From contig JAXHNR010000002.1 in assembly GCA_034520215.1 (NCBI GenBank), forward strand, positions 470,642 to 534,641: a DNA stretch of 64,000 bases, given 5' to 3'. The translations under genes were made by a program, and so were the position numbers. This document shows positions 1 through 64,000 of the stretch, in pieces; the first letter of the stretch is position 1, and each line of letters opens with the position of its first letter. Source of the DNA: Candidatus Krumholzibacteriota bacterium (GTDB lineage Bacteria > Krumholzibacteriota > Krumholzibacteriia > Krumholzibacteriales > WJIX01). The notes below the pieces were generated by a model. That model searched no databases. It was not told the origin of the DNA and saw nothing but the letters and a program-made list of their open reading frames with translations.

Positions 1-523
1 TCTGACTCCGAGCGGGATAAAGGTTGGAGACAGTCTTGTTTCCGGAGAAGACGCGGGGATTCATATCGGAAACGCCTTGCCGCTCGAGAAGATACCAACC
101 GGTATTTTTGTGCACAATATTGAAATGACAATTGGTAAAGGCGGGCAGATCGCCCGCAGCGCCGGCTCTTACGCTCAATTGATGGCGAAAGAAGGCGGAA
201 AAGTACTGCTCCGCATGCCGAGTGGTGAAGTAAGGAAGGTCCGGAAAGAATGTTACGCCACTATAGGGCAGATTAGTAATATAGATCACGACAATGTCAA
301 AATAGGGAAAGCCGGCAGGTCCCGGTGGCTCGGACGTCGTCCTAAAGTTCGCGGTGTAGTGATGAATCCCATCGATCATCCGCTGGGCGGCGGCGAAGGA
401 AGAACCAGCGGGGGACGTCATCCCGTAACCCCGTGGGGCAAACCTACGAAGGGCTACAAAACCAGAAAGAAGAAGAAGAAATCAGACAAGGATATTGTTT
501 ATAGAAGGAAAAAGAAGAGATAG
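1..523 (+). CDS. rplB: 50S ribosomal protein L2, C-terminal part
   Basis: This is the 3' part of the L2 gene; the reading frame is open from base 2 and the start lies outside the window. L2 binds 23S rRNA and is needed for subunit association and peptidyl transfer. The C-terminal half is well conserved: [15 protein letters not shown], then [18 protein letters not shown], which includes the conserved histidine stretch near the peptidyl transferase centre, and a Lys/Arg-rich tail. It heads the S10/spc run, 66 bases before rpsS, as in most bacteria. Confidence 0.97.
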
Positions 524-589
524 GAATAAAGGCAGAAAAAGATAATTTGTACTGTATTTATCATAGTGCAAAGAGGCTGGAGGAGATAA

Positions 590-880
590 ATGACAAGATC
601 GTTGAAGAAGGGTCCGTACATAGACCCGAAGCTGCTTAGAAAAATTGAAAAAATGGATGAAATGGGTGACAGAAAAGTCATCAGAACTTGGGCCCGGAGA
701 TCTACGATTTCCCCGGAATTCGTCGGGCATACCTTCGCGGTTCATAACGGGAACAAGTTTATACCGGTTTTTGTTACTGAAAATATGGTGGGACATAAAC
801 TCGGGGAATTTTCGAAAACTAGAATATTCAGGAAGCATACGACTAAAGCTCAGAAGGAAGCAAGAGCGAAGACTCTTTAA
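590..880 (+). CDS. rpsS: 30S ribosomal protein S19
   Basis: S19, 96 residues, binds the 16S rRNA head with S13 near the A-site tRNA. It starts [16 protein letters not shown] and contains the conserved [24 protein letters not shown] segment and the VGHKLGEF motif. An AGGAG ribosome site (ggctggaggagataaATG) precedes it. It lies between rplB and rplV in the canonical S10 operon order, and its length is normal for the family. Confidence 0.98.
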
Positions 881-901
881 TATTGATGGAGGTAGGAGAC
901 G

Positions 902-1279
902 ATGGAAGCACGCGCTATAGCGCGGGGAGTCAGGGTTTCAACAAGAAAGACAAGGCTTGTTGTGGATCTTGTGCGCGGGAAATCCGTAGAAAATGCGCTG
1001 CAGATACTGGAATATACAGGGAAAAAAGCGGCGAAAATTGTTCAGAAGACGATTCTTTCAGCCATGCACAATCTCGGCGAGAAATCGGATCATCCAATAG
1101 AACCCGCGGATATGCGGATTGAACAGATTTTCGTCGATGAGGGCAGGACGATGTACAGAATCAGGCCCAGAGCTCAGGGAAGGGCATACAGGATTCGTAA
1201 AAGAAGCAGTCATATTACAGTGATTATCAGTGATGAAGTTAACCGCAAGAAATTGAAAATAGCCGGAAAAGGTAAATAA
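902..1279 (+). CDS. rplV: 50S ribosomal protein L22
   Basis: L22, 125 residues, lines the nascent-peptide exit tunnel. The N-terminus [20 protein letters not shown] is typical. The region ending [27 protein letters not shown] corresponds to the conserved beta-hairpin that reaches the tunnel and is where macrolide-resistance changes map in other bacteria. An AGGAG site (ggaggtaggagacgATG) precedes the start. It is followed after 10 bases by rpsC. Confidence 0.98.
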
Positions 1280-1289
1280 GGAGGATATT

Positions 1290-1970
1290 TTGGGTCAGAA
1301 AGTTAATCCCGTTGGTATGAGATTGGGGATCAATCGAACGTGGGATTCAAGATGGTTTGCTAACAAGAACTACGCAGCTTGGCTTGAAGAGGATATTGTT
1401 ATACGGCGTTATCTAAGGAGGCGTCTGGCGAGAGCGGGTGTTTCGAAAATAATTATAGAACGCCAGAGCGGGAAAATAAGAATATCTATTCACACGGCAA
1501 GACCCGGAATGGTAATTGGCAGAAAGGGAGCCGAAGTTGATTTTCTGAGCGAGGAACTTGCTCACCTTACAGACAAAGAAATAAATCTTGATATTAAAGA
1601 AGTTAAGAGACCGGAGATGGACGCGCGTTTAGTGGCTGAACATATAGCCGAACAGCTCGCTATGAGGGTTTCATTTCGACGAGCGATGAAAAAGGCCATT
1701 GGATCAGCTATGCGAATGGGGGCTGAAGGTATAAAAATTACATGTGCCGGACGCCTGGGCGGCGCGGAGATGTCCAGGGTTGAAAATTATATGGAAGGAA
1801 AAGTTCCGCTTCACACACTCCGAGCGGATATCGATTACGCTAATGCTATATCTTATACCACTTACGGCAAAATAGGTGTAAAGGTGTGGATTTATAAAGG
1901 AGAGCTTTTCTCGAAAGATTTCAAAGAGGAATTATCCAATGATGCTATGGAGGAGTCTTCACGCAAATAA
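1290..1970 (+). CDS. rpsC: 30S ribosomal protein S3
   Basis: S3, 226 residues, sits at the mRNA entry channel. It opens [14 protein letters not shown]. It has the KH domain GXXG motif ([10 protein letters not shown], about residues 77-86) and the C-terminal [10 protein letters not shown]...[14 protein letters not shown] segment. The start codon is TTG, supported by an aaggaggatattTTG ribosome site and by the conserved GQKVNP start. Family-typical length. Confidence 0.98.
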
Positions 1971-1993
1971 TAGGTAGAGAGAGGTTATAGTTT

Positions 1994-2422
1994 ATGTTAA
2001 TGCCAAAAAGAACAAAGTTTAGAAAGCAGCAGAGATCCAGGATGAGGGGGTTAGCGTATAGAGGTTGTGAAATCAACTTCGGCGAGTACGCTCTGCAGGC
2101 TGAAGCTCCGTACTGGCTGACCGGACGTCAGATAGAATCCGCGAGAGTTGCTATTATGCGTTATATACAAAGAGGAGGAAAACTCTGGGTTAGAGTGTTC
2201 CCCGATAAACCGGTTACGATAAAACCGGCCGAGACAAGAATGGGAAAGGGAAAAGGAACGCCGGAATACTGGGTTTGTGTAGTAAAGCCGGGGCGTATAA
2301 TCTTCGAGCTCGAGGGCGTTTCCCGGGAAGTAGCCAGAGAGGCCATGAGGCTTGCTTCTTCTAAACTGCCTATTAAAACAAAATTTGTACGCAGAATTCC
2401 GACCGGGAAGGTTCCGGGATAA
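1994..2422 (+). CDS. rplP: 50S ribosomal protein L16
   Basis: L16, 142 residues, is a 23S-binding protein near the A and P sites. It has the universal [19 protein letters not shown] start, the [11 protein letters not shown] helix, the [11 protein letters not shown] segment (the hydroxylated arginine region in other bacteria) and [11 protein letters not shown]. The ATG follows tagagagaggttatagttt. It lies between rpsC and rpmC, as expected. Confidence 0.98.
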
Positions 2423-2470
2423 ATCGCAACAATCGCAGTTTGATTTGCTGAAAGCAGGATGGTTTATAAT

Positions 2471-2683
2471 ATGAAAGCAGTAGAATTAAGAGAAATGATG
2501 CTGGAGGAATTGAGGGGAAGAGAGTTGGAGCTGATTGAAGAGCTGATTCAATATAAACTCCAGTTATCTATCAAGAGGATGGATAACCCTTTGAAGGTTA
2601 GAGAAACAAAACGGGAATTGGCAAGAGTGAAAACAATAATCAATGAGAAGATAAGAGAGGGGAAATCCAATCCGGATGCCTGA
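2471..2683 (+). CDS. rpmC: 50S ribosomal protein L29
   Basis: L29, 70 residues, lies at the exit-tunnel rim, where trigger factor docks in other bacteria. It consists of two helices: MKAVELREM at the N-terminus and PLKVRETKRELARVKTII at the C-terminus. An in-frame ATG at 2459 exists, but 2471 gives the family-typical MKAVELR start and has AGGA about 10 bases upstream. The 2459 ATG would sit directly on the ribosome site. Start choice is moderately certain. Confidence 0.95.
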   Translation: MKAVELREMMLEELRGRELELIEELIQYKLQLSIKRMDNPLKVRETKRELARVKTIINEKIREGKSNPDA

Positions 2684-2723
2684 TTGATTCTCTGCTTGAA
2701 TGTTTCATTTGTGAGGAGACAAG

Positions 2724-2981
2724 ATGACGGAAAGAAAAACCAGAAAGACCTTAGTGGGAAAAGTTATAAGTGACAGGATGAACAAAACGATAACGGTTTC
2801 CATCGAAAGACAACTGCTTCACGAAAAGTATAAGAAATATATAAAGAAGAGGTCTAAGATCTGGGTTCATGATGAAGAAGAAATGTGTAGTGTAGGGGAT
2901 CAGGTAAAGGTTGTTTCAACGAGACCTCTCAGCAAACTTAAGAGATGGCGAGTTGTTGAAATTGTTGAGAAAGCTCAGTAG
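2724..2981 (+). CDS. rpsQ: 30S ribosomal protein S17
   Basis: S17, 85 residues, is an OB-fold 16S rRNA-binding protein. Motifs: LVGKVISDRMNKTITVSIER, then YKKYIKKRSKIWVHDEE, and the C-terminal STRPLSKLKRWRVVEIVEKA. GAGGAG precedes the ATG. The usual rpmC-rpsQ-rplN order is kept. Confidence 0.98.
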   Translation: MTERKTRKTLVGKVISDRMNKTITVSIERQLLHEKYKKYIKKRSKIWVHDEEEMCSVGDQVKVVSTRPLSKLKRWRVVEIVEKAQ

Positions 2982-2993
2982 GAGAAAACAGTA

Positions 2994-3362
2994 ATGATTA
3001 TGATGCAGACAAATTTAGCTGTTGCTGATAATTCAGGAGCCAAGAGAGTACGGTGTATTAAGGTCCTGGGAGGGTCTAGGAGGAGATACGCGTCTATTGG
3101 TGATATCATCAGTGCTTCTGTTAAAGTGGCAGTGCCTGGAGGTGGAGTAAAAAAAGGTGAAGTTGTGAAATGTGTTATCGTGCGGACAAAGAAGGAAGTC
3201 AGGCGTGCTGACGGCAGTTACGTTCGTTTCGACCAGAACGCAGCCGTTATTATAAATGAGATTAAGGAACCCGTGGGCACAAGGATATTCGGGCCTGTGG
3301 CGAGAGAACTTAGAGAAAAGAACTTTATGAAGATAATATCTCTTGCTCCGGAAGTAGTGTAG
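2994..3362 (+). CDS. rplN: 50S ribosomal protein L14
   Basis: L14, 122 residues, lies at the subunit interface. Key stretches are [18 protein letters not shown], the basic [22 protein letters not shown] and C-terminal [33 protein letters not shown] stands 8 bases before the ATG. Length matches the family. Confidence 0.98.
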
Positions 3363-3382
3363 TGAATGAAAGTGGAATTACG

Positions 3383-3703
3383 ATGAGAATAAAAAAGGAT
3401 GACAGAGTTAAGGTAATGGCTGGAAACTCGAAAGGGGTTGAGGGTAGAGTTCTTAAGGTGTTTCCCAAATCCCGGCGTGTTGTTGTCGAGAAGGTCAATA
3501 TGATTATGAAGCATGCAAGGCAGACAAGCCAGCAGGATCAGGGAGGGATTATTGAAAAGGAAGCCCCTATTGATGCTTCAAATGTGATGTTGATTTGTCC
3601 GAAATGCGGTGAACTGACGCGCACATCAAATGTAAAGTTATCCGATGGACCTACAGTTAGGAAATGCGGGAAATGCGGAGAAACGTTGAGTGATGAAGCA
3701 TAA
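3383..3703 (+). CDS. rplX: 50S ribosomal protein L24, zinc-ribbon type
   Basis: L24, 106 residues, is an assembly initiator protein with a KOW motif (MRIKKDDRVKVMAGNSKGVEGRVL). After the KOW domain come two Cys pairs, CPKC and CGKC, near the C-terminus. They form a likely zinc ribbon found in L24 of many phyla but absent in E. coli. I start it at the ATG of MRIKKDD; an in-frame GTG at 3362 overlaps the rplN stop and would add an unconserved heptapeptide. Confidence 0.96.
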   Translation: MRIKKDDRVKVMAGNSKGVEGRVLKVFPKSRRVVVEKVNMIMKHARQTSQQDQGGIIEKEAPIDASNVMLICPKCGELTRTSNVKLSDGPTVRKCGKCGETLSDEA

Positions 3704-3760
3704 TAGTTATTCAAATAACAATTGGCATTTTAATTATTGGTTTAGATGGTGAGAAAAAAA

Positions 3761-4321
3761 ATGGCTGTTACTAAAGATTTTGCTAACATAGAAAAATTAT
3801 ATAGGGATAAAGTTGTTCAGCAACTTATAAAGAAATTCGAGTACGGCAATGTCTTAGAGGTGCCCAGACTGAAGAAAATAGTATTAAATATGGGGCTCGG
3901 CAGTGCTAAGGATGACCCTAAAATACTCGATTCGGCGGTGGCTGACCTGGCCGCGATAACCGGCCAGAAACCCTTAATAACTAAGGCAAAGACCTCTGTC
4001 GCGGGATTCAACATCCGCGCTGGAGCACAAATTGGCTGTAAGGTCACTCTTCGCAGAGACAGGATGTATGAATTCTTTGACAGATTGGTAAATGTTGCTA
4101 TACCGCGTATCAGAGATTTCAGAGGATTGAATACAAAAAGTTTTGACGGAAGGGGAAATTATTCCTTTGGAGTTGAAGAACAGGTTGTTTTCCCTGAAAT
4201 CGACTACGATAACGTCAGTGAAGTAAGAGGGATGGATATTACTATTGTAACTTCCGCGAAGACTGACGAAGAAGCCAAAGAACTTATAACGTTGCTGGGA
4301 ATGCCGTTACGTAAAGATTGA
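3761..4321 (+). CDS. rplE: 50S ribosomal protein L5
   Basis: L5, about 186 residues, binds 5S rRNA and contacts the P-site tRNA. Conserved parts are [14 protein letters not shown], the [23 protein letters not shown] block, and the C-terminal [19 protein letters not shown] segment. An in-frame ATG at 3746 would add five residues, but GGTGAG just upstream favours the ATG at 3761. Start choice is moderate; identity is certain. Confidence 0.97.
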
Positions 4322-4339
4322 TTAAAGGAGAGATGATTC

Positions 4340-4525
4340 GTGGCTAAGAAAAGTTTGATTGCCAAGGCGAAGAGAGAACAGAAATTCAAAGTACGGGAAT
4401 ATAACAGATGCGGCAGGTGTGGAAGATCGAGGGGATATATGCGTAAATTTGGCCTTTGCCGTATTTGTTTCCGAGAACTTGCTCTTGAAGGGAAAATCCC
4501 CGGAGTTGTAAAAGCGAGTTGGTAG
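4340..4525 (+). CDS. rpsN: 30S ribosomal protein S14, zinc-binding type (type Z)
   Basis: S14, 61 residues with a GTG start. This short form carries the zinc ligands CGRCG and CRICF, unlike the roughly 100-residue zinc-free form. It contains [23 protein letters not shown] and ends KASW, as in other type Z proteins. An aaaggagag ribosome site precedes it. The gene lies between rplE and rpsH, the usual place. Confidence 0.98.
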
Positions 4526-4558
4526 ATTAAAGAATCTTTTACATGAGGTGAAACCAAG

Positions 4559-4954
4559 ATGATGACTGATCCAATTGCCGACATGCTTACGCGCATGAGA
4601 AACGCTTACAGAATAGGGATGAAACATGTCGATATTCCCGCTTCTAAAATTAAAGCGGAAATTGCCAAAGTATTGCTTACAGACGGATTCATAAAGGATA
4701 TCAAATATTATGATGACGGGCTGCAGGGTGTAATAAGAATATATCTTAAATATACTGAGGATGATAAAAGTGTTATAGAAAAGATAGAACGCGTAAGTCT
4801 TCCGAGCCGCAGAGTGTATGTAGGTAAAGATAATATCCCCAGAGTTATGGGTGGATTGGGAACTGCCATAATATCCACTTCGAGAGGAGTTATGACAGGT
4901 AGAAAATGTCGTTCTGAGGGTATCGGAGGCGAAGTTCTATGCCATGTCTGGTAA
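4559..4954 (+). CDS. rpsH: 30S ribosomal protein S8
   Basis: S8, 131 residues, binds the central domain of 16S rRNA; in other bacteria it also represses its own operon by binding mRNA. Motifs are MTDPIADMLTRMRNA at the start and ISTSRGVMTGRKCRSEGIGGEVLCHVW at the end. Two adjacent ATG codons (4559, 4562) follow a TGAGGTG site. I cannot tell whether the S8 autoregulatory mRNA element is present here. Confidence 0.98.
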   Translation: MMTDPIADMLTRMRNAYRIGMKHVDIPASKIKAEIAKVLLTDGFIKDIKYYDDGLQGVIRIYLKYTEDDKSVIEKIERVSLPSRRVYVGKDNIPRVMGGLGTAIISTSRGVMTGRKCRSEGIGGEVLCHVW

Positions 4955-5029
4955 TTGATGCCGAGGCGCTGCCTGGAAGGGTGCCGGATAGTTTTATTGT
5001 AGATTTATATTACGGAGGTTAAAAAGGAT

Positions 5030-5575
5030 ATGTCACGAATTGGAAAAAGCCCAGTGCCGGTTCCGTCCGGTGTAACTATCGATATTAAGGGGGGTTATGT
5101 TAAGGTTAAAGGTCCCAAAGGGGAGCTGGAGCAGTCTTTAAGTAAAGATATGAAAATCGAGCTGAAAGATGATGAAATTCTTATTTCAAGACCCTCCGAA
5201 TCGAAAAGACATAAATCTCTGCACGGATTAACCAGATCCCTTATAGCGAATATGGTTGAGGGTGTTCACAAGGGGTTTATGAAAGAACTGGAAATCCAGG
5301 GGATCGAATATAAGGTCAAACAAAAAGGTAAATCTTTAGAGTTTAATCTCGGTCACTCTCATTCGATAAACTTTCCAATAATAGAAGGAATTGAAGTAGA
5401 AGTTGATGAAAAGAAGATCAAAGTAAAGGGGATAGATAAGCAAAAAGTTGGACAAGTTGCCGCGGAAATGCGCGCTCTTCGTCCGCCGGAACCATATAAA
5501 GGGAAAGGTGTCAGATACGTTGATGAAATAGTAAAACGTAAAGCTGGTAAGGCGGCGGTCGGCACAGGATTTTAA
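5030..5575 (+). CDS. rplF: 50S ribosomal protein L6
   Basis: L6, 181 residues, has two similar domains and sits near the factor-binding site. Conserved parts: MSRIGKSPVPVPSGV, then VKVKGPKGELEQ, and the C-terminal LRPPEPYKGKGVRYVDEIVKRKAGKA. ACGGAGG precedes the ATG. Length and position match the spc operon. Confidence 0.98.
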   Translation: MSRIGKSPVPVPSGVTIDIKGGYVKVKGPKGELEQSLSKDMKIELKDDEILISRPSESKRHKSLHGLTRSLIANMVEGVHKGFMKELEIQGIEYKVKQKGKSLEFNLGHSHSINFPIIEGIEVEVDEKKIKVKGIDKQKVGQVAAEMRALRPPEPYKGKGVRYVDEIVKRKAGKAAVGTGF

Positions 5576-5657
5576 TTGAATGTTGAAGGATTGACGGAAC
5601 ACGGGAGAAGTTACTCACACAGGCGTTCCATCTTTTCCGGAACAGGAGCATAGGACA

Positions 5658-6089
5658 GTGAGAAATAAGAACAAAGAAAAGAGAAAAGCCAGAGAGAAGA
5701 GGCATAACAGGTATAAACACAAGGTGCTTGGTACTTCCGAAAGACCGCGTCTTTCGGTTTATCGGAGCCTTAATCATATATACGCTCAGATAATTGATGA
5801 CGTTGAAGGTAATACTATAGCTTCAGCGTCAAGTCTGAAGATTGAATTACCTCCGGAATCTGAATCTGCCGATAAAAATGAAAACAAGGAAGGTAAAGAT
5901 AAGGGAAAGGCGCCGAAGAAACCGGCGACTTTAAAAATGCGCCGTTCTAAAGCTGTTGGAAGAGCTATCGCCGAGAAAGCTCAAAAGAAGAATATTAAGA
6001 AAGTCTCATTTGATAGAGGAGGTTTTCTTTATCACGGCAGAATTGCCGTATTTGCCGATGAGGCTAGAAAAAATGGTCTAAAATTTTAA
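5658..6089 (+). CDS. rplR: 50S ribosomal protein L18 with a charged internal insertion
   Basis: L18 carries 5S rRNA to the large subunit. The N-terminal [18 protein letters not shown] and the C-terminal [44 protein letters not shown] are canonical. The protein is 143 residues against about 120 in the family. The excess is an insertion at about residues 62-95, rich in Glu, Lys, Asn and Pro, placed where the family normally has a short loop. The start codon is GTG, preceded by AGGAGCATAGGA. Confidence 0.97.
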
Positions 6090-6137
6090 TGTAAATAGCT
6101 CGGGGGAACAGGATGTTTACCCATGGGGGTGTATTAG

Positions 6138-6734
6138 TTGGATAATAATAAAAGAAGACAAAAAGGAAGAAATCGTCAGAAGGATGCCGCCGTACCGGAA
6201 TATATTGAACAGACTATTCATATAAACCGTGTTTCCAAAGTTGTAAAGGGCGGACGTAACTTTAGCTTCAACGCGCTTGTCGCGGTTGGCGACGGTATGG
6301 GAAAAGTTGGTATTGGTTTTGGAAAAGCCAATGAAATAAGCGATACGATAAGAAAGGCGAATGAAGACGCCAGGAAGAATATGATCAGACTTCCGCTTAA
6401 GGATGGAACTATTCCTTATAAGGTTACGGGTTGTTTCGGAGCTTCGAGGGTGTTACTGAAACCCGCTTCCCCCGGTACCGGTGTAATCGCTGGCGGAGGA
6501 GTGAGGTCGGTACTCGAAGTTGCAGGTGTTGAGAATATACTCACGAAATCTATAGGTTCTAATAATCCCTATAATATGGTCAAGGCTACTATGGAAGGGT
6601 TGAGAAGACTGGAAAGCGCGAAAGATGTCGCGCGGAGGAGAGGTCTGTCGATCAGTCAGCTATTTGATCTTGAAGAAGATGATAAAAATAATCAGAAGCA
6701 GGAAACCGAAGAACAGAAACCTGCCGCGGAGTGA
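6138..6734 (+). CDS. rpsE: 30S ribosomal protein S5 with extended acidic tail
   Basis: S5, 198 residues, works in decoding and at the mRNA entry channel. The core [33 protein letters not shown] and the [37 protein letters not shown] block are conserved. A tail of about 25 Asp/Glu/Lys/Gln-rich residues (DLEEDDKNN...EEQKPAAE) exceeds the normal end. The start codon is TTG ([10 protein letters not shown]), with only a weak upstream site (gggggtgtattag), so the exact start is less certain. Confidence 0.97.
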
Positions 6735-6798
6735 TAAATAAACAATATGTATCAGCGGTTGGTTTACCGTTAGGATATCCCTGATAGTGAGGAAAGAG

Positions 6799-7101
6799 AT
6801 GGCGAAAAAACTAAAAGTTACACAGATAAAGAGTATAATCGGATCGCAGGAAAAGAAGCATAAGAGAACTATGCGGGCTTTGGGATTCAGAAAGAACTAC
6901 AGGACATTATATAAGAATATCTCGCCTGAAATAAACGGGATGTTGAGAAAGGTTTCACACCTGGTCCATTGGGAAGAAATCGACGAGAAAGATATTCCTT
7001 TGAGCAGGAAACATTCAATTGGAATCACAGCTGTTAAAGGTAAGGGAAGAGGGGCCGGGAAGGATAAATCAGATAAGAAAACAGAGGATGCCAAAGGGTA
7101 A
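6799..7101 (+). CDS. rpmD: 50S ribosomal protein L30, extended C-terminus
   Basis: L30 is usually about 60 residues. The conserved domain here is KKLKVTQIKSIIGSQEKKHKRTMRALGFRKNYRT followed by INGMLRKVSHLVHWEEI. About 40 further residues end in a Lys/Gly/Asp-rich tail, making 100 in total. I place the start at the ATG of MAKKLKV because GAGGAAAG precedes it. An upstream GTG at 6787 is possible but lies within that ribosome site. Confidence 0.95.
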   Translation: MAKKLKVTQIKSIIGSQEKKHKRTMRALGFRKNYRTLYKNISPEINGMLRKVSHLVHWEEIDEKDIPLSRKHSIGITAVKGKGRGAGKDKSDKKTEDAKG

Positions 7102-7138
7102 GGCGTTTGATATCAAGGTATTAAGGAGTGCGTGAAAT

Positions 7139-7624
7139 ATGAAATTGAATGAACTTAAGCCCCCGAGAGGCGCGGTCAAAAAGGGCAAGAGACTTGGGCG
7201 GGGCGTAGGGTCCGGCAGGGGAAAAACGTGTACCCACGGTCACAAGGGGCAGAACTGTAGATCAGGCGGGGGTGTGCCTCCCTGGTTTGAAGGCGGGCAG
7301 ATGCCGCTTCAGAGACGTTTGCCTAAGAGGGGTTTTCACAATAAGTTTAAGAAGTGTTATCAGATTATAAATCTGGATGATCTGAAAGGCTTTAATAGTG
7401 GATCTAAGATAAACGGTGAAGTTCTAGCTGAAGCCGGATTAATAAATAAGGCATCTTTGCCTGTCAAAGTTCTTGGTAATGGTGCTGTTGAAGCTGCTCT
7501 TGAGATTGAAGTGGATAAAATAAGCAAGTCTGCCGCTAGGGCAATACAACAGGCTGGAGGTTCGGTGAAACTTGTCTCCGGTGACAAGGTGCCCGGACTG
7601 GATGATGGGGAGAATACACAATGA
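7139..7624 (+). CDS. rplO: 50S ribosomal protein L15
   Basis: L15, 161 residues, is a late-assembly 23S-binding protein. It has the Gly/Arg-rich N-terminus KLNELKPPRGAVKKGKRLGRGVGSGRGKTCTHGHKGQ and the FEGGQMPLQRRLPKRGF motif. AAGGAG precedes the ATG. The stop overlaps the secY start (ATGA), so the two are translationally coupled, which is common for this pair. Confidence 0.98.
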   Translation: MKLNELKPPRGAVKKGKRLGRGVGSGRGKTCTHGHKGQNCRSGGGVPPWFEGGQMPLQRRLPKRGFHNKFKKCYQIINLDDLKGFNSGSKINGEVLAEAGLINKASLPVKVLGNGAVEAALEIEVDKISKSAARAIQQAGGSVKLVSGDKVPGLDDGENTQ

Positions 7625-8928
7625 TCAAGAAATTTCAGGATATATTCAGTATTCCCGAACTCAAAAGGCGGATACTTTTTACGGTAGCGCTGCTTATTGT
7701 TTACCGTATCGGCGGTCATATCACTGCGCCGGGTGTTAATCCTCTCGCGCTGAAAGCCTTTTTTCAAAATCAGAAAGGCACTATTTTCGCGCTGTATGAT
7801 CTGTTCGCCGGCGGTAATCTCAGCCGGGCTACGATATTTGCCCTAGGCATCATGCCTTATATCAGCGCCTCTATTATTATACAGCTTCTTCAGGCTGTAA
7901 TTCCATATTTTGAGAAGCTGGCGAAAGAAGGGGAAGAAGGCAGAAAGAAGATAACCCAGTATACACGTTACGGAACGGTGCTTCTTGCCATGGTTCAGTC
8001 GATAGGTATTTCATATTTTCTATTGAGCATGAATCCGGGCGGAGGTTCAGTTGTTACGATGTCACCGCTTGCTTTTAGAATCCTTACTGTTATTACAATG
8101 ACAGCGGGTACAATCTTTATTATGTGGCTTGGAGAACAGATATCCGAGCGCGGTATCGGTAACGGGATATCTCTTATAATTATGGTAGGTATTCTCGCCC
8201 GTTATCCCGGCAACTTCCTAAATACTTGGAGAGCTATAAAGCTGGGGCAGATTACTCCCTTCAGGATGGTGTTCTTCGCGGTTATAATGGTTGCCGTCGT
8301 CGCGGCAGTAATTCTGATTACTCAGGGGCAGAGAAGAATACCTGTTCAGTATGCCAAGAGAATAGTGGGTAACAAGGTATATGGCGGCAGGTCTCAATAT
8401 ATCCCCCTTAGAGTTAATACTGCCGGAGTAATCCCGATTATTTTTGCCCAGTCGATCATGATGTTTCCAAGTACAATAGCGATGTTCTTCAAAGGGAGCA
8501 CAATAATATCCGGAATTCAGGCGATTCTGGCCCCCGGGTCCTGGCTATATATTCTGCTCTACGCGATAATTATTATCTTTTTCACTTATTTCTATACGGC
8601 TATTATTCTAAATCCCACTGATATGGCCGAAAATATGAAGAAATACGGAGGATTTATTCCCGGAATAAGACCCGGTAAAAGAACCAGTGATTATATTGAC
8701 AGGATATTAACGCGCGTAACATTGCCCGGGGCTATTTTCCTGGCTTTTATCGCCGTACTTCCCGATATTCTGATGAGAAGAGGAGGACTGCCTTTCTACT
8801 TCGGAGGTACGGGACTTCTTATTATCGTGGGAGTTATGCTGGACACTTTAAAGCAGGTAGAGACACATTTGTTAATGAGGCATTACGATGGCTTCATGAA
8901 AAAAGGCCATCTTAGAGGAAGACGATAG
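7621..8928 (+). CDS. secY: Preprotein translocase subunit SecY
   Basis: SecY, 435 residues, is the ten-helix channel of the Sec translocon in the inner membrane. Signatures: IMPYISASIIIQLL (SecY signature 1 region), the IIMVGILARYPGN segment, QGQRRIPVQYAKRIVG in the cytosolic loop, and NPTDMAENMKKYGGFIPGIRPGKRT with the conserved C5 loop. It starts inside the rplO stop codon. Many secreted proteins in this window would depend on it. Confidence 0.98.
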   Translation: MIKKFQDIFSIPELKRRILFTVALLIVYRIGGHITAPGVNPLALKAFFQNQKGTIFALYDLFAGGNLSRATIFALGIMPYISASIIIQLLQAVIPYFEKLAKEGEEGRKKITQYTRYGTVLLAMVQSIGISYFLLSMNPGGGSVVTMSPLAFRILTVITMTAGTIFIMWLGEQISERGIGNGISLIIMVGILARYPGNFLNTWRAIKLGQITPFRMVFFAVIMVAVVAAVILITQGQRRIPVQYAKRIVGNKVYGGRSQYIPLRVNTAGVIPIIFAQSIMMFPSTIAMFFKGSTIISGIQAILAPGSWLYILLYAIIIIFFTYFYTAIILNPTDMAENMKKYGGFIPGIRPGKRTSDYIDRILTRVTLPGAIFLAFIAVLPDILMRRGGLPFYFGGTGLLIIVGVMLDTLKQVETHLLMRHYDGFMKKGHLRGRR

Positions 8929-9023
8929 AATGCTTCATCAGACGGAGTTCAATATGGCGACGATACGTACGGAAGAAATTGAATTTTCCCGTTCATATGA
9001 AAATTAAAGAAAGGTTTTTTCAA

Positions 9024-9665
9024 TTGGCAGAGAATCTTATTATATTAGGTCCTCCCGGAGCGGGTAAGGGAACCCAGGCCGTGAGGATAGCCGACAGGTT
9101 GGGGATTCAGCATATTTCTACGGGTGATCTCCTGCGTGAAGCTGTCTCGGAGGGCACCGAACTTGGCAATAAGGCTAAAGATTTTATGAATAAAGGGCTG
9201 CTTGTGCCTGATGAAGTTATTCTCGGGATGATTTCCGACAGATTGAGCGGAGATGCCTCCGGCGGATGGATTCTCGACGGTTTTCCAAGGACCTTAGCTC
9301 AGGCTGAAGCGCTCTCCTCGCTGCTCGAAGAAAAGGGAGTTGAACTCGGAAGAGTGATTTTGATAGATGTTGACCCGGAACTTCTTATCAAGCGTTTGAC
9401 CGGTAGAAGGGTATGTGACTCTTGCGGAGCGGTTTATAATACCGCTGAGTTGGGTAAAGATACGAAAAAGTGCGAGAAGTGTGGAGGAACGCTTATAACC
9501 AGAGATGACGACACCGAAGAGACAGTACGGCAGAGACTCGAAGTTTACAGCAAGCAAACCTCGCCCGTCATTGATTATTACGACGAAACCGGATTGTTGG
9601 TTTCGATCGACGGAAGTTCGAGTATAGAAGATATAACTTCGGAAATTATGGAGGAATTAGATTGA
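9024..9665 (+). CDS. adk: Adenylate kinase, zinc-LID type
   Basis: Catalyses ATP + AMP = 2 ADP. The P-loop is GPPGAGKGTQ near the N-terminus, followed by the AMP-binding HISTGDLLREAV and DGFPRTLAQAEAL. The LID domain has two Cys pairs (CDSCGAVYN and CEKCGGTL) that should bind structural zinc. I start at the TTG of LAENLIILGPPGAG, with AAAGG about 9 bases upstream, which gives 213 residues. A TTG at 8979 adds 15 unconserved residues. The stop overlaps map. Confidence 0.95.
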   Translation: MAENLIILGPPGAGKGTQAVRIADRLGIQHISTGDLLREAVSEGTELGNKAKDFMNKGLLVPDEVILGMISDRLSGDASGGWILDGFPRTLAQAEALSSLLEEKGVELGRVILIDVDPELLIKRLTGRRVCDSCGAVYNTAELGKDTKKCEKCGGTLITRDDDTEETVRQRLEVYSKQTSPVIDYYDETGLLVSIDGSSSIEDITSEIMEELD

Positions 9666-10405
9666 TACCTCTAAAGACAGATTCCGAAGTCGATTTGATG
9701 AGAGAGAGCTCCAAGATCCTTCGGGAAGCCTTGTTGACCGTTGGCGCGCTGGTAGAACCCGGTATTACGACAGCCAAATTGGATAGGGTCGCGGAAGAGT
9801 TTATAAGATCGAATGGTGGAGAACCTGGGTTTAAGGGTTATCAGGGGTTCCCGGCAACAATTTGCGCTTCTGTGAATTCAGAGGTTGTGCACGGCATCCC
9901 GGGTCCCAGAGAACTTAAGGAAGGGGATATAATAGGAATAGACTGTGGAGTGATTAAGGATGGGTATTATTCAGATTCAACACGGAGTTTCGCCGTTGGC
10001 CGGATCAGCCCCGAGGCGGAGAGATTAATGAAAACTACAAAAGAGGCTCTTGAAATCGGCGTCGATAAAGTAAGACCCGGCAATCATATATCGGATATAT
10101 CGCACGCTATTCAGACGCACGCGGAAGAAAATGGATACAGCGTTGTAAAACAACTCACAGGCCACGGTGTCGGGAGAGAGCTTCACGAGAACCCTCAAAT
10201 TCCTAATTTCGGGCCTCCGGGAAAAGGTCCCGTCATCAAAACGGGAATGGTTTTCGCCATCGAACCGATGCTTAACGAAGGAACTGAGGATATAATGACT
10301 TTGAAGGACGGCTGGACAATTGTTACCAGGGACGGAAGCTTGTCCTGCCATTTCGAAGATACAGTTGTCGCGACAGATGATAAACCCGAAGTTTTAACGA
10401 AGTAG
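9662..10405 (+). CDS. map: Methionine aminopeptidase, type I
   Basis: Removes the initiator Met from new proteins; 247 residues. The metal ligands of the pita-bread fold are visible: [27 protein letters not shown] (two Asp), [20 protein letters not shown] (His), [10 protein letters not shown] (Glu) and [11 protein letters not shown] (Glu). The start codon is TTG, overlapping the adk stop, so it is coupled. Gene order secY-adk-map-infA is typical. Confidence 0.97.
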
Positions 10406-10451
10406 AGATTTTTGCTTTAAGTTTGAAAGAGGATTCAGGAAGAAGATAAAA

Positions 10452-10670
10452 ATGGTCAAACAGGAAGGAATACCGGTAGAGGGAACTGTAATAGAAGCTT
10501 TGCCGAATGCTATCTTCAGAGTTGAACTGGAGAATGAGCACGTTGTTCTCGCTCATGTTTCGGGAAAGATGAGAATGAATTTTATCAGGATTCTCCCGGG
10601 TGACAAGGTGGCACTGGAGCTTAGTGCGTATGACCTTGGACGAGGCAGGATTGTGTACCGGTATAAATAG
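10452..10670 (+). CDS. infA: Translation initiation factor IF-1
   Basis: IF-1, 72 residues, is an OB-fold protein that occupies the A site during initiation. It reads [28 protein letters not shown], with [38 protein letters not shown] at the end. A GGAAGAAG site precedes the ATG. It is followed by rpmJ and rpsM, as in most bacterial alpha operons. Confidence 0.98.
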
Positions 10671-10720
10671 TAATTTGTTATTTTTTGTATTTTCGCCGAG
10701 GCATAAACGGAGAAGAAAAA

Positions 10721-10834
10721 ATGAAGGTAAGAAGTTCAGTAAAGAAAATGTGTCCGAATTGTAAAGTTATAAGACGCAGGGGTATCCTGAGAGTTATTTG
10801 CAGGGACCCTAAGCATAAGCAGCGTCAGGGGTAA
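10721..10834 (+). CDS. rpmJ: 50S ribosomal protein L36, zinc type
   Basis: A 37-residue gene starting [14 protein letters not shown] and ending DPKHKQRQG. The zinc ligands C-x2-C, C and H (CPNC, ICRDPKH) are all present, so this is the zinc-containing form. GGAGAAG stands upstream. Its place between infA and rpsM is the standard one. Confidence 0.97.
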
Positions 10835-10868
10835 AGGGAAAAACCTTGGAGAGTGAAAGGAGTATTTT

Positions 10869-11237
10869 GTGGCGCGTATAGCCGGAGTTGATATACCGGA
10901 CGATAAACATATTGGAATTGCTTTAACTTATATTCACGGAATTGGCAACTCGAGCGCGAAGAAGATTCTGGAAGATGCCGGTATCGCCTTTGATGTAAAA
11001 ACTAAGGATCTAAGAGAGGATCAGACAGTTAAGATAAGGGATATCATTGAAGATGAATATAAGGTTGAGGGCGCTTTGCGAAGTGATGTTACTCGCGGAA
11101 TTAAACGATTAATGGACATTGGGGCGTATCGCGGACTCAGGCACAGAGCGGGTTTGCCCGTTAACGGCCAGAGAACGCACACTAACGCCCGCACGCGTAA
11201 AGGCCCCCGTCATCGTCCGGGCGCTAAAAGAAAGTAA
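10869..11237 (+). CDS. rpsM: 30S ribosomal protein S13
   Basis: S13, 122 residues with a GTG start, contacts P-site tRNA and the large subunit (bridge B1). Motifs: [26 protein letters not shown], the helical [33 protein letters not shown] and a basic tail. A gtgaaaggag ribosome site precedes it. Confidence 0.98.
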
Positions 11238-11278
11238 TCTATTTATAGATAATATCATTCGAGGAAGGAGGTTGTCAG

Positions 11279-11686
11279 TTGGCCAAACCTGGAAAGAAGG
11301 GCAAGAAACAGCAGAAGGTGAAAAAGAAGAAAAGAAAGGTAGATGCAGCGGGAATCGCGCATATTAAATCTACATTTAATAATACAATAATAACTATTAC
11401 GAATTATGACGGAGCTGTTATTAAATGGTCGAGTCCGGGCAAACTCGGCTTTAAAGGATCACGAAAAAGTACGGCGTTTGCCGCGCAGCAGACCGCTCAG
11501 GACGTTACTCGTGAAGTTGTAGCTATGGGTATGACGAAAGTGGAAGTCTGGATTAAGGGTCCCGGGCCCGGCAGAGAGCCGGCTATACGTTCCCTTAGAG
11601 CGGCGGGATTAACAGTTACTAGTATCAGGGATTGTACTCCTGTCCCTCATAATGGCGTACGGCTCAAGAAACGCAGAAGAATGTAG
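11279..11686 (+). CDS. rpsK: 30S ribosomal protein S11
   Basis: S11, 135 residues, sits on the platform near the E site. The Lys-rich start is followed by [30 protein letters not shown]. The C-terminal part is [22 protein letters not shown]. The start codon is TTG behind a strong AGGAAGGAGG site. Length is near the family norm. Confidence 0.98.
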
Positions 11687-11780
11687 TTAATTTTGATGAG
11701 TGCCGGGTTAATCCCGTCACTTTAATTGATATTGAATAATTTGATGATATACGGATCGAAATTCAGGGAGGTATTATTAA

Positions 11781-12410
11781 ATGGCAAGGTATACTGGCCC
11801 CAAATGTAAATTATGCCGAAGAGAGGGAACAAAGCTCTTTCTTAAAGGGGACCGTTGTTACTCTGATCGTTGTGCTCTTGAAAAGAGGAATTATCCTCCG
11901 GGAGAACATGGAAGAATGAGATACAGACGCAGGAGTAATTACAGGCTCCAGCTTAGAGAAAAACAGAAATTACGTCGTCTCTACCAGCTCCTTGAGCGGA
12001 AATTTCATAACTATTTCAAGACCGCTGACAGTATGAAAGGTGTTACCGGGGAGAATTTGCTGATACTCCTTGAGACGAGACTTGACAACCTTATTTATAG
12101 AATGGGCTTTGCGCCGTCACGCGCGATGGCCAGACAGCTTGTGCTTCATAATCATATAGAAGTAAACGGGAAGAGAGTAAATATACCGTCTTATCGGGTA
12201 AAAGTTGGTGACAGGATAGCTCCAAGGGAAAAGAGCAGAAGTCTGCTTGTTATTGAAGAATCACTCAAGACGTACGGAAGCAGGGAGCATGTTCCTTATG
12301 TTTCAGTAGATGTCAACAAAAAAGAAGGCGTTTATGTTGAGGAACCCACAAGAGACTTGATCCCTGTGCCTATATCTGAGAATTTGATTGTGGAGCTGTA
12401 TTCAAAGTAA
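11781..12410 (+). CDS. rpsD: 30S ribosomal protein S4
   Basis: S4, 209 residues, is a primary 16S-binding protein and assembly initiator. It has an N-terminal Cys-containing zinc-finger-like region (KCKLCRREG...CYSDRCALEKRNYPPGEHG) and an S4 RNA-binding domain (LDNLIYRMGFAPSRAMARQLVLHNHIEVNGKRVNIPSYRVKVGD). The four Cys suggest the zinc-binding S4 form. The usual rpsK-rpsD-rpoA order holds. Confidence 0.98.
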   Translation: MARYTGPKCKLCRREGTKLFLKGDRCYSDRCALEKRNYPPGEHGRMRYRRRSNYRLQLREKQKLRRLYQLLERKFHNYFKTADSMKGVTGENLLILLETRLDNLIYRMGFAPSRAMARQLVLHNHIEVNGKRVNIPSYRVKVGDRIAPREKSRSLLVIEESLKTYGSREHVPYVSVDVNKKEGVYVEEPTRDLIPVPISENLIVELYSK

Positions 12411-12487
12411 TTTACTGTAATTTTTCCACATAGTTGTTTGCGAACAGACAGGTGTGTGTTTGCTTACCCTGCAAGGAGGAAGATTTA

Positions 12488-13492
12488 ATGAAATGGCGCA
12501 ACCTTTTAATGCCAAAGGAAGTCGAAATAGATGAATCGGTTTCAACTCCTACTTTCGGAAGATTCAGGATTGAACCCTTCGAGAGAGGTTTCGGGTATAC
12601 TATTGGAAATGGTCTTCGGAGAACCCTGATTTCTTCCATCCAGGGGGCGGCTGTAGTAGCTGTGAAAATCGACGGTGTCAGGCATGAATTTGATACAATT
12701 AAAGGGGTTAAAGAGGATGTAACGGATATTGTTCTTAACCTGAAACAATTAATACCTGTTATGCATTGTGACGAGCCGAAATTCCTGACTCTGGAAACAA
12801 AGAAAAAAGGAGAAATCACGGCTGCCGATATTAAAGCTGACGGAGATATTGAGATACTTAACAAAGATCTTCTGATTGCTACTGTTACAGAAGAAATTCC
12901 ACTGAAAATGGAAATTCTGGTTGGTCACGGACGCGGGTATGTTTCATCAGAAATGCACAATCTTGATGATTATGAGATAGGGCTTATACCTATGGATGCC
13001 ACTTTCAGTCCAATTATCAAGGTTGATTATGAAGTTAAGGATACACGTGTTGGACAGAAAATCGACTTTGATCGTTTAACTCTTGATATACATACAGACG
13101 GAAGCGTTACACCGCAAGACGCTCTTGGATTCGCGGCTAAGATTCTAAAGGATCACTTCCTGATGTTTATTCATTTTGACGAAGAACCGTTTGAAGAAGA
13201 GGAAGTTGAAGAAGTAGATGAAGAGCTGTTGAACATGAGAGAACTCTTTAACAGGAGTGTTGAAGAACTCGAATTGTCGGTAAGATCTTCTAATTGTCTG
13301 AAAGCGGCTAAAATCGAAACCCTTGGCGAGTTAGTAAGAAAATCTGAAAGCGAAATGCTTAAGTATCGTAATTTTGGACGCAAGAGTTTAAGAGAAATAA
13401 CAGATATTCTCGATGGAATGGATCTTCATCTGGGAATGGATGTTGATAATATTATGGGGGATGATGAAAATACGAAAGGGGAGAAGAAGTAA
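12488..13492 (+). CDS. rpoA: DNA-directed RNA polymerase subunit alpha
   Basis: RpoA, 334 residues. The N-terminal domain ([30 protein letters not shown]) dimerises and scaffolds RNA polymerase. The C-terminal domain ([23 protein letters not shown]...[15 protein letters not shown] type) binds UP elements and activators. A strong AAGGAGG site 8 bases before the ATG at 12488 fixes the start; the in-frame TTG at 12434 is unsupported. An Asp/Glu-rich linker joins the domains at about residues 235-250. Confidence 0.97.
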
Positions 13493-14073
13493 TGCGTCAT
13501 AATCACGATCGTAGATCTCTAAACAGAACCGCTTCTCATCGGAAAGCTATGTTGAGAAATATGGTAACCTCACTTTTTAAGAGTGAAAGGATTAGAACAA
13601 CACCAGCCAAAGCTAAAGAAGCTAGAAGGGTGGCGGAACATTTAATTACATTCGCCAAGCGCGGGGATATCTCGGCGAGACGGCAGGCGGCAAAAACCGT
13701 TAAGGAAGCAGATGTTCTAAGAAAGCTTTTTGATGATATAGGTCCCCGTTTTGCCGACAGGCAGGGCGGCTATACCCGTATTCTCAGGCTTGTCAATCGT
13801 CCCGGAGATAATGCCGATATGGTTTTGCTCGAACTTCTCAAAGCTGATGAAAAGAAACGCGGAAAGAAGAAGTCAATGAAAAAGTACCATAAGGTTGACG
13901 TTCCGGAAAATCCTCTGGCAGCTCAGGAGAAAAAATCCAGCAAAGAAGATAAAAAGGGCCAATCCCAAGATAGTGATAAAGAAGAAAAGCCGGTTGAAGA
14001 AGAAAAAAAAGAGCAGCCGGATAAGGATAAAGACAAGTCAGTGGGAAAGGAAGAGGGAGAGGGAAAAGAATAA
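13492..14073 (+). CDS. rplQ: 50S ribosomal protein L17 with long charged tail
   Basis: L17, 193 residues. The first 120 or so are canonical: [37 protein letters not shown]...[25 protein letters not shown]. About 65 further residues are almost only Lys, Glu, Asp, Ser and Gln, predicted disordered, and are not part of the usual family. The start shares a base with the rpoA stop (TAATG). It is the last gene of the ribosomal run; the next gene is on the opposite strand. Confidence 0.97.
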
Positions 14074-14128
14074 GGTCGGTTATTCCCTTCAATCTGTCAT
14101 AATCATCCTTAAATCTATCAAGCCCATT

Positions 14129-14344
14129 CTACTCGGCTGATTCATCGAGCCGTTTGGTGCGGGCAGAAGCTGAATCAGAGACGGCGATGGCCTTGCCAAC
14201 CGCTTTTGCTCCCGGAAGGGCAGATTCTGAAAGAACGCTGTCTTTTTCAGCGCGGTTGAGTTTCTTTTCTTGAGTTCCGGATGATTTATCTCCGCAGGCG
14301 CTAAAAGCAATAACGGCAAACAACACAAAAAAGAACCTTGTCAT
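14129..14344 (-). CDS. Small predicted lipoprotein of unknown function
   Basis: A 71-residue product starting MTRFFFVLFAVIAFSACGDKSSG. A hydrophobic signal peptide ends in the lipobox FSAC, so the mature protein should be lipidated at the Cys. The rest (about 50 residues) is Ala/Ser/Lys-rich with no domain I recognise. AAGGAGG stands 6 bases before the ATG at 14344; an in-frame TTG at 14362 is poorer. The gene is convergent with rplQ. The conserved end of repeat element A lies 90 bases upstream of the start. Confidence 0.7.
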   Translation of the reverse strand: MTRFFFVLFAVIAFSACGDKSSGTQEKKLNRAEKDSVLSESALPGAKAVGKAIAVSDSASARTKRLDESAE

Positions 14345-14414
14345 CTTCTTCCTCCTTTTCAAATCATAGGATCATCGTAAACATGAGGTAACCTTACAAT
14401 GTCAGTTTGAGTAA

Positions 14415-14420
14415 TGTCCA
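14415..14420 (-). promoter_or_regulatory. Possible -35 hexamer for the small lipoprotein gene
   Basis: On the minus strand TGGACA stands 13 bases from the conserved end of element A. A weak -10 candidate (TGTAAG, about 14393-14398) lies 17 bases further on. It is listed because the distance repeats at other copies of the element; on its own it would not be called. Confidence 0.35.
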
Positions 14421-14433
14421 TATCTGTTATTTT

Positions 14434-14719
14434 TGGAGTTTCCCCAATTATTACATATAATTTGTATATCCGGCTATTGGCATTGTCAAAATCACTGTCG
14501 ATTTTCCCAGCGAGAAAATCGCAGTTCCCGCTCTCAGACTCGCTCTTTCCCATTTCCTTTGAAGGAAATGGGAAAACCATGCCCGCTCGTCTTCCGAGAG
14601 GGTTTTGCTATGCCAATAGCCGGATAAAAACTAAGTATCAATGCCATTTGTCACTACAGATAATCACCCTGTAACTTTGCCGTTACTAAAATATTCCTAT
14701 GATATTCGTGGAATGTCCA
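14434..14719. mobile_element. Dispersed inverted-repeat element, copy A (complete, subfamily alpha)
   Basis: A 286-bp non-coding element. The left end is TGGAGTTTCCCC (conserved end) and the right end a degraded GTGGAATGTCCA. It is flanked by a direct repeat, CTGTTATTT at 14424-14432 and 14721-14729, consistent with a target-site duplication. Inner inverted repeats of 17 bp lie at 14467-14483 and 14610-14626. The core contains hairpin I at 14499-14521 (8-bp stem, loop CCAGCGA), hairpin II at 14546-14575 (14-bp stem) and a small hairpin III near 14590-14600. Order from the conserved end: I-II-III. There is no coding capacity beyond short chance frames. Confidence 0.85.
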
Positions 14720-14789
14720 ACTGTTATTTCTTTGACAGCACAGGGGAACTTTCGTATTCTTAAAAAAAGTTATTGAAGAAGGAAGTGAT

Positions 14790-15311
14790 ATGTCTTCTAC
14801 GAAACAGCTCGAAAAGATACTCAGGACGGCGATAGAAGTAGAGATTAACGGTATGGCAACCTTCAAGAATCTTGCCGATAAGACTGAGAATGAAAACGGC
14901 AAGAAGATGTTTCAACAGTTGGCCAAAGATGAAATAGAACACAGAGAAATATTGGAGAAACAGCTCGAACATCTGACTGAGAGCGGGAAGTGGAAAGAAA
15001 TTGAAATACCCCAGTCAAAAGTGGCATCACTAATTCCGAAGGTCAGAGAAAAACAGATCAAAACGAAAGGAAAAGCAAAGCTGGGAGAAATAGACGCCCT
15101 TAACACAGCTCTGGACCTTGAAAGTAAAGCCGCGGGATTTTTCAGGGAACAGGCTGATAAAGTGAGTGATTCTCGGGCTAAAGAGATGTTTTTACGCCTG
15201 GCTGAATGGGAAGATTCACATTTCGATCTAATTCAGGCTGAGCTTGATTCTGTAAATAATTCAGGGGTCTGGTTTGGTGTTCCCGCTTTTCGAATGGACG
15301 GTCAATATTAA
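14790..15311 (+). CDS. Ferritin-like diiron protein (rubrerythrin-type, no rubredoxin domain)
   Basis: 173 residues forming two helical halves. Glu and E-x-x-H pairs expected of a diiron site are visible: AIEVEINGMATF...LAKDEIEHREIL in the first half and LDLESKAAGFF...LAEWEDSHFDLI in the second. This is the pattern of rubrerythrin-like ferritin-fold proteins, which often act in peroxide reduction or iron handling. There is no C-terminal CxxC rubredoxin domain. GAAGGAAG precedes the ATG. It stands alone between repeat element A and a small inverted repeat. Substrate is not shown by the sequence. Confidence 0.85.
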   Translation: MSSTKQLEKILRTAIEVEINGMATFKNLADKTENENGKKMFQQLAKDEIEHREILEKQLEHLTESGKWKEIEIPQSKVASLIPKVREKQIKTKGKAKLGEIDALNTALDLESKAAGFFREQADKVSDSRAKEMFLRLAEWEDSHFDLIQAELDSVNNSGVWFGVPAFRMDGQY

Positions 15312-15314
15312 GTT

Positions 15315-15423
15315 TATAATTATAGAAGCCGCCTCCGCTTAAAGACCACTGCTAAAGATGGAAAGCAGATTGTCATTACCTCAATTGGGGGCATAAAGCG
15401 TATCTTTCCTTTCTATAATTATA
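15315..15423. repeat. 109-bp segment bounded by a 13-bp inverted repeat
   Basis: TATAATTATAGAA at 15315-15327 is repeated inverted as TTCTATAATTATA at 15411-15423, just downstream of the ferritin-like gene. The enclosed 83 bases show no gene. It could be a transcript-end structure or a remnant of a small element. It is not related to the dispersed TGGAGTTTCCCC family as far as I can see. Confidence 0.5.
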
Positions 15424-15498
15424 GTTTCCATTGAGAGCGGGATTTAGAGTATTTGTAGTCTTTCACAGGTTTGCTTATTCCGCGCGGTTCAACAGCCG

Positions 15499-15513
15499 TA
15501 TACCGCCGGTATA
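15499..15513. promoter_or_regulatory. Palindrome upstream of the AEC permease gene
   Basis: TATACC-GCC-GGTATA is a perfect 6-bp inverted repeat about 97 bases before the permease start. It has the form of an operator for a dimeric regulator, but no regulator gene is adjacent and it occurs only once in the window. Confidence 0.35.
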
Positions 15514-15609
15514 TTAAAATGGCGCAATTTATTTGAAGGGAGTTGGGAAAACCTGTATCTTTAAGAAGTTTGAACCTTTCCGGAAGATTAAAACTTTAAG
15601 GTTGCAGCA

Positions 15610-16557
15610 ATGATAGTTACAAATGTTGTCCTCCCGGTATTTTTTGTCATTTTCCTGGGGCTGTTACTAAGAAGGCTGGGAAAAGTAGATGAGAGAGTAT
15701 TTTCGCGTACTCAGCTCTATGTGCTGACTCCGGCGCTTATATTTGTGGCAATGACGGGCAGTGATGCGGAGATCTCCATTCTTCTCAGGGTTTTATTCTT
15801 TGTGGCTTCATTATCTGTGATTCTCCTGGCCGCAGCTCAGGCAGTTGGATTCTTATTCAAGGAGGATAAAGTTACAAGGAATGCTATTTCCCTTGCCGCC
15901 ATGTTTTCCAACAGCGGATTCTACGGCATACCTGTTTGCATGCTGGCCTTCGGAGAGGAAGGGGTTGTTTATGCCGCTATCTTTGTTGCCGGGTCTTCCA
16001 CGGTTCAGTCGACTCTGGGCATATTCGTCGCAAATGCCGGGAAAAAGAAGATTTCAAAGGCAATAGGTGCTGTATTCAAGGTGCCTATGATTTATGCTAT
16101 AATAATTTCGAAGTTGCTTCTTAATTTTAATTTACTTCCTCCTGAACCCTTCATGAAAATGATTGATATGCTGGGTCATTCGGCGATTCCACTCGGACTC
16201 CTGCTGCTCGGCATGCAGCTTGAAAAGATAATTTTCGAGAGATTCGCGGGGTTGGGGGGATATGCCGATCAGGTTAATCCCGTTGATCGGAGAAAAGAGC
16301 TATTTCAGGGCACTGCCGCTGCCGTGATAAAGATAGGCGGAGGATTTGCGGCGGCACTTCTTCTCTGTGAAATTTTCGGTTTTGATTCACTCATCAGGAA
16401 GGTGCTTATCGTTGAAGCGTCGATGCCGACCGCTGTAAACGCCGTTGTAATGGCAACGGAGTTCGATTGCAGGCCGGAGATAGTTACCGTGGGTATTCTC
16501 ACGGCAACTGTCGCCAGTATAGCTACTATAACCATGGTATTGAATTATTTGATCTGA
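15610..16557 (+). CDS. AEC-family transporter (auxin efflux carrier / malate permease type)
   Basis: 315 residues with about ten hydrophobic helices in two halves. The beginning MIVTNVVLPVFFVIFLGLLLRRLGKVDE, the internal ISLAAMFSNSGFYGIPVC and the C-terminal VEASMPTAVNAVVMATEFDCRPEIVTVGILTATV are typical of AEC permeases, where the NxGFxGxP and MP-A-A motifs are conserved. Family members move dicarboxylates or other organic anions. It lies 47 bases before a GlcE/GlcF-like oxidase pair, so a 2-hydroxyacid such as glycolate or lactate is a reasonable substrate guess. There is no clear ribosome site (gttgcagcaATG). Confidence 0.88.
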   Translation: MIVTNVVLPVFFVIFLGLLLRRLGKVDERVFSRTQLYVLTPALIFVAMTGSDAEISILLRVLFFVASLSVILLAAAQAVGFLFKEDKVTRNAISLAAMFSNSGFYGIPVCMLAFGEEGVVYAAIFVAGSSTVQSTLGIFVANAGKKKISKAIGAVFKVPMIYAIIISKLLLNFNLLPPEPFMKMIDMLGHSAIPLGLLLLGMQLEKIIFERFAGLGGYADQVNPVDRRKELFQGTAAAVIKIGGGFAAALLLCEIFGFDSLIRKVLIVEASMPTAVNAVVMATEFDCRPEIVTVGILTATVASIATITMVLNYLI

Positions 16558-16604
16558 ATGGTTCAGCCCCACCTATCAGGCTGTGATGAAGCTGAAGAAA
16601 GAAT

Positions 16605-18092
16605 GTGGTTCATTTGAACATACCCCGAGAGCGGAATCTGCTTTTGTATAATCCTGTCAGTACCTCTGAGACGGTCCGTTTTTTCAAATTGTGCGCGAGG
16701 TTAAAGAAAGATAAGTGTAATCTGCAAGTGCTCATAGATTCAGGCGGTTATTTTAATCGCCTTAAAAACGGCAAAATAATAATTATCAAAGATATAGATG
16801 AAATTGAAGATTTTGCGCGGAATGGAGAAATAGTAATTGCGGTATCTCAAGCCGGCATGAAGCGAATACTTGATATTTCAGAAGAAGATATGCTTGCTGT
16901 GACCGAAGGGGGTTTGGGAGTTTCCGAGTTTATAAAGGAAATAAGCGAAAAGGGATTATTCTTCCCGCTGGGTACTCCTCTCTACGACAATATTACAATG
17001 GCACAACTGGTTGACGAAGGATTCGTATCTGATCTTGACAGCGGATACGGCAATCTGCGCGAATACATCCTTTCGCTGGATATAGTGACTTCTGCGGGAG
17101 AGGTGATTTCTTCCGGCTCGCGTTCAGTAAAGGATGTGGCGGGTTATAATATAACGGGATTCGTCTACGGGGCGATGGGAAGATGCGGGCTTATTACAAG
17201 GGTTACCTCTAAACTATTACCAGCTTATGAAAGTACTGAATTAATTTACTGGAGGGGAAAGGCGCTAACTCTTGAAGAGCTTTCTTCAAAGATAATATTT
17301 GAAATCGGATCTGTGTGCCAGACGATATATCATTCAGCCTCGCTCCGGCTTATCGAAGGAGAAGAGAAACGCCCAAGCGGGGTAAAATCCCTGAAGAAAC
17401 AATACGCCGGGGAAAGGATATTAAGCGATGACGCTGTTCTTGCGGTTCGGCTGGAAAGTGAGAGCATGGATGCCCTTGAACGCTCTGAGGATGCTATAGA
17501 AAAGACTGTTATTTTAAATAGCCTGGAGGTTGAAAAGTTTTATTACAAAGGCCGGTTTTCCGGAAGGGATATTATTGAAGGGTTATTTAACGCTGAGGAA
17601 GAATATGCCGCGGTAATTCATATTTCTTTCACCCCCCGGTCGGATATCGATATACCCGCGGGATCCATTGCCTGGGAAAATATGCATCCCGGGAGAATCC
17701 ACTATCTTATTCCTTGCCGTGAAGATACAAGGTTCTCAGATTTGAGGGATACGCCTGCTGTCCGTTATCTAAGGAAAGAGAGTGTGTCGGGATTGAGAGC
17801 TGAATGTATCGTGCCAAAAGGAGATTTTCTGGAAAAAGTGGCAATTGGTGACTGGAGGCTGGCCGAACACATATTTAATTCGAAAGATGGCGGCGATGTT
17901 AAGATTGTTGAAATAATTAGAGGTACTTCTTTCTACTTTCAAAGCGGCATCGGGATAGAACAAGAAGGATTTACCGGAAAAGACGCGTATTTGCCGTTTG
18001 GCGGCAGTGAAGAAAACAGAGAGGGTCTGCTTGAATTAAATCAAAGTCTTCTTCGCCTGTTTGATCCCGGAAGGGTGATTACAGCTAAGTAG
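16605..18092 (+). CDS. FAD-binding subunit of a GlcE/GlcD-like 2-hydroxyacid dehydrogenase
   Basis: 495 residues. The N-terminal half matches the FAD-binding type 4 (PCMH) fold: VIAVSQAGMKRILDI, VTEGGLGVSEFI, FFPLGTPLYDN, then the conserved block LDIVTSAGEVISSGSRSVKDVAGYNITGFVYGAMGRCGLITRVTSKLLP. The C-terminus resembles the FAD-linked oxidase cap, ending LLRLFDPGRVI. It lacks a clear ANAGG segment, so it is closer to GlcE than GlcD. It is followed after 38 bases by an Fe-S subunit, forming a probable membrane-associated oxidase. The starts at 16605 (TTG or similar) or a later codon cannot be separated well. Confidence 0.85.
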   Translation: MVHLNIPRERNLLLYNPVSTSETVRFFKLCARLKKDKCNLQVLIDSGGYFNRLKNGKIIIIKDIDEIEDFARNGEIVIAVSQAGMKRILDISEEDMLAVTEGGLGVSEFIKEISEKGLFFPLGTPLYDNITMAQLVDEGFVSDLDSGYGNLREYILSLDIVTSAGEVISSGSRSVKDVAGYNITGFVYGAMGRCGLITRVTSKLLPAYESTELIYWRGKALTLEELSSKIIFEIGSVCQTIYHSASLRLIEGEEKRPSGVKSLKKQYAGERILSDDAVLAVRLESESMDALERSEDAIEKTVILNSLEVEKFYYKGRFSGRDIIEGLFNAEEEYAAVIHISFTPRSDIDIPAGSIAWENMHPGRIHYLIPCREDTRFSDLRDTPAVRYLRKESVSGLRAECIVPKGDFLEKVAIGDWRLAEHIFNSKDGGDVKIVEIIRGTSFYFQSGIGIEQEGFTGKDAYLPFGGSEENREGLLELNQSLLRLFDPGRVITAK

Positions 18093-18130
18093 CTTAAGGC
18101 CGGTTATTACAACACGGGGGAGCTGTTTTT

Positions 18131-19747
18131 TTGAAAATAATCAGGGATAAAGAAGCTGACACAGATGTCACTGAGGATTTTCTTCTCTGTAACAGGTGCG
18201 GTTCATGTATGTCTGCCTGTCCGGTTTATGATGTTATAGGTGAAGAATGGTCCGGGCCGAGGGGGAAGGTCGAGCTCGCGGAGTTTTTTTTCCGGGGGGG
18301 GAAAGTAGACGAGAAAGAAATAAACAGAGTCTCCGAAGTGTGTCTTCACTGCAAGACATGCCTGGAGAACTGTCCCTCCGGAACAAGAGCCGATGAAATT
18401 ATTATGGCTGTAAAAAATGAAATGGGCAAGAGAGGACTAATACCTTTTTATAAGCGAGTTCTTCTTTTTGTCCTTGATGGAATGAATAATTTCATTTTCA
18501 AAACCATGAGATTTTTCAAGCTTACGCGAAAAGATAACCGTCCCCAAACGAAGCGCAGCCCTTTCAGTTTTCTGTTTCCACTACTCGGCTGGCCGAGGCA
18601 GCGATTTGTGCCCATGCCGAATGACAGATCATTTATCCGGGCAAATTCCGGTTTTTTCAGCGCGGCAGACGCTGAGATAACATTTTTCGATCCGCGGCTG
18701 CTGACGGAAAAGGAGATGCTCGGATTTGACTGGGAAAAAGCGGAAGAACTCGCCGGCAAAGTGAAAAAAGCCAGAGAGATAAATCTCAAGAACAGCAGTA
18801 AGGCGTGTTTCTTTGTGGGAGATATGGTTAACAATTTCTTTAGTGAAGAGGCACAGAGCATAGTCTATCTGCTGAATCTTCTGGGAGTGGATGTGGTCGT
18901 GCCTGAGAACCAGACATGTTGTTTCGCTCCCGCTTTCTACTCGGGCGATATAGCGGGGGCTCGAAAGGGAGCCCGGCGGCTTATAAGAATACTGTCGTCT
19001 TATCAGTATGACTGGCTTGTAACATCATGTGCTTCCGGTGGATTGATGCTGAAAAAAGAATATCCGAGACTTCTGGACCTGAATAAAGACGGGTTTTTTG
19101 ATATCCAATGGGACAGCGAACGTGAGCTTCTGAAAAGAAAAACTATTAATAAGGAAAACCTGAGTGAAGAGGCCAGGTTATATTCCGAGAATATTAAAGG
19201 AAAGATAAGAGATATTAATGAACTCGTAGCTGAACTTCTTTTCTTCGCGCCTCAGAAGAACGATTATGAGAAGCTTTTTTCAGGACACGGAGCTAAAGAG
19301 AAGGGGCCGGATAAGAATAAGAAGGATATAGATTATCGATGTGATGGAAAAGATCGAAGGCCCGTTGTCGTTTATCATCATCCGTGTCATCTGAACAGGG
19401 GGCAGGGGATTTACAGCGAACCTGAATATATTTTAAAGATGCTTCCCGGGTATCGTTATGTAAGGATGGGAAATGACACTACCTGCTGCGGGGGCGGAGG
19501 TGTGTTCACATTTACGGAGTCTAAGATATCTGAGAAGATAGCGCGGGGAAAAGTGCTGTCAATTACGAAAGCGGGCGCGGATATTGTCTCTACATCCTGT
19601 CCTGTCTGCCGCATTCAGCTTATGGATATGACGGGCAGGGACCTGGGTATCGAATACGGGGGAAAAACACACAAAGTTAAGAAAGTTTCAGTTAAAACTC
19701 CGGTAGAGCTTCTGGTCAGAGATTTAAAGAGTATCAGCAGACCTTAG
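18131..19747 (+). CDS. GlcF/LldE-like Fe-S oxidoreductase subunit
   Basis: 538 residues. Two 4Fe-4S ferredoxin motifs stand at the N-terminus (CNRCGSCMSACPV at about 22-34 and CLHCKTCLENCPS at about 74-86). Two CCG domains follow: ENQTCCFAPAFYSGD and VVVYHHPCHLNRGQGIY...DTTCCGGGGVFTFTES, with a final STSCPVCRIQL. This is the architecture of GlcF and heterodisulfide-reductase-D-like proteins, which take electrons from an FAD subunit to quinone or another carrier. The partner is the preceding gene. The TTG start follows gggggagctgttttt. Confidence 0.88.
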   Translation: MKIIRDKEADTDVTEDFLLCNRCGSCMSACPVYDVIGEEWSGPRGKVELAEFFFRGGKVDEKEINRVSEVCLHCKTCLENCPSGTRADEIIMAVKNEMGKRGLIPFYKRVLLFVLDGMNNFIFKTMRFFKLTRKDNRPQTKRSPFSFLFPLLGWPRQRFVPMPNDRSFIRANSGFFSAADAEITFFDPRLLTEKEMLGFDWEKAEELAGKVKKAREINLKNSSKACFFVGDMVNNFFSEEAQSIVYLLNLLGVDVVVPENQTCCFAPAFYSGDIAGARKGARRLIRILSSYQYDWLVTSCASGGLMLKKEYPRLLDLNKDGFFDIQWDSERELLKRKTINKENLSEEARLYSENIKGKIRDINELVAELLFFAPQKNDYEKLFSGHGAKEKGPDKNKKDIDYRCDGKDRRPVVVYHHPCHLNRGQGIYSEPEYILKMLPGYRYVRMGNDTTCCGGGGVFTFTESKISEKIARGKVLSITKAGADIVSTSCPVCRIQLMDMTGRDLGIEYGGKTHKVKKVSVKTPVELLVRDLKSISRP

Positions 19748-19892
19748 AATCAGGGTTGGATGAATTTTTCTTTTCCGGGGCTAAGAGGCGGGGATTTTTT
19801 TAGTCCGGCGAGTAACAGGCCCGTAGTTTTGACGAATTCAATCAACAGGAAGCTGTCTTAACCGGGTTTCTTCTGCTATTTTTAAATTTAAA

Positions 19893-19908
19893 AATTAGGG
19901 AAACTCCA
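19893..19908 (+). repeat. Isolated end of the dispersed element
   Basis: AATTAGGGAAACTCCA differs by one base from the AATTGGGGAAACTCCA end of the complete copies. No core or inner inverted repeat is recognisable upstream. It stands 14 bases before the TTGACA of the tRNA-Asn promoter, the same distance as at other copies. It may be a decayed element or a promoter-upstream motif in its own right. Confidence 0.55.
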
Positions 19909-19922
19909 AACTTTTTTGAGCG

Positions 19923-19951
19923 TTGACAAACTCTTTTTTTGATACTATTAT
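19923..19951 (+). promoter_or_regulatory. Promoter of tRNA-Asn
   Basis: TTGACA at 19923-19928, a 17-base spacer and TATTAT at 19946-19951. This is a strong sigma-70-type promoter, about 40 bases before the mature tRNA. Confidence 0.8.
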
Positions 19952-19990
19952 ATATTACTGATATATTAGCAGCGTAGCTGTTGTTTTTGC

Positions 19991-20066
<76 letters not shown>

Positions 20067-20320
20067 TTTTTATTTATATTCGAGCCTTGAGAGCTGCTTC
20101 CTAACCGTTTTTCTTTCCGCGATCGCCCGGCAATTTTGTCCTGTATTTATACTGCATTGGAAATTCCCTTCCGAACCGGTTTTTATTTTTCTTTAAAAAA
20201 CATATTATCACCTGTTATGATTGCCCCATATGGAAAAGCTGTTTTTTTTAAGTGGATTGGTTATTATAAATATTCATATAAAGGGTCCGCCCTATATAAC
20301 TTTGCCGAAGAGGATATAGA

Positions 20321-21808
20321 ATGAAAGAAAAATCATCCAAGATTTCATTGATAAAGTCATTCCCGAAGAATTTCTGGCTTGCCAATGTGATGGAGCTGTT
20401 CGAACGTGGCGCTTATTACGGACTTAACGCTCTTCTTGCCCGGTATCTTACCGATAAAGTGGGCGGAGGTCTCGGGTTTGCCGAAGACAGGGTAGGACTT
20501 CTTCAGGGGGTGGTCTACGCGGTAACCTATGTAGTACCTATTCTAGGGGGCGCTCTGGCAGACAGGTATGGATACCGCAGGATGCTCCTTGCCGCTTTTT
20601 CGCTTCTCTCCGCAGGCTATTTCCTCTCCGGGGAAGTGACCGGGTACGGTGTTATATTCGCCACTCTGCTTCTTATGGCGACCGGGAGCGGACTTTTCAA
20701 ACCGATCGTCTCAGGAACGATTGCCCGGACAACCGACGAGAAAACATCAGGGTTCGGGTTCGGCCTGTACTACTGGATGATTAATCTCGGCGCGCTGGCC
20801 GCGCCGCTTATAGCCGGCTGGCTAAGGGGTTTTTCCTGGAGATATGTTTTTATAGCGAGCGGGATTTACTGCGCGCTGATGATACTTCCCACACTCTTTC
20901 TCTTCCGGGATCCGCCGAAGCCTAAAAGTACCAAGAAATTAAAAGAGGTTCTCTCCGGAGCGTTGACCGTACTCTCAGATGCCCGGTTTATGCTCCTGAT
21001 CTTCGTCTATTCATGTTTCTGGATAATATATTTTCAGAATTTCGGAACGGTGCTTTGGTATCTAAGGGATTTCATAGACCCCACTCCGGTAAATAATTTT
21101 TTCTCCCGTATAGGTATAGAGGGATTTCAGTTTGACGCGGAGCATGTTACCGTGATAAATGCCGGTACGATCGTCCTTCTTCAAATATTCGTAAATATAA
21201 TTGTAAAAAGGTTCAAGGCGCTTCCTACAATGGTAGGGGGAATACTGATCGGGTCACTCGGTTTTCTATGCCTTGCCATGTCTCAGCACGTCTGGGTGTT
21301 TATTCTGGGGATGGCGGTTTTCTCGATAGGAGAGATGACTTGTCATCCCAAGTACTACAGCTATATAGGGCTGGTCGCGCCGGAGGATAAGAAAGCTGTC
21401 TATATGGGATATGCTTTTCTCTACGGTGTGATCGGTTCTCTGGTAGGCTCCAATGTGGGAGGAGAGATGTACAAGGCGTTTCTCGCGCCCATCGTGGGAC
21501 AGCCCGGAGTGGGCGGCACCCTCCGCAATTTCTGGCTGGTTTTTTCCATACTGGGGATAGCGACGATGTTCGGCTTGATGATTTATAACAAGCTGTTCAG
21601 TGAAGATACAACAGTCACACGTATGAGGGCGAGAAAGGCCTTGTACTTTATTTACGGGATCTTAATTATCTGTTCAGCCTCGGTGCTGATTTTAGTTTCC
21701 GATATAACACCCAAGACGTGGATTCAGGCTGGAATTATGTTTTTTGTCGGGCTGGGGGGGTTGTATACCATGCTGAAAAGCAGAGGCTGGACTGATCAAC
21801 CTCAGTAG
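20321..21808 (+). CDS. POT/PTR-family proton-dependent oligopeptide transporter
   Basis: 495 residues with 12 or more membrane helices. The POT signature ELFERGAYYGLNALLARYLTD carries the ExxER motif of proton coupling, followed by the MFS loop GGALADRYGYRRMLLAAF and the helix-4/5 GSGLFKPIVSGTIARTTDE. A second half contains NAGTIVLLQIFVN and GEMTCHPKYYSYIGLVAPEDKKAVYMGYAFL. Family members take up di- and tripeptides with protons. The ATG follows gaagaggatataga. It is monocistronic, between tRNA-Asn and mscS; the 254 bases upstream hold no gene. Confidence 0.9.
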   Translation: MKEKSSKISLIKSFPKNFWLANVMELFERGAYYGLNALLARYLTDKVGGGLGFAEDRVGLLQGVVYAVTYVVPILGGALADRYGYRRMLLAAFSLLSAGYFLSGEVTGYGVIFATLLLMATGSGLFKPIVSGTIARTTDEKTSGFGFGLYYWMINLGALAAPLIAGWLRGFSWRYVFIASGIYCALMILPTLFLFRDPPKPKSTKKLKEVLSGALTVLSDARFMLLIFVYSCFWIIYFQNFGTVLWYLRDFIDPTPVNNFFSRIGIEGFQFDAEHVTVINAGTIVLLQIFVNIIVKRFKALPTMVGGILIGSLGFLCLAMSQHVWVFILGMAVFSIGEMTCHPKYYSYIGLVAPEDKKAVYMGYAFLYGVIGSLVGSNVGGEMYKAFLAPIVGQPGVGGTLRNFWLVFSILGIATMFGLMIYNKLFSEDTTVTRMRARKALYFIYGILIICSASVLILVSDITPKTWIQAGIMFFVGLGGLYTMLKSRGWTDQPQ

Positions 21809-21905
21809 AATAGGAAGGTTAAATAGAAAATCCGGCATTGCCGTGGAGGGGGTTGTTGTAAACTTATACAGAGAAGAAGATACATTTCGTTAAGGAGGAG
21901 TAGGT

Positions 21906-22796
21906 ATGAACGAATTCGTTGAGGCATTGAGCCAGTTTGCTCTGACCAGCGGTATAAGGATTGCCGCAATTGTGGCCGGGGCTTTTATTACGGTCAGAAT
22001 TTTCAAGATCATAATAAGAAGATTTTTATCAAAATATTCATCGAGCGCAAAGGTAGGTATCGAAAGAGCCAAAAGGGCTGAGACACTTTCCGGTTTAATA
22101 GAAACCACTCTGAAGGTAGTGATACTGATTACCGTTTTGCTTATGGTCCTGAAGGAAGTGGGGATAGATATAACTCCCCTTCTCGCCGGCGCTGGTATCG
22201 TGGGGCTGGCGGTTGGGTTCGGTGCTCAGAGTCTGGTGAAGGATATTATAAGCGGATTTTTTATGCTCCTGGAGAACCATTTGAATGTGGGAGATGTGGT
22301 TGAGATAGCGGGCAAAGCGGGATTGGTCGAGTCGATGAATCTGAGAATAACGGTGATGAGAGATTTCGAAGGTAAGGTCCATATAGTGCCGAATGGTGAA
22401 ATATCGGTTGTTACAAACTTCACCAAGGAATACTCGCGGGCACTGATAGAGATAGGTGTTGCCTATAAGGAGGATGTGGACAGAGTCATCGGTATCCTGA
22501 AGGAGGTCGGCGAAGAGATCAGGAAAGACGAGACTTACGGCCCCAAGATATTGGAACCGATGGAGGTAATAGGTCTGGACAGCTTCGGTTCATCGTCCAT
22601 TAATATCAAGGTAAGATTCAAGACGAAACCGATAGAGCAGTGGAGCACCTCCAGGGAATACCGCCGTCTGGTAAAGAAAAGATTCGACAAGGAAAATATC
22701 GAGATACCTTTCCCTCATGTAACGCTATATATGGGAGAGGGTGAAAATGACGGCGTTCTTAAAGTAGACGCGGAATCAAAAGAGATAAAACAATAG
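21906..22796 (+). CDS. mscS: Small-conductance mechanosensitive channel, MscS family
   Basis: 296 residues. N-terminal membrane helices are followed by the pore helix ITPLLAGAGIVGLAVGFGAQSLVKDIISGFFMLLENHLNVGDVVEI, the MscS hallmark with alternating Gly and Ala. The beta domain (VESMNLRITVMRDFEGKVHIVPNGEI) and the C-terminal alpha/beta domain complete the fold. It opens under membrane tension on osmotic downshift. AAGGAGGAG precedes the ATG by 6 bases. Size matches E. coli MscS (286 residues). Confidence 0.93.
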   Translation: MNEFVEALSQFALTSGIRIAAIVAGAFITVRIFKIIIRRFLSKYSSSAKVGIERAKRAETLSGLIETTLKVVILITVLLMVLKEVGIDITPLLAGAGIVGLAVGFGAQSLVKDIISGFFMLLENHLNVGDVVEIAGKAGLVESMNLRITVMRDFEGKVHIVPNGEISVVTNFTKEYSRALIEIGVAYKEDVDRVIGILKEVGEEIRKDETYGPKILEPMEVIGLDSFGSSSINIKVRFKTKPIEQWSTSREYRRLVKKRFDKENIEIPFPHVTLYMGEGENDGVLKVDAESKEIKQ

Positions 22797-22800
22797 AAGA

Positions 22801-22939
22801 CAGGCAAGGATTTCCGTCCCGAAGGGGCAGAAATCCTTGCCCGCTCGCCACTCGGCGAAAATTTTGAAAATATCAATCAGCCGCAAACTTCACGAATCAA
22901 TTAATCTCCTGATTGGTAATAAAGATTGGGGAAACTCCA
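22801..22939. mobile_element. Dispersed element, copy B (partial; conserved right end)
   Basis: The left arm and hairpin I are missing. What remains is a hairpin with a 12-bp stem (GGCAAGGATTTC paired with GAAATCCTTGCC, 22803-22841), hairpin III (CGCCACTCGGCG), the inner repeat TTTTGAAAATATCAATCAGCCGC, a right arm and the conserved end GGGGAAACTCCA at 22928-22939. Core order from the conserved end is III-II. The right arm is of the same type as copy F (51949-52021). The end lies 15 bases before the TTGACA of the feo promoter. Confidence 0.75.
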
Positions 22940-22954
22940 GAAATATAATAGGGG

Positions 22955-22983
22955 TTGACAGGAAGTATAAATGTTAGTATTAT
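22955..22983 (+). promoter_or_regulatory. Promoter of the dtxR-feoA-feoB operon
   Basis: TTGACA at 22955-22960, 17 bases, TATTAT at 22978-22983. The -10 hexamer is exactly the 6-base centre of the first TTAG-N6-CTAA palindrome, so repressor binding would block polymerase directly. Confidence 0.8.
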
Positions 22984-23006
22984 CTAATAAAGTTAGAGTT
23001 AACTAA
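22974..23006. promoter_or_regulatory. Tandem DtxR/MntR-type operators
   Basis: Two palindromes of the form TTAG-N6-CTAA: TTAGTATTATCTAA at 22974-22987 and TTAGAGTTAACTAA at 22993-23006. Their centres are 19 bases apart, close to two helical turns. DtxR-family repressors bind such TTAG/CTAA half-sites in other bacteria, often as two dimers. The first covers the -10 box and the second lies just downstream of the probable transcription start. The next gene encodes a DtxR-family protein, so iron-dependent autoregulation is the natural reading. Confidence 0.75.
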
Positions 23007-23027
23007 TAATTGAGCGGAATGGGTGAT

Positions 23028-23441
23028 ATGCTGACTCCGAGTTCTGAAGATTATCTGCAGTCGATATTCCTCCTGGATAAAAGTAAGAACGCTGTCAGGG
23101 TAAAGGATATAAGCTCCGAGCTCGGCGTGAGTATGCCGAGTGTTCATCATGCCTTGAACCTCCTTAAGGAGGAAAAATTTATCAGGCATGAGAGCTACGG
23201 CCATGTTGAACTTACACGGAAGGGGAGAAAAGCGGGAAAGAAGATATATTGCCGCCACGAGATACTTCTTAAATTCTTAACTGATATACTTGGAGTTCCC
23301 GGTAAAGAAGCGCAGGAGGAAACATGCAGGATCGAACATTATATCAGTGAAGAGACGCAGAAAAAACTGGCCGATTTTATTGAAATGGTTGAATCCTGTC
23401 CGCACAGTGAGCAGCGTCACAGAAAAGACGCTCAGGAGTAG
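23028..23441 (+). CDS. DtxR/MntR-family iron-dependent transcriptional repressor
   Basis: About 137 residues from MLTPSSEDYLQSIFLLD. The winged helix covers residues 1-70 (VRVKDISSELGVSMPSVHHALNLLKEEKFIRHESYGHVELTRKGRKAG) and the dimer/metal domain follows, with HEILLKFLTDILGV, EETCRIEHYIS and a Cys/His tail (ESCPHSEQRH). His, Glu and Cys ligands match metal site 1 of this family. There is no SH3-like third domain, but a FeoA domain protein follows as a separate gene. ATGs at 23019 and 23028 and a TTG at 23010 are all in frame; 23028 best fits homologues. Confidence 0.88.
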   Translation: MLTPSSEDYLQSIFLLDKSKNAVRVKDISSELGVSMPSVHHALNLLKEEKFIRHESYGHVELTRKGRKAGKKIYCRHEILLKFLTDILGVPGKEAQEETCRIEHYISEETQKKLADFIEMVESCPHSEQRHRKDAQE

Positions 23442-23491
23442 TTTATAGTTTTTTATAAACAGGGTTTTAATATTTTAGGGAAGGGAAAAAA

Positions 23492-23737
23492 TTGAAGAAG
23501 GATACAAAAACTCTCGTTAACCTTAAGCCTGGCGATAAAGCAATAGTAGCCGGTGTTGACGGAGGGTTTAGACTTATAAAGAATCTGGAAAATCTGGGAA
23601 TCAGACCCGGCGTGGGAGTGACGGTAGTAAGCCGCCATTTTATGAGGGGGCCGGTTGTGGTTCTGGTTGGAAACTCCAGGGTGGCGATTGGATTCGGTAT
23701 GGCGAAAAAAATCCTGATAGAACCTGAAGACGAATAA
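23492..23737 (+). CDS. feoA: Ferrous iron transport protein A
   Basis: 81 residues with an SH3-like fold: VNLKPGDKAIVAGVDGG...LENLGIRPGVGVTVVSRHFMRGPVVVLVGNSRVAIGFGMAKKILIE. FeoA assists FeoB at the inner membrane. The TTG start follows AGGGAAGGG. It lies 50 bases after the repressor gene and 19 before feoB, so the three form one operon. Confidence 0.92.
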   Translation: MKKDTKTLVNLKPGDKAIVAGVDGGFRLIKNLENLGIRPGVGVTVVSRHFMRGPVVVLVGNSRVAIGFGMAKKILIEPEDE

Positions 23738-23756
23738 TCCCCGGGAGGGAAGTTGA

Positions 23757-25487
23757 ATGGATAAAATTTTACTGATGGGCAATCCTAATGTCGGTAAATC
23801 AGCTATTTTCTCCCGTTTAACCGGGGCAAAAGTGATAGCTTCCAACTATCCGGGAACCACAGTGGAGCTGAGTAAGGGGATTTTAAGGGTTGAAGGAAGA
23901 GAAAAGGAAGTTATTGATATCCCCGGAACATACACCCTTGATCCAATTTCAGAGGCTGAGAAAGTCGCGGTAAGGATTCTTGATGAAATAACCGGCGCTG
24001 ATAAAACAGAAAAAACTACAGTTGTCAACGTGATAGATTCCACTAATCTCGAGCGTAATATGAATCTAACCTTACAGCTTTTAAGCAGGGACGTGCCTGT
24101 TATTATAGCTCTTAATTTCTGGGATGAAGCTCAGCATACGGGTGTGAATATTGATAAGAATGAACTGGAGAGAATACTTGGTGTTCCTGTTGTTTCGACA
24201 TGCGGAATAACAGGCGAGGGAATAAAAGAGCTCGTCTACAGGATAAAAGAAGCAAAGAGGAGCGGATTTGAATGTAAGCGGGAAGAAAAGTGGAATAAGA
24301 TAGGCGATATTATAAATAAAACTCAAACTCTAACTCACAGGCATCATACCCTGCTCGAAAAATTCGGAGATTTCTCAGTGCGGCCGTTTTCCGGAATTCC
24401 CATTGCAATTCTGGTCCTTTTTCTTTCTTTTCAGATTGTCAGATTTATCGGCGAGGGACTTATCAAGTATCTCTTCGACCCTCTCTTCGATAGAATCTGG
24501 CTGCCCGTTATGATTAAACTTTCGGGGATTATGAGCTCAAAAGGGGTATTGCATAATATTCTGATTGGGAAGCTTGTAGACGGACAGATCGATTTCGGGG
24601 AATCATTCGGCATCCTTACAACTGGACTTTATGTTCCAATTGCCGCGGTGTTGCCTTATATAATATCCTTTTATCTAGCTCTCTCTATCCTGGAGGACTC
24701 CGGCTATCTGCCCAGGTTAGCTGTACTAATTGATAACGCGATGCACAGGATTGGACTGCACGGTTTTGGGATAATACCGATGATCCTCGGATTGGGCTGC
24801 AATGTGCCGGGAGCTCTTTCAACGAGAATTATGGAGACAAAACGGGAGAGGTTTCTCTCTCTTACGATAATGGCTATATCTGTTCCCTGCATGGCGCAAA
24901 TCGCTATGATTATGGGGCTCGTGGGTAAAGAAGGAGCCTCGGCGCTGTTCATCGTTTTCGGAACTCTGTTTATGGTTTGGTTCATTTTAGGGTTTATTAT
25001 GAATAAGATTATGAAAGGTATAGCCCCGGAACTTTTTATAGAAATACCTCCATATCGTATTCCTTACTGGAAAGCTCTTCTGAAGAAAGTGTGGATGAGG
25101 GTGTTCTGGTTTGTAAGAGAAGCCATACCCTGGGTCCTGGTTGGAGTGTTCACGATCAATATTCTCTATACGTTCGGCGTTATCCAATTCATAGGAAAAA
25201 TTTTTAATCCCCTTGTTTCCGGAATTTTCGGCCTTCCGGACGGTGCTGTAGCGGGATTAGTTGTGGGGTTCTTGCGGAAAGATGTCGCTGTGGGTATGCT
25301 CGCGCCGCTTGATCTGACGGTAAAACAGCTTATTACCGCCAGTGTGGTTTTGACGATGTACTTTCCCTGTGCCGCCACATTTGTTGTAATGGTGAAGGAA
25401 CTCGGCGTAAGAGACATGATAAAATCGGCTCTGATAATGATAGTATCAACAGTGCTAGTCGGCGGAATGCTGAATCTAATCCTTTAA
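23757..25487 (+). CDS. feoB: Ferrous iron transporter FeoB
   Basis: 576 residues. The N-terminal G domain shows G1 GNPNVGKS, G2 YPGTTVE, G3 DIPGTY and G4 NFWD (for the usual NxxD). Membrane Gate and core regions follow: SILEDSGYLPRLAVLIDN, the CNVPGALSTRIMETKRERF motif, and MYFPCAATFVVMVKELG with the conserved Cys near the C-terminus. It is clearly shorter than E. coli FeoB (773 residues), having a reduced helical spacer and no long tail. It imports Fe2+ using GTP. The last 12 bases overlap the convergent TPR gene. Confidence 0.93.
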   Translation: MDKILLMGNPNVGKSAIFSRLTGAKVIASNYPGTTVELSKGILRVEGREKEVIDIPGTYTLDPISEAEKVAVRILDEITGADKTEKTTVVNVIDSTNLERNMNLTLQLLSRDVPVIIALNFWDEAQHTGVNIDKNELERILGVPVVSTCGITGEGIKELVYRIKEAKRSGFECKREEKWNKIGDIINKTQTLTHRHHTLLEKFGDFSVRPFSGIPIAILVLFLSFQIVRFIGEGLIKYLFDPLFDRIWLPVMIKLSGIMSSKGVLHNILIGKLVDGQIDFGESFGILTTGLYVPIAAVLPYIISFYLALSILEDSGYLPRLAVLIDNAMHRIGLHGFGIIPMILGLGCNVPGALSTRIMETKRERFLSLTIMAISVPCMAQIAMIMGLVGKEGASALFIVFGTLFMVWFILGFIMNKIMKGIAPELFIEIPPYRIPYWKALLKKVWMRVFWFVREAIPWVLVGVFTINILYTFGVIQFIGKIFNPLVSGIFGLPDGAVAGLVVGFLRKDVAVGMLAPLDLTVKQLITASVVLTMYFPCAATFVVMVKELGVRDMIKSALIMIVSTVLVGGMLNLIL

Positions 25488-27107
25488 GTATCTGACTTCA
25501 AGATACGGGATAAAGTTCCCTTCTTCAGAAAGGCTCCTGCCGCTTTCCCCGCCTATGTTAATTCCGGTCTCGGCGAGCTGGTATTTCATGCTCGGCCAGT
25601 GGGAGACTTCGACCTTTACCGTGTAATAACCTCTACTTACAGGGTTGCCTTCAAAATCAACAAGATCCCAGGTGTAAATATGATGGCCTATATCTATACT
25701 CGCGGCTGTGACAGCGTCAATATTATTAAAATCCGATGATTCAGCCCAGGAAGGAAGCACAATTTGAGTACTCTTTACATTTCCGCTGAATCCTGAAACA
25801 TAAACGGTGTTGACATAATTTCCCTTTTCATCTTCTATCCAGACGGCAGTTTGAGGGGCAAGTTCGTCTCTGAATCCCAGAACAAAATCGATTATCATAC
25901 AGGGTTTTTCCAGTTTCGAGGGATCGGTCCTTTTTATCCCCGGGCGCAGGGAATTGTATACTGCCAGGGCGGCGGCGGATTCAGGATGCCTTACGGCAAG
26001 GTCTATCCAGTAACTCATCCCCTTCTTCTGATATGCCGTGCCAAGCAAGAACTTTGCTTCCGATTTGAGTGAATCTGAAACATCGCTTTCGAGAACAATG
26101 CTTAGATCTTTTATTCCCTGCTCCAGTTTATTGGCGAAGAAGGGAAACTGAATTCCCATTGATCCTCTTATGAATCTCAGCTTTGCGTCGTCCGGCGCCA
26201 ATTCGACAGCTTTGTCAAAATTTTCCATCGATTCAAAAACAAGGGCAGTCCTCAGGTCTGTGTCACTTGATATTCTTTCATCGTAGCCCTTTTCCGCCTG
26301 TCTTGAAATCGCCAGCCCCAGCCACATATAGGATTCAGCATTTTGGGGGTTTTTTTCAACCGCCTTTTCAAATATCTTTCTTGCTCTGTCATAATCTTTC
26401 AGCCTGTATGTCTCTTCCCCCTTTTTTAATAATTTATCAGAGCTGTAATCTGTTTCAAAAAGCGGCTGCTTGGTCTTCGTTTTTTTGGGTTCTGTTCTAT
26501 TTTTAAGGGAAATTTTAAGTTTTTTAATCCTCGCTTCAGCAGATTCAGCTTCGCTTGATTCCGGGGCGTTCTTTATTATTTTCTCCCAGGCAGCCGCGGC
26601 TTTATCAAGATCCCCTTTCTTCTTATACCCTTCTCCGAGAAGATTCCAGGTGAGAATCTTATCCTCGATCGATAATTTATCCGGGGAACGCCTTATGATT
26701 TCGCATGTACGCTGAAGATCCTCTATCCCTCCGTTCAGTTTGCCCAGGAATCCCGGAACTTTAACAGACATCAATCCTCTGAACATCAGCGCGATATGGT
26801 TGTCAGGGCCGAGCGATACCGCTTTGTCAAGAAGCCTGAAAGATTCTGAGCTCAATTCTCCCGCCTCGAGGAAGTTGCCGGTCCGTCCGGCTTTCATTCC
26901 TGTATACAGACCTTTATAGGCGTAAAGAGTAGAATTTTCCGGAAATTCAACAAGAGCGTCATCCAGAATAACAAGGGCTTTGTCAAGCTTGTCGGATTTC
27001 TGTAAGTCTTTTGCCTTTTTAATATATTCATCAACAGACGCCGCGAAAATAATCTTTGAAACGAGCGATAAAACAAGAATCATGATTGTTATGTAGTTTC
27101 TCTTCAT
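25476..27107 (-). CDS. Secreted TPR protein with a C-terminal beta domain
   Basis: 543 residues with a signal peptide (MKRNYITIMILVLSLVSKIIFAAS). TPR-like helical pairs fill about residues 22-390 in two sets (LQKSDKLDKALVILDDALVEFPENSTLYAYKG and YRLKDYDRARKIFEKAVEKNPQNAESYMWLG). The last 120 residues form a beta-rich domain (VWIEDEKGNYVNTVYVSGF...GHHIYTWDLVDFEGNPVSRGYYTVKVEVSHWPS) that resembles DUF2271 / FlgD-Ig-like domains. Probably periplasmic; function unknown. GAGGTG precedes the ATG. Its 3' end overlaps feoB by 12 bases on the other strand. Confidence 0.8.
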   Translation of the reverse strand: MKRNYITIMILVLSLVSKIIFAASVDEYIKKAKDLQKSDKLDKALVILDDALVEFPENSTLYAYKGLYTGMKAGRTGNFLEAGELSSESFRLLDKAVSLGPDNHIALMFRGLMSVKVPGFLGKLNGGIEDLQRTCEIIRRSPDKLSIEDKILTWNLLGEGYKKKGDLDKAAAAWEKIIKNAPESSEAESAEARIKKLKISLKNRTEPKKTKTKQPLFETDYSSDKLLKKGEETYRLKDYDRARKIFEKAVEKNPQNAESYMWLGLAISRQAEKGYDERISSDTDLRTALVFESMENFDKAVELAPDDAKLRFIRGSMGIQFPFFANKLEQGIKDLSIVLESDVSDSLKSEAKFLLGTAYQKKGMSYWIDLAVRHPESAAALAVYNSLRPGIKRTDPSKLEKPCMIIDFVLGFRDELAPQTAVWIEDEKGNYVNTVYVSGFSGNVKSTQIVLPSWAESSDFNNIDAVTAASIDIGHHIYTWDLVDFEGNPVSRGYYTVKVEVSHWPSMKYQLAETGINIGGESGRSLSEEGNFIPYLEVRYLKD

Positions 27108-27430
27108 CTTAGCACCTCGCTTGGCATACCCCTTAAAGTTAAGATATATATTATATAAGCTGAGACGAAGATCCTCTTATCTGTAAGTTAAAAGTTTTTT
27201 CTCAGCCAGACTGATAAAATGTTACCGTATTATACTATATTCGCCGCGGTATTATTTCAATCGTTACTTTGGCTTAAAACCGCAGTTCGCGTAAGGATAA
27301 CGGAATAAAAAGCACACGAGCCCCTTTTATGCACAGTGAATCCTTCTTCCTTGACTGCTGCCATGTAATTTAGCATTTTTATTAAACCAAAGAATTTTAA
27401 GATATTATAGGGCAAATGAAAGGATGTTCC
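27108..27430. other. Intergenic region between divergent TPR and nikM genes
   Basis: About 320 bases, AT-rich. I looked for a cobalamin riboswitch or a NikR-type GTATGA palindrome ahead of the metal transporter and saw neither. A TTGACT at 27351-27356 lacks a convincing -10. Nothing else is recognisable. Confidence 0.4.
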
Positions 27431-28447
27431 ATGCACATGTCTGACGCGCTTGTCTCACCCGCGGTAGGTGGGATGTTTTGGATAACAACAGGCGTTATTC
27501 TCTGGTATTGTTCCAGGAAACTGAGGGGATTTATCGACAGCGTCCGAGTGCCCCTTATGGGAGTCCTCGGCGCGTTTATCTTTGCCGCGCAGATGATAAA
27601 TTTTTCTATACCGGGTACAGGCTCGAGCGGTCATCTCGGCGGAGGACTTCTTCTCGCGATTATTCTGGGTCCTCACGCGGCATTTATCGTTATTTCCTCG
27701 GTACTTGTCGTTCAGGCTCTATTCTTTGCCGACGGAGGGATACTCGCTCTCGGATGTAACATATTTAATATGGGTTTTTTCCCCGCTTTTATTGCCTATC
27801 CTCTGATTTTCAAGAAAATGATAAATAAGAGGCCGGGTAAATCAATGATAGTTGCCGCTGCTGTTACAGCTTCCGTTGTCAGTCTTCAGCTGGGCGCGTT
27901 CAGTGTTGTGATAGAAACACTGCTTTCAGGTATAAGCAGTCTTCCGCTGAGCACATTTGTGTTATTGATGCAGCCGGTACATCTGGCAATAGGAATTGTA
28001 GAGGGGCTTGTAACCGCGGCTGTCGTAATTTTTGTGTGGAACACCAGACCGGAAATTCTTGGAGGGTTAAAGCCCGCCGGTTCAGGCAGTATTTCCATGA
28101 GGAATCTCATCGCGGTCTTTGTATTAGCCGCGGTAGTAGTTGGAGGAGCTGTCTCGTGGTTTGCCTCCAGTAATCCCGACGGCCTTGAGTGGGCGATATA
28201 CAGAACGAGCGGGTCGGAGCTTGAAGCGCCTGAAAAGAGTTTATACTCTCACCTGGCTGTTTTTCAGGATAAAACATCTATCATGCCGGATTACTCTATT
28301 GGCGGGAGCGGCGGCAATGAAGAGGCCGCGTGGCCGGACATTAATTCTGAAACTACCATAGCCGGTTTAGCGGGAGGACTGTTGACTCTTATTTTTACTT
28401 TCCTCATTTCATTGACTATGCGGGGGAAGATTAAACCTTCAAGATAA
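27431..28447 (+). CDS. Nickel/cobalt ECF transporter S component with fused NikN/CbiN part
   Basis: 338 residues. The N-terminus MHMSDALVSPAVGGMFW matches NikM/CbiM, where His2 and following residues coordinate the metal. The membrane core is FIFAAQMINFSIPGTGSSGHLGGGLLLAIILGPHAAFIVISSVLVVQALFFADGGILALGCNIFNMG. After about residue 225 a PDGLE domain (SSNPDGLEWAIYRTSG) and a final helix form the N part. I start at 27431, not at the in-frame ATG at 27416, because it puts His at position 2 and has AAAGGA upstream. It is followed by the T and A components. Confidence 0.92.
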   Translation: MHMSDALVSPAVGGMFWITTGVILWYCSRKLRGFIDSVRVPLMGVLGAFIFAAQMINFSIPGTGSSGHLGGGLLLAIILGPHAAFIVISSVLVVQALFFADGGILALGCNIFNMGFFPAFIAYPLIFKKMINKRPGKSMIVAAAVTASVVSLQLGAFSVVIETLLSGISSLPLSTFVLLMQPVHLAIGIVEGLVTAAVVIFVWNTRPEILGGLKPAGSGSISMRNLIAVFVLAAVVVGGAVSWFASSNPDGLEWAIYRTSGSELEAPEKSLYSHLAVFQDKTSIMPDYSIGGSGGNEEAAWPDINSETTIAGLAGGLLTLIFTFLISLTMRGKIKPSR

Positions 28448-28479
28448 GCGTTTTCAGTTCAGCCTGAGGGCAAAGTGTT

Positions 28480-29286
28480 ATGAAAATCGGATCAGCCAGA
28501 GACGACGCTCTATATATGGAAGAGTTGTCTCAAAAAGATACTCCGGTCCACCGTCTTGACCCGCGTGCCAAAATAATCGTCAATCTATTCTTTATTTTCA
28601 CTGTATTATCCTTCAACAGATATGAGATATCCGCGCTTGTAACCTTCTTTGCTTTTCCTCTCTTTCTGCTGGTTTCGGGGGATCTGCCGGCCGGTTATTT
28701 AACGAAGAAGCTTCTCTTAATATCTCCGGTTGTGGTTTTAATTGCTGTCTTTAATCCGGTATTTGACCGTGAAACCGCGTTCATTCTTGCCGGAGCGGAA
28801 ATTTCCGCGGGTTGGGTTTCTTTTTTCTCAATTTTGATAAGATTCTTTCTGACCGCGGGTTCAATCCTTATCCTTATCGCGAGCACCGGATTCTATAAGG
28901 TTTGCATGGCCCTTGAGAGAATTGGAGTACCTTCCCTGTTTGTAATGCAGCTTTTGTTCCTTTACAGATATATTTTCGTTCTTCTAGACGAGGGCGCGCG
29001 CATGGTGAGGGCTCACGCCCTCAGATCCTTTTCGGATAGACACATGAAGATAAAGACATTCGGCAGCCTGCTCGGAAACCTGTTGCTGAGAACCGTCGAT
29101 AGAGCTGACAGAATTCACAGCGCGATGCTGGCAAGGGGATTTGACGGAAGTGTAACATTCAACAGGCGTATTAAATTTAGAACAGCTGACGCTTTCTTTG
29201 TTGTTTTCTGGCCCGCGCTCTTTATTTTAATGAGGAGATATAATTTTTCCGAGTTGATCGGGAGTTACTTCTTGAGGATTTTTTAA
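28480..29286 (+). CDS. cbiQ: Nickel/cobalt ECF transporter T component
   Basis: 268 residues, about five or six membrane helices. Family features: TPVHRLDPRAKIIVNLFFIFTVLSFNRYE at the start, and the coupling helices with ARMVRAHALRSFSD and DRADRIHSAMLARGFDGSV near the end, which contain the Ala-Arg-Gly type motif that contacts the ATPase. Energises metal uptake with NikM and CbiO. It lies 32 bases after nikM and directly abuts cbiO. Confidence 0.92.
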   Translation: MKIGSARDDALYMEELSQKDTPVHRLDPRAKIIVNLFFIFTVLSFNRYEISALVTFFAFPLFLLVSGDLPAGYLTKKLLLISPVVVLIAVFNPVFDRETAFILAGAEISAGWVSFFSILIRFFLTAGSILILIASTGFYKVCMALERIGVPSLFVMQLLFLYRYIFVLLDEGARMVRAHALRSFSDRHMKIKTFGSLLGNLLLRTVDRADRIHSAMLARGFDGSVTFNRRIKFRTADAFFVVFWPALFILMRRYNFSELIGSYFLRIF

Positions 29287-30027
29287 ATGAGTCATCATAT
29301 TGTCGAAGCTAGAAACCTTCATTTTACTTACAGGGACGGCACTCCCGCCCTTCGAGGTGTTGATTTCAGGATAACACACGGGGAATCAGTAGCGGTTGTA
29401 GGTGCCAATGGAGCTGGTAAATCAACCTTGCTCCGTCATCTTAACGGAACGGTGCTCCCTCAGAGAGGAGAGGTGAGAGTAGGGGACCTCCCGGTAATAA
29501 AAGACAGGTTAAAAGAGGTCCGCCGCACGGTGGGGATGGTGTTCCAGAATTCCGACGATCAGCTTTTTATGCCTACTGTTTTTGACGACATAGCTTTTGG
29601 ACCCATTAATTGCGGATTGCCGCCCGATGAGGTCGAAGCAAGAGTGGACGAAGTCCTGGCCCAGGTGGGAGCTGTTGATCTTAAAGGCCGGTCGTCTACT
29701 CGTCTTTCGGCGGGGGAGAAGAGGGCTGTCTCCATAGCCGCTGTTCTTGCTGTTTTGCCGGACATACTGGTTCTGGATGAACCTAATTCCGATCTGGACC
29801 CGAGAGCGAGAAGGAGATTGATAGAACTGCTGAAAACATTCAAGCACACCAAGATAATAGCCACTCACGATCTTGATATGGTGCTCGATCTGTGTCCGAG
29901 AACGATTGTGCTTGTTGAAGGAAAAGTCGCGGCTGACGGGAATTCACTTGAAATCTTCAGCGATGAACAGCTTTTGAAAAGAAGCAATCTGGAAAAACCT
30001 CTTAGAATGCAGAAATACCCGGATTGA
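29287..30027 (+). CDS. cbiO: Nickel/cobalt ECF transporter ATPase
   Basis: 246 residues. Walker A GANGAGKST, Q-loop MVFQNSDDQLFMPTVFDDIAFGP (the ECF-type Q motif), signature LSAGEKRAVSIAAVLA, Walker B DILVLDEPNSDLDP and the switch His in IIATHDLD. Hydrolyses ATP on the cytosolic side to drive the M/Q membrane pair. It is the last gene of the operon and converges on the Smr gene. Confidence 0.94.
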   Translation: MSHHIVEARNLHFTYRDGTPALRGVDFRITHGESVAVVGANGAGKSTLLRHLNGTVLPQRGEVRVGDLPVIKDRLKEVRRTVGMVFQNSDDQLFMPTVFDDIAFGPINCGLPPDEVEARVDEVLAQVGAVDLKGRSSTRLSAGEKRAVSIAAVLAVLPDILVLDEPNSDLDPRARRRLIELLKTFKHTKIIATHDLDMVLDLCPRTIVLVEGKVAADGNSLEIFSDEQLLKRSNLEKPLRMQKYPD

Positions 30028-30091
30028 GATAAGCGGCCGGTCGGACACCGCGAAGATAATTCCTTCCTCCGGTTCAAGCTCGATAAACTTG

Positions 30092-30370
30092 TCATTTCTC
30101 TTCCAGCCGTACAATAGTAGCCCCCCATCCTCCTTCTTCCTCCAGAGCTGTCCGAAAAGAATGGACGCAGGGTGAACGCTCGAGGATAGAGCGAACTTTA
30201 TTCCTCAGCACCCCTCTTCCCTTTCCGTGAATGATTCTAATCAGATAAATTCTTTTCTTGAGGCATTCTGAAATGTAATCAGGCACAAGATCTTTTACTT
30301 CAGCCGCGTCGAATGTATGCAGATCAAGTACGCCGTCTATAGGATAATAGGTCGGTTCAGGTTCATCCAT
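30092..30370 (-). CDS. Small Smr-domain protein
   Basis: 92 residues from MDEPEPTYYPIDGVLDLHTFD. The Smr motifs are LDLHTF (usually LDLHG) and IIHGKGRGVLRNKV, with a short beta end (GWGATIVRLEEK). Smr domains nick or bind nucleic acid in MutS2 and act alone in small proteins like this one. An in-frame TTG at 30448 would lengthen it, but AAGAGG stands 8 bases before the ATG at 30370. No MutS2 part is fused or adjacent. Confidence 0.8.
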   Translation of the reverse strand: MDEPEPTYYPIDGVLDLHTFDAAEVKDLVPDYISECLKKRIYLIRIIHGKGRGVLRNKVRSILERSPCVHSFRTALEEEGGWGATIVRLEEK

Positions 30371-30561
30371 TGAATTCAGCCTCTTGTTTCCGGGCAGTTC
30401 AAGCCTTAACTTTTTATCTACTATCTGCTGGACAATACTGATGTACAATGTTAGGTTGTAGTATAAAGTTAATCGGTCAGGTTTTTCCAGAAAATAATTT
30501 TACACTTGTTTTCTGGTAGTTATATTGCCCGTTTTTAATTAAGCCATGAAAGAGTGAGAAT

Positions 30562-31578
30562 ATGAAAAAAATGTTTGTTTTTTGCGTGAGTGTAATGATT
30601 TCTCTGTTTTTGTTAAATGGCTGTTCCGGTGAGAAGGAAAATGCTGATTCAGCCGGCACAAAAGGAGATGAAGCAGCAGATGCTTCTGAAGTAGTAGCGG
30701 TAGTAAACGGAGTTGATATTACGGAAAACGAACTTTCTGATAAAATAGACGAGATCAAGAAGTCCGGACAGGGGAACAACCGTATGCAGATGGGAGGTCA
30801 GCTCAGGAGAGAGGCTCTTGCTAATATGATTAATTACGAACTCCTTGTTATGGCCGCCGAAGATGAAGGAATAACCGTTTCCGAAGAAGATCTAAGCGAA
30901 AGGATAACTGAAATAAAGACTGGATACCAATCGGAAGAGCAGTTTTTGAACAGATTGAAGGAATTAGGAATGAATGAGGCCGAGTTTGAAAAAAGACTCG
31001 CCATGAAGATAAAAATACAGAAACTTATTGATAAACAGACCGCTGGAATTGAATCTCCGCCGGAAAGTGAAGTAAGAGAGTATTATGATTCAAATCGCGA
31101 CATTTTTAAACAGCCCGAACAGGTAAGCGCGAGTCATATCCTCATAAAAGTTAATGAAGAGGACGACAGCGAAACGAAGAAGAAGAAAAGGGAAAAACTC
31201 GAAGGAATACTGAAAGATATAAGAAATGGAGCGTCTTTCAGTGAAAACGCCTCTCTTTATTCCGAAGGTCCTTCCAAATCGAAGGGTGGAAATCTCGGGT
31301 TCTTCAGTAAAACAGATATGGTCCAACCCTTTTCGGAAGCCGCATTCTCGATGGATAAGGGTGAAATCAGCGATATCGTGGAAACTCGTTTCGGCTACCA
31401 TATAATAAAGGTTAATGATAAAAAGGAAGCCCAAACGGTTTCATTTGAAGAGGCCAGAGAGAATATAACAACCTACCTGGAAGGGATGGAGAAAAACGAG
31501 GTAATAAATAATTATATCGCCGATCTTAGGGCCGAAGCAGATATAGAATATGCTGATTCGAGCCTGGTCCGGCCGTAA
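30562..31578 (+). CDS. Peptidyl-prolyl isomerase lipoprotein (SurA/PrsA type)
   Basis: 338 residues. A lipoprotein signal ends FLLNGC at about residue 21. A SurA-N-like helical domain follows (VAVVNGVDITENELSDKIDEIK...LRREALANMINYELLVMAAEDEGI). Then comes one parvulin domain at about 185-290 (PEQVSASHILIKVNEED...FSENASLYSEGPSKSKGGNLGFFSKTDMVQPFSEAAFSMDKGEISDIVETRFGYHIIKV). It should help fold exported proteins in the periplasm. The ATG follows aagagtgagaat. Convergent with glgP. Confidence 0.92.
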   Translation: MKKMFVFCVSVMISLFLLNGCSGEKENADSAGTKGDEAADASEVVAVVNGVDITENELSDKIDEIKKSGQGNNRMQMGGQLRREALANMINYELLVMAAEDEGITVSEEDLSERITEIKTGYQSEEQFLNRLKELGMNEAEFEKRLAMKIKIQKLIDKQTAGIESPPESEVREYYDSNRDIFKQPEQVSASHILIKVNEEDDSETKKKKREKLEGILKDIRNGASFSENASLYSEGPSKSKGGNLGFFSKTDMVQPFSEAAFSMDKGEISDIVETRFGYHIIKVNDKKEAQTVSFEEARENITTYLEGMEKNEVINNYIADLRAEADIEYADSSLVRP

Positions 31579-31623
31579 CCCCCCTCTTTTGCGGTTTATA
31601 TCAGGCGCTCAATCTGTCTGAGG

Positions 31624-34146
31624 TTACAGGGAGTTTTCAGTATCCCCCGGGGCTTCGGGATTTCCCTCTTTATCCAGGGGTGATTTGACGTGGAACGGTT
31701 TAGCGCCCCATACCATCCTGTTGTATCTTTTTATTGTGTAATCGGATGAAAAATCACCCATTCTGGAGACATTCAGTATAGCTTTTCTGGTCCAGTTCTT
31801 TCTGTCTTTATATAAGCTGCCTGTTTTCAGGTGGCATTTTCTGTAGTCATCGAAATCAGCTATAACCATGAAGCGGTCATTGTTAAGAAGTTTGTCTATA
31901 AGGGGGTGGAAAAGGTCCGGCTCGTCTGGCGAAAAGAAACCTTCTTTGATCAGATCGATTGTCTTCTTTAAGAGGGGATTTCTAAGGTAATACTCCCGCG
32001 GCTCGTAATCATAACATGATTTCTTTACTTCATCCGCGTCAAGTCCGAAAATAAAGATATTTTCTTTGCCGACTTTCTCTTTGATTTCTATATTCGCGCC
32101 GTCGAGTGTGCCGATCGTCAGGGCTCCGTTCAGGGCCAGTTTCATGTTGCCTGTCCCGGAAGCTTCGTATCCGGCGGTTGATATCTGTTCTGAAAGATCG
32201 GCCGCCGGTATTATCCGCTCAGCTAACGTTACATTGTAGTTTGGCAGAAATACAACTTTTATCCGGTTTTCAGGATCGCCGTTTATCTTTTCTGCGGCGT
32301 GGCATATCAGTTTGATTATCATCTTTGAAATATAGTAATCTGGTGCGGTCTTGCCCGCGAAAATAAATGTTCTCGGATGAATGTTCTTTTCCTCCCCATC
32401 CTTTATCTGAAGCCACAGCGTAATTATGTTAAGTATATTCAGCAGTTGTCTTTTGTATTCGTGAATTCTCTTTATCTGCACATCAAAAATAGAATCGGGA
32501 TCTATCTTGACGCCGGTCAGATCTTCGGTAATTGATGTAAGCGCTTTTTTGTTTTTGTTCTTTATCTTATTAAACCGGCTATGAAAATCGTCATCATCTG
32601 AAAACTTTTCTATTCCCTCGATCTGCTTGAGATCTTTAATCCACCCTTTACCAATCTTGCCGGAGACAAGTTCCGCTAAATTGGGATTGCACGCCAGAAG
32701 CCAGCGTCTCGGCGTGATTCCGTTTGTAATATTAATAATACGTCCCGGGAATAAATTGTCGAAATCCTTGAAGATAGTTTCCTTGAGAAGTTTAGTATGC
32801 AATTTCGCGACACCGTTTACTGAATGCGAACCCGCTAAAGCAAGGTGTGCCATCCGGATCTTTTCTTTCTCCCCTTCCTTGACGATAGAAATTCTTTTGA
32901 GATAATCATTATCAATTTTAAACGCCCTTGCATGCTGGAGAAAACGCCTGTTTATTTCCAATATGATTTGAAGATGCCTGGGCAGGAGGTTACCCAGCAT
33001 ATCGGCCGGCCATTCCTCAAGGGCTTCGGGAAGAAGGGTGTGGTTCGTAAAAGAACAGGTCCCGTGAGTGATATCCCATGCTTCTTCCCATTCGAGGTGA
33101 TGTTCGTCTATCAATATGCGAATAAGCTCAACTACCGCCAGGGACGGATGCGTGTCATTCATCTGCAAAGCTACCTTCTCGGTGAATTGATCGAAAGTAC
33201 TGTGTTCCGCCAGATAGCGCCGTATTATATCCTGAATGGAACATGAGACGAAAAAATACTGTTGTTTCAGCCTGAGTTCTTTCCCCTCGAAGTTATTGTC
33301 GTTAGGGTAGAGAACTTTTGAGATATTCTCAGAGATATTCTTCTCTCTAACGGCCTTTAAATAATCACCGTGCTGAAAGTAGTCCAGGTCAAATTCATTA
33401 GAGGCTCTCGCGGACCACAGCCTCAGTGTATTTACAGTCTGGTTGTCATAGCCGGCTATTGGAGTGTCGTAGGCTACGCCAATCACATTGTTTGTATCGG
33501 TCCATTCGGTTTTTTTAGTTCCGTCGCTCCACGCGGTATCTTTTGTCTTTCCATAGAATCTTACTGTGTATTTGTATTCCGGGCGTTCTATCTCCCAGGG
33601 GTTGCCCTTCTTAAGCCACGCGTCCGGCAGTTCATCCTGGCCGAGATTACGGATTACCTGCCGGAATATTCCAAATTCATATCTGATTCCATAACCGTGA
33701 GAAGGTATCTCAAGAGTCGCCATTGAATCAAGGAAACAAGCGGCAAGCCTTCCGAGCCCTCCGTTTCCGAGCCCCGGTTCGATTTCTTCCTCCGCGAGTT
33801 CAAGCAAATCCATATTAAGATCGGCCATAGCCATTTTAGCGTTTTCATACATATCCAGGTTTATAAGATTATTAGTGAGTGTTCTTCCGATAAGGTATTC
33901 CGCGGATAAATAATATATCCTTTTAACGTCATTTTCGTGGTACTGCTGCTGAGTGTTAATCCACTGCTCGATTATCCTGTCTCTGACTGAAAGGGCCAGG
34001 GAGTAATACAGGTCGCGCGTGGTAGCGGTGAACTTATCCTTTGAAAGAGAATATTCGAGGTGGTTGGCAAAGCTGTACTTAAGCCTCTTTCTTCCGGTGC
34101 CCTTGTGAAAGATTCCCCATTCCTTGAAAAGAGAACTGTTTCGCAT
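31624..34146 (-). CDS. glgP: Glycogen/maltodextrin phosphorylase
   Basis: 840 residues, GT35 family; releases glucose-1-phosphate from alpha-1,4-glucans. Signatures: EPGLGNGGLGRLAACFLDSMATL, the ERPEYKYTVRFYGKT region, QMNDTHPSLAVVELIRIL, GITPRRWL, and the PLP-lysine block EASGTGNMKLALNGALTIGTLDGANIEI (Lys of NMK). I start at the ATG at 34146 because GGAGGGA lies directly before it; an ATG at 34158 has no ribosome site. It stands alone, without other glycogen genes in the window. Confidence 0.94.
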   Translation of the reverse strand: MRNSSLFKEWGIFHKGTGRKRLKYSFANHLEYSLSKDKFTATTRDLYYSLALSVRDRIIEQWINTQQQYHENDVKRIYYLSAEYLIGRTLTNNLINLDMYENAKMAMADLNMDLLELAEEEIEPGLGNGGLGRLAACFLDSMATLEIPSHGYGIRYEFGIFRQVIRNLGQDELPDAWLKKGNPWEIERPEYKYTVRFYGKTKDTAWSDGTKKTEWTDTNNVIGVAYDTPIAGYDNQTVNTLRLWSARASNEFDLDYFQHGDYLKAVREKNISENISKVLYPNDNNFEGKELRLKQQYFFVSCSIQDIIRRYLAEHSTFDQFTEKVALQMNDTHPSLAVVELIRILIDEHHLEWEEAWDITHGTCSFTNHTLLPEALEEWPADMLGNLLPRHLQIILEINRRFLQHARAFKIDNDYLKRISIVKEGEKEKIRMAHLALAGSHSVNGVAKLHTKLLKETIFKDFDNLFPGRIINITNGITPRRWLLACNPNLAELVSGKIGKGWIKDLKQIEGIEKFSDDDDFHSRFNKIKNKNKKALTSITEDLTGVKIDPDSIFDVQIKRIHEYKRQLLNILNIITLWLQIKDGEEKNIHPRTFIFAGKTAPDYYISKMIIKLICHAAEKINGDPENRIKVVFLPNYNVTLAERIIPAADLSEQISTAGYEASGTGNMKLALNGALTIGTLDGANIEIKEKVGKENIFIFGLDADEVKKSCYDYEPREYYLRNPLLKKTIDLIKEGFFSPDEPDLFHPLIDKLLNNDRFMVIADFDDYRKCHLKTGSLYKDRKNWTRKAILNVSRMGDFSSDYTIKRYNRMVWGAKPFHVKSPLDKEGNPEAPGDTENSL

Positions 34147-34385
34147 ATTTCCCTCCATACGCCGCGGTGTTTGAACGCGGTGATCTATTTAATCTGTCTC
34201 GACTTCATTACTGAAGTATAGGGTTAAACAGACGGGGATGTAAAAAGGAAATTACCCTGTTTTTCAATTTCAGTGTAGACATAGATTGCGCGTTATGGTA
34301 AATTCAAATCACTTGGGGCGCAGTATATGATAACATCTAGATAGAATTCCTGTTTAATTGATTGCACTTATGGGGGTTGGTGTAT

Positions 34386-34772
34386 ATGGGATTCGTTAAG
34401 GGAAAAATTCTCTTTATGGATGATGAGAAATTGCTTCGCAGGGTTGTCTCCCTGATGCTCGAAAGTTTAGGGGTGGAGTGTGATGTTGCCTCGGACGGCG
34501 AGGAGGCAATCAGAAAATATATGGAAGAGGGGGACGGTTACAGTATGGTCATTCTGGATTTAAAAGTCCCCGAAGGGATGGGGGGGCTCGAGGCGGCAAA
34601 GGCAATTTTAAAATATGATCCAAAAGCGAGAATATACATATCAACTGGATTTTCAAGCGATCCGATAATCACCGATTACGCGCAACACGGATTAACCGGC
34701 GCTATAGCAAAACCGTATACCGCCGAGGAATTGAAAGCTCTGATGGGGAAAGAATATCCGATTAAGGATTGA
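34386..34772 (+). CDS. Stand-alone receiver-domain response regulator
   Basis: 128 residues, only a REC domain: ILFMDDEKLLRRVV at the start (acid pair DD), phosphoacceptor Asp in MVILDLKVPEGMGG, Thr/Ser in YISTGFSS and Lys in AIAKPYTAEEL. There is no output domain. It resembles the REC domain at the end of the PocR hybrid kinase (51505-51870), including MDDEK, the VPxGMGG segment and the GFSSDP/GYSTDP stretch, so the two are likely paralogues. The ATG at 34386 has GGGGG upstream; a TTG at 34362 is also in frame. Confidence 0.85.
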   Translation: MGFVKGKILFMDDEKLLRRVVSLMLESLGVECDVASDGEEAIRKYMEEGDGYSMVILDLKVPEGMGGLEAAKAILKYDPKARIYISTGFSSDPIITDYAQHGLTGAIAKPYTAEELKALMGKEYPIKD

Positions 34773-35117
34773 GGCTTGACCCGGATGTGACCGCGTGATA
34801 TCGAATCGACCCGCTTGAACAGGTCCCTCTGACTCTGTCATAAACCTTCTCAGCTTGTTCTATCTTAACTTTTTTAAAGGTTCCGGGAGCTTGATAAGTT
34901 ACAGTTTAAGAAATTCTTATGATATTTTACGAGCTCTACCGGGTTTTCCTCGATTAGTACATCAAAAAGCCCCGTAAAGGGGATAATCAAGAAGGTATGT
35001 GTCAGATAAAGAAGTGTTATATATTGTTATATAATAATAAGTTATAAGGGGCAAGCGGGATGTTTTAGGCTCACTTAATTCATTATAATTTACTATTTCA
35101 GAAATTCCGGAAACAAC
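34773..35117. other. Intergenic region upstream of gdhA
   Basis: About 345 bases without a supported gene. It is AT-rich in its second half and contains a short CCCC-GTAAA-GGGG hairpin near 34968-34980. The gdhA promoter follows. Nothing else is recognisable. Confidence 0.4.
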
Positions 35118-35147
35118 TTGACACTTCGTCCCTTAATCATATATTAT
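35118..35147 (+). promoter_or_regulatory. Probable gdhA promoter
   Basis: TTGACA at 35118-35123, an 18-base spacer and TATTAT at 35142-35147, about 78 bases before the gdhA start. No element end of the GGGGAAACTCCA type lies upstream. Confidence 0.65.
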
Positions 35148-35212
35148 TCCTGTCCCCTGGGGTATTTTTATCGCGGGGTTATGAGAGTTAATTCTTTGCC
35201 ATCAGCTCTTAG

Positions 35213-36562
<1,350 letters not shown>

Positions 36563-36590
36563 ATACAGGCGCTGTAATATTAGAAGACGT

Positions 36591-36628
36591 AAAAGGGCTT
36601 TCCCCGCTGCGGGAGGGCCCTTTCTTTA
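36591..36628 (+). terminator. Intrinsic terminator of gdhA
   Basis: A stem AAAGGGC (36592-36598) pairs with GCCCTTT (36617-36623). An inner CCCGC/GCGGG stem lies between them, and CTTTAAT follows. It lies about 30 bases after the gdhA stop. Confidence 0.8.
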
Positions 36629-36649
36629 ATGCTGATAAAGCAACAACCC

Positions 36650-36870
36650 GCTGATGAGTGCGGATGATTGATATTTTCAAAATCGTGGTCGATTTCCCGC
36701 CGGCCGAGTAAATAGTACGCTCTACCAACTCGGGCTCGCTCTTTCTGCCCCTTCGGGTCAGAAATCCCTGCCCGCTCGCCACTCGGCGAGGGTTTTTAAA
36801 ATATCAATCATCCACATACTATTACAAATCATCGACTACCTTATAGGTTATAAAAATTGGGGAAACTCCA
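36650..36870. mobile_element. Dispersed element, copy C (left end lost)
   Basis: Subfamily beta. Starts within the left arm (gctgatgagtgcgg), keeps both inner repeats (ATTGATATTTTCAAAA and a slightly mutated partner TTTTTAAAATATCAAT), the core with a decayed hairpin I and hairpin III of type CGCC-ACTC-GGCG, and a full right arm ending GGGGAAACTCCA at 36859-36870. Order from the conserved end: III-II-I, as in copy D. It lies between the gdhA terminator and a PAS kinase gene. The distance to a weak TTATCT is 13 bases. Confidence 0.75.
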
Positions 36871-37121
36871 CTACGGATTTATCTTATCTGTTGTCTTTTA
36901 ATCTGTTCTAATCTTTTCCGGAATAGAAATTGCTCAGTTGTAGGTTAAAGGTAAGGTAAAGTAAAACTTTTGTAATTTTTTAATTCTCTCCTGCTTCAAA
37001 GTTGGAATTACCTTCTTTTTTTGCGATAAATACAAATGAGTTACCAGAGTATAAACCTTCGTAATGTTTTTAAAAATGCCGCAATGGTTGAGTTTTAACG
37101 TGATGAGATAACTGAAGTAAT

Positions 37122-38333
37122 ATGGTGATAGTTAAGAAGAAAAATCCGGAAAGCAAATTAAAAGAACTTACAGCAAAAGTAGAAAAGCTGCAAAAGATAA
37201 ACAGAGAATTAAATAAGAGTAATAAAAAATTCAAGGAACTATACGAAAAGCTCCCCCTCCCCTATCAATGCCTCGCTGAAGATGGAATTATCAGAAATGT
37301 AAATCCCGCTTGGCTTGACACTCTTGGGTATAGAATCGAAGAAGTTATAGGGAAAAATTTTACAGGGTTTCTGCACCCCGATTGGAAAACCCGTTTTGAG
37401 AAAAAGTTTTTGAATTTGAAAAAATGCGGATATAGAAGTAATGTTCAGCTTAAAATCAGAAACAAAAAAGGAGTTTACCTGGATATTTCATTTGACGGGC
37501 ATGTTGTTTATCAACATGAAGGGGGTTTCAAGCAAGCTTATTGCGTTTTTAAGGATATTACTAAACCCGGGAAGATGGAAGAAGATGTGTGCCCGGACAA
37601 TATCGAGTTGGAAAGAAGGGTTAAAAAACTCACGGAAGACCTGATGTCCTCGAATAGCGATCTTAAAACTTTTATTTATTCAGCGTCACATGACCTCCGT
37701 TCACCCGTTCACGTTATAGATGGTTTCAGCCAGATACTTCTCGAGGATTACGGTGACAATATGGATGAGGACGGAAGACATTATCTAAAGCGCGTGCGGG
37801 CCGCTACCGGGCGGTTAAATCAGACAATGAACGACATGCTGAAACTTTCCCGGGCGGGAAGAAGAAAGATGGTCCTCGAAGAGGTTTATCTGGGGAATAT
37901 AGCAAAAGAAATAGCGGCAGAAATGCGCGCCGCTGATTCATCCCGCAGGGTGGAAATCGAAATACAGGATGGGATGATAGCTATGGGAGACACCTATCTC
38001 CTCCGGCTCGTAATAAAAAACCTTTTTAAGAATGCCTGGAAGTTTACTAAACAAAAAGAGAAAGCAAAGATAAGATTCGGCGAAAAAGAGCACGGAGGAA
38101 ATAAAATCTACTTTATCGAAGACAACGGAGCGGGTTTTGACATGCGCTATTCTCACAAGCTGTTTAGGTCTTTTGAAAGTCTTCATTCCCGTGATGATTT
38201 TCAAGGAACAGGCATAGGGCTGACAATGGTGAAGGATATCATACTCCGTCACGAGGGGCATGTCTGGGGAGAAAGTGAAGGGAAGGGGAAGGGCGCGGTG
38301 TTTAGTTTTACGTTGAAGCATGATAAAAATTAA
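37122..38333 (+). CDS. PAS-domain sensor histidine kinase
   Basis: 403 residues, no membrane segment. An N-terminal coiled coil (about 5-40) leads to one PAS domain (LPLPYQCLAEDGIIRNVNPAWLDTLGYRIEEVIGKN, 45-150). A HisKA domain follows with the phospho-His in YSASHDLRSPVHVIDGFSQIL. The HATPase domain has N box VIKNLFKNAWKFT, G1 EDNGAGFDM and G2 GTGIGLTMVKDII. It is a soluble kinase of the phytochrome-like HisKA type, which often signals to stand-alone receivers; the orphan receiver at 34386 is a possible partner but this is inference. The ribosome site is weak (actgaagtaatATG). Confidence 0.88.
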   Translation: MVIVKKKNPESKLKELTAKVEKLQKINRELNKSNKKFKELYEKLPLPYQCLAEDGIIRNVNPAWLDTLGYRIEEVIGKNFTGFLHPDWKTRFEKKFLNLKKCGYRSNVQLKIRNKKGVYLDISFDGHVVYQHEGGFKQAYCVFKDITKPGKMEEDVCPDNIELERRVKKLTEDLMSSNSDLKTFIYSASHDLRSPVHVIDGFSQILLEDYGDNMDEDGRHYLKRVRAATGRLNQTMNDMLKLSRAGRRKMVLEEVYLGNIAKEIAAEMRAADSSRRVEIEIQDGMIAMGDTYLLRLVIKNLFKNAWKFTKQKEKAKIRFGEKEHGGNKIYFIEDNGAGFDMRYSHKLFRSFESLHSRDDFQGTGIGLTMVKDIILRHEGHVWGESEGKGKGAVFSFTLKHDKN

Positions 38334-38388
38334 CTGAAAATTCGCCTGGGATTCTCATACTAAATATAGATTCATATTATCAAATTGC

Positions 38389-38692
38389 AGGAATTCCCCC
38401 AAAAATCCGGCAAGTATTTTACTAACATTTCGAGATACAATAAGTTATCAGGATTGGTAAGTGGAATAGGGTTTTCATTGCTGATGAGTGCGGATGATTG
38501 ATATTTTCAAAATCGTTGTCGGTTTCCCCGGCGAGGAAACCGCAACTCCCGCCTCGGGCTCGCTCTTTCTGCCCCTTCGGGCCAGAAATCCTTGCCCGCT
38601 CGCCCTCCGGAGGGTTTTGAAAATATCAATCATCCGCATACTATTATAAATCATCGACTACCTTATAGGTTATAAAAATTGGGGAAACTCTA
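38389..38692. mobile_element. Dispersed element, copy D (complete, subfamily beta)
   Basis: 304 bp. The left end AGGAATTCCCCC is degraded and the right end GGGGAAACTCTA conserved. Flanking direct repeats ATCAAATTG lie at 38379-38387 and 38694-38702. Inner inverted repeats are perfect over 24 bp (38489-38512 and 38615-38638). Hairpin I at 38520-38542 has a perfect 8-bp stem (CGGTTTCC/GGAAACCG, loop CCGGCGA), hairpin II follows near 38568-38590, and hairpin III is the palindrome CCCTCCGGAGGG. The arms match copy E in reverse, but the core is in the same orientation as in E. Confidence 0.85.
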
Positions 38693-38876
38693 CATCAAAT
38701 TGTGCTTGATACAGCCGGACCGTTTTGAATTTAAAGTATAAATTCAGGCAATAGTTTTTATTTCAGCTCCGGCCCGTCCGGAGGACAGTTCTCAGCATAT
38801 TCCGTATAGATTCGGAAGATCGGAATTTATCCCGTGGAGAATTTAAATTTCATTTAAGCCGGATCCATGTGCCGCT

Positions 38877-40424
38877 TCAGGGCATATGCAGCGGGGCATC
38901 AGGTCCGGTCGGCAATCCCAGAATCATCCAGATAGTCAGCAGTATCATCCAGAATATACCTAAAGCAACCGAATATGGCAGCATGGTGGCTATAATTGTG
39001 CCGATTCCGTATTTTTCGTTGTATTTCTGGGCGAAAGCCACTATAAGGGCGAAGTAACTCATCATGGGAGTTATTATGTTCGTAATCGAATCTCCGATAC
39101 GGAAAGCGGCCTGTGTAATTCCCGGATGGTATCCTAGAATCATGAACATAGGGACAAATATAGGAGCCATTATAGCCCATTTGGCAGAAGCGCTTCCCAT
39201 GAAGAGATTAATGCCCGCTGAGATTAGAACAAAACAGATCAGCAGGGGGATTCCTGTAAAGCCTATATTTTTTAGAAGTTCAGCTCCGTTAATCGCGAGC
39301 AGAACTCCGATGTTACTCTCTTTGAAGTAGTAGACAAACTGTCCGGCGAAGAATACCAGAACTATATATCCGGCAAGGCCTTTCATAGATGCGGTCATCT
39401 GCTTGATAACATCTTTGTCGTTTTTAATTGTTCCCACTGTTATCCCGTAGGCGAGCCCGGGCACCAGAAAGAAGATCAGTATAGCTGTTATCAGCCCATC
39501 CATAAACGGGGAATGAAGAATAGATCCTGTTTCCGGATTACGAAGCACACCACCTTCAGGTACGACCATAAGCAGAAGGACCGCCAGAACGACTCCTACA
39601 GATATACCGGCCCAGATCAACCCTTTCTTTTCGCGGCTCTCGATGTGGTCGAATTCTTCAGTTTCTCCGCAGTATTCACCCAGGCGCGGTTCAACGAATT
39701 TTTCGGTTACCCATGTTCCGACTATTACTACCATGAATGCGGATGTGAACATGAAGTAGAAGTTAACAGCCGGGTTGATCTGAATTCCTCCCTCTATAAG
39801 ACTGGCAGCTGATTCTGACAGGCCTGCCAGAATCGGATCTACAGAGCCGATAAGAAAATTGGCGCCGAACCCTCCGCTCACTCCGCAGAAAGCCGCGGCC
39901 ATCCCGGCAAGCGGATGTCTTTTAATAGCGGCGAAAACCATTGCTCCCAGTGGAATAAGTACTACGTAACCCGCGCTTGAGGCGAGATGAGAAAGTACAC
40001 CCGCGGCTACTACAGAGGCTGTAACAAGCCGTTTCGGGGCTGAAGTAACCATATGTCTGAGGAGGGCCGATATCAGGCCGGAACCTTCCGCCACTCCGAT
40101 CCCGATCATGGCCACCAGCACGATACCGAGAGGGGGGAAGTAGACAAAGTTATCGGTAGCCTTGGAAAAAATAAATCTCAAACCCTCGGAATTCAGAAGA
40201 CTTATACCTCTTATTGTATCCCCGGTTCCAGGATGTACCGCGGCCGACCCGTAGCGGTAGACGATTTCAGATACTATTACCACTATCAGCGCGAATATGG
40301 CAAAGAGGGTAGCCGGGTGAGGGAGCTTATTTCCCACTTTTTCAATATTATCCAGCGACCGCATCAGCAGTGATTCTTTTTTTCTTCCGTTTTTTCCGGC
40401 CTTAGAACTTCTAAGATTCATCAC
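38877..40424 (-). CDS. AbgT-family transporter
   Basis: 515 residues with 12 or more hydrophobic segments. Typical of the p-aminobenzoyl-glutamate transporter family: KLPHPATLFAIFALIVVIVSEI, VYFPPLGIVLVAMIGIGVAEGSGLISALLRHMV, the re-entrant GGFGANFLIGSVDPILAGLSE segment and INLFMGSASAKWAIMAPIFVPMFMILGYHPGITQAAFRIGDSITNIITPMMSYFALI. Members move aminobenzoyl-glutamate or export sulfonamides; the true substrate here is unknown. The ATG follows a gagaaag site. Tandem with msrAB but 194 bases apart. Confidence 0.92.
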   Translation of the reverse strand: MMNLRSSKAGKNGRKKESLLMRSLDNIEKVGNKLPHPATLFAIFALIVVIVSEIVYRYGSAAVHPGTGDTIRGISLLNSEGLRFIFSKATDNFVYFPPLGIVLVAMIGIGVAEGSGLISALLRHMVTSAPKRLVTASVVAAGVLSHLASSAGYVVLIPLGAMVFAAIKRHPLAGMAAAFCGVSGGFGANFLIGSVDPILAGLSESAASLIEGGIQINPAVNFYFMFTSAFMVVIVGTWVTEKFVEPRLGEYCGETEEFDHIESREKKGLIWAGISVGVVLAVLLLMVVPEGGVLRNPETGSILHSPFMDGLITAILIFFLVPGLAYGITVGTIKNDKDVIKQMTASMKGLAGYIVLVFFAGQFVYYFKESNIGVLLAINGAELLKNIGFTGIPLLICFVLISAGINLFMGSASAKWAIMAPIFVPMFMILGYHPGITQAAFRIGDSITNIITPMMSYFALIVAFAQKYNEKYGIGTIIATMLPYSVALGIFWMILLTIWMILGLPTGPDAPLHMP

Positions 40425-40618
40425 TTTCTCCTGATCAATGGATTATTAAAACGATTCAGTATTCGGAATATAAGGATAACTTTCTAATTTTACAAGCGGT
40501 TTGCTTTTTTGCCCGCTTCCGGGGGTAATATTCCCGCTTGCCGGCGTAAAAGGCATTAGGATATGTTGGTGCACTCTCTCCCTCGCATCTCGCTCGGCAA
40601 ATTTGGCCGAGGCGACGG

Positions 40619-41746
40619 TTATTCCCCGTCAAACAATTTAAGGTACTCCGCGTAACCCTCTTTCTCCAGTTCATCCTTTGGAATAAAACGCAGCGCGGCT
40701 GAATTGATGCAGTACCTCAATCCAGTTGGGGGAGGCCCGTCCTGAAAAAGATGCCCCAGATGTGAATCGCCCTTTTTGCTTCGCACCTCCGTGCGTATCA
40801 TATTGTGGCTTCTATCGGGTTTTTCCACAAGATTCTCCGGTTCCAGAGGCCTGGTAAAACTCGGCCAGCCCGAGCCGGATTCAAACTTGTGCGCCGAGGC
40901 GAACAGGGGTTCGCCACTTACCGCGTCCACATATATTCCCTCCCGCTTATTATCCCAGTACTCATTTTGAAAGGGCGGCTCCGTTTGATTCTCTTGAGTA
41001 ACCCCGTACATAAGGGCGGTTAATTTTTCCTTACTTTTGTTTTTGCCTGAAGCTTCTCCGGAAGGACCTTTTTCCGCCTTCCGTTTGCTTTTCTCCGGCC
41101 CCCAAAGCTTGTACGCATTGTTCCATATTTTCTCCAGGGCTCGGTCCCGCCCGGAACCCTCCCTATACTGCCGGTAGCGCAGGGGGCATTCAAGGTGGTA
41201 GTTCTGATGATATTCCTCCGCCTGCCAGAACCGGTCCAGCTTTTCTATTTTGGTGGCTATGGGCCGGCTGAAGATTCCGGACTCCCTTATCCTGTCCAGG
41301 GAATATTCAGCCAGCTTTCTTTGCCGTTCATCGTGATAGAATATGGCGCTGGTATACTGGGTGCCCCGGTCTGTGAACTGACCGCCGCTGTCTGTGGGAT
41401 CGATATGCCGCCAGAAGACTTCAAGCAGTTTTCTATAATCGGCCGCGGTGGAATCGTAGTATATCTGAACCGCTTCTAGATGACCTGTCTCTCCGGAACA
41501 AACCTCCCGGTAGGAGGGGTTTTCTGTTTTTCCACCGGTATATCCCGATATTACTTTTACTACACCATCGACCTTTTCAAAATCTGCTTCCAAACACCAG
41601 AAGCATCCCCCCGCGAAGGTAGCTGATTTCATTTTATCCTTGCTGTTCATTGGTTTTCCCGTCCTTTCATACGAAGAGGCGGCACTTTGTAGTGTAAAGG
41701 CTGTCAAGACTGAAATAAAGAAGACGATCGATATTTTCTCTGTCAT
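40619..41746 (-). CDS. msrAB: Secreted methionine sulfoxide reductase MsrA-MsrB fusion
   Basis: 375 residues with a signal peptide ([24 protein letters not shown]). MsrA is at about 35-195: [32 protein letters not shown] with catalytic Cys of GCFWC. MsrB is at about 240-360: [37 protein letters not shown] and catalytic Cys in [13 protein letters not shown]. The CxxC zinc pairs of some MsrB proteins are missing. It should repair both Met-sulfoxide epimers in exported proteins. The ATG at 41746 has AAGGAGG upstream; a longer frame from 41824 would pre-empt the signal peptide. Confidence 0.94.
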
Positions 41747-41794
41747 AATGGAGCCTCCTTGACGCGGAGATAAAGAAGGTTGGCCACTCGTGGT

Positions 41795-41824
41795 AAATAA
41801 CCTTATATTTAAGGGATATGTCAA
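41795..41824 (-). promoter_or_regulatory. Probable msrAB promoter
   Basis: On the minus strand TTGACA (41824-41819), 18 bases, TTATTT (41800-41795), about 50 bases before the msrAB start. The -35 directly follows an inverted copy of the 12-base element end (41825-41836). So this promoter abuts the repeat instead of standing 13-15 bases from it. Confidence 0.55.
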
Positions 41825-41848
41825 GGGGAAACTCCAGATATTATTTAT

Positions 41849-42154
41849 TGGAGTTTCCCCAATTTTTATAACCTATAAGGTAGTCGATGATTTGTAACAG
41901 TATGCGGCTGATTGATATTTTCAAAATCGTGGTCGATTTCCCCGGCGAGGTAATCGTACGCTCTGCGCCTCGGGCTCGCTCTTTCTGCCCCTTCGGGCCA
42001 GAAATCCTTGCCCGCTCGCCCTCCGGAGGGTTTTGAAAATATCAATCAGCCGCACTCATCAGCAATAAAAACCCTATTCCACTTATCAATTCTGATAAAT
42101 GGTTGTATCTCGAAATGTTTGTAAAATACTTGCCTGATTTTCGGGGGAACTCCA
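41849..42154. mobile_element. Dispersed element, copy E (complete, subfamily beta)
   Basis: 306 bp. Ends TGGAGTTTCCCC (41849-41860) and GGGGAACTCCA (to 42154) are inverted repeats. Exact 12-bp direct repeats GATATTATTTAT flank it at 41837-41848 and 42155-42166, the best target-site duplication of the family. Inner inverted repeats are perfect over 24 bp (41903-41926 and 42031-42054). Hairpin I lies at 41934-41956 (loop CCGGCGA, one mismatch) and hairpin III is CCCTCCGGAGGG. Order from the conserved left end: I-II-III. It separates the divergent msrAB and small membrane protein genes. Confidence 0.88.
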
Positions 42155-42168
42155 GATATTATTTATAA

Positions 42169-42197
42169 TTGACTCATTCCTGCGGGAGCTATAGAAT
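42169..42197 (+). promoter_or_regulatory. Probable promoter of the small membrane protein gene
   Basis: TTGACT at 42169-42174, 17 bases, TAGAAT at 42192-42197. The -35 starts 14 bases from the right end of element E and two bases after its flanking direct repeat. The gene starts 158 bases downstream. Confidence 0.5.
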
Positions 42198-42354
42198 GGC
42201 AGAAGCTGATGTATTATCAATGGTATATGGATTTATTCAGGATTTTCTTAAATCGACTGAACCGGGCAGACGCGGATGCATAGCCGGCTTCAGAGCACCT
42301 GATTTTACGGCCACCCGCATCTGACGCGGGGAGAGTTAGACAAGAAGACAAATT

Positions 42355-42687
42355 ATGCAGATTCTGATCAAAATAATCATGAGTGTGGCTATTATTCTCA
42401 CCGCCACGGCGATCGGAAAGAAACTTCCGTCCACTGCCGGCCTGATCGGCGTCATGCCTCTTACCGGCGCTCTTGTCCTCGTGTGGATATATATCGAAAA
42501 TGAAGGGGATCAAAGAATCATGCGGAACTTCACCAAAGGAGCTCTTTGGGGGATCGTACCCAGCGTTCTTTTCTTCCTCGTGGCCCTCTTCTGCTTTAAG
42601 AGGAATTTTTCGCTCCCTGTTGTTCTCGTCTCAAGCTTCGGCGCGTGGCTGGCAGCGGCGTTTCTGCATCAATGGATTCTAAAATGA
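42355..42687 (+). CDS. Small integral membrane protein, DUF3147-like
   Basis: 110 residues with three or four hydrophobic segments: ILIKIIMSVAIILTATAI, LIGVMPLTGALVLVWIYI, GALWGIVPSVLFFLVALFCF and LPVVLVSSFGAWLAAAFLHQWIL. The pattern resembles the DUF3147 family, whose function is not known. The ATG follows a weak gacaagaagacaa site. No neighbour suggests a role. Confidence 0.65.
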   Translation: MQILIKIIMSVAIILTATAIGKKLPSTAGLIGVMPLTGALVLVWIYIENEGDQRIMRNFTKGALWGIVPSVLFFLVALFCFKRNFSLPVVLVSSFGAWLAAAFLHQWILK

Positions 42688-42931
42688 CAAGGAGATAAAA
42701 TTGCCTGTTTCTTCCCCGGTAAATATGAGGACGATCAAAGATATCTGTAAAGGAGTATAGGTATAATTTCCGGGTGTAGTTGTTGATTAGAAAAAACCGC
42801 CTGTCCTTCTAAATTATCTTTTGCCGGCGAATCTGTCATGAAATCCTTGAAAGAACGGGATATCCTGTGATACCTTCTAATAAAACGGCAGCTGAAAAAC
42901 TCTTTTTTATATAGAAAATTAAGGTTAAATA
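42688..42931. other. Intergenic region upstream of the FG-GAP kinase gene
   Basis: About 244 bases. I looked for a sigma-54 promoter (TGGCAC-N5-TTGC), since a sigma-54 regulator is encoded downstream, and saw none. No repeat element copy lies here. Confidence 0.4.
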
Positions 42932-45900
42932 ATGAAAGAAGTGAAGGGGTTAAGGGGAGCCGCTGTATTTTTGTCTCTATCCGCGTTTTTGATTTTCTCC
43001 TGTTCCGACCAAAAACCGGTTGAAAATAATCATTCCGCGCCGGAGAATATCCCGCCTAGCAGCTCCGGGGACAGCTCCCGGACGATACTTTTTTTTGATT
43101 TCGAGGACAAAGAGAGAGGCCACTGGACTATTCAAACTCCCGGGAAAGACCGTAAGGATCTGCTTTTCACGGAGATTGTGGAGGCAACCAAATACAATAA
43201 CAGCGAAAAAATTCTTCATTTCGGTCCGGTGAAGGGAGAAAGCAGCGGTGAAATGATTTTTGTATTCGAGGAGAACGGAATAGAGAACTTTCCGCTGACC
43301 CGTGATATTCAGATGGCCTGGGCGTGGAATGTTTCCAGGGTCGAAGATATGAATGGGGTCTGGATATTTCTCAGTATGCTGGATACCAGGACTGGCAAGA
43401 GTTTTCGCGTACGGGCCGCGAATCACACAAAGTATATGCACGACTGCATGGAGACCTATGATCCGCCTAGATGCTGGTGTTTCAACAGCAGGTCGGTCTA
43501 TGATTTTGTCTGGAGAAGGTACGGGCCGTTCAAAAAAGGGGATATTATAGTTAATAAAATCGGCATGGCAGCATATGGCGCCGAAAGTATCGACGCGTGG
43601 GTCGATAATATATGGGTCGGCCACGGACCGCCGCCGGAATACGTCAATACTATTTCCGACAGCTCCAGGATAAATGTTGAAGCAGAATCAAAGATGACCG
43701 GGTTTTCGTATGCTTATATCGATCATGATGACATCCCCGACCGGGTGGAGGTTTACCGCGAAAGGGCGGACATATTTATCAATCCGCATTCCGACGAATC
43801 TTCAGGCGGAGGGGAAGGCAGGATCAGTAACGTGCGCGTAACGCCGGATATGAGTATTAAATTGGGATCCCAGCGCGGGGACGCGGTAGTGACACCCGCC
43901 GATCTTAACGGTGACGGGCATTCTGATCTTCTCTTCCAGTTCGACGACCTTTACGGGAACGTTTGCTTTATTAACGATTATCTGAAGGGATCGTTCAGGG
44001 AGTTTGATGGCGGCGCGCTGAACTGCCCGGGAGAACACGGTTCAGGCACAGCTGCGGCGGATATGGACGGTGACACGGATCTGGACATTTTTATGTTTAA
44101 CGGATTCAGGAGACGCGGCAATTTCGGCGGAGTGAGGGTGTTCAGGAACGAGGGGGGCTTAAAGTTTACCGACTGGACGGAGAAATCCTATTTGCTTTCA
44201 GAAGGTTCTTTCGGAGGTGTATTCGCCGACTTTAACAATGACGGGTTTAGCGACCTTTTAATAAATTACAAGCCGGTTGTATCGGGCAGGCGGCGGGGAA
44301 TGATAAATTTCAACGACGGGACCGGCAGGTTCAAACCCTCCCTTGAAGCACTGAAAGATCCCGGCCCAACTCACTTTAATGTCTGCGCAACCGGCGATTT
44401 TGACAACGACGCGGACCTTGATATTTACTGCGCGTCCGATTTTATCGCAGGTTCGAGCGCCGTGCCTTCCACCATGATGTTCCGGAATAACGGTGACGGA
44501 ACTTTTCATGATGTAACGGATAGTTCGGGAGCGGGATGCCGGGCTGAAAACAGCGGGGTGGTGACCGGGGATTTCAATCTGGACGGGTTTGTGGATATAT
44601 ACCTTATTAACGGAAAAGGTTCAGAATCGATACTTTATCTTAACAACGGAGACGGCACTTTCAGCGAGACGGAAAGATTTACATTCCTGATGTTCAAGGG
44701 AGCTGCCAGAGCGGCGGCCGCTCTCGATTTCGACCTGGACGGCGACCTCGACCTGGTAATGCTGACATCTGAAGGCGGACGGCTGTCTATAAGAGAAAAT
44801 ATCGGGGATCCCGATAATTTCCTTGAAGTGCGGCTTAGAGGAGAGGGAAAGAACAGATTCGGTATAGGGGGAAAAGTATATATTTACCAAGCGGGGCATT
44901 TGGATAACAGAAAGCATCTTATCGGCTACAGGGAGATAACACAGAACGCCTGCCGCGAAACGAAACGGCCCCCGGTGGCCCATTTCGGTCTGGGAGCTCA
45001 CGAACTGGTAGATCTTAAGGTAGTGTTTCCACCCGCGGGCGGCGGAGATCAGGTGGTAAAAACCATCGAGAACGTTAAAAAAGGGAGTTTCCTGAATATC
45101 TGCCAGAGCGAATCTTTCTTTGGAAAGGTCTTCTGCGGCCACAGGGCCGATCAAATAAGAGACAATTTCGTCTATTATCTCTTCAGGATTCCTCTCTGGT
45201 TTTTCTCACTCCTGGTATTCTCTGTAGTATTGGCAGCCGGAGTATGGATAAGGGACGCTGTGGGGGCGGCAAACAAAAGACTGGCGAGAATAACTGCAGT
45301 TATTGCCGCCGGAATACTCGCCGTTCTTCTTGTTTACCGCTCTTTTGCTGTGGGGATTGCTGTAATTATAACGGCTGTGGCTATTATTATCTTTATCTAC
45401 CGCCTGGAAGAGTTTTTCCGTGGATTCTTTATGTCATCCTCGCGGAGGAGTAAACTGGAGGAACTTCTTTTTGACGATCTCTCACAGGCCATTCATACTG
45501 AGAAGAAATTTTCCTTTCTCGGCGATATGGCGCGAAAAGACAGCGAATTGGATTATGAGCAGATCCGGAAAGATTTCAAATCACTTGATAATATGACATC
45601 GGCAATGAGGATGATATCACCCGCCGACTCAGACTGGAGGGTCATCAGGAAGGAGATTGAAAAAATAAAGGAGATCAGCGGCCGCCTGATCAGTGACGGG
45701 AAGGAAAAATCCCCGGCATCCCCGGACCTAAGGATATTCAAAAACTCGCTGGAAAGACTTAATTCGATGCTGGAAGATTACCGCCTGAAGCTGAGAATGA
45801 AGTACTCGATCAAATTCATGGATGAATGGAACGCCCTCAAGGGAGAATACAGGACTCAGCTTAAGGAGGAACAAATAGAGCTGGAAGAGGAATTCCCGGA

Positions 45901-46258
45901 TGATATAGGTCGGCGTTCGGCGCATCTTCTTCACGATGAGTTCAGGCATATCTTTAAGAATATGTTCGAAAATTCGATTCACGCTCTAAGAGACGTTCCT
46001 GAAAAAAAGATCACGGTCAGCGGCCGGTACGAGGTCGATTATCTGGTTCTAAGGTGGCGGGACAGCGGCGAGGGGCTTCCCCCGGGGATGGAAGATGATA
46101 TATTCATCTCGCCTGTCAGATCCAATAAACCCGGCGGAATGGGAGAAGGGTGTTACCAATCGGGCAGGATACTGGCCAGAAGAGGAGGACGTATAAGGGC
46201 CGAGAATACTCCGGGGGGATCGGGAACTGATTTTATTATGAAGATAGTGGTGTTTTAG
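42932..46258 (+). CDS. FG-GAP/ASPIC beta-propeller protein fused to a membrane histidine-kinase domain
   Basis: 1108 residues. An N-terminal export signal has a possible lipobox (LIFSC, Cys 24). A beta domain precedes six FG-GAP calcium-type motifs at about 323-606 (DLNGDGHSD, DMDGDTDLD, DFNNDGFSD, DFDNDADLD, DFNLDGFVD, DFDLDGDLD). An ASPIC/UnbV domain follows at about 629-715 (RFGIGGKVYIYQAG...PPVAHFGLG). Three membrane helices occupy about 751-830, then comes a coiled, helical linker. A HATPase domain ends the protein: N box FKNMFENSIHAL, G1 DSGEGLPPG, G2 GGMGEGCYQSG. The phospho-His is unclear; AIHTEKKFSFLGDMA is a candidate. It probably senses outside and signals to the regulator 18 bases downstream. 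Confidence 0.85.
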   Translation: MKEVKGLRGAAVFLSLSAFLIFSCSDQKPVENNHSAPENIPPSSSGDSSRTILFFDFEDKERGHWTIQTPGKDRKDLLFTEIVEATKYNNSEKILHFGPVKGESSGEMIFVFEENGIENFPLTRDIQMAWAWNVSRVEDMNGVWIFLSMLDTRTGKSFRVRAANHTKYMHDCMETYDPPRCWCFNSRSVYDFVWRRYGPFKKGDIIVNKIGMAAYGAESIDAWVDNIWVGHGPPPEYVNTISDSSRINVEAESKMTGFSYAYIDHDDIPDRVEVYRERADIFINPHSDESSGGGEGRISNVRVTPDMSIKLGSQRGDAVVTPADLNGDGHSDLLFQFDDLYGNVCFINDYLKGSFREFDGGALNCPGEHGSGTAAADMDGDTDLDIFMFNGFRRRGNFGGVRVFRNEGGLKFTDWTEKSYLLSEGSFGGVFADFNNDGFSDLLINYKPVVSGRRRGMINFNDGTGRFKPSLEALKDPGPTHFNVCATGDFDNDADLDIYCASDFIAGSSAVPSTMMFRNNGDGTFHDVTDSSGAGCRAENSGVVTGDFNLDGFVDIYLINGKGSESILYLNNGDGTFSETERFTFLMFKGAARAAAALDFDLDGDLDLVMLTSEGGRLSIRENIGDPDNFLEVRLRGEGKNRFGIGGKVYIYQAGHLDNRKHLIGYREITQNACRETKRPPVAHFGLGAHELVDLKVVFPPAGGGDQVVKTIENVKKGSFLNICQSESFFGKVFCGHRADQIRDNFVYYLFRIPLWFFSLLVFSVVLAAGVWIRDAVGAANKRLARITAVIAAGILAVLLVYRSFAVGIAVIITAVAIIIFIYRLEEFFRGFFMSSSRRSKLEELLFDDLSQAIHTEKKFSFLGDMARKDSELDYEQIRKDFKSLDNMTSAMRMISPADSDWRVIRKEIEKIKEISGRLISDGKEKSPASPDLRIFKNSLERLNSMLEDYRLKLRMKYSIKFMDEWNALKGEYRTQLKEEQIELEEEFPDDIGRRSAHLLHDEFRHIFKNMFENSIHALRDVPEKKITVSGRYEVDYLVLRWRDSGEGLPPGMEDDIFISPVRSNKPGGMGEGCYQSGRILARRGGRIRAENTPGGSGTDFIMKIVVF

Positions 46259-46276
46259 GAGGGGAGAAAGGATCTA

Positions 46277-47683
46277 TTGTTGCAGTCGAAAAATGTTCAC
46301 AAACACAGGGTATTGGTAGTTGACGATTCAGCCGATTTCAGAGAAAGGATAATCGATTCTCTTTCCGGAAACTATGAGGTTTCCGCCGCCGTGGGCTGGC
46401 GCGACGGAAGAAAAAAATACAGGGATTATCTGCCGGACGTTCTCCTTCTTGATTACAAGCTGGAAGACGGCTATGACGGGCTGGATGTAATCAGGGAGCT
46501 GAAGAAAGAAAGAAACGACAACCTGATAATTATCTTCATATCGGCTCATCTTAAGGAAACGGTTATTGAGGCGGCCAGAACGGCCGGCGCCGACGATATC
46601 ATATCGAAGAGGACATCCGGCAAGGAGCTCGAGAGGAAGATATCCGAAGCGATTGATAACAACCTGGCCAGGAGAATCCGCATACTTGATGATATCAAGA
46701 GAAAAGACTATGTCGTGGAGCCGGTATTCGAATCTCCGGTTATGAAGAAGATCAAGGGGCGGATAAGAAGGTTTATGCATCTTGACGAGAACATTCTTAT
46801 CACTGGGCCTCCCGGAGCCGGCAAGGGTGTCCTGGCATTCTGGATACATTGCAGAAGTATCAGATCGCAGGGGCCCTACTACGTGGAATCTCTGCCCGGT
46901 CTGACTCCCGATCTTTTCTCCAGGGAATTCAGAGGGCACGTAAAGGGTTCCTTTACGGGAGCCAGCAGCGATATGGAAGGTCTGCTCGATCTCGCTCACA
47001 TGGGCACGCTGGTGCTGGATGAGGTCGGTGACTTAGAGCCGAATGCGCAGAAGCTTCTGTTGAATATAGTTGAACACAGGCCGTTTCGGAGGATAGGCGG
47101 AGAGGAAAAATTTTATAAAAACGTAAGGTTTATAGCTCTAACCAATAAGGACCTGGAAGAAGAGATAAGAAACGGGAATTTCAGGGAAGACCTCTATCAC
47201 CGCCTAAAGACATTTCATGTGCACATCCCCCCCCTCGCTGAGAGGAAAGAAGATATACCGGTACTGGCTGAAGCAATCCTTAAGAGGGAATGCAAGAGAA
47301 GGAAGGTAAACGTAGATCAGATCGATTCCGCTCTAATCGATCTGATGCTGAAATACGCCTGGCCCGGCAATGTCCGCGAACTCGAGGAATGGATCAAGAA
47401 CGGAGTGACCTACACAAATTCAGGAGTTTTAAAGACTGAGAATATTCCCCAGGCGTTGACAAGAGCGGGAAAAATAGAAAATGGGTTGCCCCGCGGCATT
47501 TTCTCTCTGGAATATCATGATTTTAAATCGAAAGCGGTGAAGTCCTACCTGGAAAACCTTCTGAAGGCGACCGGGGGGGATATGCAGGCCGCCGCCGATC
47601 GGGCCGGAATACTAAGGCCCGCGCTATACCGGCTGTGCAGCAGACACAACGTCAAACCGGCGGATTACCGTAATCTGTCGTAG
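46277..47683 (+). CDS. Sigma-54-dependent response regulator, NtrC family
   Basis: 468 residues. The REC domain is at 10-130 with Asp in VLLLDYKLEDGYDG. The AAA domain is at about 155-385: Walker A TGPPGAGKGVLA, the sigma-54 loop GSFTGA (for GAFTGA), Walker B TLVLDEVGDLEP, then FREDLYHRL and WPGNVRELEEWI. A C-terminal Fis-type HTH reads MQAAADRAGILRPALYRLCSRHNVKPADY. It should activate sigma-54 promoters when phosphorylated. The TTG start follows gaaagga. It is cotranscribed with the FG-GAP kinase, its likely partner. Target promoters are not visible in the window. Confidence 0.9.
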   Translation: MLQSKNVHKHRVLVVDDSADFRERIIDSLSGNYEVSAAVGWRDGRKKYRDYLPDVLLLDYKLEDGYDGLDVIRELKKERNDNLIIIFISAHLKETVIEAARTAGADDIISKRTSGKELERKISEAIDNNLARRIRILDDIKRKDYVVEPVFESPVMKKIKGRIRRFMHLDENILITGPPGAGKGVLAFWIHCRSIRSQGPYYVESLPGLTPDLFSREFRGHVKGSFTGASSDMEGLLDLAHMGTLVLDEVGDLEPNAQKLLLNIVEHRPFRRIGGEEKFYKNVRFIALTNKDLEEEIRNGNFREDLYHRLKTFHVHIPPLAERKEDIPVLAEAILKRECKRRKVNVDQIDSALIDLMLKYAWPGNVRELEEWIKNGVTYTNSGVLKTENIPQALTRAGKIENGLPRGIFSLEYHDFKSKAVKSYLENLLKATGGDMQAAADRAGILRPALYRLCSRHNVKPADYRNLS

Positions 47684-47865
47684 CTTAAAGGACTCTTGGT
47701 GAGCGCTGTCCTTAAGTATCGCAATAAAGGGGCTGAAAGTAGATTGAAACAATAATAATATAGGTGTATAAATTTATCAGGCGGTAAAGGTCAAGTAAAA
47801 GAGTGAAAAGAGAATGTTCTGCTGTTCGAGTACAGTCTTTTTTTCATAAATGGAAAGGCCGGTTG

Positions 47866-50800
47866 ATGGAAAGTAAAGATAGTTTTACGATCGAAGGAAA
47901 ATACGATATCTCCGATACGGTCAATATTGACCGTCTCGAAGATATTCTGAAGAGCTTTGCCCGGGCGAACGGGTATTCATGCGAGCTTTACTCAAACCCC
48001 GATTGCCAACTTCTGATCAGCACGGGTATGCCTGTTATATGCGGCGGCTTCCACCGGAAATATTCGGAATCCGGAGAAAAATGCAGAAAGAGCAATCTCA
48101 AACTGAATAAAAAAATCAAAAAGGGGAAGAAAGCTGTAATAAGCAGATGCGATAACGGTTTGATCAGAGGTCAAGCCCCGATAGTGATAAACGGGGTGTA
48201 TCTGGCAGATTTGATTATCGGCCCGGTTCTGTTTGAAAAACCGGAGCCGGAATGGTTCAGAAAACAGGCGAAAAATTACGGGTATGACTCGGAAAAATAC
48301 CTCGAGACGCTTGAAGAGGTTAAGGTTGTGAAAGAGGAAGATTTTCGCGAATCTCTATCTTTCCTGAGGGAGATAATTGTAATACTGGCAGAGCGGGGAT
48401 TGTCTGAAATCCAGAGTTCTCTGAAGGTACGGGAAGCGCAAGAGAGTAAGAATAATCTTTATACTACCCTCCGTTCGATCGGTGAGGCTGTTATTTCCAC
48501 CGACATGGAAGGGCGAATAGCACATATGAACCCTGTCTCGGAAAATCTGACAGGATGGAGTATAGAAGAGGCGAGAGGGAAGCAGCTCACGGAAGTTTTC
48601 CATATTGTTAATTCCAGGACAGAGGAAAAGGCGCCCAACCCGGTTGATAAAGTTCTTAAAGAAGGGGTGGTAGTGGGGCTGGCCAACCACACAAAATTAA
48701 TAGCCGGCGATGGCAAGGAGTTCCAGATAGCAGATTCTGCATCGCCGATAAGAGACGAGAACGGGAATATAACAGGAGTAGTTCTCGTATTCAGAGATGT
48801 TACGGATGAATATAAGAAAAGCCAGCAGCTTAAAGAAAACCTGGAGCTTCTCTCCGCCACTTTTCAAAGCATTCAGGATGGAGTGAGTGTTCTCGAAAGG
48901 GATCTGACCATAAGTTACGTTAACCCGGTTATGGAGAAGTGGTACGGGGCTAAAATGCCTCTGGTTGGAGGTAAGTGTTATTTCTGTTATCACGGCAGGG
49001 ATAATCCATGTGAACCGTGCCCTTCCCTGAGGTGCATGGAAACGGGAAAAAAGGAATTCGATATTGTCCCCGGGCCCCCGGAGCCCGATTCACCCGTTGA
49101 GTGGATTGAATTGTACAGTTATCCGATCATAGATGAGGAAACTGGAAAGGTGTCCGGAGTGGTAGAGTTTGTCCGAGATATTACCAAACAGAAGAGGACT
49201 CGGGATAATTTGAGCCGCAGCAAGAAGATACTTGCCAGAACAGAGCGCATCGCGAATGTCGGCAGCTGGGAATGGGATATTGCCGGGGACAGCGTTACCT
49301 GGTCAGATGAACTTTTCAGTATTTTCAATATTGATCCGGAAGAAGAACCGCCCAGCTGGAAGGAACATCCGTCTCTGTATCATCCGGACGATATGGAGCT
49401 GCTGAAACGCGCGGTTGAAAAAGCTGTATCGGAAGGTGTTCCCTATGAACTGGAGCTTCGAGCCCTTCCGAGAGGGGGCGGAACCAGGATTTGCCTGTCC
49501 CGCGGATTCCCCGACACGGATTCGGATGGCAATGTTTTTCGTCTTTACGGATCGTTTCAGGATATTACAGAGCTGAAGATAACCAAGCAGAAGCTGAGGA
49601 AAAGCCGGGATAACCTCGAAACCACTCTTAATTCCATAGGTGATGCTGTTATTTCCACCGACACGGAAGGGCGAATAGCGCATATGAACCCTGTAGCGGA
49701 AAATCTGACGGGATGGAGTATAGAAGAGGCGAGGGGTAAACAGCTCACGGAAGTTTTCCATATCGTTAATTCCAGGACAGAGGAAAAGGCGCCCAACCCG
49801 GTTGATAAGGTTCTTAAGGAGGGGGTGGTAGTGGGGCTGGCAAACCACACAAAATTAATAGCCGGCGACGGTAAGGAATACCAGATAGCCGACTCCGGGT
49901 CGCCCATCAGAAACACTGAAGGTGAAACTACGGGAGTGGTTCTCGTATTCAGAGATGTTACCGAAAAATACAGGATAAGGGAAGAGCTGCGCCGCAGCGA
50001 GGAGCTGTTAAGTCTTGCCATGTCAATAAAGAATGAAGGCATTTGGGACTGGGACTTAACCACCGATGATGTGTACTTCGATCCCCGGTACTACAAGATG
50101 GCTGGATACCGGGTGGATGAATTCCCCCCGCGCCTGGATGAGTTTAAAAAAAGGGTTCACCCTGATGATATAGAATATGTAATGAACCGGGCCAGTGAGC
50201 ATCTGGAAGGAAAGATAGACAACTTTAATGTGGAGTTCCGATTTAAGAGAAAGGATGGAGGCTGGATGTGGATTCAGGGGAGAGGCATGGTAGTTGAGCG
50301 GGATGAAAAAGGATCCCCAACCCGCTTCGTCGGAACCCATACTGATATAACGGAACGAAAATATGCCGAGGAGGCGCTCAAGGAGAGTGAAGAAAAGTAC
50401 AGAACCCTTGTTTCCTCGATGAGTGATATGATATTCCTGCTCGACTGTGATGATCGGTTTCAGGAAATACACTCTAAACCGGGTAATGTCCTTTTAGCGG
50501 AGCCGGAAGAATTTCTGGGAAAGAGGATTCAAGAGGTAATGCCATCTTCTATAATCGATATGTATGAGAAATCAGCTGAGGAAGTAAGAAGAAGCGGCGA
50601 AACGCGGAGATTCGAATACCCTCTCAGAATAGGGGACAGGGATATGTGGTTCCTGGCAACCTTGGATCTTCATAAAGACGAAGAGAGTGTGGTCGCCGAT
50701 ATACGCGATATAACCGAGCGTAAGGAGGCGCAGGAGGCACTTCAGAGGATGCAGAAGCTGGAGAGTGTAGGTACACTGGCAGGAGGAATAGCGCATGACT

Positions 50801-51870
50801 TCAACAATATACTTACCGGGGTATACGGCAATATCGAACTTGCCAGGCTGGAGCTGTCCGAGGATCATCAATCGTATAAGCATATTGAGACCGCCCATAA
50901 ATCGCTGGAGAGGGCCAGGCACCTGACCAAACAGCTTCTGACTTTTGCCAGGGGAGGAGAGCCGCTGCTGGAATCTGTTAATATTAAGGAGCTTGTGCGG
51001 GATTCGGTTCGATTCAACCTCAGCGGGAGCAGTATTGAAGCGAGTTTGAACCTGCCGGACGATCTGTGGATGGTTAAAGCGGACAGAGGACAGATGAGCC
51101 ACGTGTTGGCAAATCTTATTATTAACGCGAAGGAAGCGATGTCGATGGGCGGGGTTATTCACATAGAAGCGGAAAATGTTGAAGAAGCAGGAGGAGAATG
51201 CGCTTCCCGTTTATCAGGGGATTATGTCATGATTACCGTAAGGGATGAAGGTGTCGGAATTCCCGAAAAGTTTCTCGGGAGTGTGTTCGACCCCTATTTT
51301 ACCACAAAAAAGGCGGGAAGTGGCCTGGGACTGTCGATAGCTTACAGTATAATAAACAAACATGACGGGCATATCAGCGTTCAATCCGAACCGGGAAAGG
51401 GCGCTGCTTTTGCCCTGTTTCTCCCGGCCGAAAAGTCTTCCGAAATAGAGGGAAAAGAAGAAGCGGAGACAGACAGAAAACCCTCAAAAAATCTGGGGGA
51501 GGTGCTTCTGATGGATGACGAGAAGGCGGTGAGGGAGGTTTCAGCCAGGATGCTGAAAGCAATCGGGTATAATACCGATTTGGCTGTTAACGGGGAGGAA
51601 GCGCTCGAAAAGTATATCTCGGCATTGAAGAAAGGCAATCCATTTGACGTGGTTATCGCGGATCTGACAGTCCCCGGCGGAATGGGCGGCAAAGAACTGA
51701 GCGAAAAGATTCTCACGGCAGATCCGAACGCGAAAGTTATAGTTATAAGCGGTTATTCAACCGATCCGGTTATGGCCGGTTACACTGATTACGGGTTTGC
51801 GGGCCGAATCGTAAAGCCGTTCGAGATAAAAGATTTAAGGCGTGAGATTACGCGTGTAATAAAAGAGTGA
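47866..51870 (+). CDS. PocR-PAS hybrid histidine kinase
   Basis: 1334 residues, no membrane helix. Order: a PocR ligand-binding domain (14-170; ICGGFHRKYSESGEKCRKSN, VINGVYLADLIIGPVLF), then six PAS domains to about 955. HisKA (TLAGGIAHDFNNILTGVYGNIELA), HATPase (N box NLIINAKEAM, G1 DEGVGIPE, G2 GSGLGLSIAYSII) and a C-terminal REC (VLLMDDEK...VIADLTVPGGMGG) follow. The third PAS has a Cys cluster (CYFCYHGRDNPCEPCPSLRC). PAS 1 and PAS 4 are nearly identical. The ATG at 47866 follows GGAAAGG; a GTG at 47803 is in frame. PocR domains are thought to bind small hydrocarbon derivatives; the ligand here is unknown. Confidence 0.9.
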   Translation: MESKDSFTIEGKYDISDTVNIDRLEDILKSFARANGYSCELYSNPDCQLLISTGMPVICGGFHRKYSESGEKCRKSNLKLNKKIKKGKKAVISRCDNGLIRGQAPIVINGVYLADLIIGPVLFEKPEPEWFRKQAKNYGYDSEKYLETLEEVKVVKEEDFRESLSFLREIIVILAERGLSEIQSSLKVREAQESKNNLYTTLRSIGEAVISTDMEGRIAHMNPVSENLTGWSIEEARGKQLTEVFHIVNSRTEEKAPNPVDKVLKEGVVVGLANHTKLIAGDGKEFQIADSASPIRDENGNITGVVLVFRDVTDEYKKSQQLKENLELLSATFQSIQDGVSVLERDLTISYVNPVMEKWYGAKMPLVGGKCYFCYHGRDNPCEPCPSLRCMETGKKEFDIVPGPPEPDSPVEWIELYSYPIIDEETGKVSGVVEFVRDITKQKRTRDNLSRSKKILARTERIANVGSWEWDIAGDSVTWSDELFSIFNIDPEEEPPSWKEHPSLYHPDDMELLKRAVEKAVSEGVPYELELRALPRGGGTRICLSRGFPDTDSDGNVFRLYGSFQDITELKITKQKLRKSRDNLETTLNSIGDAVISTDTEGRIAHMNPVAENLTGWSIEEARGKQLTEVFHIVNSRTEEKAPNPVDKVLKEGVVVGLANHTKLIAGDGKEYQIADSGSPIRNTEGETTGVVLVFRDVTEKYRIREELRRSEELLSLAMSIKNEGIWDWDLTTDDVYFDPRYYKMAGYRVDEFPPRLDEFKKRVHPDDIEYVMNRASEHLEGKIDNFNVEFRFKRKDGGWMWIQGRGMVVERDEKGSPTRFVGTHTDITERKYAEEALKESEEKYRTLVSSMSDMIFLLDCDDRFQEIHSKPGNVLLAEPEEFLGKRIQEVMPSSIIDMYEKSAEEVRRSGETRRFEYPLRIGDRDMWFLATLDLHKDEESVVADIRDITERKEAQEALQRMQKLESVGTLAGGIAHDFNNILTGVYGNIELARLELSEDHQSYKHIETAHKSLERARHLTKQLLTFARGGEPLLESVNIKELVRDSVRFNLSGSSIEASLNLPDDLWMVKADRGQMSHVLANLIINAKEAMSMGGVIHIEAENVEEAGGECASRLSGDYVMITVRDEGVGIPEKFLGSVFDPYFTTKKAGSGLGLSIAYSIINKHDGHISVQSEPGKGAAFALFLPAEKSSEIEGKEEAETDRKPSKNLGEVLLMDDEKAVREVSARMLKAIGYNTDLAVNGEEALEKYISALKKGNPFDVVIADLTVPGGMGGKELSEKILTADPNAKVIVISGYSTDPVMAGYTDYGFAGRIVKPFEIKDLRREITRVIKE
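48487..48803 (+). repeat. PAS-coding direct repeat, first copy
   Basis: About 317 bases that recur 1158 bases downstream (49645-49961) without gaps and with high identity. It encodes the first PAS domain of the hybrid kinase. The middle (EARGKQLTEVFHIVNSRTEE onward) is identical in protein for about 65 residues. Confidence 0.85.
49645..49961 (+). repeat. PAS-coding direct repeat, second copy
   Basis: Second copy of the 317-base segment, encoding the fourth PAS domain of the same protein. Differences lie mostly near the two ends, and many are silent. A recent internal duplication or gene conversion explains this better than old paralogy, because the other PAS domains of the protein are highly diverged. 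Confidence 0.85.
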
Positions 51871-51948
51871 TCGAATGCAGGAATGCGGGGGGCAACAGGA
51901 ACAGGAAGAATAAGTGTCACCTTCCCTGTTTTAATCTTTTCCGAAGGT

Positions 51949-52021
51949 GATAATATTAATCAGCCGCGAACTTCAAGAATTAATTAATCTCCTGATTTGT
52001 AATAAAAATTGGAAAACTCCA
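51949..52021. mobile_element. Dispersed element, copy F (right arm only)
   Basis: Starts in an inner-repeat remnant (AATATTAATCAGCCGC), followed by an arm (AACTTCAAGAATTAATTAATCTCCTG) nearly identical to that of copy B, and ends TTGGAAAACTCCA at 52009-52021. Core and other arm are lost. TTGACA lies 14 bases further on, inside an inverted repeat CTTGA-CAA-TCAAG (52035-52047); I see no good -10 for it. Confidence 0.65.
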
Positions 52022-52136
52022 AGCTGTTTTAAGGCTTGACAATCAAGCAGGATCTAGTCAAAAATTGTAGCGTAATGTATTGCTCATCCGGGGTATTGGC
52101 TTGAAAACGCGGTGAATAAAAAAAAGGAATTGAACA

Positions 52137-54797
52137 ATGATGAAAGACCCACTTCGAGTACTTATTGTGGAGGATTCGAAAGATGACGCTGAATTGTTGC
52201 AGATAGAGCTGAAACGAGGCGGATTCAAACTCAAGCCGAAACGCGTGGAAACAGAAAAGGAAATGAAGAAGTCTCTGGATGAAAAGAACTGGGATCTTAT
52301 TATCCTGGATTACAAACTGCCGAAATTCAGCGGTATACGCGCTCTTGAAATAGCAATGGAAAAGGGGCTCGATATACCCTTGATTCTTGTTTCCGGTTTT
52401 GTGGGGGAAGAAAAGGCAGTTGAGGCGATGAGAAAGGGCGCCCATGATTACATAATGAAGGATAATCTGGCGCGGCTGGTTCCCGCGGTGAAGAGGGAGC
52501 TCAAGGACGCGGAAATCCGAAGAGAACGGAAAAGGAACCGGGAGATGATCCGCCAGCTGAACTCCCTTCTCGATTCGATCAGCAAAATCAACCAAGTTAT
52601 TGTAAAGGCGGAAAACCTTGAAAAGATGTTTCAAGAAGCCGGCGATTTGCTTTTGCAGACTAAAAAATACAGGGATTGTACGTTCTCTCTTATTAATGAA
52701 GATAACGGCAGGATTACTCCCTTTGTAACGTCCGGAGAGGGCGGATTTATAAAGGGTTGGTCGATTTCCAGAGAAGGAAAGGGACGGGCGCCCCAATGTA
52801 TCAAGAAAACTGTCAAATCCGGTAAAATTCAAATAATTGATACGAAAAGCTGCAATAAATGCAGTTATTATAAGAAAAGAGGAAAATATATTTGTGTTAT
52901 GGTTCCAATGAAAAGAGAAAATAAGCTCATAGGTATCCTCAGCATCTCGCTTGAAGAAGGTGTCCAAATTGAACACAAGTGGAAAGAGCTTCTTCTGGAA
53001 GTCGCGGAGGACATGGCTTTTGGATGGGAAAAACTTAAAGAGAGGAAAGAGCTGCGGGATAATGAGAATTATCTCAGGAGTATATTCAAAGCCGCCCCGG
53101 TGGGGATAGGGACGGTGTATAACCGCAGGTTTAAAACAGTAAATCAAAACCTGTTCGAACATCTGGGATACGGCGAAGAGGAGCTTATAGGGAAAGATGT
53201 CAGATTAATTTATCCATCGAAAGAGGAATATGAATATGTTGGAAGCGAAATATATGAACAGATAAGAAAATACGGTACCGGCACGGTAGAGACAAGGGTG
53301 AGGAGAAAGGACGGCACAATAATTGACGTTGTCGTGAGTATGGCCCCTGTCAGTAATTCTAAACCAGATGATGAAATTACTTTTGCCGTTCTTGATATCA
53401 CCAGGCAGAAAAGAGCTCAGGAAGATTTAATCGAAACTGAGAAAAAACTCAGGAAAGCCCAGAAGATAGCCCGTCTGGGATTTTACAGCTGGGAATTCCG
53501 CGGCAAAGATTCAATTTGGGACAGTTCTGAGATACTTGATGACATATTCGGCATAGATGATAAATATAAGAAAAATATCGAATCCTGGATGAATATTATA
53601 CATCAAGAGGATCGTGGAGAGGTTGAGAAACTTTTCATGTCCGCAATGGCGGAGAAAAAACAAAGATTTGGGTTGGAATACCGGATTATAAGGGTAAATG
53701 ATAAGAAGGAGCGCTGGGTGGAAAGTATCGGGGCTTTTGAATATAATAAGGGAAAACCGAAAAGATTGGTGGGAACCATTCGGGATATAACCGAGCGGAA
53801 GAAAGCCGAGGAAAAGCTTCTGGAAAATGAAGAAAAACTGCGAAATATAGTGGAAAATAGTACAAACCTCTTTTTCTCCCACAACACCAGGCGGGAGATA
53901 ACCTATCTCAGCCCTCAATCTATTAGATTCCTTCAGTGTAAACCGGAAGAAGGTATGACTAACTGGACAGATTTTCTAAGCGATAACCCTATTAATGAGA
54001 GAGGAATTAACCTCACTCTGAAAGCGATTGAAACGGGGAAGGTGCAGGAACCCTTCGAAATTGAGCTGCTCGGGAAAAAGGGGAAGAAGATTTTTGTCGA
54101 GGTGAATGAAGCGCCTATATTGAAAAACGGCAGAACAGTTTCTGTAGTTGGTGCCATGACCGATATTACCGAGCGCAAAAGAGCTCAGGAGAGGTTGAAT
54201 ACAGCTTTTGAAGGAACGATAAAAGTTATCTCGGATATTCTGGAATTGCGCGACGCTTATACGGCGGGGCACCAGAGACGGGTCGCTCAGCTTGCTGTTG
54301 AGATAGCCCGCGGATTGGATCTTGCTCAGGATAGAATTAAAGGATTGGAAGTAGCCAGTTCAATTCATGATCTGGGGAAAATTGTAATACCGTCTCAGGT
54401 ACTCAGTAAACCAACCCGTTTGACTGAACTGGAATTTATGTATATTAAGCAGCATCCGACAGTCGGCTATCAGGTGCTGAAAGGCGTTACTTTTCCCTGG
54501 CCGCTGGCAGAAATTATTTATCAGCACCATGAAGCTTTGAACGGGTCGGGGTATCCCCGGGGTTTAAGCGGTGAAGAGATTATGCTAGAAGCCAGGATAT
54601 TAACCGTAGCTGATGTAGTCGAGGCCATGTCTTCTCATCGTCCCTACAGAAAGGCCAGGGGGCTGGAAGTCGCCCTGCAGGAGATAAAAGACAGAAAAGG
54701 CGAATTGTATGATCCGGATGTCGTAGATGCCTGTCTGGAAGTGTTCAAATCCGGATTTGAGTTTATGGAAGTAGAGAGTACGGTTCTCGAATCTTGA
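52137..54797 (+). CDS. REC-GAF-PAS-HD-GYP response regulator
   Basis: 886 residues. REC is at 4-125 (VLIVEDSKDD, Asp in LIILDYKLPKFSG, LVSGF, IMKD). A GAF-like domain is at about 145-300 with Cys (SCNKCSYY). Three PAS domains lie at about 310-685, each ending in an RDITERK-like motif. HD-GYP is at about 690-870: SSIHDLGKIVIP and YQHHEALNGSGYPRGL, with Asn where many have Asp in HHExxDGxGYP. HD-GYP domains degrade cyclic di-GMP; the essential HD and GYP residues are present. The ATG has aaaaaggaattgaaca upstream. It is the end of the signalling block. Confidence 0.9.
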   Translation: MMKDPLRVLIVEDSKDDAELLQIELKRGGFKLKPKRVETEKEMKKSLDEKNWDLIILDYKLPKFSGIRALEIAMEKGLDIPLILVSGFVGEEKAVEAMRKGAHDYIMKDNLARLVPAVKRELKDAEIRRERKRNREMIRQLNSLLDSISKINQVIVKAENLEKMFQEAGDLLLQTKKYRDCTFSLINEDNGRITPFVTSGEGGFIKGWSISREGKGRAPQCIKKTVKSGKIQIIDTKSCNKCSYYKKRGKYICVMVPMKRENKLIGILSISLEEGVQIEHKWKELLLEVAEDMAFGWEKLKERKELRDNENYLRSIFKAAPVGIGTVYNRRFKTVNQNLFEHLGYGEEELIGKDVRLIYPSKEEYEYVGSEIYEQIRKYGTGTVETRVRRKDGTIIDVVVSMAPVSNSKPDDEITFAVLDITRQKRAQEDLIETEKKLRKAQKIARLGFYSWEFRGKDSIWDSSEILDDIFGIDDKYKKNIESWMNIIHQEDRGEVEKLFMSAMAEKKQRFGLEYRIIRVNDKKERWVESIGAFEYNKGKPKRLVGTIRDITERKKAEEKLLENEEKLRNIVENSTNLFFSHNTRREITYLSPQSIRFLQCKPEEGMTNWTDFLSDNPINERGINLTLKAIETGKVQEPFEIELLGKKGKKIFVEVNEAPILKNGRTVSVVGAMTDITERKRAQERLNTAFEGTIKVISDILELRDAYTAGHQRRVAQLAVEIARGLDLAQDRIKGLEVASSIHDLGKIVIPSQVLSKPTRLTELEFMYIKQHPTVGYQVLKGVTFPWPLAEIIYQHHEALNGSGYPRGLSGEEIMLEARILTVADVVEAMSSHRPYRKARGLEVALQEIKDRKGELYDPDVVDACLEVFKSGFEFMEVESTVLES

Positions 54798-54976
54798 TCA
54801 GCATAACTTTCGTGATCTGCTGCTTTTTCAGGTTTCTTTATATTTCTGCTTAATTATCCGCGCCGGCAAATATTCTGAAAGTATTTAAGAAATCCGGTCT
54901 TATCAAGTCACAATCCAACATGAATAATAATGCCCGTTCCCCTTTTTCTTCTTTCAGCCTTCCGAAGGGGGATGAT

Positions 54977-55006
54977 TAGACAGATAGCCCTTTTTTATGT
55001 TATAAT
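54977..55006 (+). promoter_or_regulatory. Promoter of the subtilase gene
   Basis: TAGACA at 54977-54982, 18 bases, TATAAT at 55001-55006 with an extended TG (TGTTATAAT). It stands about 70 bases before the gene. The rest of the gap 54798-55078 holds nothing recognisable. Confidence 0.6.
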
Positions 55007-55078
55007 AAACATACTAGCATATTAATTATCTATCGGGATATCTATGATCATTGACAGTTATAAAAAAAGGAGAAAAAA

Positions 55079-57532
55079 GTGAAACAGCTGTTTACTTTGA
55101 TTATTTGTGTTTTTCTGCTGCTGCCTGTCAGCAGAGCGGGCGCGGATAACGGAAAGATGAATTCTCCTCTTAGTTTTCTAAGGAATATGCGTTCAAAATC
55201 GACACTCAGGACGAACGCGAGAGGTATTGTAAAAGCCGGTATCGAGAGTGAAAGGGCGGTTGTAACCGTTAAGTTTGATCATATCCTCAGCCCGGCTGAG
55301 ATCTCTGAATATGAATCAAGGGGACTTTCTTTTTATTATATCAGCGGAGAAATTGCCAGGACTAAAGCTATCTATCCGGTGAGGATTCCCTGGACCGAGC
55401 TTGACAGTGTCAGCGGGAAGAAAGAGGTCCTGCGCATGGAGAGCAGCTGGCATCCCGCTATTTATCCCACACTCGATGTCAGCGCGCGGGAGATAGAAGC
55501 TGATTCGGCTTGGGGATATAACGACGATTCAGGTTTTCCGATAACCGGCAAGGGGACCAGAATAGCCGACTTCGATACAGGCATTGATGTATTTCATCCT
55601 TCCTTTTTCTACGCGGACGGCGACACTTTTGAGTGGATGGATGTAAACTTGAACGGCCAGTTCGACTGCGGCGACGACGCTGTTGATCTGAATAATAACG
55701 GAGGTGTCGACGGTAATGAAAGGCTTTGTTGCTTTGACGGAGAGATAGCCGATTACGCTCATGTCTGGGGGGCTACTAATCCGAGCAACTCCGGAAACGG
55801 ATTCCAGACATATTGGGACTGGCTGTATAATGATAAAAACGCCAATTCAATACGTGATTACGGCTTGGCAAGCGGATTTGATGACAGCGATCCGACCTTC
55901 GGCGAGCAGATCTTCGTAGTTCTTGATACTAATAAGAATGGAATTCTTGACGAAGAAGAACAGCTTGTCGGGTTAAAGACATCAAAGATTTACGCGACTA
56001 TGAACGGTAGTTCTGTTGAGAGAATAAGAGGTGTCGATCTTATCGAGTCAGACCCTGATGATTACGGTCACGGAACGGGTGTTTCCGGCATACTGGCGGG
56101 AGGCACTCCCGGGCTGAACAGATTTACGGGGATAGCCCCGGGCGCTGAAATTCTAATGGGATATTATTTTTCAGATAACCCCCTTTCCTACCTTATCCCG
56201 TGGGCGAGATCAAAGGGTGCCGACGTGATGCTTTATGAATTCGGCGGTTTTGTATGGAAATACTTAGACGGCTCCTCCCTCGGCGAACAGCTGATTACAG
56301 ATGAGAGCGATTCTATCTTCCAGGTCGTCCCTTCCGGCAATCTCGGCCGGGGCGGAAAACACGCGATAGCCGACGCGGCGGGTTCAGATTCAGTGGAGCT
56401 GCATATCGACGCTGCCATATACGGAACAACCGCGTTAGATCAGCTCTACGGGACTACACTCTGGAGAACAGAACTCTCCGATCTTATTTTCAGACTGGAA
56501 TCTCCAATTGGGGGTGAAATAACGATATCCGGAGGGGACCAGTATGTTGACGGTTATTACATCTGGTCGTCGACGGGAAAGAGCGACAGGGGAACATGCA
56601 GGCAGGATATTTATGTTGATAAGAACTCAAACGCGGATGTGCTCGGCGACTGGTATCTTACGGTAAGCAACCAGACAGGATCGACTATAGAAGTGATAAG
56701 TAATATCGCCGATAATGTCTCCTCATGGTCCGGAGGAGCTGTTTTTGCCAATTACGCTACTGATGAAAGAAATGTAACTTATCCGGCGACCGCGGATTCC
56801 GCCTTCGTAAACGGGTCTTATTCAACACGCGGTTTCGAAGGTTATGGAGGAGTCGGAGGAGGCAGTATCGACGAGGGAGAGATAAGCGCGTTCAGCGGCA
56901 GAGGAGCACGTATCGACGGCATGAACCTTCTTGATATATGTTCACCCGGAAACTACGACGTCTATTCAACCAAATCACATACAGATTCAGACGGTTATCC
57001 TCTGGGGGGATATATGCAGTTCAGCGGCACCAGCGCCGCGGGGCCGCATGTCGCGGCGGCGGCCGCGCTTGTGCAGCAGAAATATCCCGCCCACAGCATG
57101 GATGAAATCGCAGGGCTGATTCAAGTTAACGCCGCTACAGACGGATATACCGGAAGTGTCTACAACGATACGTGGGGATACGGCAAACTCCGCATTATCG
57201 GCGCTCTGGGTGTTGTTACAGGTATAGAGGATGTAGCTGACGGCAGAACGCCCCCGGTTCTTACGCTGGGCCAGAACTATCCCAATCCATTCAACCCTTC
57301 AACACATATACCATTCTATATTCCGAAGACTGCCAGAGCGGGTATCAGGATATACGATGTTAAAGGGAGGCTTGTGAGAAATCTCGAAGAAGGCCTTATG
57401 GAGAAAGGCCCTCACACCGCCCGCTGGGACGGGATCGACAATAAAGGGAAACAGGTCTCTTCCGGAATTTATTTCTGTGTTCTGAGGCAGGGAGAGAATA
57501 AGCAGTCAAGAAAGATGGTTCTGCTGCGGTAA
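55079..57532 (+). CDS. Secreted subtilisin-like serine protease with C-terminal FlgD-type sorting domain
   Basis: 817 residues, GTG start behind AAAAGGAG, signal peptide MKQLFTLIICVFLLLPVSRAGA. Catalytic triad: Asp166 in RIADFDTGIDVFH, His331 in DYGHGTGVSGILAGG, Ser652 in SGTSAAGPHVAAAAA. The Asp-His gap is about 165 residues, far above the usual, and holds two calcium-type stretches (DVNLNGQFD...DLNNNGGVDGNE and DTNKNGILDEEE). The last 80 residues are an FlgD-Ig-like domain (NYPNPFNPSTHIPFYIP...SSGIYFCVLRQGENKQSRKMVLLR), as in type IX-like sorted proteins. An extracellular degradative role is likely. Confidence 0.92.
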   Translation: MKQLFTLIICVFLLLPVSRAGADNGKMNSPLSFLRNMRSKSTLRTNARGIVKAGIESERAVVTVKFDHILSPAEISEYESRGLSFYYISGEIARTKAIYPVRIPWTELDSVSGKKEVLRMESSWHPAIYPTLDVSAREIEADSAWGYNDDSGFPITGKGTRIADFDTGIDVFHPSFFYADGDTFEWMDVNLNGQFDCGDDAVDLNNNGGVDGNERLCCFDGEIADYAHVWGATNPSNSGNGFQTYWDWLYNDKNANSIRDYGLASGFDDSDPTFGEQIFVVLDTNKNGILDEEEQLVGLKTSKIYATMNGSSVERIRGVDLIESDPDDYGHGTGVSGILAGGTPGLNRFTGIAPGAEILMGYYFSDNPLSYLIPWARSKGADVMLYEFGGFVWKYLDGSSLGEQLITDESDSIFQVVPSGNLGRGGKHAIADAAGSDSVELHIDAAIYGTTALDQLYGTTLWRTELSDLIFRLESPIGGEITISGGDQYVDGYYIWSSTGKSDRGTCRQDIYVDKNSNADVLGDWYLTVSNQTGSTIEVISNIADNVSSWSGGAVFANYATDERNVTYPATADSAFVNGSYSTRGFEGYGGVGGGSIDEGEISAFSGRGARIDGMNLLDICSPGNYDVYSTKSHTDSDGYPLGGYMQFSGTSAAGPHVAAAAALVQQKYPAHSMDEIAGLIQVNAATDGYTGSVYNDTWGYGKLRIIGALGVVTGIEDVADGRTPPVLTLGQNYPNPFNPSTHIPFYIPKTARAGIRIYDVKGRLVRNLEEGLMEKGPHTARWDGIDNKGKQVSSGIYFCVLRQGENKQSRKMVLLR

Positions 57533-57722
57533 AAGGGTTGGAATTGGATATTTTATTGAATCGGCCGATAAAGTAAAAAACGTTAAGTGCAGTTTGATTG
57601 ACTTTACGCCTTATAGGATTTTCTGCCTTTTTATTCTGTTTCTTCTTATCATTAATCTACCCACCTTGTATATTGTTTGATATGGCTATGCTATATAAAT
57701 AAAAAAAGCTGAAAGGTCGGAT

Positions 57723-59009
57723 ATGGAGAAATCAAAAGTTGCTGTAGTAAAGACTTCGCCCCGGACAGTGCTGGAAGATTATTACCGGCTTATGAATCTC
57801 GCGGATTACCAGGATGAACTGCCTAAAGATGTTGATACGGCTTTAAAGATAAATATAAGCTGGCATTTTTTCTATCCCGGAAGCTCTACTACTCCGTGGC
57901 AGCTCGAGGGTGTCATAAGGACGATGAAAAGAGACGGGTATGACCCCGGTCTCATCCACGGGTGTCATAACAGAACTGTTGTAATTGACTCTCATCTCGG
58001 GGAGAGGGAAAACAAGCAGGTGAACGTCACGGATAACCACGGACTCAGGAATATCCATCTGTATGAGGGTGAGGAGTGGATACACATAAGGGACGCAGTC
58101 GGCGATTTAGCTGACAGATTTCTGGTTCTTAATGAGGTATATCCCAAGGGATTTATGATACCGAAGAGGTTTATAGGGGAAAATATTATTCAACTTCCGA
58201 CTGTGAAGACACATGTATTTACTACAACAACGGGAGCCATGAAGAATGCTTTCGGCGGACTTCTAAATGAGAAGAGGCACTGGACCCACCCCGTAATTCA
58301 CGAAACCCTGGTAGATCTTTTGAGGATACAGAAGGAGATACACTCAGGGCTTTTCGCCGTAATGGATGGAACATTCGCCGGGGACGGCCCCGGGCCCAGG
58401 TGTATGGCGCCCTATGTCAAAAATGTGCTTCTGGCGTCTTCCGATCAGGTGGCTATAGACGCTGTCGCGGCAAAAATGATGGGGTTTGACCCTATGAAGG
58501 ATATCAAGTTTATAAGAATGGCTCATGAAGCCGGACTTGGCAGGGGAAGACCGGAAGAGATAGAGATAGCGGGCGATGTTGAAGAATCAAAGAAAAACTG
58601 GCATTTTGCCGGTCCCTTCAGGAAGATGACATTCGCGAGCAGGATGCAGCACATGATATACTGGGGACCTCTAAAAAAACCGCTGGAATGGTCATTAAAG
58701 ACTGTGCTCGCGCCGTGGGCATTCATAGCGAGTGTCCTGTATCATGATTTTTTCTGGTATGCCGTTCACAAACGAAGGGTGCTGAAGATATTAAGAAGCA
58801 GTTGGGGGAGATTATTCAACAACTGGGAAGAAGTTGAACTTCCTCCCGATGAACTTGAAATTCCGGGTTGGGAAGATGTTGGAAGACAACCCGCTAAACT
58901 CAAGAAACAGTCTCTGAGGCATATGATGAAAGCCTTCAGGGTGATGGGGACAACCTTAAAGGAGATACCCGGCTTTGTGACGGGAAGACAAACGGGTAAA
59001 AGAAGCTGA
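57723..59009 (+). CDS. DUF362-domain protein
   Basis: 428 residues. The DUF362 core spans about 5-290: AVVKTSPRTVLEDYYRLM, LPKDVDTALKINISWHFFYPGSSTTPWQLEGVI, LPTVKTHVFTTTTGAMKNAFGGLLNEKRHWTHPVIHETLVDLLRI and FAVMDGTFAGDGPGPRCMAPYVKNVLLASSDQVAIDAVAAKMMGFDP. The family often carries a ferredoxin domain; this one does not. A hydrophobic or amphipathic stretch (LAPWAFIASVLYHDFFWYAV) lies near residue 345. Biochemical function unknown. GAAAGGTCGG precedes the ATG. Confidence 0.85.
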   Translation: MEKSKVAVVKTSPRTVLEDYYRLMNLADYQDELPKDVDTALKINISWHFFYPGSSTTPWQLEGVIRTMKRDGYDPGLIHGCHNRTVVIDSHLGERENKQVNVTDNHGLRNIHLYEGEEWIHIRDAVGDLADRFLVLNEVYPKGFMIPKRFIGENIIQLPTVKTHVFTTTTGAMKNAFGGLLNEKRHWTHPVIHETLVDLLRIQKEIHSGLFAVMDGTFAGDGPGPRCMAPYVKNVLLASSDQVAIDAVAAKMMGFDPMKDIKFIRMAHEAGLGRGRPEEIEIAGDVEESKKNWHFAGPFRKMTFASRMQHMIYWGPLKKPLEWSLKTVLAPWAFIASVLYHDFFWYAVHKRRVLKILRSSWGRLFNNWEEVELPPDELEIPGWEDVGRQPAKLKKQSLRHMMKAFRVMGTTLKEIPGFVTGRQTGKRS

Positions 59010-59261
59010 TCATACTTTATCTGTTGTTATCGGTGATGATTGATTAATGGATCTAAAGATCGAATATTCCGCCCTGTAATTACTTCCAGATGACGATCAT
59101 GCTGCCCTTCGCTTACGATTCCCGCGAAAGCCCCTGTCTTTGTCATCCCTTCCCTGATTTTAGATATGTTAATATCGGAATTTTTCAACCTCAAAGTCGC
59201 TTTATATTGAGACTTGAATAGATTTAAGCAGTTCTGATATTTACAGATTCGCAACAAATTA

Positions 59262-59297
59262 AAAAGGGGGAGCTTGTTGTAAAAAACTCCCCCTTTT
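59262..59297. terminator. Bidirectional terminator
   Basis: Perfect 11-bp stem AAAAGGGGGAG (59262-59272) and CTCCCCCTTTT (59287-59297), with A and T runs on both sides, between the convergent DUF362 and fibre-like genes. The rest of 59010-59337 shows no gene. Confidence 0.85.
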
Positions 59298-59337
59298 GCC
59301 TAATTAGACATTATGCCTATGTGATTATACCTGCCTG

Positions 59338-61449
59338 TTATTTATTATTTCCCATCTCTCTTTCCAGCTCTTCCATTCTATCCCTTATCTCGGAGAGCTC
59401 ACGCTGGATGCGGGCATCGTTGTCAGCTAGGGAAGCTGAACGTTCGGCAGCTATCTCGGCGTCGGTTTTGCCGGGGTTGATGCTGGCGTTCTCCTCAGAA
59501 CTATTTTCGCCGCCAGCGAGAGTGGGGGTGATTGTGCCATAGGATGTCGGGATATAGATCAGGGTTAACTGCGGATCCCAGGCCAAGAAGTCCGCCCCGG
59601 TATCAAAAAGGTCACCCAGGAAATAATAGGTGTAGGTTCCGGCTGAAGCAACTTCAAAAAGCCCGTGAGTTGTAATGGGTATGTATCTGATTCCCGAAGT
59701 AGAGTTGCTAGGAAGTCCAGCCATTATATCCTGATTTAACGGCAATGAAGAGCTATTGTCTGAAACGCCGAAAATAGCTCTGCTATCAGTTCCGTTTGTG
59801 TGGGTTAGAGTTAGCTGGGCCGATGACATTACAAGAACATACCCCCCGGCCGGAACTGTGATGCTCCTGGAAAGGATAACAGTAGCTTCGGCACCAATTG
59901 TTGTATAGCTATCTTCACCGTCGCTAGCAACGCCGGGTTCATCGAGAATCTCTGAATTTGAGACCGAATTTGCCGGAAGGGAGACTGAGCTGTTACCGGG
60001 AGAATCCATATTAAAGTAAGCGCTCCTGCTGGCTCCGTAAATTCCGACTAGTGTATTCTCGGTGCCGGAATAATTTCCATCTACTCTGAATCCGGTTAAT
60101 CCGGCAGCCCTTGTTACATAAAAATATCCACCTACTCCATGTACGTCAGGCATCATTGATATTGTTGAATTGCCAGCTTCATCATATAAAGAAACTTGTC
60201 CGCCACTACTGTAGTGAGGGGAGATCACTGCCAAGGGATCGTTGAAGCCTGATTGATAGAGCTTAAGATTACCTGTATACAGGGAGCTTCCTACGCCTAC
60301 CGTGCCGGTGCTGTCCACATGAAGCACTTCCCTTGAGCCCGCGCCCAGAATAAGGTTGTTCAACCCTCCCTGAACCCGGATTCCGGCTGAGCCGGCTCCT
60401 CCGCCTTCCGTGGCTACTCCGAATTTAAGCCGGTAGTTTTCATCTCCTATCTTAAAGTCACCCTCTGTGGCGTCGAGGTCCCACTGCCCTCCGCTGATAT
60501 CAAGTTTTGTCTCGGGGGTTGCGTCATCTATCCCTATATTTGTGCCGTCGTTGAAGATCGCGCTGCTTGCCGTCCAGTTGCTTCCGTTGTGCCGAAGAGT
60601 CTGTCCGGATGTGCCGGAGGGCAGGGAAGCGCTGCCCGATGTTAGCGACTGCCATGAACCTCCGTCATAGCCCTCAAAGTCTGTTCCCGTCCAGCGCATG
60701 GTTCCCGCGTTTGTGCCCGCAGAACTTCCTAGTTTTATTCCGCCCGCGACATCCAGCAGTTCAGTTGGAGAAGTAGTTCCTATGCCCACCTGTCCCGCGG
60801 GCATAATTTTCATTCTGTTTGTGTTGTTTGTCTGAAAAGTTATTGAGTTTGAAGATGAAACGAAGAAATCCCCGGTGTCCGCTTTCCTGAGGCCGGCCTG
60901 TTGTGTGCCGTTAAAGGCAAAGGAGAGAACATTCTGTCCGCCCGTTGTATTGTTGTCTATTTCTATAGCCGCTTCATTAGAATCAATATTGTCGTAGTGG
61001 ATTTCAAGTTTGCTTCCCGGGCTCGCTGTCCCGATGCCCACGTTTCCAGTCGCGGGAAACACATTATCGGTACCGGTTACAGCCATAGCGTTTAAGCTGT
61101 AAGCTGATGCGGTAAGCGCTGTTCTTGGAGTAAGTTCAGTTCCCCCTTCGACGCTGATTCCGAGATAGTACTGAGTATCGAAAGAGGGAGCAAGCACGCA
61201 GCTTTCGCCAAGCACCGCGCTGAATATCCCCTTTGTAACTGTTACTGTTTCTGTGCAGTTCCAGATAGACGAACCGCCGGTAGCTACCGTGTAGAGATTA
61301 AATGTGAGATCATAGTCTCCGTCAGCTACTACTGTCCCTCCGTTGTCAGTAAGTACTCCCTGATAATTGATAGTCTTTGGTATCTGGGCCGTCGCGGCGG
61401 TTGCTATAACGATCGCCGAAATAATAATAAAAAACGCCAGTTTCTTCAT
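59338..61449 (-). CDS. Secreted fibre-like protein with GIGT-SP repeats
   Basis: 703 residues. Signal peptide MKKLAFFIIISAIVIATAATAQ, then a domain frequent in candidate-phylum surface proteins (IPKTINYQGVLTDNGGTVVADGDYDLTFNLYT...YYLGISVEGGTELTPRTALTASAYSLNA). Short motifs typical of phage-tail-like fibres follow (VGIGTASPGSKLEI, VGIGTTSPTELLDVAGGIKLG). A beta-rich region and a C-terminal coiled coil (DAEIAAERSASLADNDARIQ...REMGNNK) end the protein. The coiled coil suggests trimerisation as in tail fibres. Start at 61449, with AGGAGGAG upstream; the longer frame from 61494 is unlikely. Function unknown; probably displayed outside the cell. Confidence 0.8.
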   Translation of the reverse strand: MKKLAFFIIISAIVIATAATAQIPKTINYQGVLTDNGGTVVADGDYDLTFNLYTVATGGSSIWNCTETVTVTKGIFSAVLGESCVLAPSFDTQYYLGISVEGGTELTPRTALTASAYSLNAMAVTGTDNVFPATGNVGIGTASPGSKLEIHYDNIDSNEAAIEIDNNTTGGQNVLSFAFNGTQQAGLRKADTGDFFVSSSNSITFQTNNTNRMKIMPAGQVGIGTTSPTELLDVAGGIKLGSSAGTNAGTMRWTGTDFEGYDGGSWQSLTSGSASLPSGTSGQTLRHNGSNWTASSAIFNDGTNIGIDDATPETKLDISGGQWDLDATEGDFKIGDENYRLKFGVATEGGGAGSAGIRVQGGLNNLILGAGSREVLHVDSTGTVGVGSSLYTGNLKLYQSGFNDPLAVISPHYSSGGQVSLYDEAGNSTISMMPDVHGVGGYFYVTRAAGLTGFRVDGNYSGTENTLVGIYGASRSAYFNMDSPGNSSVSLPANSVSNSEILDEPGVASDGEDSYTTIGAEATVILSRSITVPAGGYVLVMSSAQLTLTHTNGTDSRAIFGVSDNSSSLPLNQDIMAGLPSNSTSGIRYIPITTHGLFEVASAGTYTYYFLGDLFDTGADFLAWDPQLTLIYIPTSYGTITPTLAGGENSSEENASINPGKTDAEIAAERSASLADNDARIQRELSEIRDRMEELEREMGNNK

Positions 61450-61504
61450 CTTGAGTCTCCTCCTTTTTCTGTTTCCTGTTATGTTAATAAACACTGAATT
61501 TACT

Positions 61505-62296
61505 CTATCTCATAAGAACAAGTTTTCTGGTGATAACCTTTTTGCCGGCTGCCAGCCTGTAATAATAGACGCCGGAGCTGACAGGTTTTCCGCGGAAATT
61601 CCTGCCATTCCATTCTGTCCTGTATCTGTCTGCCGGTTTAATTTCGTCAATTAGAGTATTTATTTTTCTTCCCCTGACATCGAAGATGTCAAGTGTGACG
61701 CGTCTCTTGTCCGGAATAAAAAACTTGATCGTAGTCGACGGGTTGAATGGATTCGGAAAGTTCTGATAGAGTGTGACCGGTTTTGGCGGAAGTGTCAGTT
61801 CAAATGTCGTAGAGCGTACTACTTCACTCTTTTCTTTAACCGCGCTTATGTAATATCTGTAGCTTCTCCCCGGAATTGCGGACTGATCGCTGTATTCAAC
61901 CGTAGGCTCGGCTTCGATTATGCTTTCGTTGATGCGCGTAAAATTCGCGTCATCCCCCTCAGCGCGGTATATATCGTATCCGTCAAACGGCGCGCCGGAT
62001 TTTACCGTCCAGTTGAGAAGTACGGCGTCATTGATGAATTCACCCTTAAATGAGACTATTGCCACGTCAACGGCTGATTCAAGGTCCGCTATATACCAGA
62101 AGCCCAGCTGGACGTTGTGGGAGCTTCCGCTGAGCCTGTCGGCTGCGGCCTGCCCCGCGGTATCGTAAATAATATTTGTTCCGCTTCTTACCGTCCCTCC
62201 GCAGTTAAGTGTCCCGTGCGGTATCAGATATTGAGTATTCGCCCGCGCGGGAAACAGCAGCAGAGGAATGAGAAGCAGCAGTATAACACTTTTCAT
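61505..62296 (-). CDS. Secreted protein with FlgD-type C-terminal sorting domain
   Basis: 263 residues. Signal peptide MKSVILLLLIPLLLFPARA, a short beta region, a fibronectin-III-like domain (VSFKGEFINDAVLLNWTVKSGAPFDGYDIYR...YRYYISAV, about 80-170) and an FlgD-Ig-like end (LYQNFPNPFNPSTTIKFFIP...SSGVYYYRLAAGKKVITRKLVLMR). The same end occurs on the subtilase at 55079. It lies 55 bases upstream of the fibre-like gene on the same strand, so both may be one operon. The ATG follows AAGGAGGCGGGCAG. Confidence 0.85.
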   Translation of the reverse strand: MKSVILLLLIPLLLFPARANTQYLIPHGTLNCGGTVRSGTNIIYDTAGQAAADRLSGSSHNVQLGFWYIADLESAVDVAIVSFKGEFINDAVLLNWTVKSGAPFDGYDIYRAEGDDANFTRINESIIEAEPTVEYSDQSAIPGRSYRYYISAVKEKSEVVRSTTFELTLPPKPVTLYQNFPNPFNPSTTIKFFIPDKRRVTLDIFDVRGRKINTLIDEIKPADRYRTEWNGRNFRGKPVSSGVYYYRLAAGKKVITRKLVLMR

Positions 62297-62374
62297 CTGC
62301 CCGCCTCCTTTGTCTGTAAATAAAAACGCCCTCTTAGGTATTTATGCCTAAAGGGTATATTATCTATGAAAAAG

Positions 62375-62380
62375 GGTCAA
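62375..62380 (-). promoter_or_regulatory. Possible -35 hexamer for the secreted-protein operon
   Basis: TTGACC on the minus strand, 13 bases from the conserved end of element G. A TATACC (62359-62354) lies 15 bases further on, a short spacer, so the call is weak. Confidence 0.35.
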
Positions 62381-62393
62381 ACATAATTTGTTT

Positions 62394-62674
62394 TGGAGTT
62401 TCCCCAATTTTTTACATTCCTTTGTATATCCGGCTATTGTTATTTCAAAACCCTCTCGGAAGACGAGCGGGCATGGTTTTCCCATTTCCCTTAGGGAAAT
62501 GGGAAAGAGCGAGTCTGAGAGCGGGAGACGCTATTTCCTCGCAGGGGAAATAGACGGCGTTTTTGACAATACCAATAGCCGGATAGAAACTAAATATCAA
62601 TTCCACTTATCAATATGGGTAATTACTTGATAGTTATGTTACTAAAATATTGCCCTGATTTCGAGGAATGTCCT
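62394..62674. mobile_element. Dispersed element, copy G (complete, subfamily alpha)
   Basis: 281 bp. Left end TGGAGTTTCCCC conserved, right end GAGGAATGTCCT degraded. Flanking direct repeats TAATTTGTTT are exact at 62384-62393 and 62676-62685. The arms match copy A in the same orientation (TATATCCGGCTATTG...CAATAGCCGGATA). The core is the reverse complement of A's core: hairpin III first, hairpin II at 62478-62506, hairpin I at 62531-62553 (CTATTTCC/GGAAATAG). The right flanking repeat overlaps the stop codon of arfB. Confidence 0.87.
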
Positions 62675-62683
62675 GTAATTTGT

Positions 62684-63112
62684 TTATTTTTCTCTGGAGG
62701 GGTCTACTCCGGATCGAAGCTTTTTGAGTCTCGCGCGGCGCTTTTTGGTTTCCAGTCTTCGCTCTTTTGCCGATCTGGGCTTACGAGTCTTTTTTCGCCG
62801 GGCAGACCGCTTGAGAGCGTTTTGAAGGAGAGAAACAAAGTGTTCCACGGCCGCCTTGCGATTCTCACTTTGCGACCTGTGCTTCTGTGATGAGACTCGG
62901 AGAATACCCTCCTTGTTGATTCTGCCCTTAAGCTTCTTTATGATCCGGTTTTTTTGTCTTTCGGAAAGAGCCCGTGAAGCGGCAACGTCAAAAAGGAGTG
63001 TGACTTTCGTGTTCACTCTGTCCACATTCTGACCGCCCGGTTTGCTGCTTGTTGAAAACCTGAATGCTGTTTCGCTTTCAGGGACAGCAACTCTTCTGTT
63101 GATTTTTAACAT
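62684..63112 (-). CDS. arfB: Peptidyl-tRNA hydrolase ArfB-like ribosome rescue factor
   Basis: 142 residues. The GGQ domain FRFSTSSKPGGQNVDRVNTKVTLLFDV aligns with ArfB (YaeJ), whose GGQ loop frees stalled peptides. SERQKNRIIKKLKGRINKEGILRVSSQKHRSQSENRKAAVEHFVSLLQ is the rest of the domain. The basic, Lys/Arg-rich tail would enter the empty mRNA channel. It has no codon-recognition domain, so it is not RF1/RF2. A TTG or ATG near 63112 starts it (gtaagagATG). The stop codon overlaps the target repeat of element G. Confidence 0.92.
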   Translation of the reverse strand: MLKINRRVAVPESETAFRFSTSSKPGGQNVDRVNTKVTLLFDVAASRALSERQKNRIIKKLKGRINKEGILRVSSQKHRSQSENRKAAVEHFVSLLQNALKRSARRKKTRKPRSAKERRLETKKRRARLKKLRSGVDPSREK

Positions 63113-63520
63113 CTCTTACAGTCTCCCGTCGCTCGGGCTGAAAAATCACCGTTCGAGTAGCCGCGGTTTGAATTCGGGCTGACAGAATTATGTTATTACA
63201 GTTAGAGGGAAAAGTAAAGGAAGGCGCTCCGGCGCCCTGACTACTTTGTGTTGATTCTGATTTGTTTCCGCCTGGGCGGTATTCTGGGTAAAATCTTTTT
63301 GTGGAATTTTTTCGTAATATCAATTACCGAATACAGATACTCCGAGTCAGCCAGAAAAAAATTTTTATTATTGAGAGCCTGAGCTAAATCTGTTAACCTG
63401 TCCGGACATGAAAAAACAAATATGAGGGACATTCCGTTATATTGTTTTAAAATAATGAATCTGATCAATGTCCCTTTAAGTTAAGGATTTAAGACCTGTT
63501 TTTTACTGAAAGGAGATCAA
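63113..63520. other. Intergenic region upstream of the C69 peptidase gene
   Basis: About 408 bases. One 75-codon minus-strand frame (63241-63468) exists, but it has a TTG start, no ribosome site and no recognisable domain, so I do not call it. No element copy lies here. A ribosome site AAAGGAGAT for the next gene ends the region. Confidence 0.4.
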
Positions 63521-64000
63521 ATGTCAACCGGTATTTTTAAATCGATTCGTAAATTCGTTCTCTATGCCGCGGCGATTTCTCTGTCGGCTGTGATATTATC
63601 CGCTGAAAATATATCAGCCGCCGGTATACCTGACGGCTGTACGACTGTTACCGTAGGCCGTCTCGCTTCGTCGGACGGATCCGTTATGACCTCTCATACC
63701 TGTGACGGGCATGACGGGAGAACGTGGCTCGAGCCCATTCCGGCCGAGAAGCACGGCAAAAACGAACTTGATACCATATACATGAAAACGGATTATATGG
63801 CCGGACCGGGGGACACAACCGGATTAGTGTATAATGGAGCAATTCCCTATAAGACAAAAACATACGGGCACCTCTGGGCAATCTATTCGATTATTAATGA
63901 GCATCAGCTCGCCATTGGCGAATCCACCTTCGGCGGCAGAGAAGAGATGAAGAGTGAGAAGGGGATAATAAATTGCTATGAGCTGACGCGCATAATGGCG
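63521..64000 (+). CDS. Dipeptidase, peptidase family C69 (truncated by window end)
   Basis: 160 residues visible. A signal peptide (FVLYAAAISLSAVILSAENISAAG) precedes CTTVTVGRLASSDGSVMTSHTCDGHDG. Cys40 should become the N-terminal nucleophile after processing, as in PepD-like family C69 enzymes, and the TVGRLAS-DGSVMT stretch is characteristic. LWAIYSIINEHQLAIGESTFGGREEM, which follows, is also typical. AAAGGAG stands before the ATG. The 3' end is outside the window. Confidence 0.9.
   Translation, partial: MSTGIFKSIRKFVLYAAAISLSAVILSAENISAAGIPDGCTTVTVGRLASSDGSVMTSHTCDGHDGRTWLEPIPAEKHGKNELDTIYMKTDYMAGPGDTTGLVYNGAIPYKTKTYGHLWAIYSIINEHQLAIGESTFGGREEMKSEKGIINCYELTRIMA

Follow-up and report, generated by a model that had tools for sequence, protein, structure and literature searches.

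The window, by which we mean the whole 64,000-nucleotide stretch of Candidatus Krumholzibacteriota DNA that was analysed, carries copies A to G of a small element whose parts are listed in Table 1. A full copy consists of an L arm, an inner inverted repeat, a core of ~110–130 bp with three hairpins, a second inner inverted repeat, and an R arm. Since copies B and F are truncated and most of the R arm is missing from copy C, both arms can be compared within the window only for A, D, E, and G. The inner inverted repeats, which the original prediction had put at up to 24 perfect bases, do occur as perfect 24-mers in copies D and E; the longest perfect run has a median of 23–24 bases in subfamily beta and 18 in subfamily alpha, and the repeat sequence is not common to alpha, beta, and the third subfamily, gamma. 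The strong folding of the element is accounted for by its inverted repeats, and an Rfam search of the 64-kb window, in which tRNA alone was matched, assigned it to no known RNA family.

Table 1. Element copies and associated features in the window
Feature	Position	Strand	Remark
Copy A, complete alpha-type MITE	14434..14720	+	Core forward (hairpin I adjoins L end); refined border
Copy A, L arm with terminal repeat TGGAGTTTCCCCAATT	14434..14466	+	111 genome-wide matches
Copy A, left inner inverted repeat TATCCGGCTATTGGCATT	14467..14484	+	
Copy A, core, three hairpins	14485..14609	+	DNA fold z −9.3
Copy A, right inner inverted repeat ATGCCAATAGCCGGATA	14610..14626	+	
Copy A, R arm, terminus GGAATGTCCAA	14627..14720	+	
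Copy A, target duplication CTGTTATTT	14424-14432 / 14721-14729		Perfect, 9 bp
Promoter-like TTGACA-N17-TATTCT	14732..14760	+	11 bp beyond R end of A
Copy B, truncated, beta-like	22801..22939	-	L end at 22939; core reversed
Copy C, beta	36650..36870	-	L end at 36870; core reversed; most of R arm missing
Copy D, complete beta	38388..38692	-	Core reversed, identical to forward core of C1:833453
Copy E, complete beta	41849..42155	+	Core forward
Copy F, truncated	51945..52021	-	L-arm remnant
Copy G, complete alpha-type MITE	62394..62675	+	Core reversed; refined border
Copy G, core	62440..62572	-	Reverse complement of A core (inverted-repeat pairing)
Copy G, target duplication TAATTTGTTT	62384-62393 / 62676-62685		Perfect

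Further repeats were noted in the window. A gamma-type remnant (TGGAGTTTCCCTAATTTTTAAATT..., GATTGAATTCGTCAAAACTACGG) lies at 19908 on the minus strand, beside tRNA-Asn at 19991. Directly ahead of copy E, at 41825-41849, is a sequence that resembles an element end (GGGGAAACTCCAGATATTATTTAT), 18 bases of which (ACTCCAGATATTATTTAT) are found again at the R end of E; copy E may have inserted next to an older element end. A 300-nt direct repeat, 88% identical (48452-48751 and 49610-49909), is contained within an open frame of 1355 amino acids (47803-51870).

The source genome comprises 2.6 Mb in two contigs, C1 and C2; the best protein match among named genomes was to a Candidatus Krumholzibacteriota MAG, which by itself makes this phylum likely. 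The number of copies in the source genome was determined by a pattern scan that allowed up to two mismatches to the L end TGGAGTTTCCCCAATT, and copies were extracted with their flanks. The scan returned 111 matches, compared with 2 for a reversed-pattern control. The copies form the two large subfamilies alpha and beta and the smaller gamma, and the core is homologous in all of them. The element is ~300 bp long, with the terminus TGGAGTTTCCCC on one side and GGGGAACTCCA or GGGGAATGTCCTG on the opposite side (the end pair can also be given as TGGAGTTTCCCC and CAGGACTTTCCCC). Target duplications of 8–14 bp (mode 9–10) flank 42 of 79 core-bearing copies, and duplications were found at 39 of 105 L ends compared with 0 of 104 when the flanks were swapped. 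Given these ends, the duplications, and the lack of any gene inside, we conclude that the element is a dispersed non-autonomous transposon, i.e. a MITE, a class described by a length of 50–500 bp, terminal inverted repeats, target-site duplication, and the lack of a transposase gene, each of which was found here.

The element was absent from 80 of 80 loci of named genomes, and a search of plasmids gave no match; two exact matches to its ends in phage-like viral contigs were set aside as chance, as the rest of the element was missing from them. An empty orthologous site near copy C was sought in the genomes G002 to G004, where synteny was lost past the first gene. We noted that ~13 beta L arms in the source genome are core-less, as is copy F, with breakpoints that differ; the L end seems to survive more often than the distal portion does. 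Core-less MITEs of ~100–130 bp, with ends and a promoter-side motif of the family type, were seen at C1:579311-579432 and at three loci (L191, L192, and L194) in congeners.

The flanks of the copies revealed where the element inserts. The motif TCAA occurs at −16 to −20 beyond the L end in 62 of 105 flanks, where ~2 would be expected, and flanks aligned on TCAA display a −10 box 17 bases further on, giving TTGACA-N17-TATAAT directed outwards from the element. A −10 box matching at least five of six positions at the correct spacing was present in 21 of 48 flanks, compared with 3% of all TCAA sites. In most cases, 12–16 bp separate the element end from the −35 hexamer. Among the 31 copies without the left motif, 11 (including A and E) have TTGA 8–19 bp beyond the R end. 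Further, the left-side promoter motif is also found in the related genome G004 and in the short core-less relatives of congeners. We conclude that the element inserts, in an oriented manner, at a fixed distance from the −35 box of sigma70-type promoters, and that most copies are placed just upstream of gene promoters.

This habit has a counterpart among the Mutator-type transposases of TnGBS, ISLre2, and ISKra4, which direct insertion 15–17 bp upstream of sigmaA promoters and in which the orientation of insertion is set by unequal ends, near-equal ends inserting both ways (PMC3942029). Common to these elements (p-MULT 3/4) and the family described here is the fixed distance upstream of the −35 box (15–17 bp there, 12–16 bp here), and insertion both ways also seems to occur here for copies with L-like R ends. 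The present family differs in being non-autonomous, ~300 bp long, and present in ~110 copies, and its direct repeats (8–14 bp) are somewhat longer than the 8–9 bp of p-MULT. The target habit matches the Mutator type as a likeness in behaviour, not as membership, and by this analogy we infer a Mutator-type transposase that acts on the ends in trans. A search of the source genome with the ISKra4 model returned nothing, as did one with the ISLre2 model, which was run without a positive control; a PF01609 search gave a weak fragment at most and no parent. A match in G004, whose sequence resembles that of IS256-type transposases, was rejected as the parent since it has no matching ends. The genes inspected beside core-less L ends for an autonomous parent resemble ordinary host genes.

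Within its arms, the core lies in either orientation. As the original prediction had held, copies A and G have arms in the same orientation, which pair as direct repeats, and cores that pair as inverted repeats (85–87% complementary over 80–91 nt in a repeat search of the window); conversely, the arms of D and E are opposed (the L end being on the minus strand in D and on the plus strand in E) and their cores lie on the same strand. The predicted order of the hairpins was also recovered from strand markers in the core, with A and E forward and B, C, D, and G reversed. Genome-wide, alpha arms enclose 20 reversed and 7 forward cores, and beta arms enclose 41 forward cores and 3 reversed ones with both repeats readable, besides 2 truncated reversed copies. 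The original prediction had proposed comparing orientations in related genomes, and in G004 nine of nine copies are forward, which is why we regard forward as probably the ancestral orientation. We note that the reversed beta copies (B, C, D, C2:242973, and C2:803851) are all five located on C2, three of them within 16 kb, and that forward beta copies are mostly on C1.

Several core alleles exist in both orientations. The alpha allele with a beta-type hairpin II is forward at C1:85602 and reversed at C1:91026, where the cores are 0.008 and the L arms 0.20 apart. For the standard alpha core, C1:230315 has the forward state and C1:1377556 the reversed one; for the alpha core with the TTTTTTAGGTAC end, C1:1237307 is forward, whereas C2:287978 and C1:330515 are reversed. 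In beta, the reversed core of copy D is 100% identical to the forward core of C1:833453, the arms of the two being 7–10% apart. The occurrence of at least three alpha alleles and one identical beta core in both orientations indicates that core reversal has recurred, in agreement with the earlier claim of at least two independent flips. Arm trees need 4 and 2 orientation changes with weak support, and their starred branches force one per subfamily; since these trees are too short and poorly resolved, we base the count of events on the shared core alleles.

The alternative that one or two ancient flips sufficed, with later reversed copies being their descendants by transposition and the shared alleles arising by ordinary gene conversion, draws on the same trees, which force no more than one change, and on the L arms, which are near-uniform in most reversed alpha copies. 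Further, orientation in alpha is associated with the type of L arm (p = 0.009), although both L-arm types occur with both orientations in all four combinations, and this association implies that some reversed copies are copies of a common ancestor. However, both orientations are represented among the copies of several different core alleles and of the identical beta core, and in-register conversion between opposed copies would need inverted-repeat pairing, which is itself a reversal event. We therefore consider so small a number of flips unlikely, and return to recurrent reversal.

Reversal is accompanied by a shuffling of the parts of the element. Pairwise distances of the L arm, the R arm, and the core are uncorrelated in both alpha and beta (Mantel r about 0), and those of the two core halves are nearly uncorrelated too. 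Divided into blocks, the beta copies have few alleles per block in nearly all combinations, giving 37 haplotypes in 44 copies. Most pairs of beta blocks are in linkage equilibrium, the exceptions being adjacent blocks at hairpin I and its surroundings, and one site in the inner repeats. At the latter site, the two repeat halves are fully coupled (V = 1.0) and match in 40 of the 40 copies readable on both sides, and the coupled pair is independent of all other blocks. This suggests that, inside an element, one repeat half serves as the template for the other, through the same contact as would invert the core; one-sided variants occur at other positions of the inner repeats, and such coupling is thus not universal. 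Chimeras tell of exchange between copies: C1:581454 has an alpha L arm at one end and a beta L arm at the other, joined at the inner repeat, and in C2:172901 the left repeat is beta and the right repeat gamma. As the arms and the core halves assort independently and the breakpoints of the chimeras fall either inside the core or at an inner repeat, the inverted repeats around the core act as the points of exchange, both within a copy (turning the core) and between copies (swapping it). Because the two arms and the core are also reassorted among copies, a share of the reversals may be owed to exchange between copies rather than to flips in place.

Overall, we think it probable that this is a MITE family with ends moved in trans, in which exchange at the inner repeats turns and swaps the cores as a rare by-product and not as a regulated switch. 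A transposase acting in trans would insert a copy beside the −35 box of a sigma70-type promoter, and the inner inverted repeats of the placed copy (18–24 perfect bases) would then pair during repair or replication. Exchange between both repeats of one copy would turn the core, and exchange with another copy would replace it in either orientation and give rise to mosaics, in each case presumably by RecA recombination or template switching. Turned copies could then transpose and multiply, as the 20 reversed copies of alpha would have done. The duplications around reversed copies are intact and these copies have increased in number, which indicates that orientation is inherited through transposition.

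The core could instead be an independent mobile cassette that enters inverted-repeat loops either way, in which case opposite orientations would be separate insertions and not inversions. This idea takes its appeal from two arm-less cores in G004, one (L229, the same as L090) inside the 17-bp inverted repeat AAGCAGGTAATGCTCAA and the other (L236, the same as L094) inside a different one, GTTC(T/C)GTATTGTCAAAACC; the enclosing repeats are locus-specific, unrelated, and 17–19 bp long. It could also account for the core-less MITEs with family ends in congeners and at C1:579311-579432. However, arm-less cores number just two, no empty inner-repeat palindrome was recognised in the source genome, and forward and reversed cores are enclosed by identical inner repeats, with the adjacent asymmetric bases turning with the core, as inversion predicts. 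We consider the cassette quite improbable as an account of the opposite orientations, and put no more trust in a combined version, in which a core cassette hitch-hiked inside a promoter-targeting MITE whose copies serve as a pool for free recombination of cores and arms. The arm-less cores would be either a cassette entering such repeats or what is left of other elements that shared this core; should they be a cassette that seeks inverted-repeat loops, they would represent a novel type of small mobile element.

The original prediction had seen a potential switch in the element. Such a phase-variation switch, in which a dedicated site-specific recombinase would turn the core and so act on the adjoining promoter, is very unlikely despite an inverton-like anatomy (perfect inverted repeats of 18–24 bp around ~130 bp, beside promoters). 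If the core switched freely, its two orientations should become about equally common, yet they are strongly skewed in beta (41:5, p = 4e-8), in alpha (7:20, p = 0.02), and in G004 (9:0), and they are kept through transposition. Consensus scans of copies A, G, and E gave no clear excess of promoters over shuffles, none facing out of the core, and no terminator-like site. Further, the repeat sequence varies among alpha, beta, and gamma, and the cores themselves, not their orientation alone, are swapped between copies. All of these observations are compatible with inversion at low frequency in a living population. Under the reading that we favour, exchange at the inner repeats, core reversal is probably a rare accident rather than a gene switch.

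The family offers ~70 natural replicates, in one genome, of a short inverted-repeat segment that has been turned and swapped, and from these the path of recombination at repeats of 18–24 bp can be read in the sequence. Moreover, the habit of inserting upstream of promoters, so far described for TnGBS, ISLre2, and ISKra4, seems here to be that of a large MITE family, which puts similar DNA next to many promoters. Recombination between inverted repeats also turns the middle of foldback transposons and Tn10-like isomers; here, the repeats are only 18–24 bp long and are internal, not terminal. Correia elements of Neisseria, for which inversion of the element has been reported, and other bacterial MITEs are likewise small, dispersed, intergenic, equipped with terminal repeats, and found upstream of genes (PMC10969869). 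Compared by description with the Correia elements, the family here differs in that the core alone turns within the arms, in that cores and arms shuffle, and in its ends, target, and host. Invertons, i.e. phase-variable invertible promoters (PMC11892184), share with it a segment between inverted repeats that occurs in both orientations, whereas here the orientations were compared across many copies, and the consensus scans gave no clear excess of promoters in the segment. Finally, the mosaics of REP, BIME, and REPIN sequences (PMC2817692, PMC3116915) likewise combine palindromic units in alternating orientations, but the family here does not consist of short REP palindromes, and a DDE-type transposon, rather than the REP-associated tyrosine transposases, is suggested by its ends, its target duplications, and its choice of promoters as targets.

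Follow-up and report, generated by a model that had tools for sequence, protein, structure and literature searches.

A folded core with covarying helices in a high-copy MITE of a Krumholzibacteriota bacterium, at a near-constant distance from predicted promoters

The hairpin at positions 38520-38542 of the 64-kb stretch analysed here (the window) is part of the folded core of a high-copy non-autonomous transposon, a MITE. The helices of this core, a three-way junction, keep pairing while their sequence changes. The elements have terminal inverted repeats and target duplications of about 10 bp, IS4-like remnants and relatives have matching ends, and the distance to a predicted -35 box is nearly constant. 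Our preferred explanation, to which we assign a probability of roughly 0.6, is a MITE with a folded core that an IS4-family transposase moves in trans and that inserts preferentially at promoters; the core may, with less confidence, act as an RNA hairpin.

The element and its copies

The focal copy is complete. Its features are as follows.

38379-38387, plus strand: target duplication, left copy, ATCAAATTG
38388-38692, plus strand: complete MITE of family A, 305 bp, left end CAGGAATTCCCCC, right end GGGGAAACTCTA
38489-38512, plus strand: outer stem P1, left arm, TGCGGATGATTGATATTTTCAAAA
38507-38620, plus strand: focal core, three-way junction (covariance model R1, 134.7 bits)
38515-38546, plus strand: hairpin I including the basal 4 bp GTTG/CAAC
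38520-38542, plus strand: hairpin I, CGGTTTCC-CCGGCGA-GGAAACCG, 8-7-8
38552-38613, plus strand: arm II, with CCTC/GAGG, GGC/GCC, the TC.TC loop, GC/GC and hairpin II (38566-38588)
38615-38638, plus strand: outer stem P1, right arm, TTTTGAAAATATCAATCATCCGCA
38694-38702, plus strand: target duplication, right copy, ATCAAATTG
38706-38711, plus strand: weak -35-like box TTGATA, 13 nt past the right end

The span around the focal core, 38483-38650, has a fold z-score of -8.9. Hairpin I and the three other copies listed in the initial annotation were read directly from the letters and are present as described there. Searched with the covariance model, the window contains five full cores and a half copy, six in all; the copy at 36677, absent from the earlier list, has a 3-nt insertion in its hairpin I. 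The other copies in the window are given below.

14486-14608, plus strand: family B core, opposite in orientation to that of most B copies; right end of the element at about 14436
14499-14521: hairpin I, CGATTTTC-CCAGCGA-GAAAATCG
22776-22867, plus strand: truncated copy with part of its core; its right end is at about 22938 and TTGACA lies 15 nt beyond it
36677-36798, plus strand: family A core of a copy without a left end; right end at 36869
41921-42036, plus strand: family A core, inverted relative to that of 38388-38692; the copy is complete (about 41848-42152)
41934-41956: hairpin I, CGATTTCC...GGTAATCG, one mismatch
51948-52021, plus strand: core-less remnant of a right arm, with TTGACA after it
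62445-62566, minus strand: family B core, in a complete copy
62531-62553, minus strand: hairpin I, CTATTTCC-CCTGCGA-GGAAATAG

No Rfam family matches the core above its gathering cut-off, and the only match in the window is a tRNA. Atu_C7 was rejected as an identity of the core, as it scores 22.6 bits with a cut-off of 45 and has a different fold. The window also contains a 300-nt direct repeat (48452-48751 and 49610-49909, 88% identical) within one sensor-kinase gene (47803-51870) that has several PAS domains; this is probably a duplicated PAS region. A protein with a Por_Secre_tail domain (type IX secretion sorting) is encoded at 61505-62296.

The genome is 2.6 Mb in two contigs and 97% complete. 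Cores occupy 73 distinct places in it and further element ends add seven, so that there are 80 or more copies, some of them truncated; this is a lower bound, the copies having been gathered by searches and from stretches of the genome. The elements holding cores are 279-314 bp long and have ends like TTGGAGTTTCCCC / GGGGAAACTCCAA. In 43 of the 58 complete elements 8-13 bp (mode 10) are common to both ends, compared with a mean of 1.1 and a maximum of 4 in shuffled pairings. Thus the elements have the terminal inverted repeats and target duplications of a non-autonomous DDE element, and they share about 13 terminal bp with an autonomous one, seen both as IS remnants and as an intact IS.

Three families, A, B and C, have a common core and unrelated outer stems. 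In both A and B some cores point one way relative to the arms and some the other. Genomes of the same genus contain relatives of about 130 bp that lack the core and have spread, and one of 124 bp is found in this genome; the core is therefore not needed for transposition. Like the bacterial MITEs derived from insertion sequences, the element is short, has no ORF, is flanked by terminal inverted repeats and target duplications, and occurs in many intergenic copies. Unlike them, it has a multi-helix core with paired changes, found in both orientations, an outer stem of arbitrary sequence, and a promoter offset. Two copies about 2 kb apart (C1:579293-579451 and C1:581450-581660) have near-identical flanks (CACGGAATATTGTTGACG) behind them, which points to duplication of a small segment along with its element end.

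Paired changes in the core

Support is best for a three-way junction, made up of the outer stem P1, which may have any sequence, hairpin I (8 bp and 4 basal bp), and arm II. The latter consists of CCTC/GAGG, G[GA]C/G[CT]C, a conserved TC.TC loop, GC/GC and hairpin II. An earlier structure of the core, with CGGGC/GCCCG, was dropped in favour of arm II once families B and C were compared. On the minus strand the TC.TC loop reads GA.GA, where tandem G.A pairs could form.

We aligned 39 distinct cores from this genome with MAFFT and scored them against a named structure. Pairing is retained in 93.7% of cells, compared with 86.5% in shuffles, and in about 99% of cells in the lower helices of arm II. 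Changes on both sides are seen in 13 pairs; they involve 107 cells, against 38 in the shuffles, which ignore relatedness, and no shuffle out of 500 was as high. When the partner columns are slid by 1-3 positions pairing falls to 33-57%, a control that partly favours the structure, as it was picked after viewing these same sequences. The paired stem changes thus hold up in this larger set.

Hairpin I alleles with matching arms are CGGTTTCC, CGATTTCC, CAATTCCC, CTATTTCC and CGATTTTC. The basal 4 bp also vary in pairs: GTTG/CAAC, GTGG/CCAC, GCGG/CCGC, ACTG/CAGT and GCTG/CAGC. A genome from a second genus (G004) contributes a new paired allele of hairpin I, TGATTTGC/GCAAATCT, and another of hairpin II, TTCTTGATTTCC/GGAAATCAAGAA. 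At the same time, blocks of allele sequence have been exchanged between copies, and some recombinants have broken pairs, such as GATTTC/GAAACC, hairpin II CCCCATTTCC/GGAAATCAAG and the common GTAATC allele. Given this shuffling and the broken stems, single copies are not tightly constrained.

The initial annotation had read the paired changes as selection for a structure in RNA or single-stranded DNA. Paired changes across two genera support such a conserved fold. Block exchange of a few alleles, named there as the observation that would count against selection, does occur in part, but selection for structure stays viable in view of the new paired alleles seen in the second genus.

A real rival, and the main one to an RNA role of the core, is that the paired changes are unselected and result from template-switch correction of imperfect DNA hairpins, together with recombination of a few alleles among MITE copies. 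We give it a minor but appreciable chance. The block mosaic of the alleles agrees with it; moreover, the arms within one copy are more alike than between copies (0.81 and 1.26 mismatches, respectively), and an A/C change in P1 is present on both arms or on neither. However, mismatched alleles such as GTAATC persist in many copies, and such correction would thus be inefficient. It also has to account for some ten paired changes that arose separately in the two genera, and for loops and junction sequence that are conserved.

The core outside this genome

A pattern scan of GTDB genomes gave a single match, MAG WJIX01 Bin_043, which is the genome of the second genus mentioned above. Among 80 genomes of the phylum the core was found only in that genome and the present one, apart from a weak match in a third (G025), around which no element was found. 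No core was found in plasmids, phages or viral contigs.

Several cores of the second genus lie outside MITEs. One (L103) is located between convergent genes in a 17-bp unique palindrome, and a second in a different unique stem; neither has MITE ends. Another (L100) follows a terminator-like hairpin near the 3' end of a gene, and a decayed one (L128) lies downstream of a gene end.

These copies bring up the possibility that the core is a module independent of the MITEs, which spreads by means of its own, entering palindromes or building them from the local sequence, and which MITEs captured several times. The two cores in unique stems argue for it, as do the shared core of three families (A, B and C) whose outer stems are unrelated and the lack of the palindrome in core-less relatives. 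However, the non-MITE copies are few and no enzyme has been identified. There is also no usable empty site for L103, as the orthologous junctions are too diverged to show whether the palindrome was there beforehand. IS110 genes are present and have no similarity to the core, and a bridge-RNA origin of the core was rejected on these grounds. We consider an independent module unlikely.

Candidate partner transposase

Returning to mobilisation in trans, a transposase remnant at C2:36414-36761 of this genome runs into TTGGACATTCCCC. The same transposase is intact in two other genomes, G003 (a 427-aa frame) and G010 (454); in G016 a contig edge contains 402 aa of this protein. The two intact insertion sequences are 1429 and 1430 bp long and have a single ORF and ends matching those of the MITEs, with which they have little in common beyond the terminal 13 bp or so. 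This genome also has remnants of a second lineage (L201), about 100 bp away from a right end that matches the MITE exactly. An IS3-type transposase frame adjoins a decayed IS4-like remnant at C2:35136-38261 (L119/L196), as if inserted into it. Three right ends without cores (L088, L089, L090), with CCCCTTAGAAAAATGGGGAAACTCCAA or a close sequence, are perhaps remnants of a second IS lineage; TTGACA follows 12-15 nt beyond two of them.

The IS4 family is defined by the DDE spacing D(60-110)D(100-150)E and the YREK motif (PMC2266710). The transposase matches PF01609 above the cut-off. Residues D102, D189 and E313 of P0001, as read from motifs, give D-87-D-124-E, and the Y(2)R(3)E(6)K motif is complete, YLSRWLIEETIRFIK at 306. 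NCBIfam IS4 equivalog cut-offs are not reached (at best 39-48 bits, with cut-offs of 115-250), which suggests a divergent group. In comparison with the family as surveyed (PMC2266710), possibly near subgroup IS4Sa, the similarities are the DDE spacers, YREK, the single ORF, the size of about 1.43 kb, duplications of about 10 bp (on the MITEs) and CA-type ends on one side. The differences are the equivalog scores and the fixed promoter offset, which is absent from the survey of De Palmenaer et al. 2008 (PMC2266710), where the word 'promoter' does not occur.

Thus, judging from its sequence, the candidate partner is an IS4-family enzyme by its DDE spacing and YREK motif; it stays below the equivalog cut-offs, and no target duplication was seen at the two intact copies, whereas the MITEs do have duplications of about 10 bp. 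The ends, the duplication length and the target offset together suggest that an IS4-type enzyme moves the MITEs.

Insertion near predicted promoters

A TTGA, the predicted -35 box, lies 12-16 nt from the right end in 52 of 85 right flanks, compared with 1-4 per control window; exact TTGAC is found there in 32 of the 85, against 0-1 in equally wide control windows. Hexamers like TATAAT are most frequent at 36-37, which is where a -10 box would match, and this includes flanks without TTGA. The promoters are predicted by consensus, and these statistics treat copies as independent insertions, while a few are local duplicates. The box is rarer in left flanks (15/58). Among 46 scorable copies it is found at the right end in 22, at the left in eight, at both in two and at neither in 14. 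By simple ORF calls, 68 of 88 right ends face the start of an ORF and 18 the end of one. The same offset was found in G001-G004, and the two intact insertion sequences have it as well, at their transposase-3' ends. Given the near-constant distance, the target duplication would span roughly -49 to -40.

The focal copy is a poor example, as its box is weak and the next gene, encoding an AbgT-family transporter, is convergent. Six copies in this genome (L075, L077, L084, L093, L095, L097) are variously truncated on the left, and all keep the right end beside a -35-like box. At one copy of the second genus (L115) the box is farther than usual from the right end.

The eukaryotic elements Ty3 and Tf1 also insert upstream of transcription starts at a defined distance, as this element does with respect to predicted promoters. 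However, they are LTR retrotransposons guided by transcription factors, whereas the candidate enzyme here is a bacterial DDE transposase without a known tethering factor. In the open-licence literature, where absence is weak evidence, no relevant report of promoter-targeting bacterial transposons was found, and no precedent for a promoter offset together with a covarying junction core.

The offset could instead reflect selection, if the right end GGGGAAACTCCA served as a site for a regulator, at about -57, and copies placed otherwise were lost. Lone right ends do persist beside promoters, both in relatives and in truncated copies. On the other hand, intact insertion sequences in other genomes end differently, in GGGGAATGTCCA, and yet share the offset; the eight copies counted above have the promoter at their left end; and near-identical copies with target duplications look recent. 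Selection is, in our opinion, an improbable source of the offset, and insertion preference remains the favoured explanation.

Proposed mechanism and role of the core

The initial annotation had likened the hairpins to substrates of Y1/RAYT transposases and integron recombinases, a reading that fits the conserved loop and variable stems but is largely refuted and now very improbable: Y1_Tnp (PF01797) has no match in this genome or in that of the second genus (82% complete, hence weaker there), the mode of movement is DDE-like, with duplications of about 10 bp and IS4-family ends, core-less elements have spread too, and, as regards integrons, single dispersed copies with target duplications speak against them. 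REP/BIME palindromes are similarly dispersed extragenic hairpins, some of them near gene 3' ends, but here no Y1 transposase was found, the core is a long three-way junction and there are target duplications.

The mechanism that we propose is as follows. Firstly, the IS4-family transposase would act in trans on the MITE ends. Secondly, the transposition complex may prefer a promoter as its target, perhaps with polymerase bound. The element would then land about 13 bp upstream of the -35 box and leave the promoter intact. Finally, and with less confidence, the core may fold when transcribed from upstream genes, and its RNA hairpin may serve as a 3' end or as an insulator between the upstream transcript and the promoter. 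Core-less relatives that spread too and the frequency of broken-stem alleles count against this explanation.

An insulating or 3'-end RNA hairpin is, tentatively, the likeliest single role of the core. The conserved helices and the cores of the second genus near gene 3' ends are in its favour. Among one-sided changes on the plus strand, G.U is seen in 40 cells and A.C in 10 (10 and 6 pair types, respectively), which is not decisive. However, in 48 of 49 cores the more stable fold is that of the minus strand, which runs counter to the G.U lean of the plus strand, the orientation of the core to the promoter is not fixed, and there is no long U-run. We consider it unlikely that IS4-type transposition, docking at a fixed offset on promoters and possibly on bound RNA polymerase, carries a self-contained junction module able to move among elements and gene ends through palindromes that it enters or makes.

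In the open-licence papers searched we found no prior report of a bacterial DDE element inserting just upstream of transcription starts at one fixed distance. Should docking on polymerase or sigma underlie the offset, the family would be a ready test case and possibly a tool for tagging promoters. The covarying core, in turn, poses a bounded question: whether it is RNA, cruciform DNA or a product of hairpin correction.

Follow-up and report, generated by a model that had tools for sequence, protein, structure and literature searches.

The window, the 64,000-nucleotide stretch of DNA analyzed here, derives from a 2.6-Mb genome and carries on its forward strand an open reading frame (42932-46258, +) that runs from ATG to TAG with no internal stop and encodes a protein of 1,108 amino acids. 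From N to C terminus, this single frame holds a signal peptide, possibly of the lipoprotein type, a beta-domain, a beta-propeller, an ASPIC/UnbV domain, three membrane helices, and a cytosolic HATPase domain. Eighteen bases after its stop codon, as noted in an earlier sequence-only reading of the locus, a TTG codon at 46277 starts the gene of an NtrC-like response regulator (46277..47683, +) with a receiver, a sigma-54 AAA+ domain, and a Fis-type HTH (Pfam Response_reg, 1e-16; Sigma54_activat, 1.5e-44; HTH_8, a weak match below its cutoff). The next gene (47803-51870, +) encodes a PocR/multi-PAS hybrid kinase, two PAS segments of which share 81% protein and 80% DNA identity over 135 residues, suggesting a fairly recent duplication internal to that protein. 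Upstream, on the opposite strand, two genes look by eye like a fused MsrA-MsrB methionine sulfoxide reductase with an export signal (40619-41824, −) and an AbgT-type p-aminobenzoyl-glutamate transporter (38877-40424, −). Orthologues of the propeller kinase were found in eight other genomes of the same order, either full length at 32 to 63% identity (G004, G022, G008, G007, and G015) or as fragments at contig ends (G003, G017, and G001).

The exported N-terminal region described in the sequence-only reading stands with two amendments, since the signal peptide (residues 1-24; 42932..43003, +) ends in a lipobox-like LIFS-C and is followed by an additional conserved domain. Similar lipobox-like ends are present in L006, L009, L010, and L011 and absent from L007, L008, and L012. 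The additional domain (residues 49-236; 43076..43639, +), delimited by orthologue conservation and by beta strands in the model, is beta-rich and contains 17 positions that are invariant across the orthologues, Trp residues among them; it had no match among PDB sequences, and at a pLDDT of 63 the full-length model is too weak for its fold to be named. The propeller proper (residues 258-625; 43703..44806, +) is recognized by Pfam (FG-GAP_3, PF13517; 2.6e-32, six stretches, above the cutoff), by its fold, and by motif statistics. Six D-x-[DN]-x-D-x-x-x-D motifs start at residues 324, 377, 433, 489, 547, and 599 and span residues 324-607, with a spacing of 52 to 58 residues, i.e., one per blade. 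The six motifs of DxNxDGxxD type claimed earlier are thus well founded (the mean in 5,000 shuffles was 0.08, and no shuffle had more than 3), and nearly all are retained in the orthologues. The ASPIC/UnbV domain (residues 629-725; 44816..45106, +) stays below threshold in the window protein itself (PF07593, 21.1 bits against a cutoff of 23.4) and exceeds it in the orthologues L007 and L009 and in L071 from a second clade; a family profile built here, with the window kinase itself in the seed, gave 2.9e-44. In the full-length AlphaFold2 model, which was made from nine input sequences and has modest confidence (pLDDT 63.5), the best structural match to the propeller/ASPIC part was CRTAC1 (PDB 9etn; Z 20.1, 344 residues). 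CRTAC1 was also matched by sequence alone (3e-11), independently of the model.

Given six conserved blades of the calcium type and their extracellular placement, which is itself deduced from the topology discussed below, the propeller might be a direct calcium sensor in which calcium occupancy is itself the signal. We consider this unlikely. In many cases, the calcium bound by blades of the Dx[DN]xDG type has a structural or adhesive role (PMC3123361), which makes calcium as the signal the less likely reading; moreover, the conserved N-terminal domain with its invariant Trp suggests another ligand, and many related propeller kinases carry fewer calcium-type motifs than the window kinase. The role of calcium in this propeller is probably structural. 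The earlier proposal that a calcium- or ligand-sensing propeller serves as the input of a two-component system therefore holds in part: a CRTAC1-like outer part does sit on a kinase next to a regulator gene, and calcium, or any given ligand, is at most a putative signal.

The outer half is followed by three transmembrane helices (residues 755-775, 780-803, and 805-833; 45194..45430, +), assigned from model helices and hydropathy; hydropathy recovers the full set in L006 and L007 and two of the three in the window kinase. The first inner loop is basic, as had been pointed out together with the three helices, and since the odd number of helices and this loop both fit, we infer a topology with the propeller outside and the kinase inside. 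The HATPase_c domain (residues 1002-1105; 45935..46246, +) scores well above its cutoff (PF02518; 5.1e-10, 40.2 bits against 26.4), has N, G1, and G2 boxes with intact ATP-site residues, and matches kinase catalytic (CA) domains structurally with Z values of about 19 to 20. Domain searches and structure prediction thus recovered FG-GAP_3, HATPase_c, and both the CRTAC1 and kinase folds, in agreement with the sequence-only reading. With HATPase_c, the three boxes, and a conserved candidate His upstream of them, the protein classifies at the sequence level as a sensor histidine kinase of the GHKL superfamily.

The phosphorylated His had been described as not obvious, and a conserved His was to be looked for in the linker at about residues 860-900. 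A query with the kinase region yielded at least 53 members whose match reaches the His region. When the last 420 residues of these 53 members were aligned without an anchor, His855 (LSQAIHTEKKFSFL; 45494..45496, +) was invariant (53/53) and N1014 nearly so (52/53); the invariance is read from this unanchored alignment, an earlier one having been anchored 24 residues before the His. The columns with at least 90% His, Asn, Asp, or Gly are His855, N1014, D1044, G1046, G1048, G1069, G1071, G1073, and three further C-terminal glycines, and the ATP-site residues N1014, D1044, G1046, G1048, G1071, and G1073 are kept in at least 52 of the 53 members. Among the orthologues, His855 is the sole invariant His of the cytosolic part. 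The strong candidate thus sits just before the stretch proposed for the search. Two other histidines, at 998 and 1006, were rejected, as neither is conserved, and a HisKA_3-like LLFDDLSQ, considered as an H-box with a replaced His, was dropped once His855 was found to be invariant. The case for kinase activity and for the role of His855 is one of conservation, and on these grounds His855 is probably the phosphorylated histidine.

His855 lies in a noncanonical phosphotransfer region (residues 836-957; 45437..45802, +). HATPase_c was matched in 23/23 relatives, whereas HisKA, HisKA_2, HisKA_3, HWE, and related Pfam families were matched in 0/23 at E values up to 10, in searches where the HMMER filters drop most weak matches; the other Pfam scans of the window kinase and its relatives gave no such match either. 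The His and the Asn of the N-box are 158 to 196 residues apart, compared to 110 to 114 in a reference set of eight ordinary kinases, two of them encoded in the window and six in related genomes; the phosphotransfer region thus exceeds the usual length by about 60 residues. In a model of the cytosolic portion (pLDDT 86), which was built from the anchored alignment, the catalytic domain is preceded by four main helices. A profile comparison, whose signal is weak, aligns the canonical two-helix hairpin with the third and fourth of these (helices C and D), neither of which contains a conserved His. As His855 is outside the hairpin that corresponds to the canonical DHp position and HisKA matches are absent, His855 could be merely structural, with phosphorylation occurring elsewhere or the protein acting as a phosphatase or scaffold devoid of kinase activity. 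This appears improbable to us, because the cytosolic half has no other conserved His and the ATP-site residues are invariant, unlike those of degenerate kinases. If His855 is indeed the phosphoacceptor, it is tempting to speculate about a new kinase class. Its phospho-His would be carried by an additional helix, some 60 residues upstream of the customary position, and its ATP-adjacent hairpin would be His-less; such an arrangement would resemble either a fused version of the CheA-like separation of phosphotransfer and dimerization or a DHp duplicated in tandem within a single chain. We regard this idea as tentative and rather doubtful, and it is not our main claim, because the helix comparison is weak. 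A profile comparison of helices A-B with helices C-D, made to detect a tandem duplication, gave no signal.

The fusion of propeller and kinase is conserved down to 32% identity, as full-length orthologues exist in independent assemblies. That a misassembly or a frameshift error joins two genes can be dismissed: the reading frame is single, the GC content is even along the gene, and the same layout recurs in these assemblies and in other phyla. In every one of the six orthologues with enough contig downstream, the next gene encodes an NtrC-like regulator. An adjacent NtrC-like regulator was found for 10/10 ASPIC-type members tested, with L184 as an 11th, and for 22/53 members across the whole family. 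In the orthologue neighborhoods, kinase and regulator are the only shared genes, and a conserved neighborhood was accordingly rejected as a clue to the signal. The identities of regulator and kinase broadly covary (76 and 63% in G004, 56 and 41% in G001, and about 40 and 32% in more distant genomes), suggesting that the two genes form a co-inherited cassette in varying surroundings.

The sequence-only reading had named the partner a sigma-54 response regulator. The domain type supports this, the window regulator has GSFTGA in the position of the GAFTGA loop, and rpoN is present in the genome, which makes the link plausible. However, the loop is degraded in several orthologues. The GAFTGA loop of NtrC-type activators contacts sigma-54; it is slightly changed in the regulators of L006, L013, and L143 and lost in those of L007, L009, L010, and L011, whose AAA+ domains are otherwise retained. 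Because the loop that contacts sigma-54 is lost, these four regulators may act without sigma-54, and a switch away from sigma-54 inside one orthologous group is possible. Sigma-54 activation thus does not appear to be general among the orthologues, and the name “sigma-54 regulator” describes the domain type reliably, but not the function. A search of the window for −24/−12 target promoters yielded none: matches with up to two mismatches were rarer than in shuffles (6 versus 19 expected), and the one site near the gene, at 42650 (two mismatches), was rejected as not above chance.

The layout extends beyond the orthologues, with counts that are lower bounds in that some searches scored few candidates per genome. 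A second clade of the same class has the same layout (L071, plus L081, which is cut by a contig end), and three proteins from another phylum (L143, L144, and L184) have an extra second N-terminal region, followed by an FG-GAP propeller, ASPIC, three membrane helices, and the kinase. The other Pfam-scanned members mostly carry FG-GAP-like propellers without ASPIC; Reg_prop-type propellers occur in L070 and, weakly, in L140. Further propeller kinases of the family are found in other lineages (L145, L146 [G272], L141 [G288], and L142 [G147]), where the residues around the His differ in part (RHE, GHG, and GHD). In the tree, the window clade is grouped with full support. A single origin of all ASPIC kinases has a p-AU of 0.11 with long branches, and the tree does not decide for one fusion. 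The same fusion beside sigma-54-type regulators, for which other genomes were searched, is therefore present in orthologues, in the second clade, and in proteins of other phyla. The layout had also been thought not to be described: a search of open-access literature found no paper on FG-GAP with a histidine kinase and ASPIC or a propeller, but the layout is not unique and belongs to a wider subfamily. Judged by these sequence comparisons, the propeller-bearing kinases form a previously unlisted subfamily with members in several lineages outside the class. We see this subfamily as the larger finding, because its phosphotransfer region has no Pfam HisKA-type match and is some 60 residues longer.

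Together, these observations make it quite likely that the gene pair encodes a membrane-spanning sensor kinase of the two-component type together with a dedicated NtrC-like regulator, with ligand binding by the propeller controlling a kinase that acts through His855. The secreted half, consisting of the N-terminal beta-domain, a seven-bladed calcium-type propeller, and ASPIC, would face the periplasm or the outside. The ligand bound by the propeller and N-terminal domain would probably be a surface of protein or glycan, and calcium would keep the blades rigid. Binding would be relayed via the three membrane helices to the cytosolic kinase, which would autophosphorylate on His855; from there, the phosphoryl group would move to the receiver domain of the neighboring regulator. 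The phosphorylated regulator would then alter transcription, here probably at sigma-54 promoters.

To our knowledge, bacterial propellers of the integrin/CRTAC1 type mostly have no known function. Here, one of them is joined to an intracellular output that can be read, which makes its ligands testable through kinase activity. Since profile libraries miss the phosphoacceptor domain of propeller kinases, such systems are likely underannotated in uncultured phyla, and the propeller kinases provide a test case for the flexibility of the phospho-His position.

Among known proteins, CRTAC1 (cartilage acidic protein 1) shares the outer layout, a propeller of Dx[DN]xDG blades and then an ASPIC domain, but is secreted and lacks the membrane helices and kinase that the window protein has in frame. 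Integrin alpha-chains resemble the calcium-blade propeller in fold (Z about 17), yet they belong to a eukaryotic adhesion receptor without an enzymatic domain. Canonical HisKA/HATPase_c kinases such as ZraS, HK853, and FixL have in common with the window kinase HATPase_c, the ATP-site motifs, and gene pairing with an NtrC-family regulator; they differ in their HisKA-type H-box and shorter His/N-box spacing. The closest functional parallel is found in the Bacteroides Reg_prop hybrid two-component systems, in which a periplasmic propeller sensor that binds oligosaccharides is linked across the membrane to a histidine kinase (PMC3243724). The window kinase is not one of them, as Reg_prop (PF07494) and YYY (PF07495) had no match in it at E values up to 1; the Bacteroides hybrids use another propeller family, a YYY domain, and a fused receiver and AraC HTH, whereas the system described here signals to a separate NtrC-like regulator.
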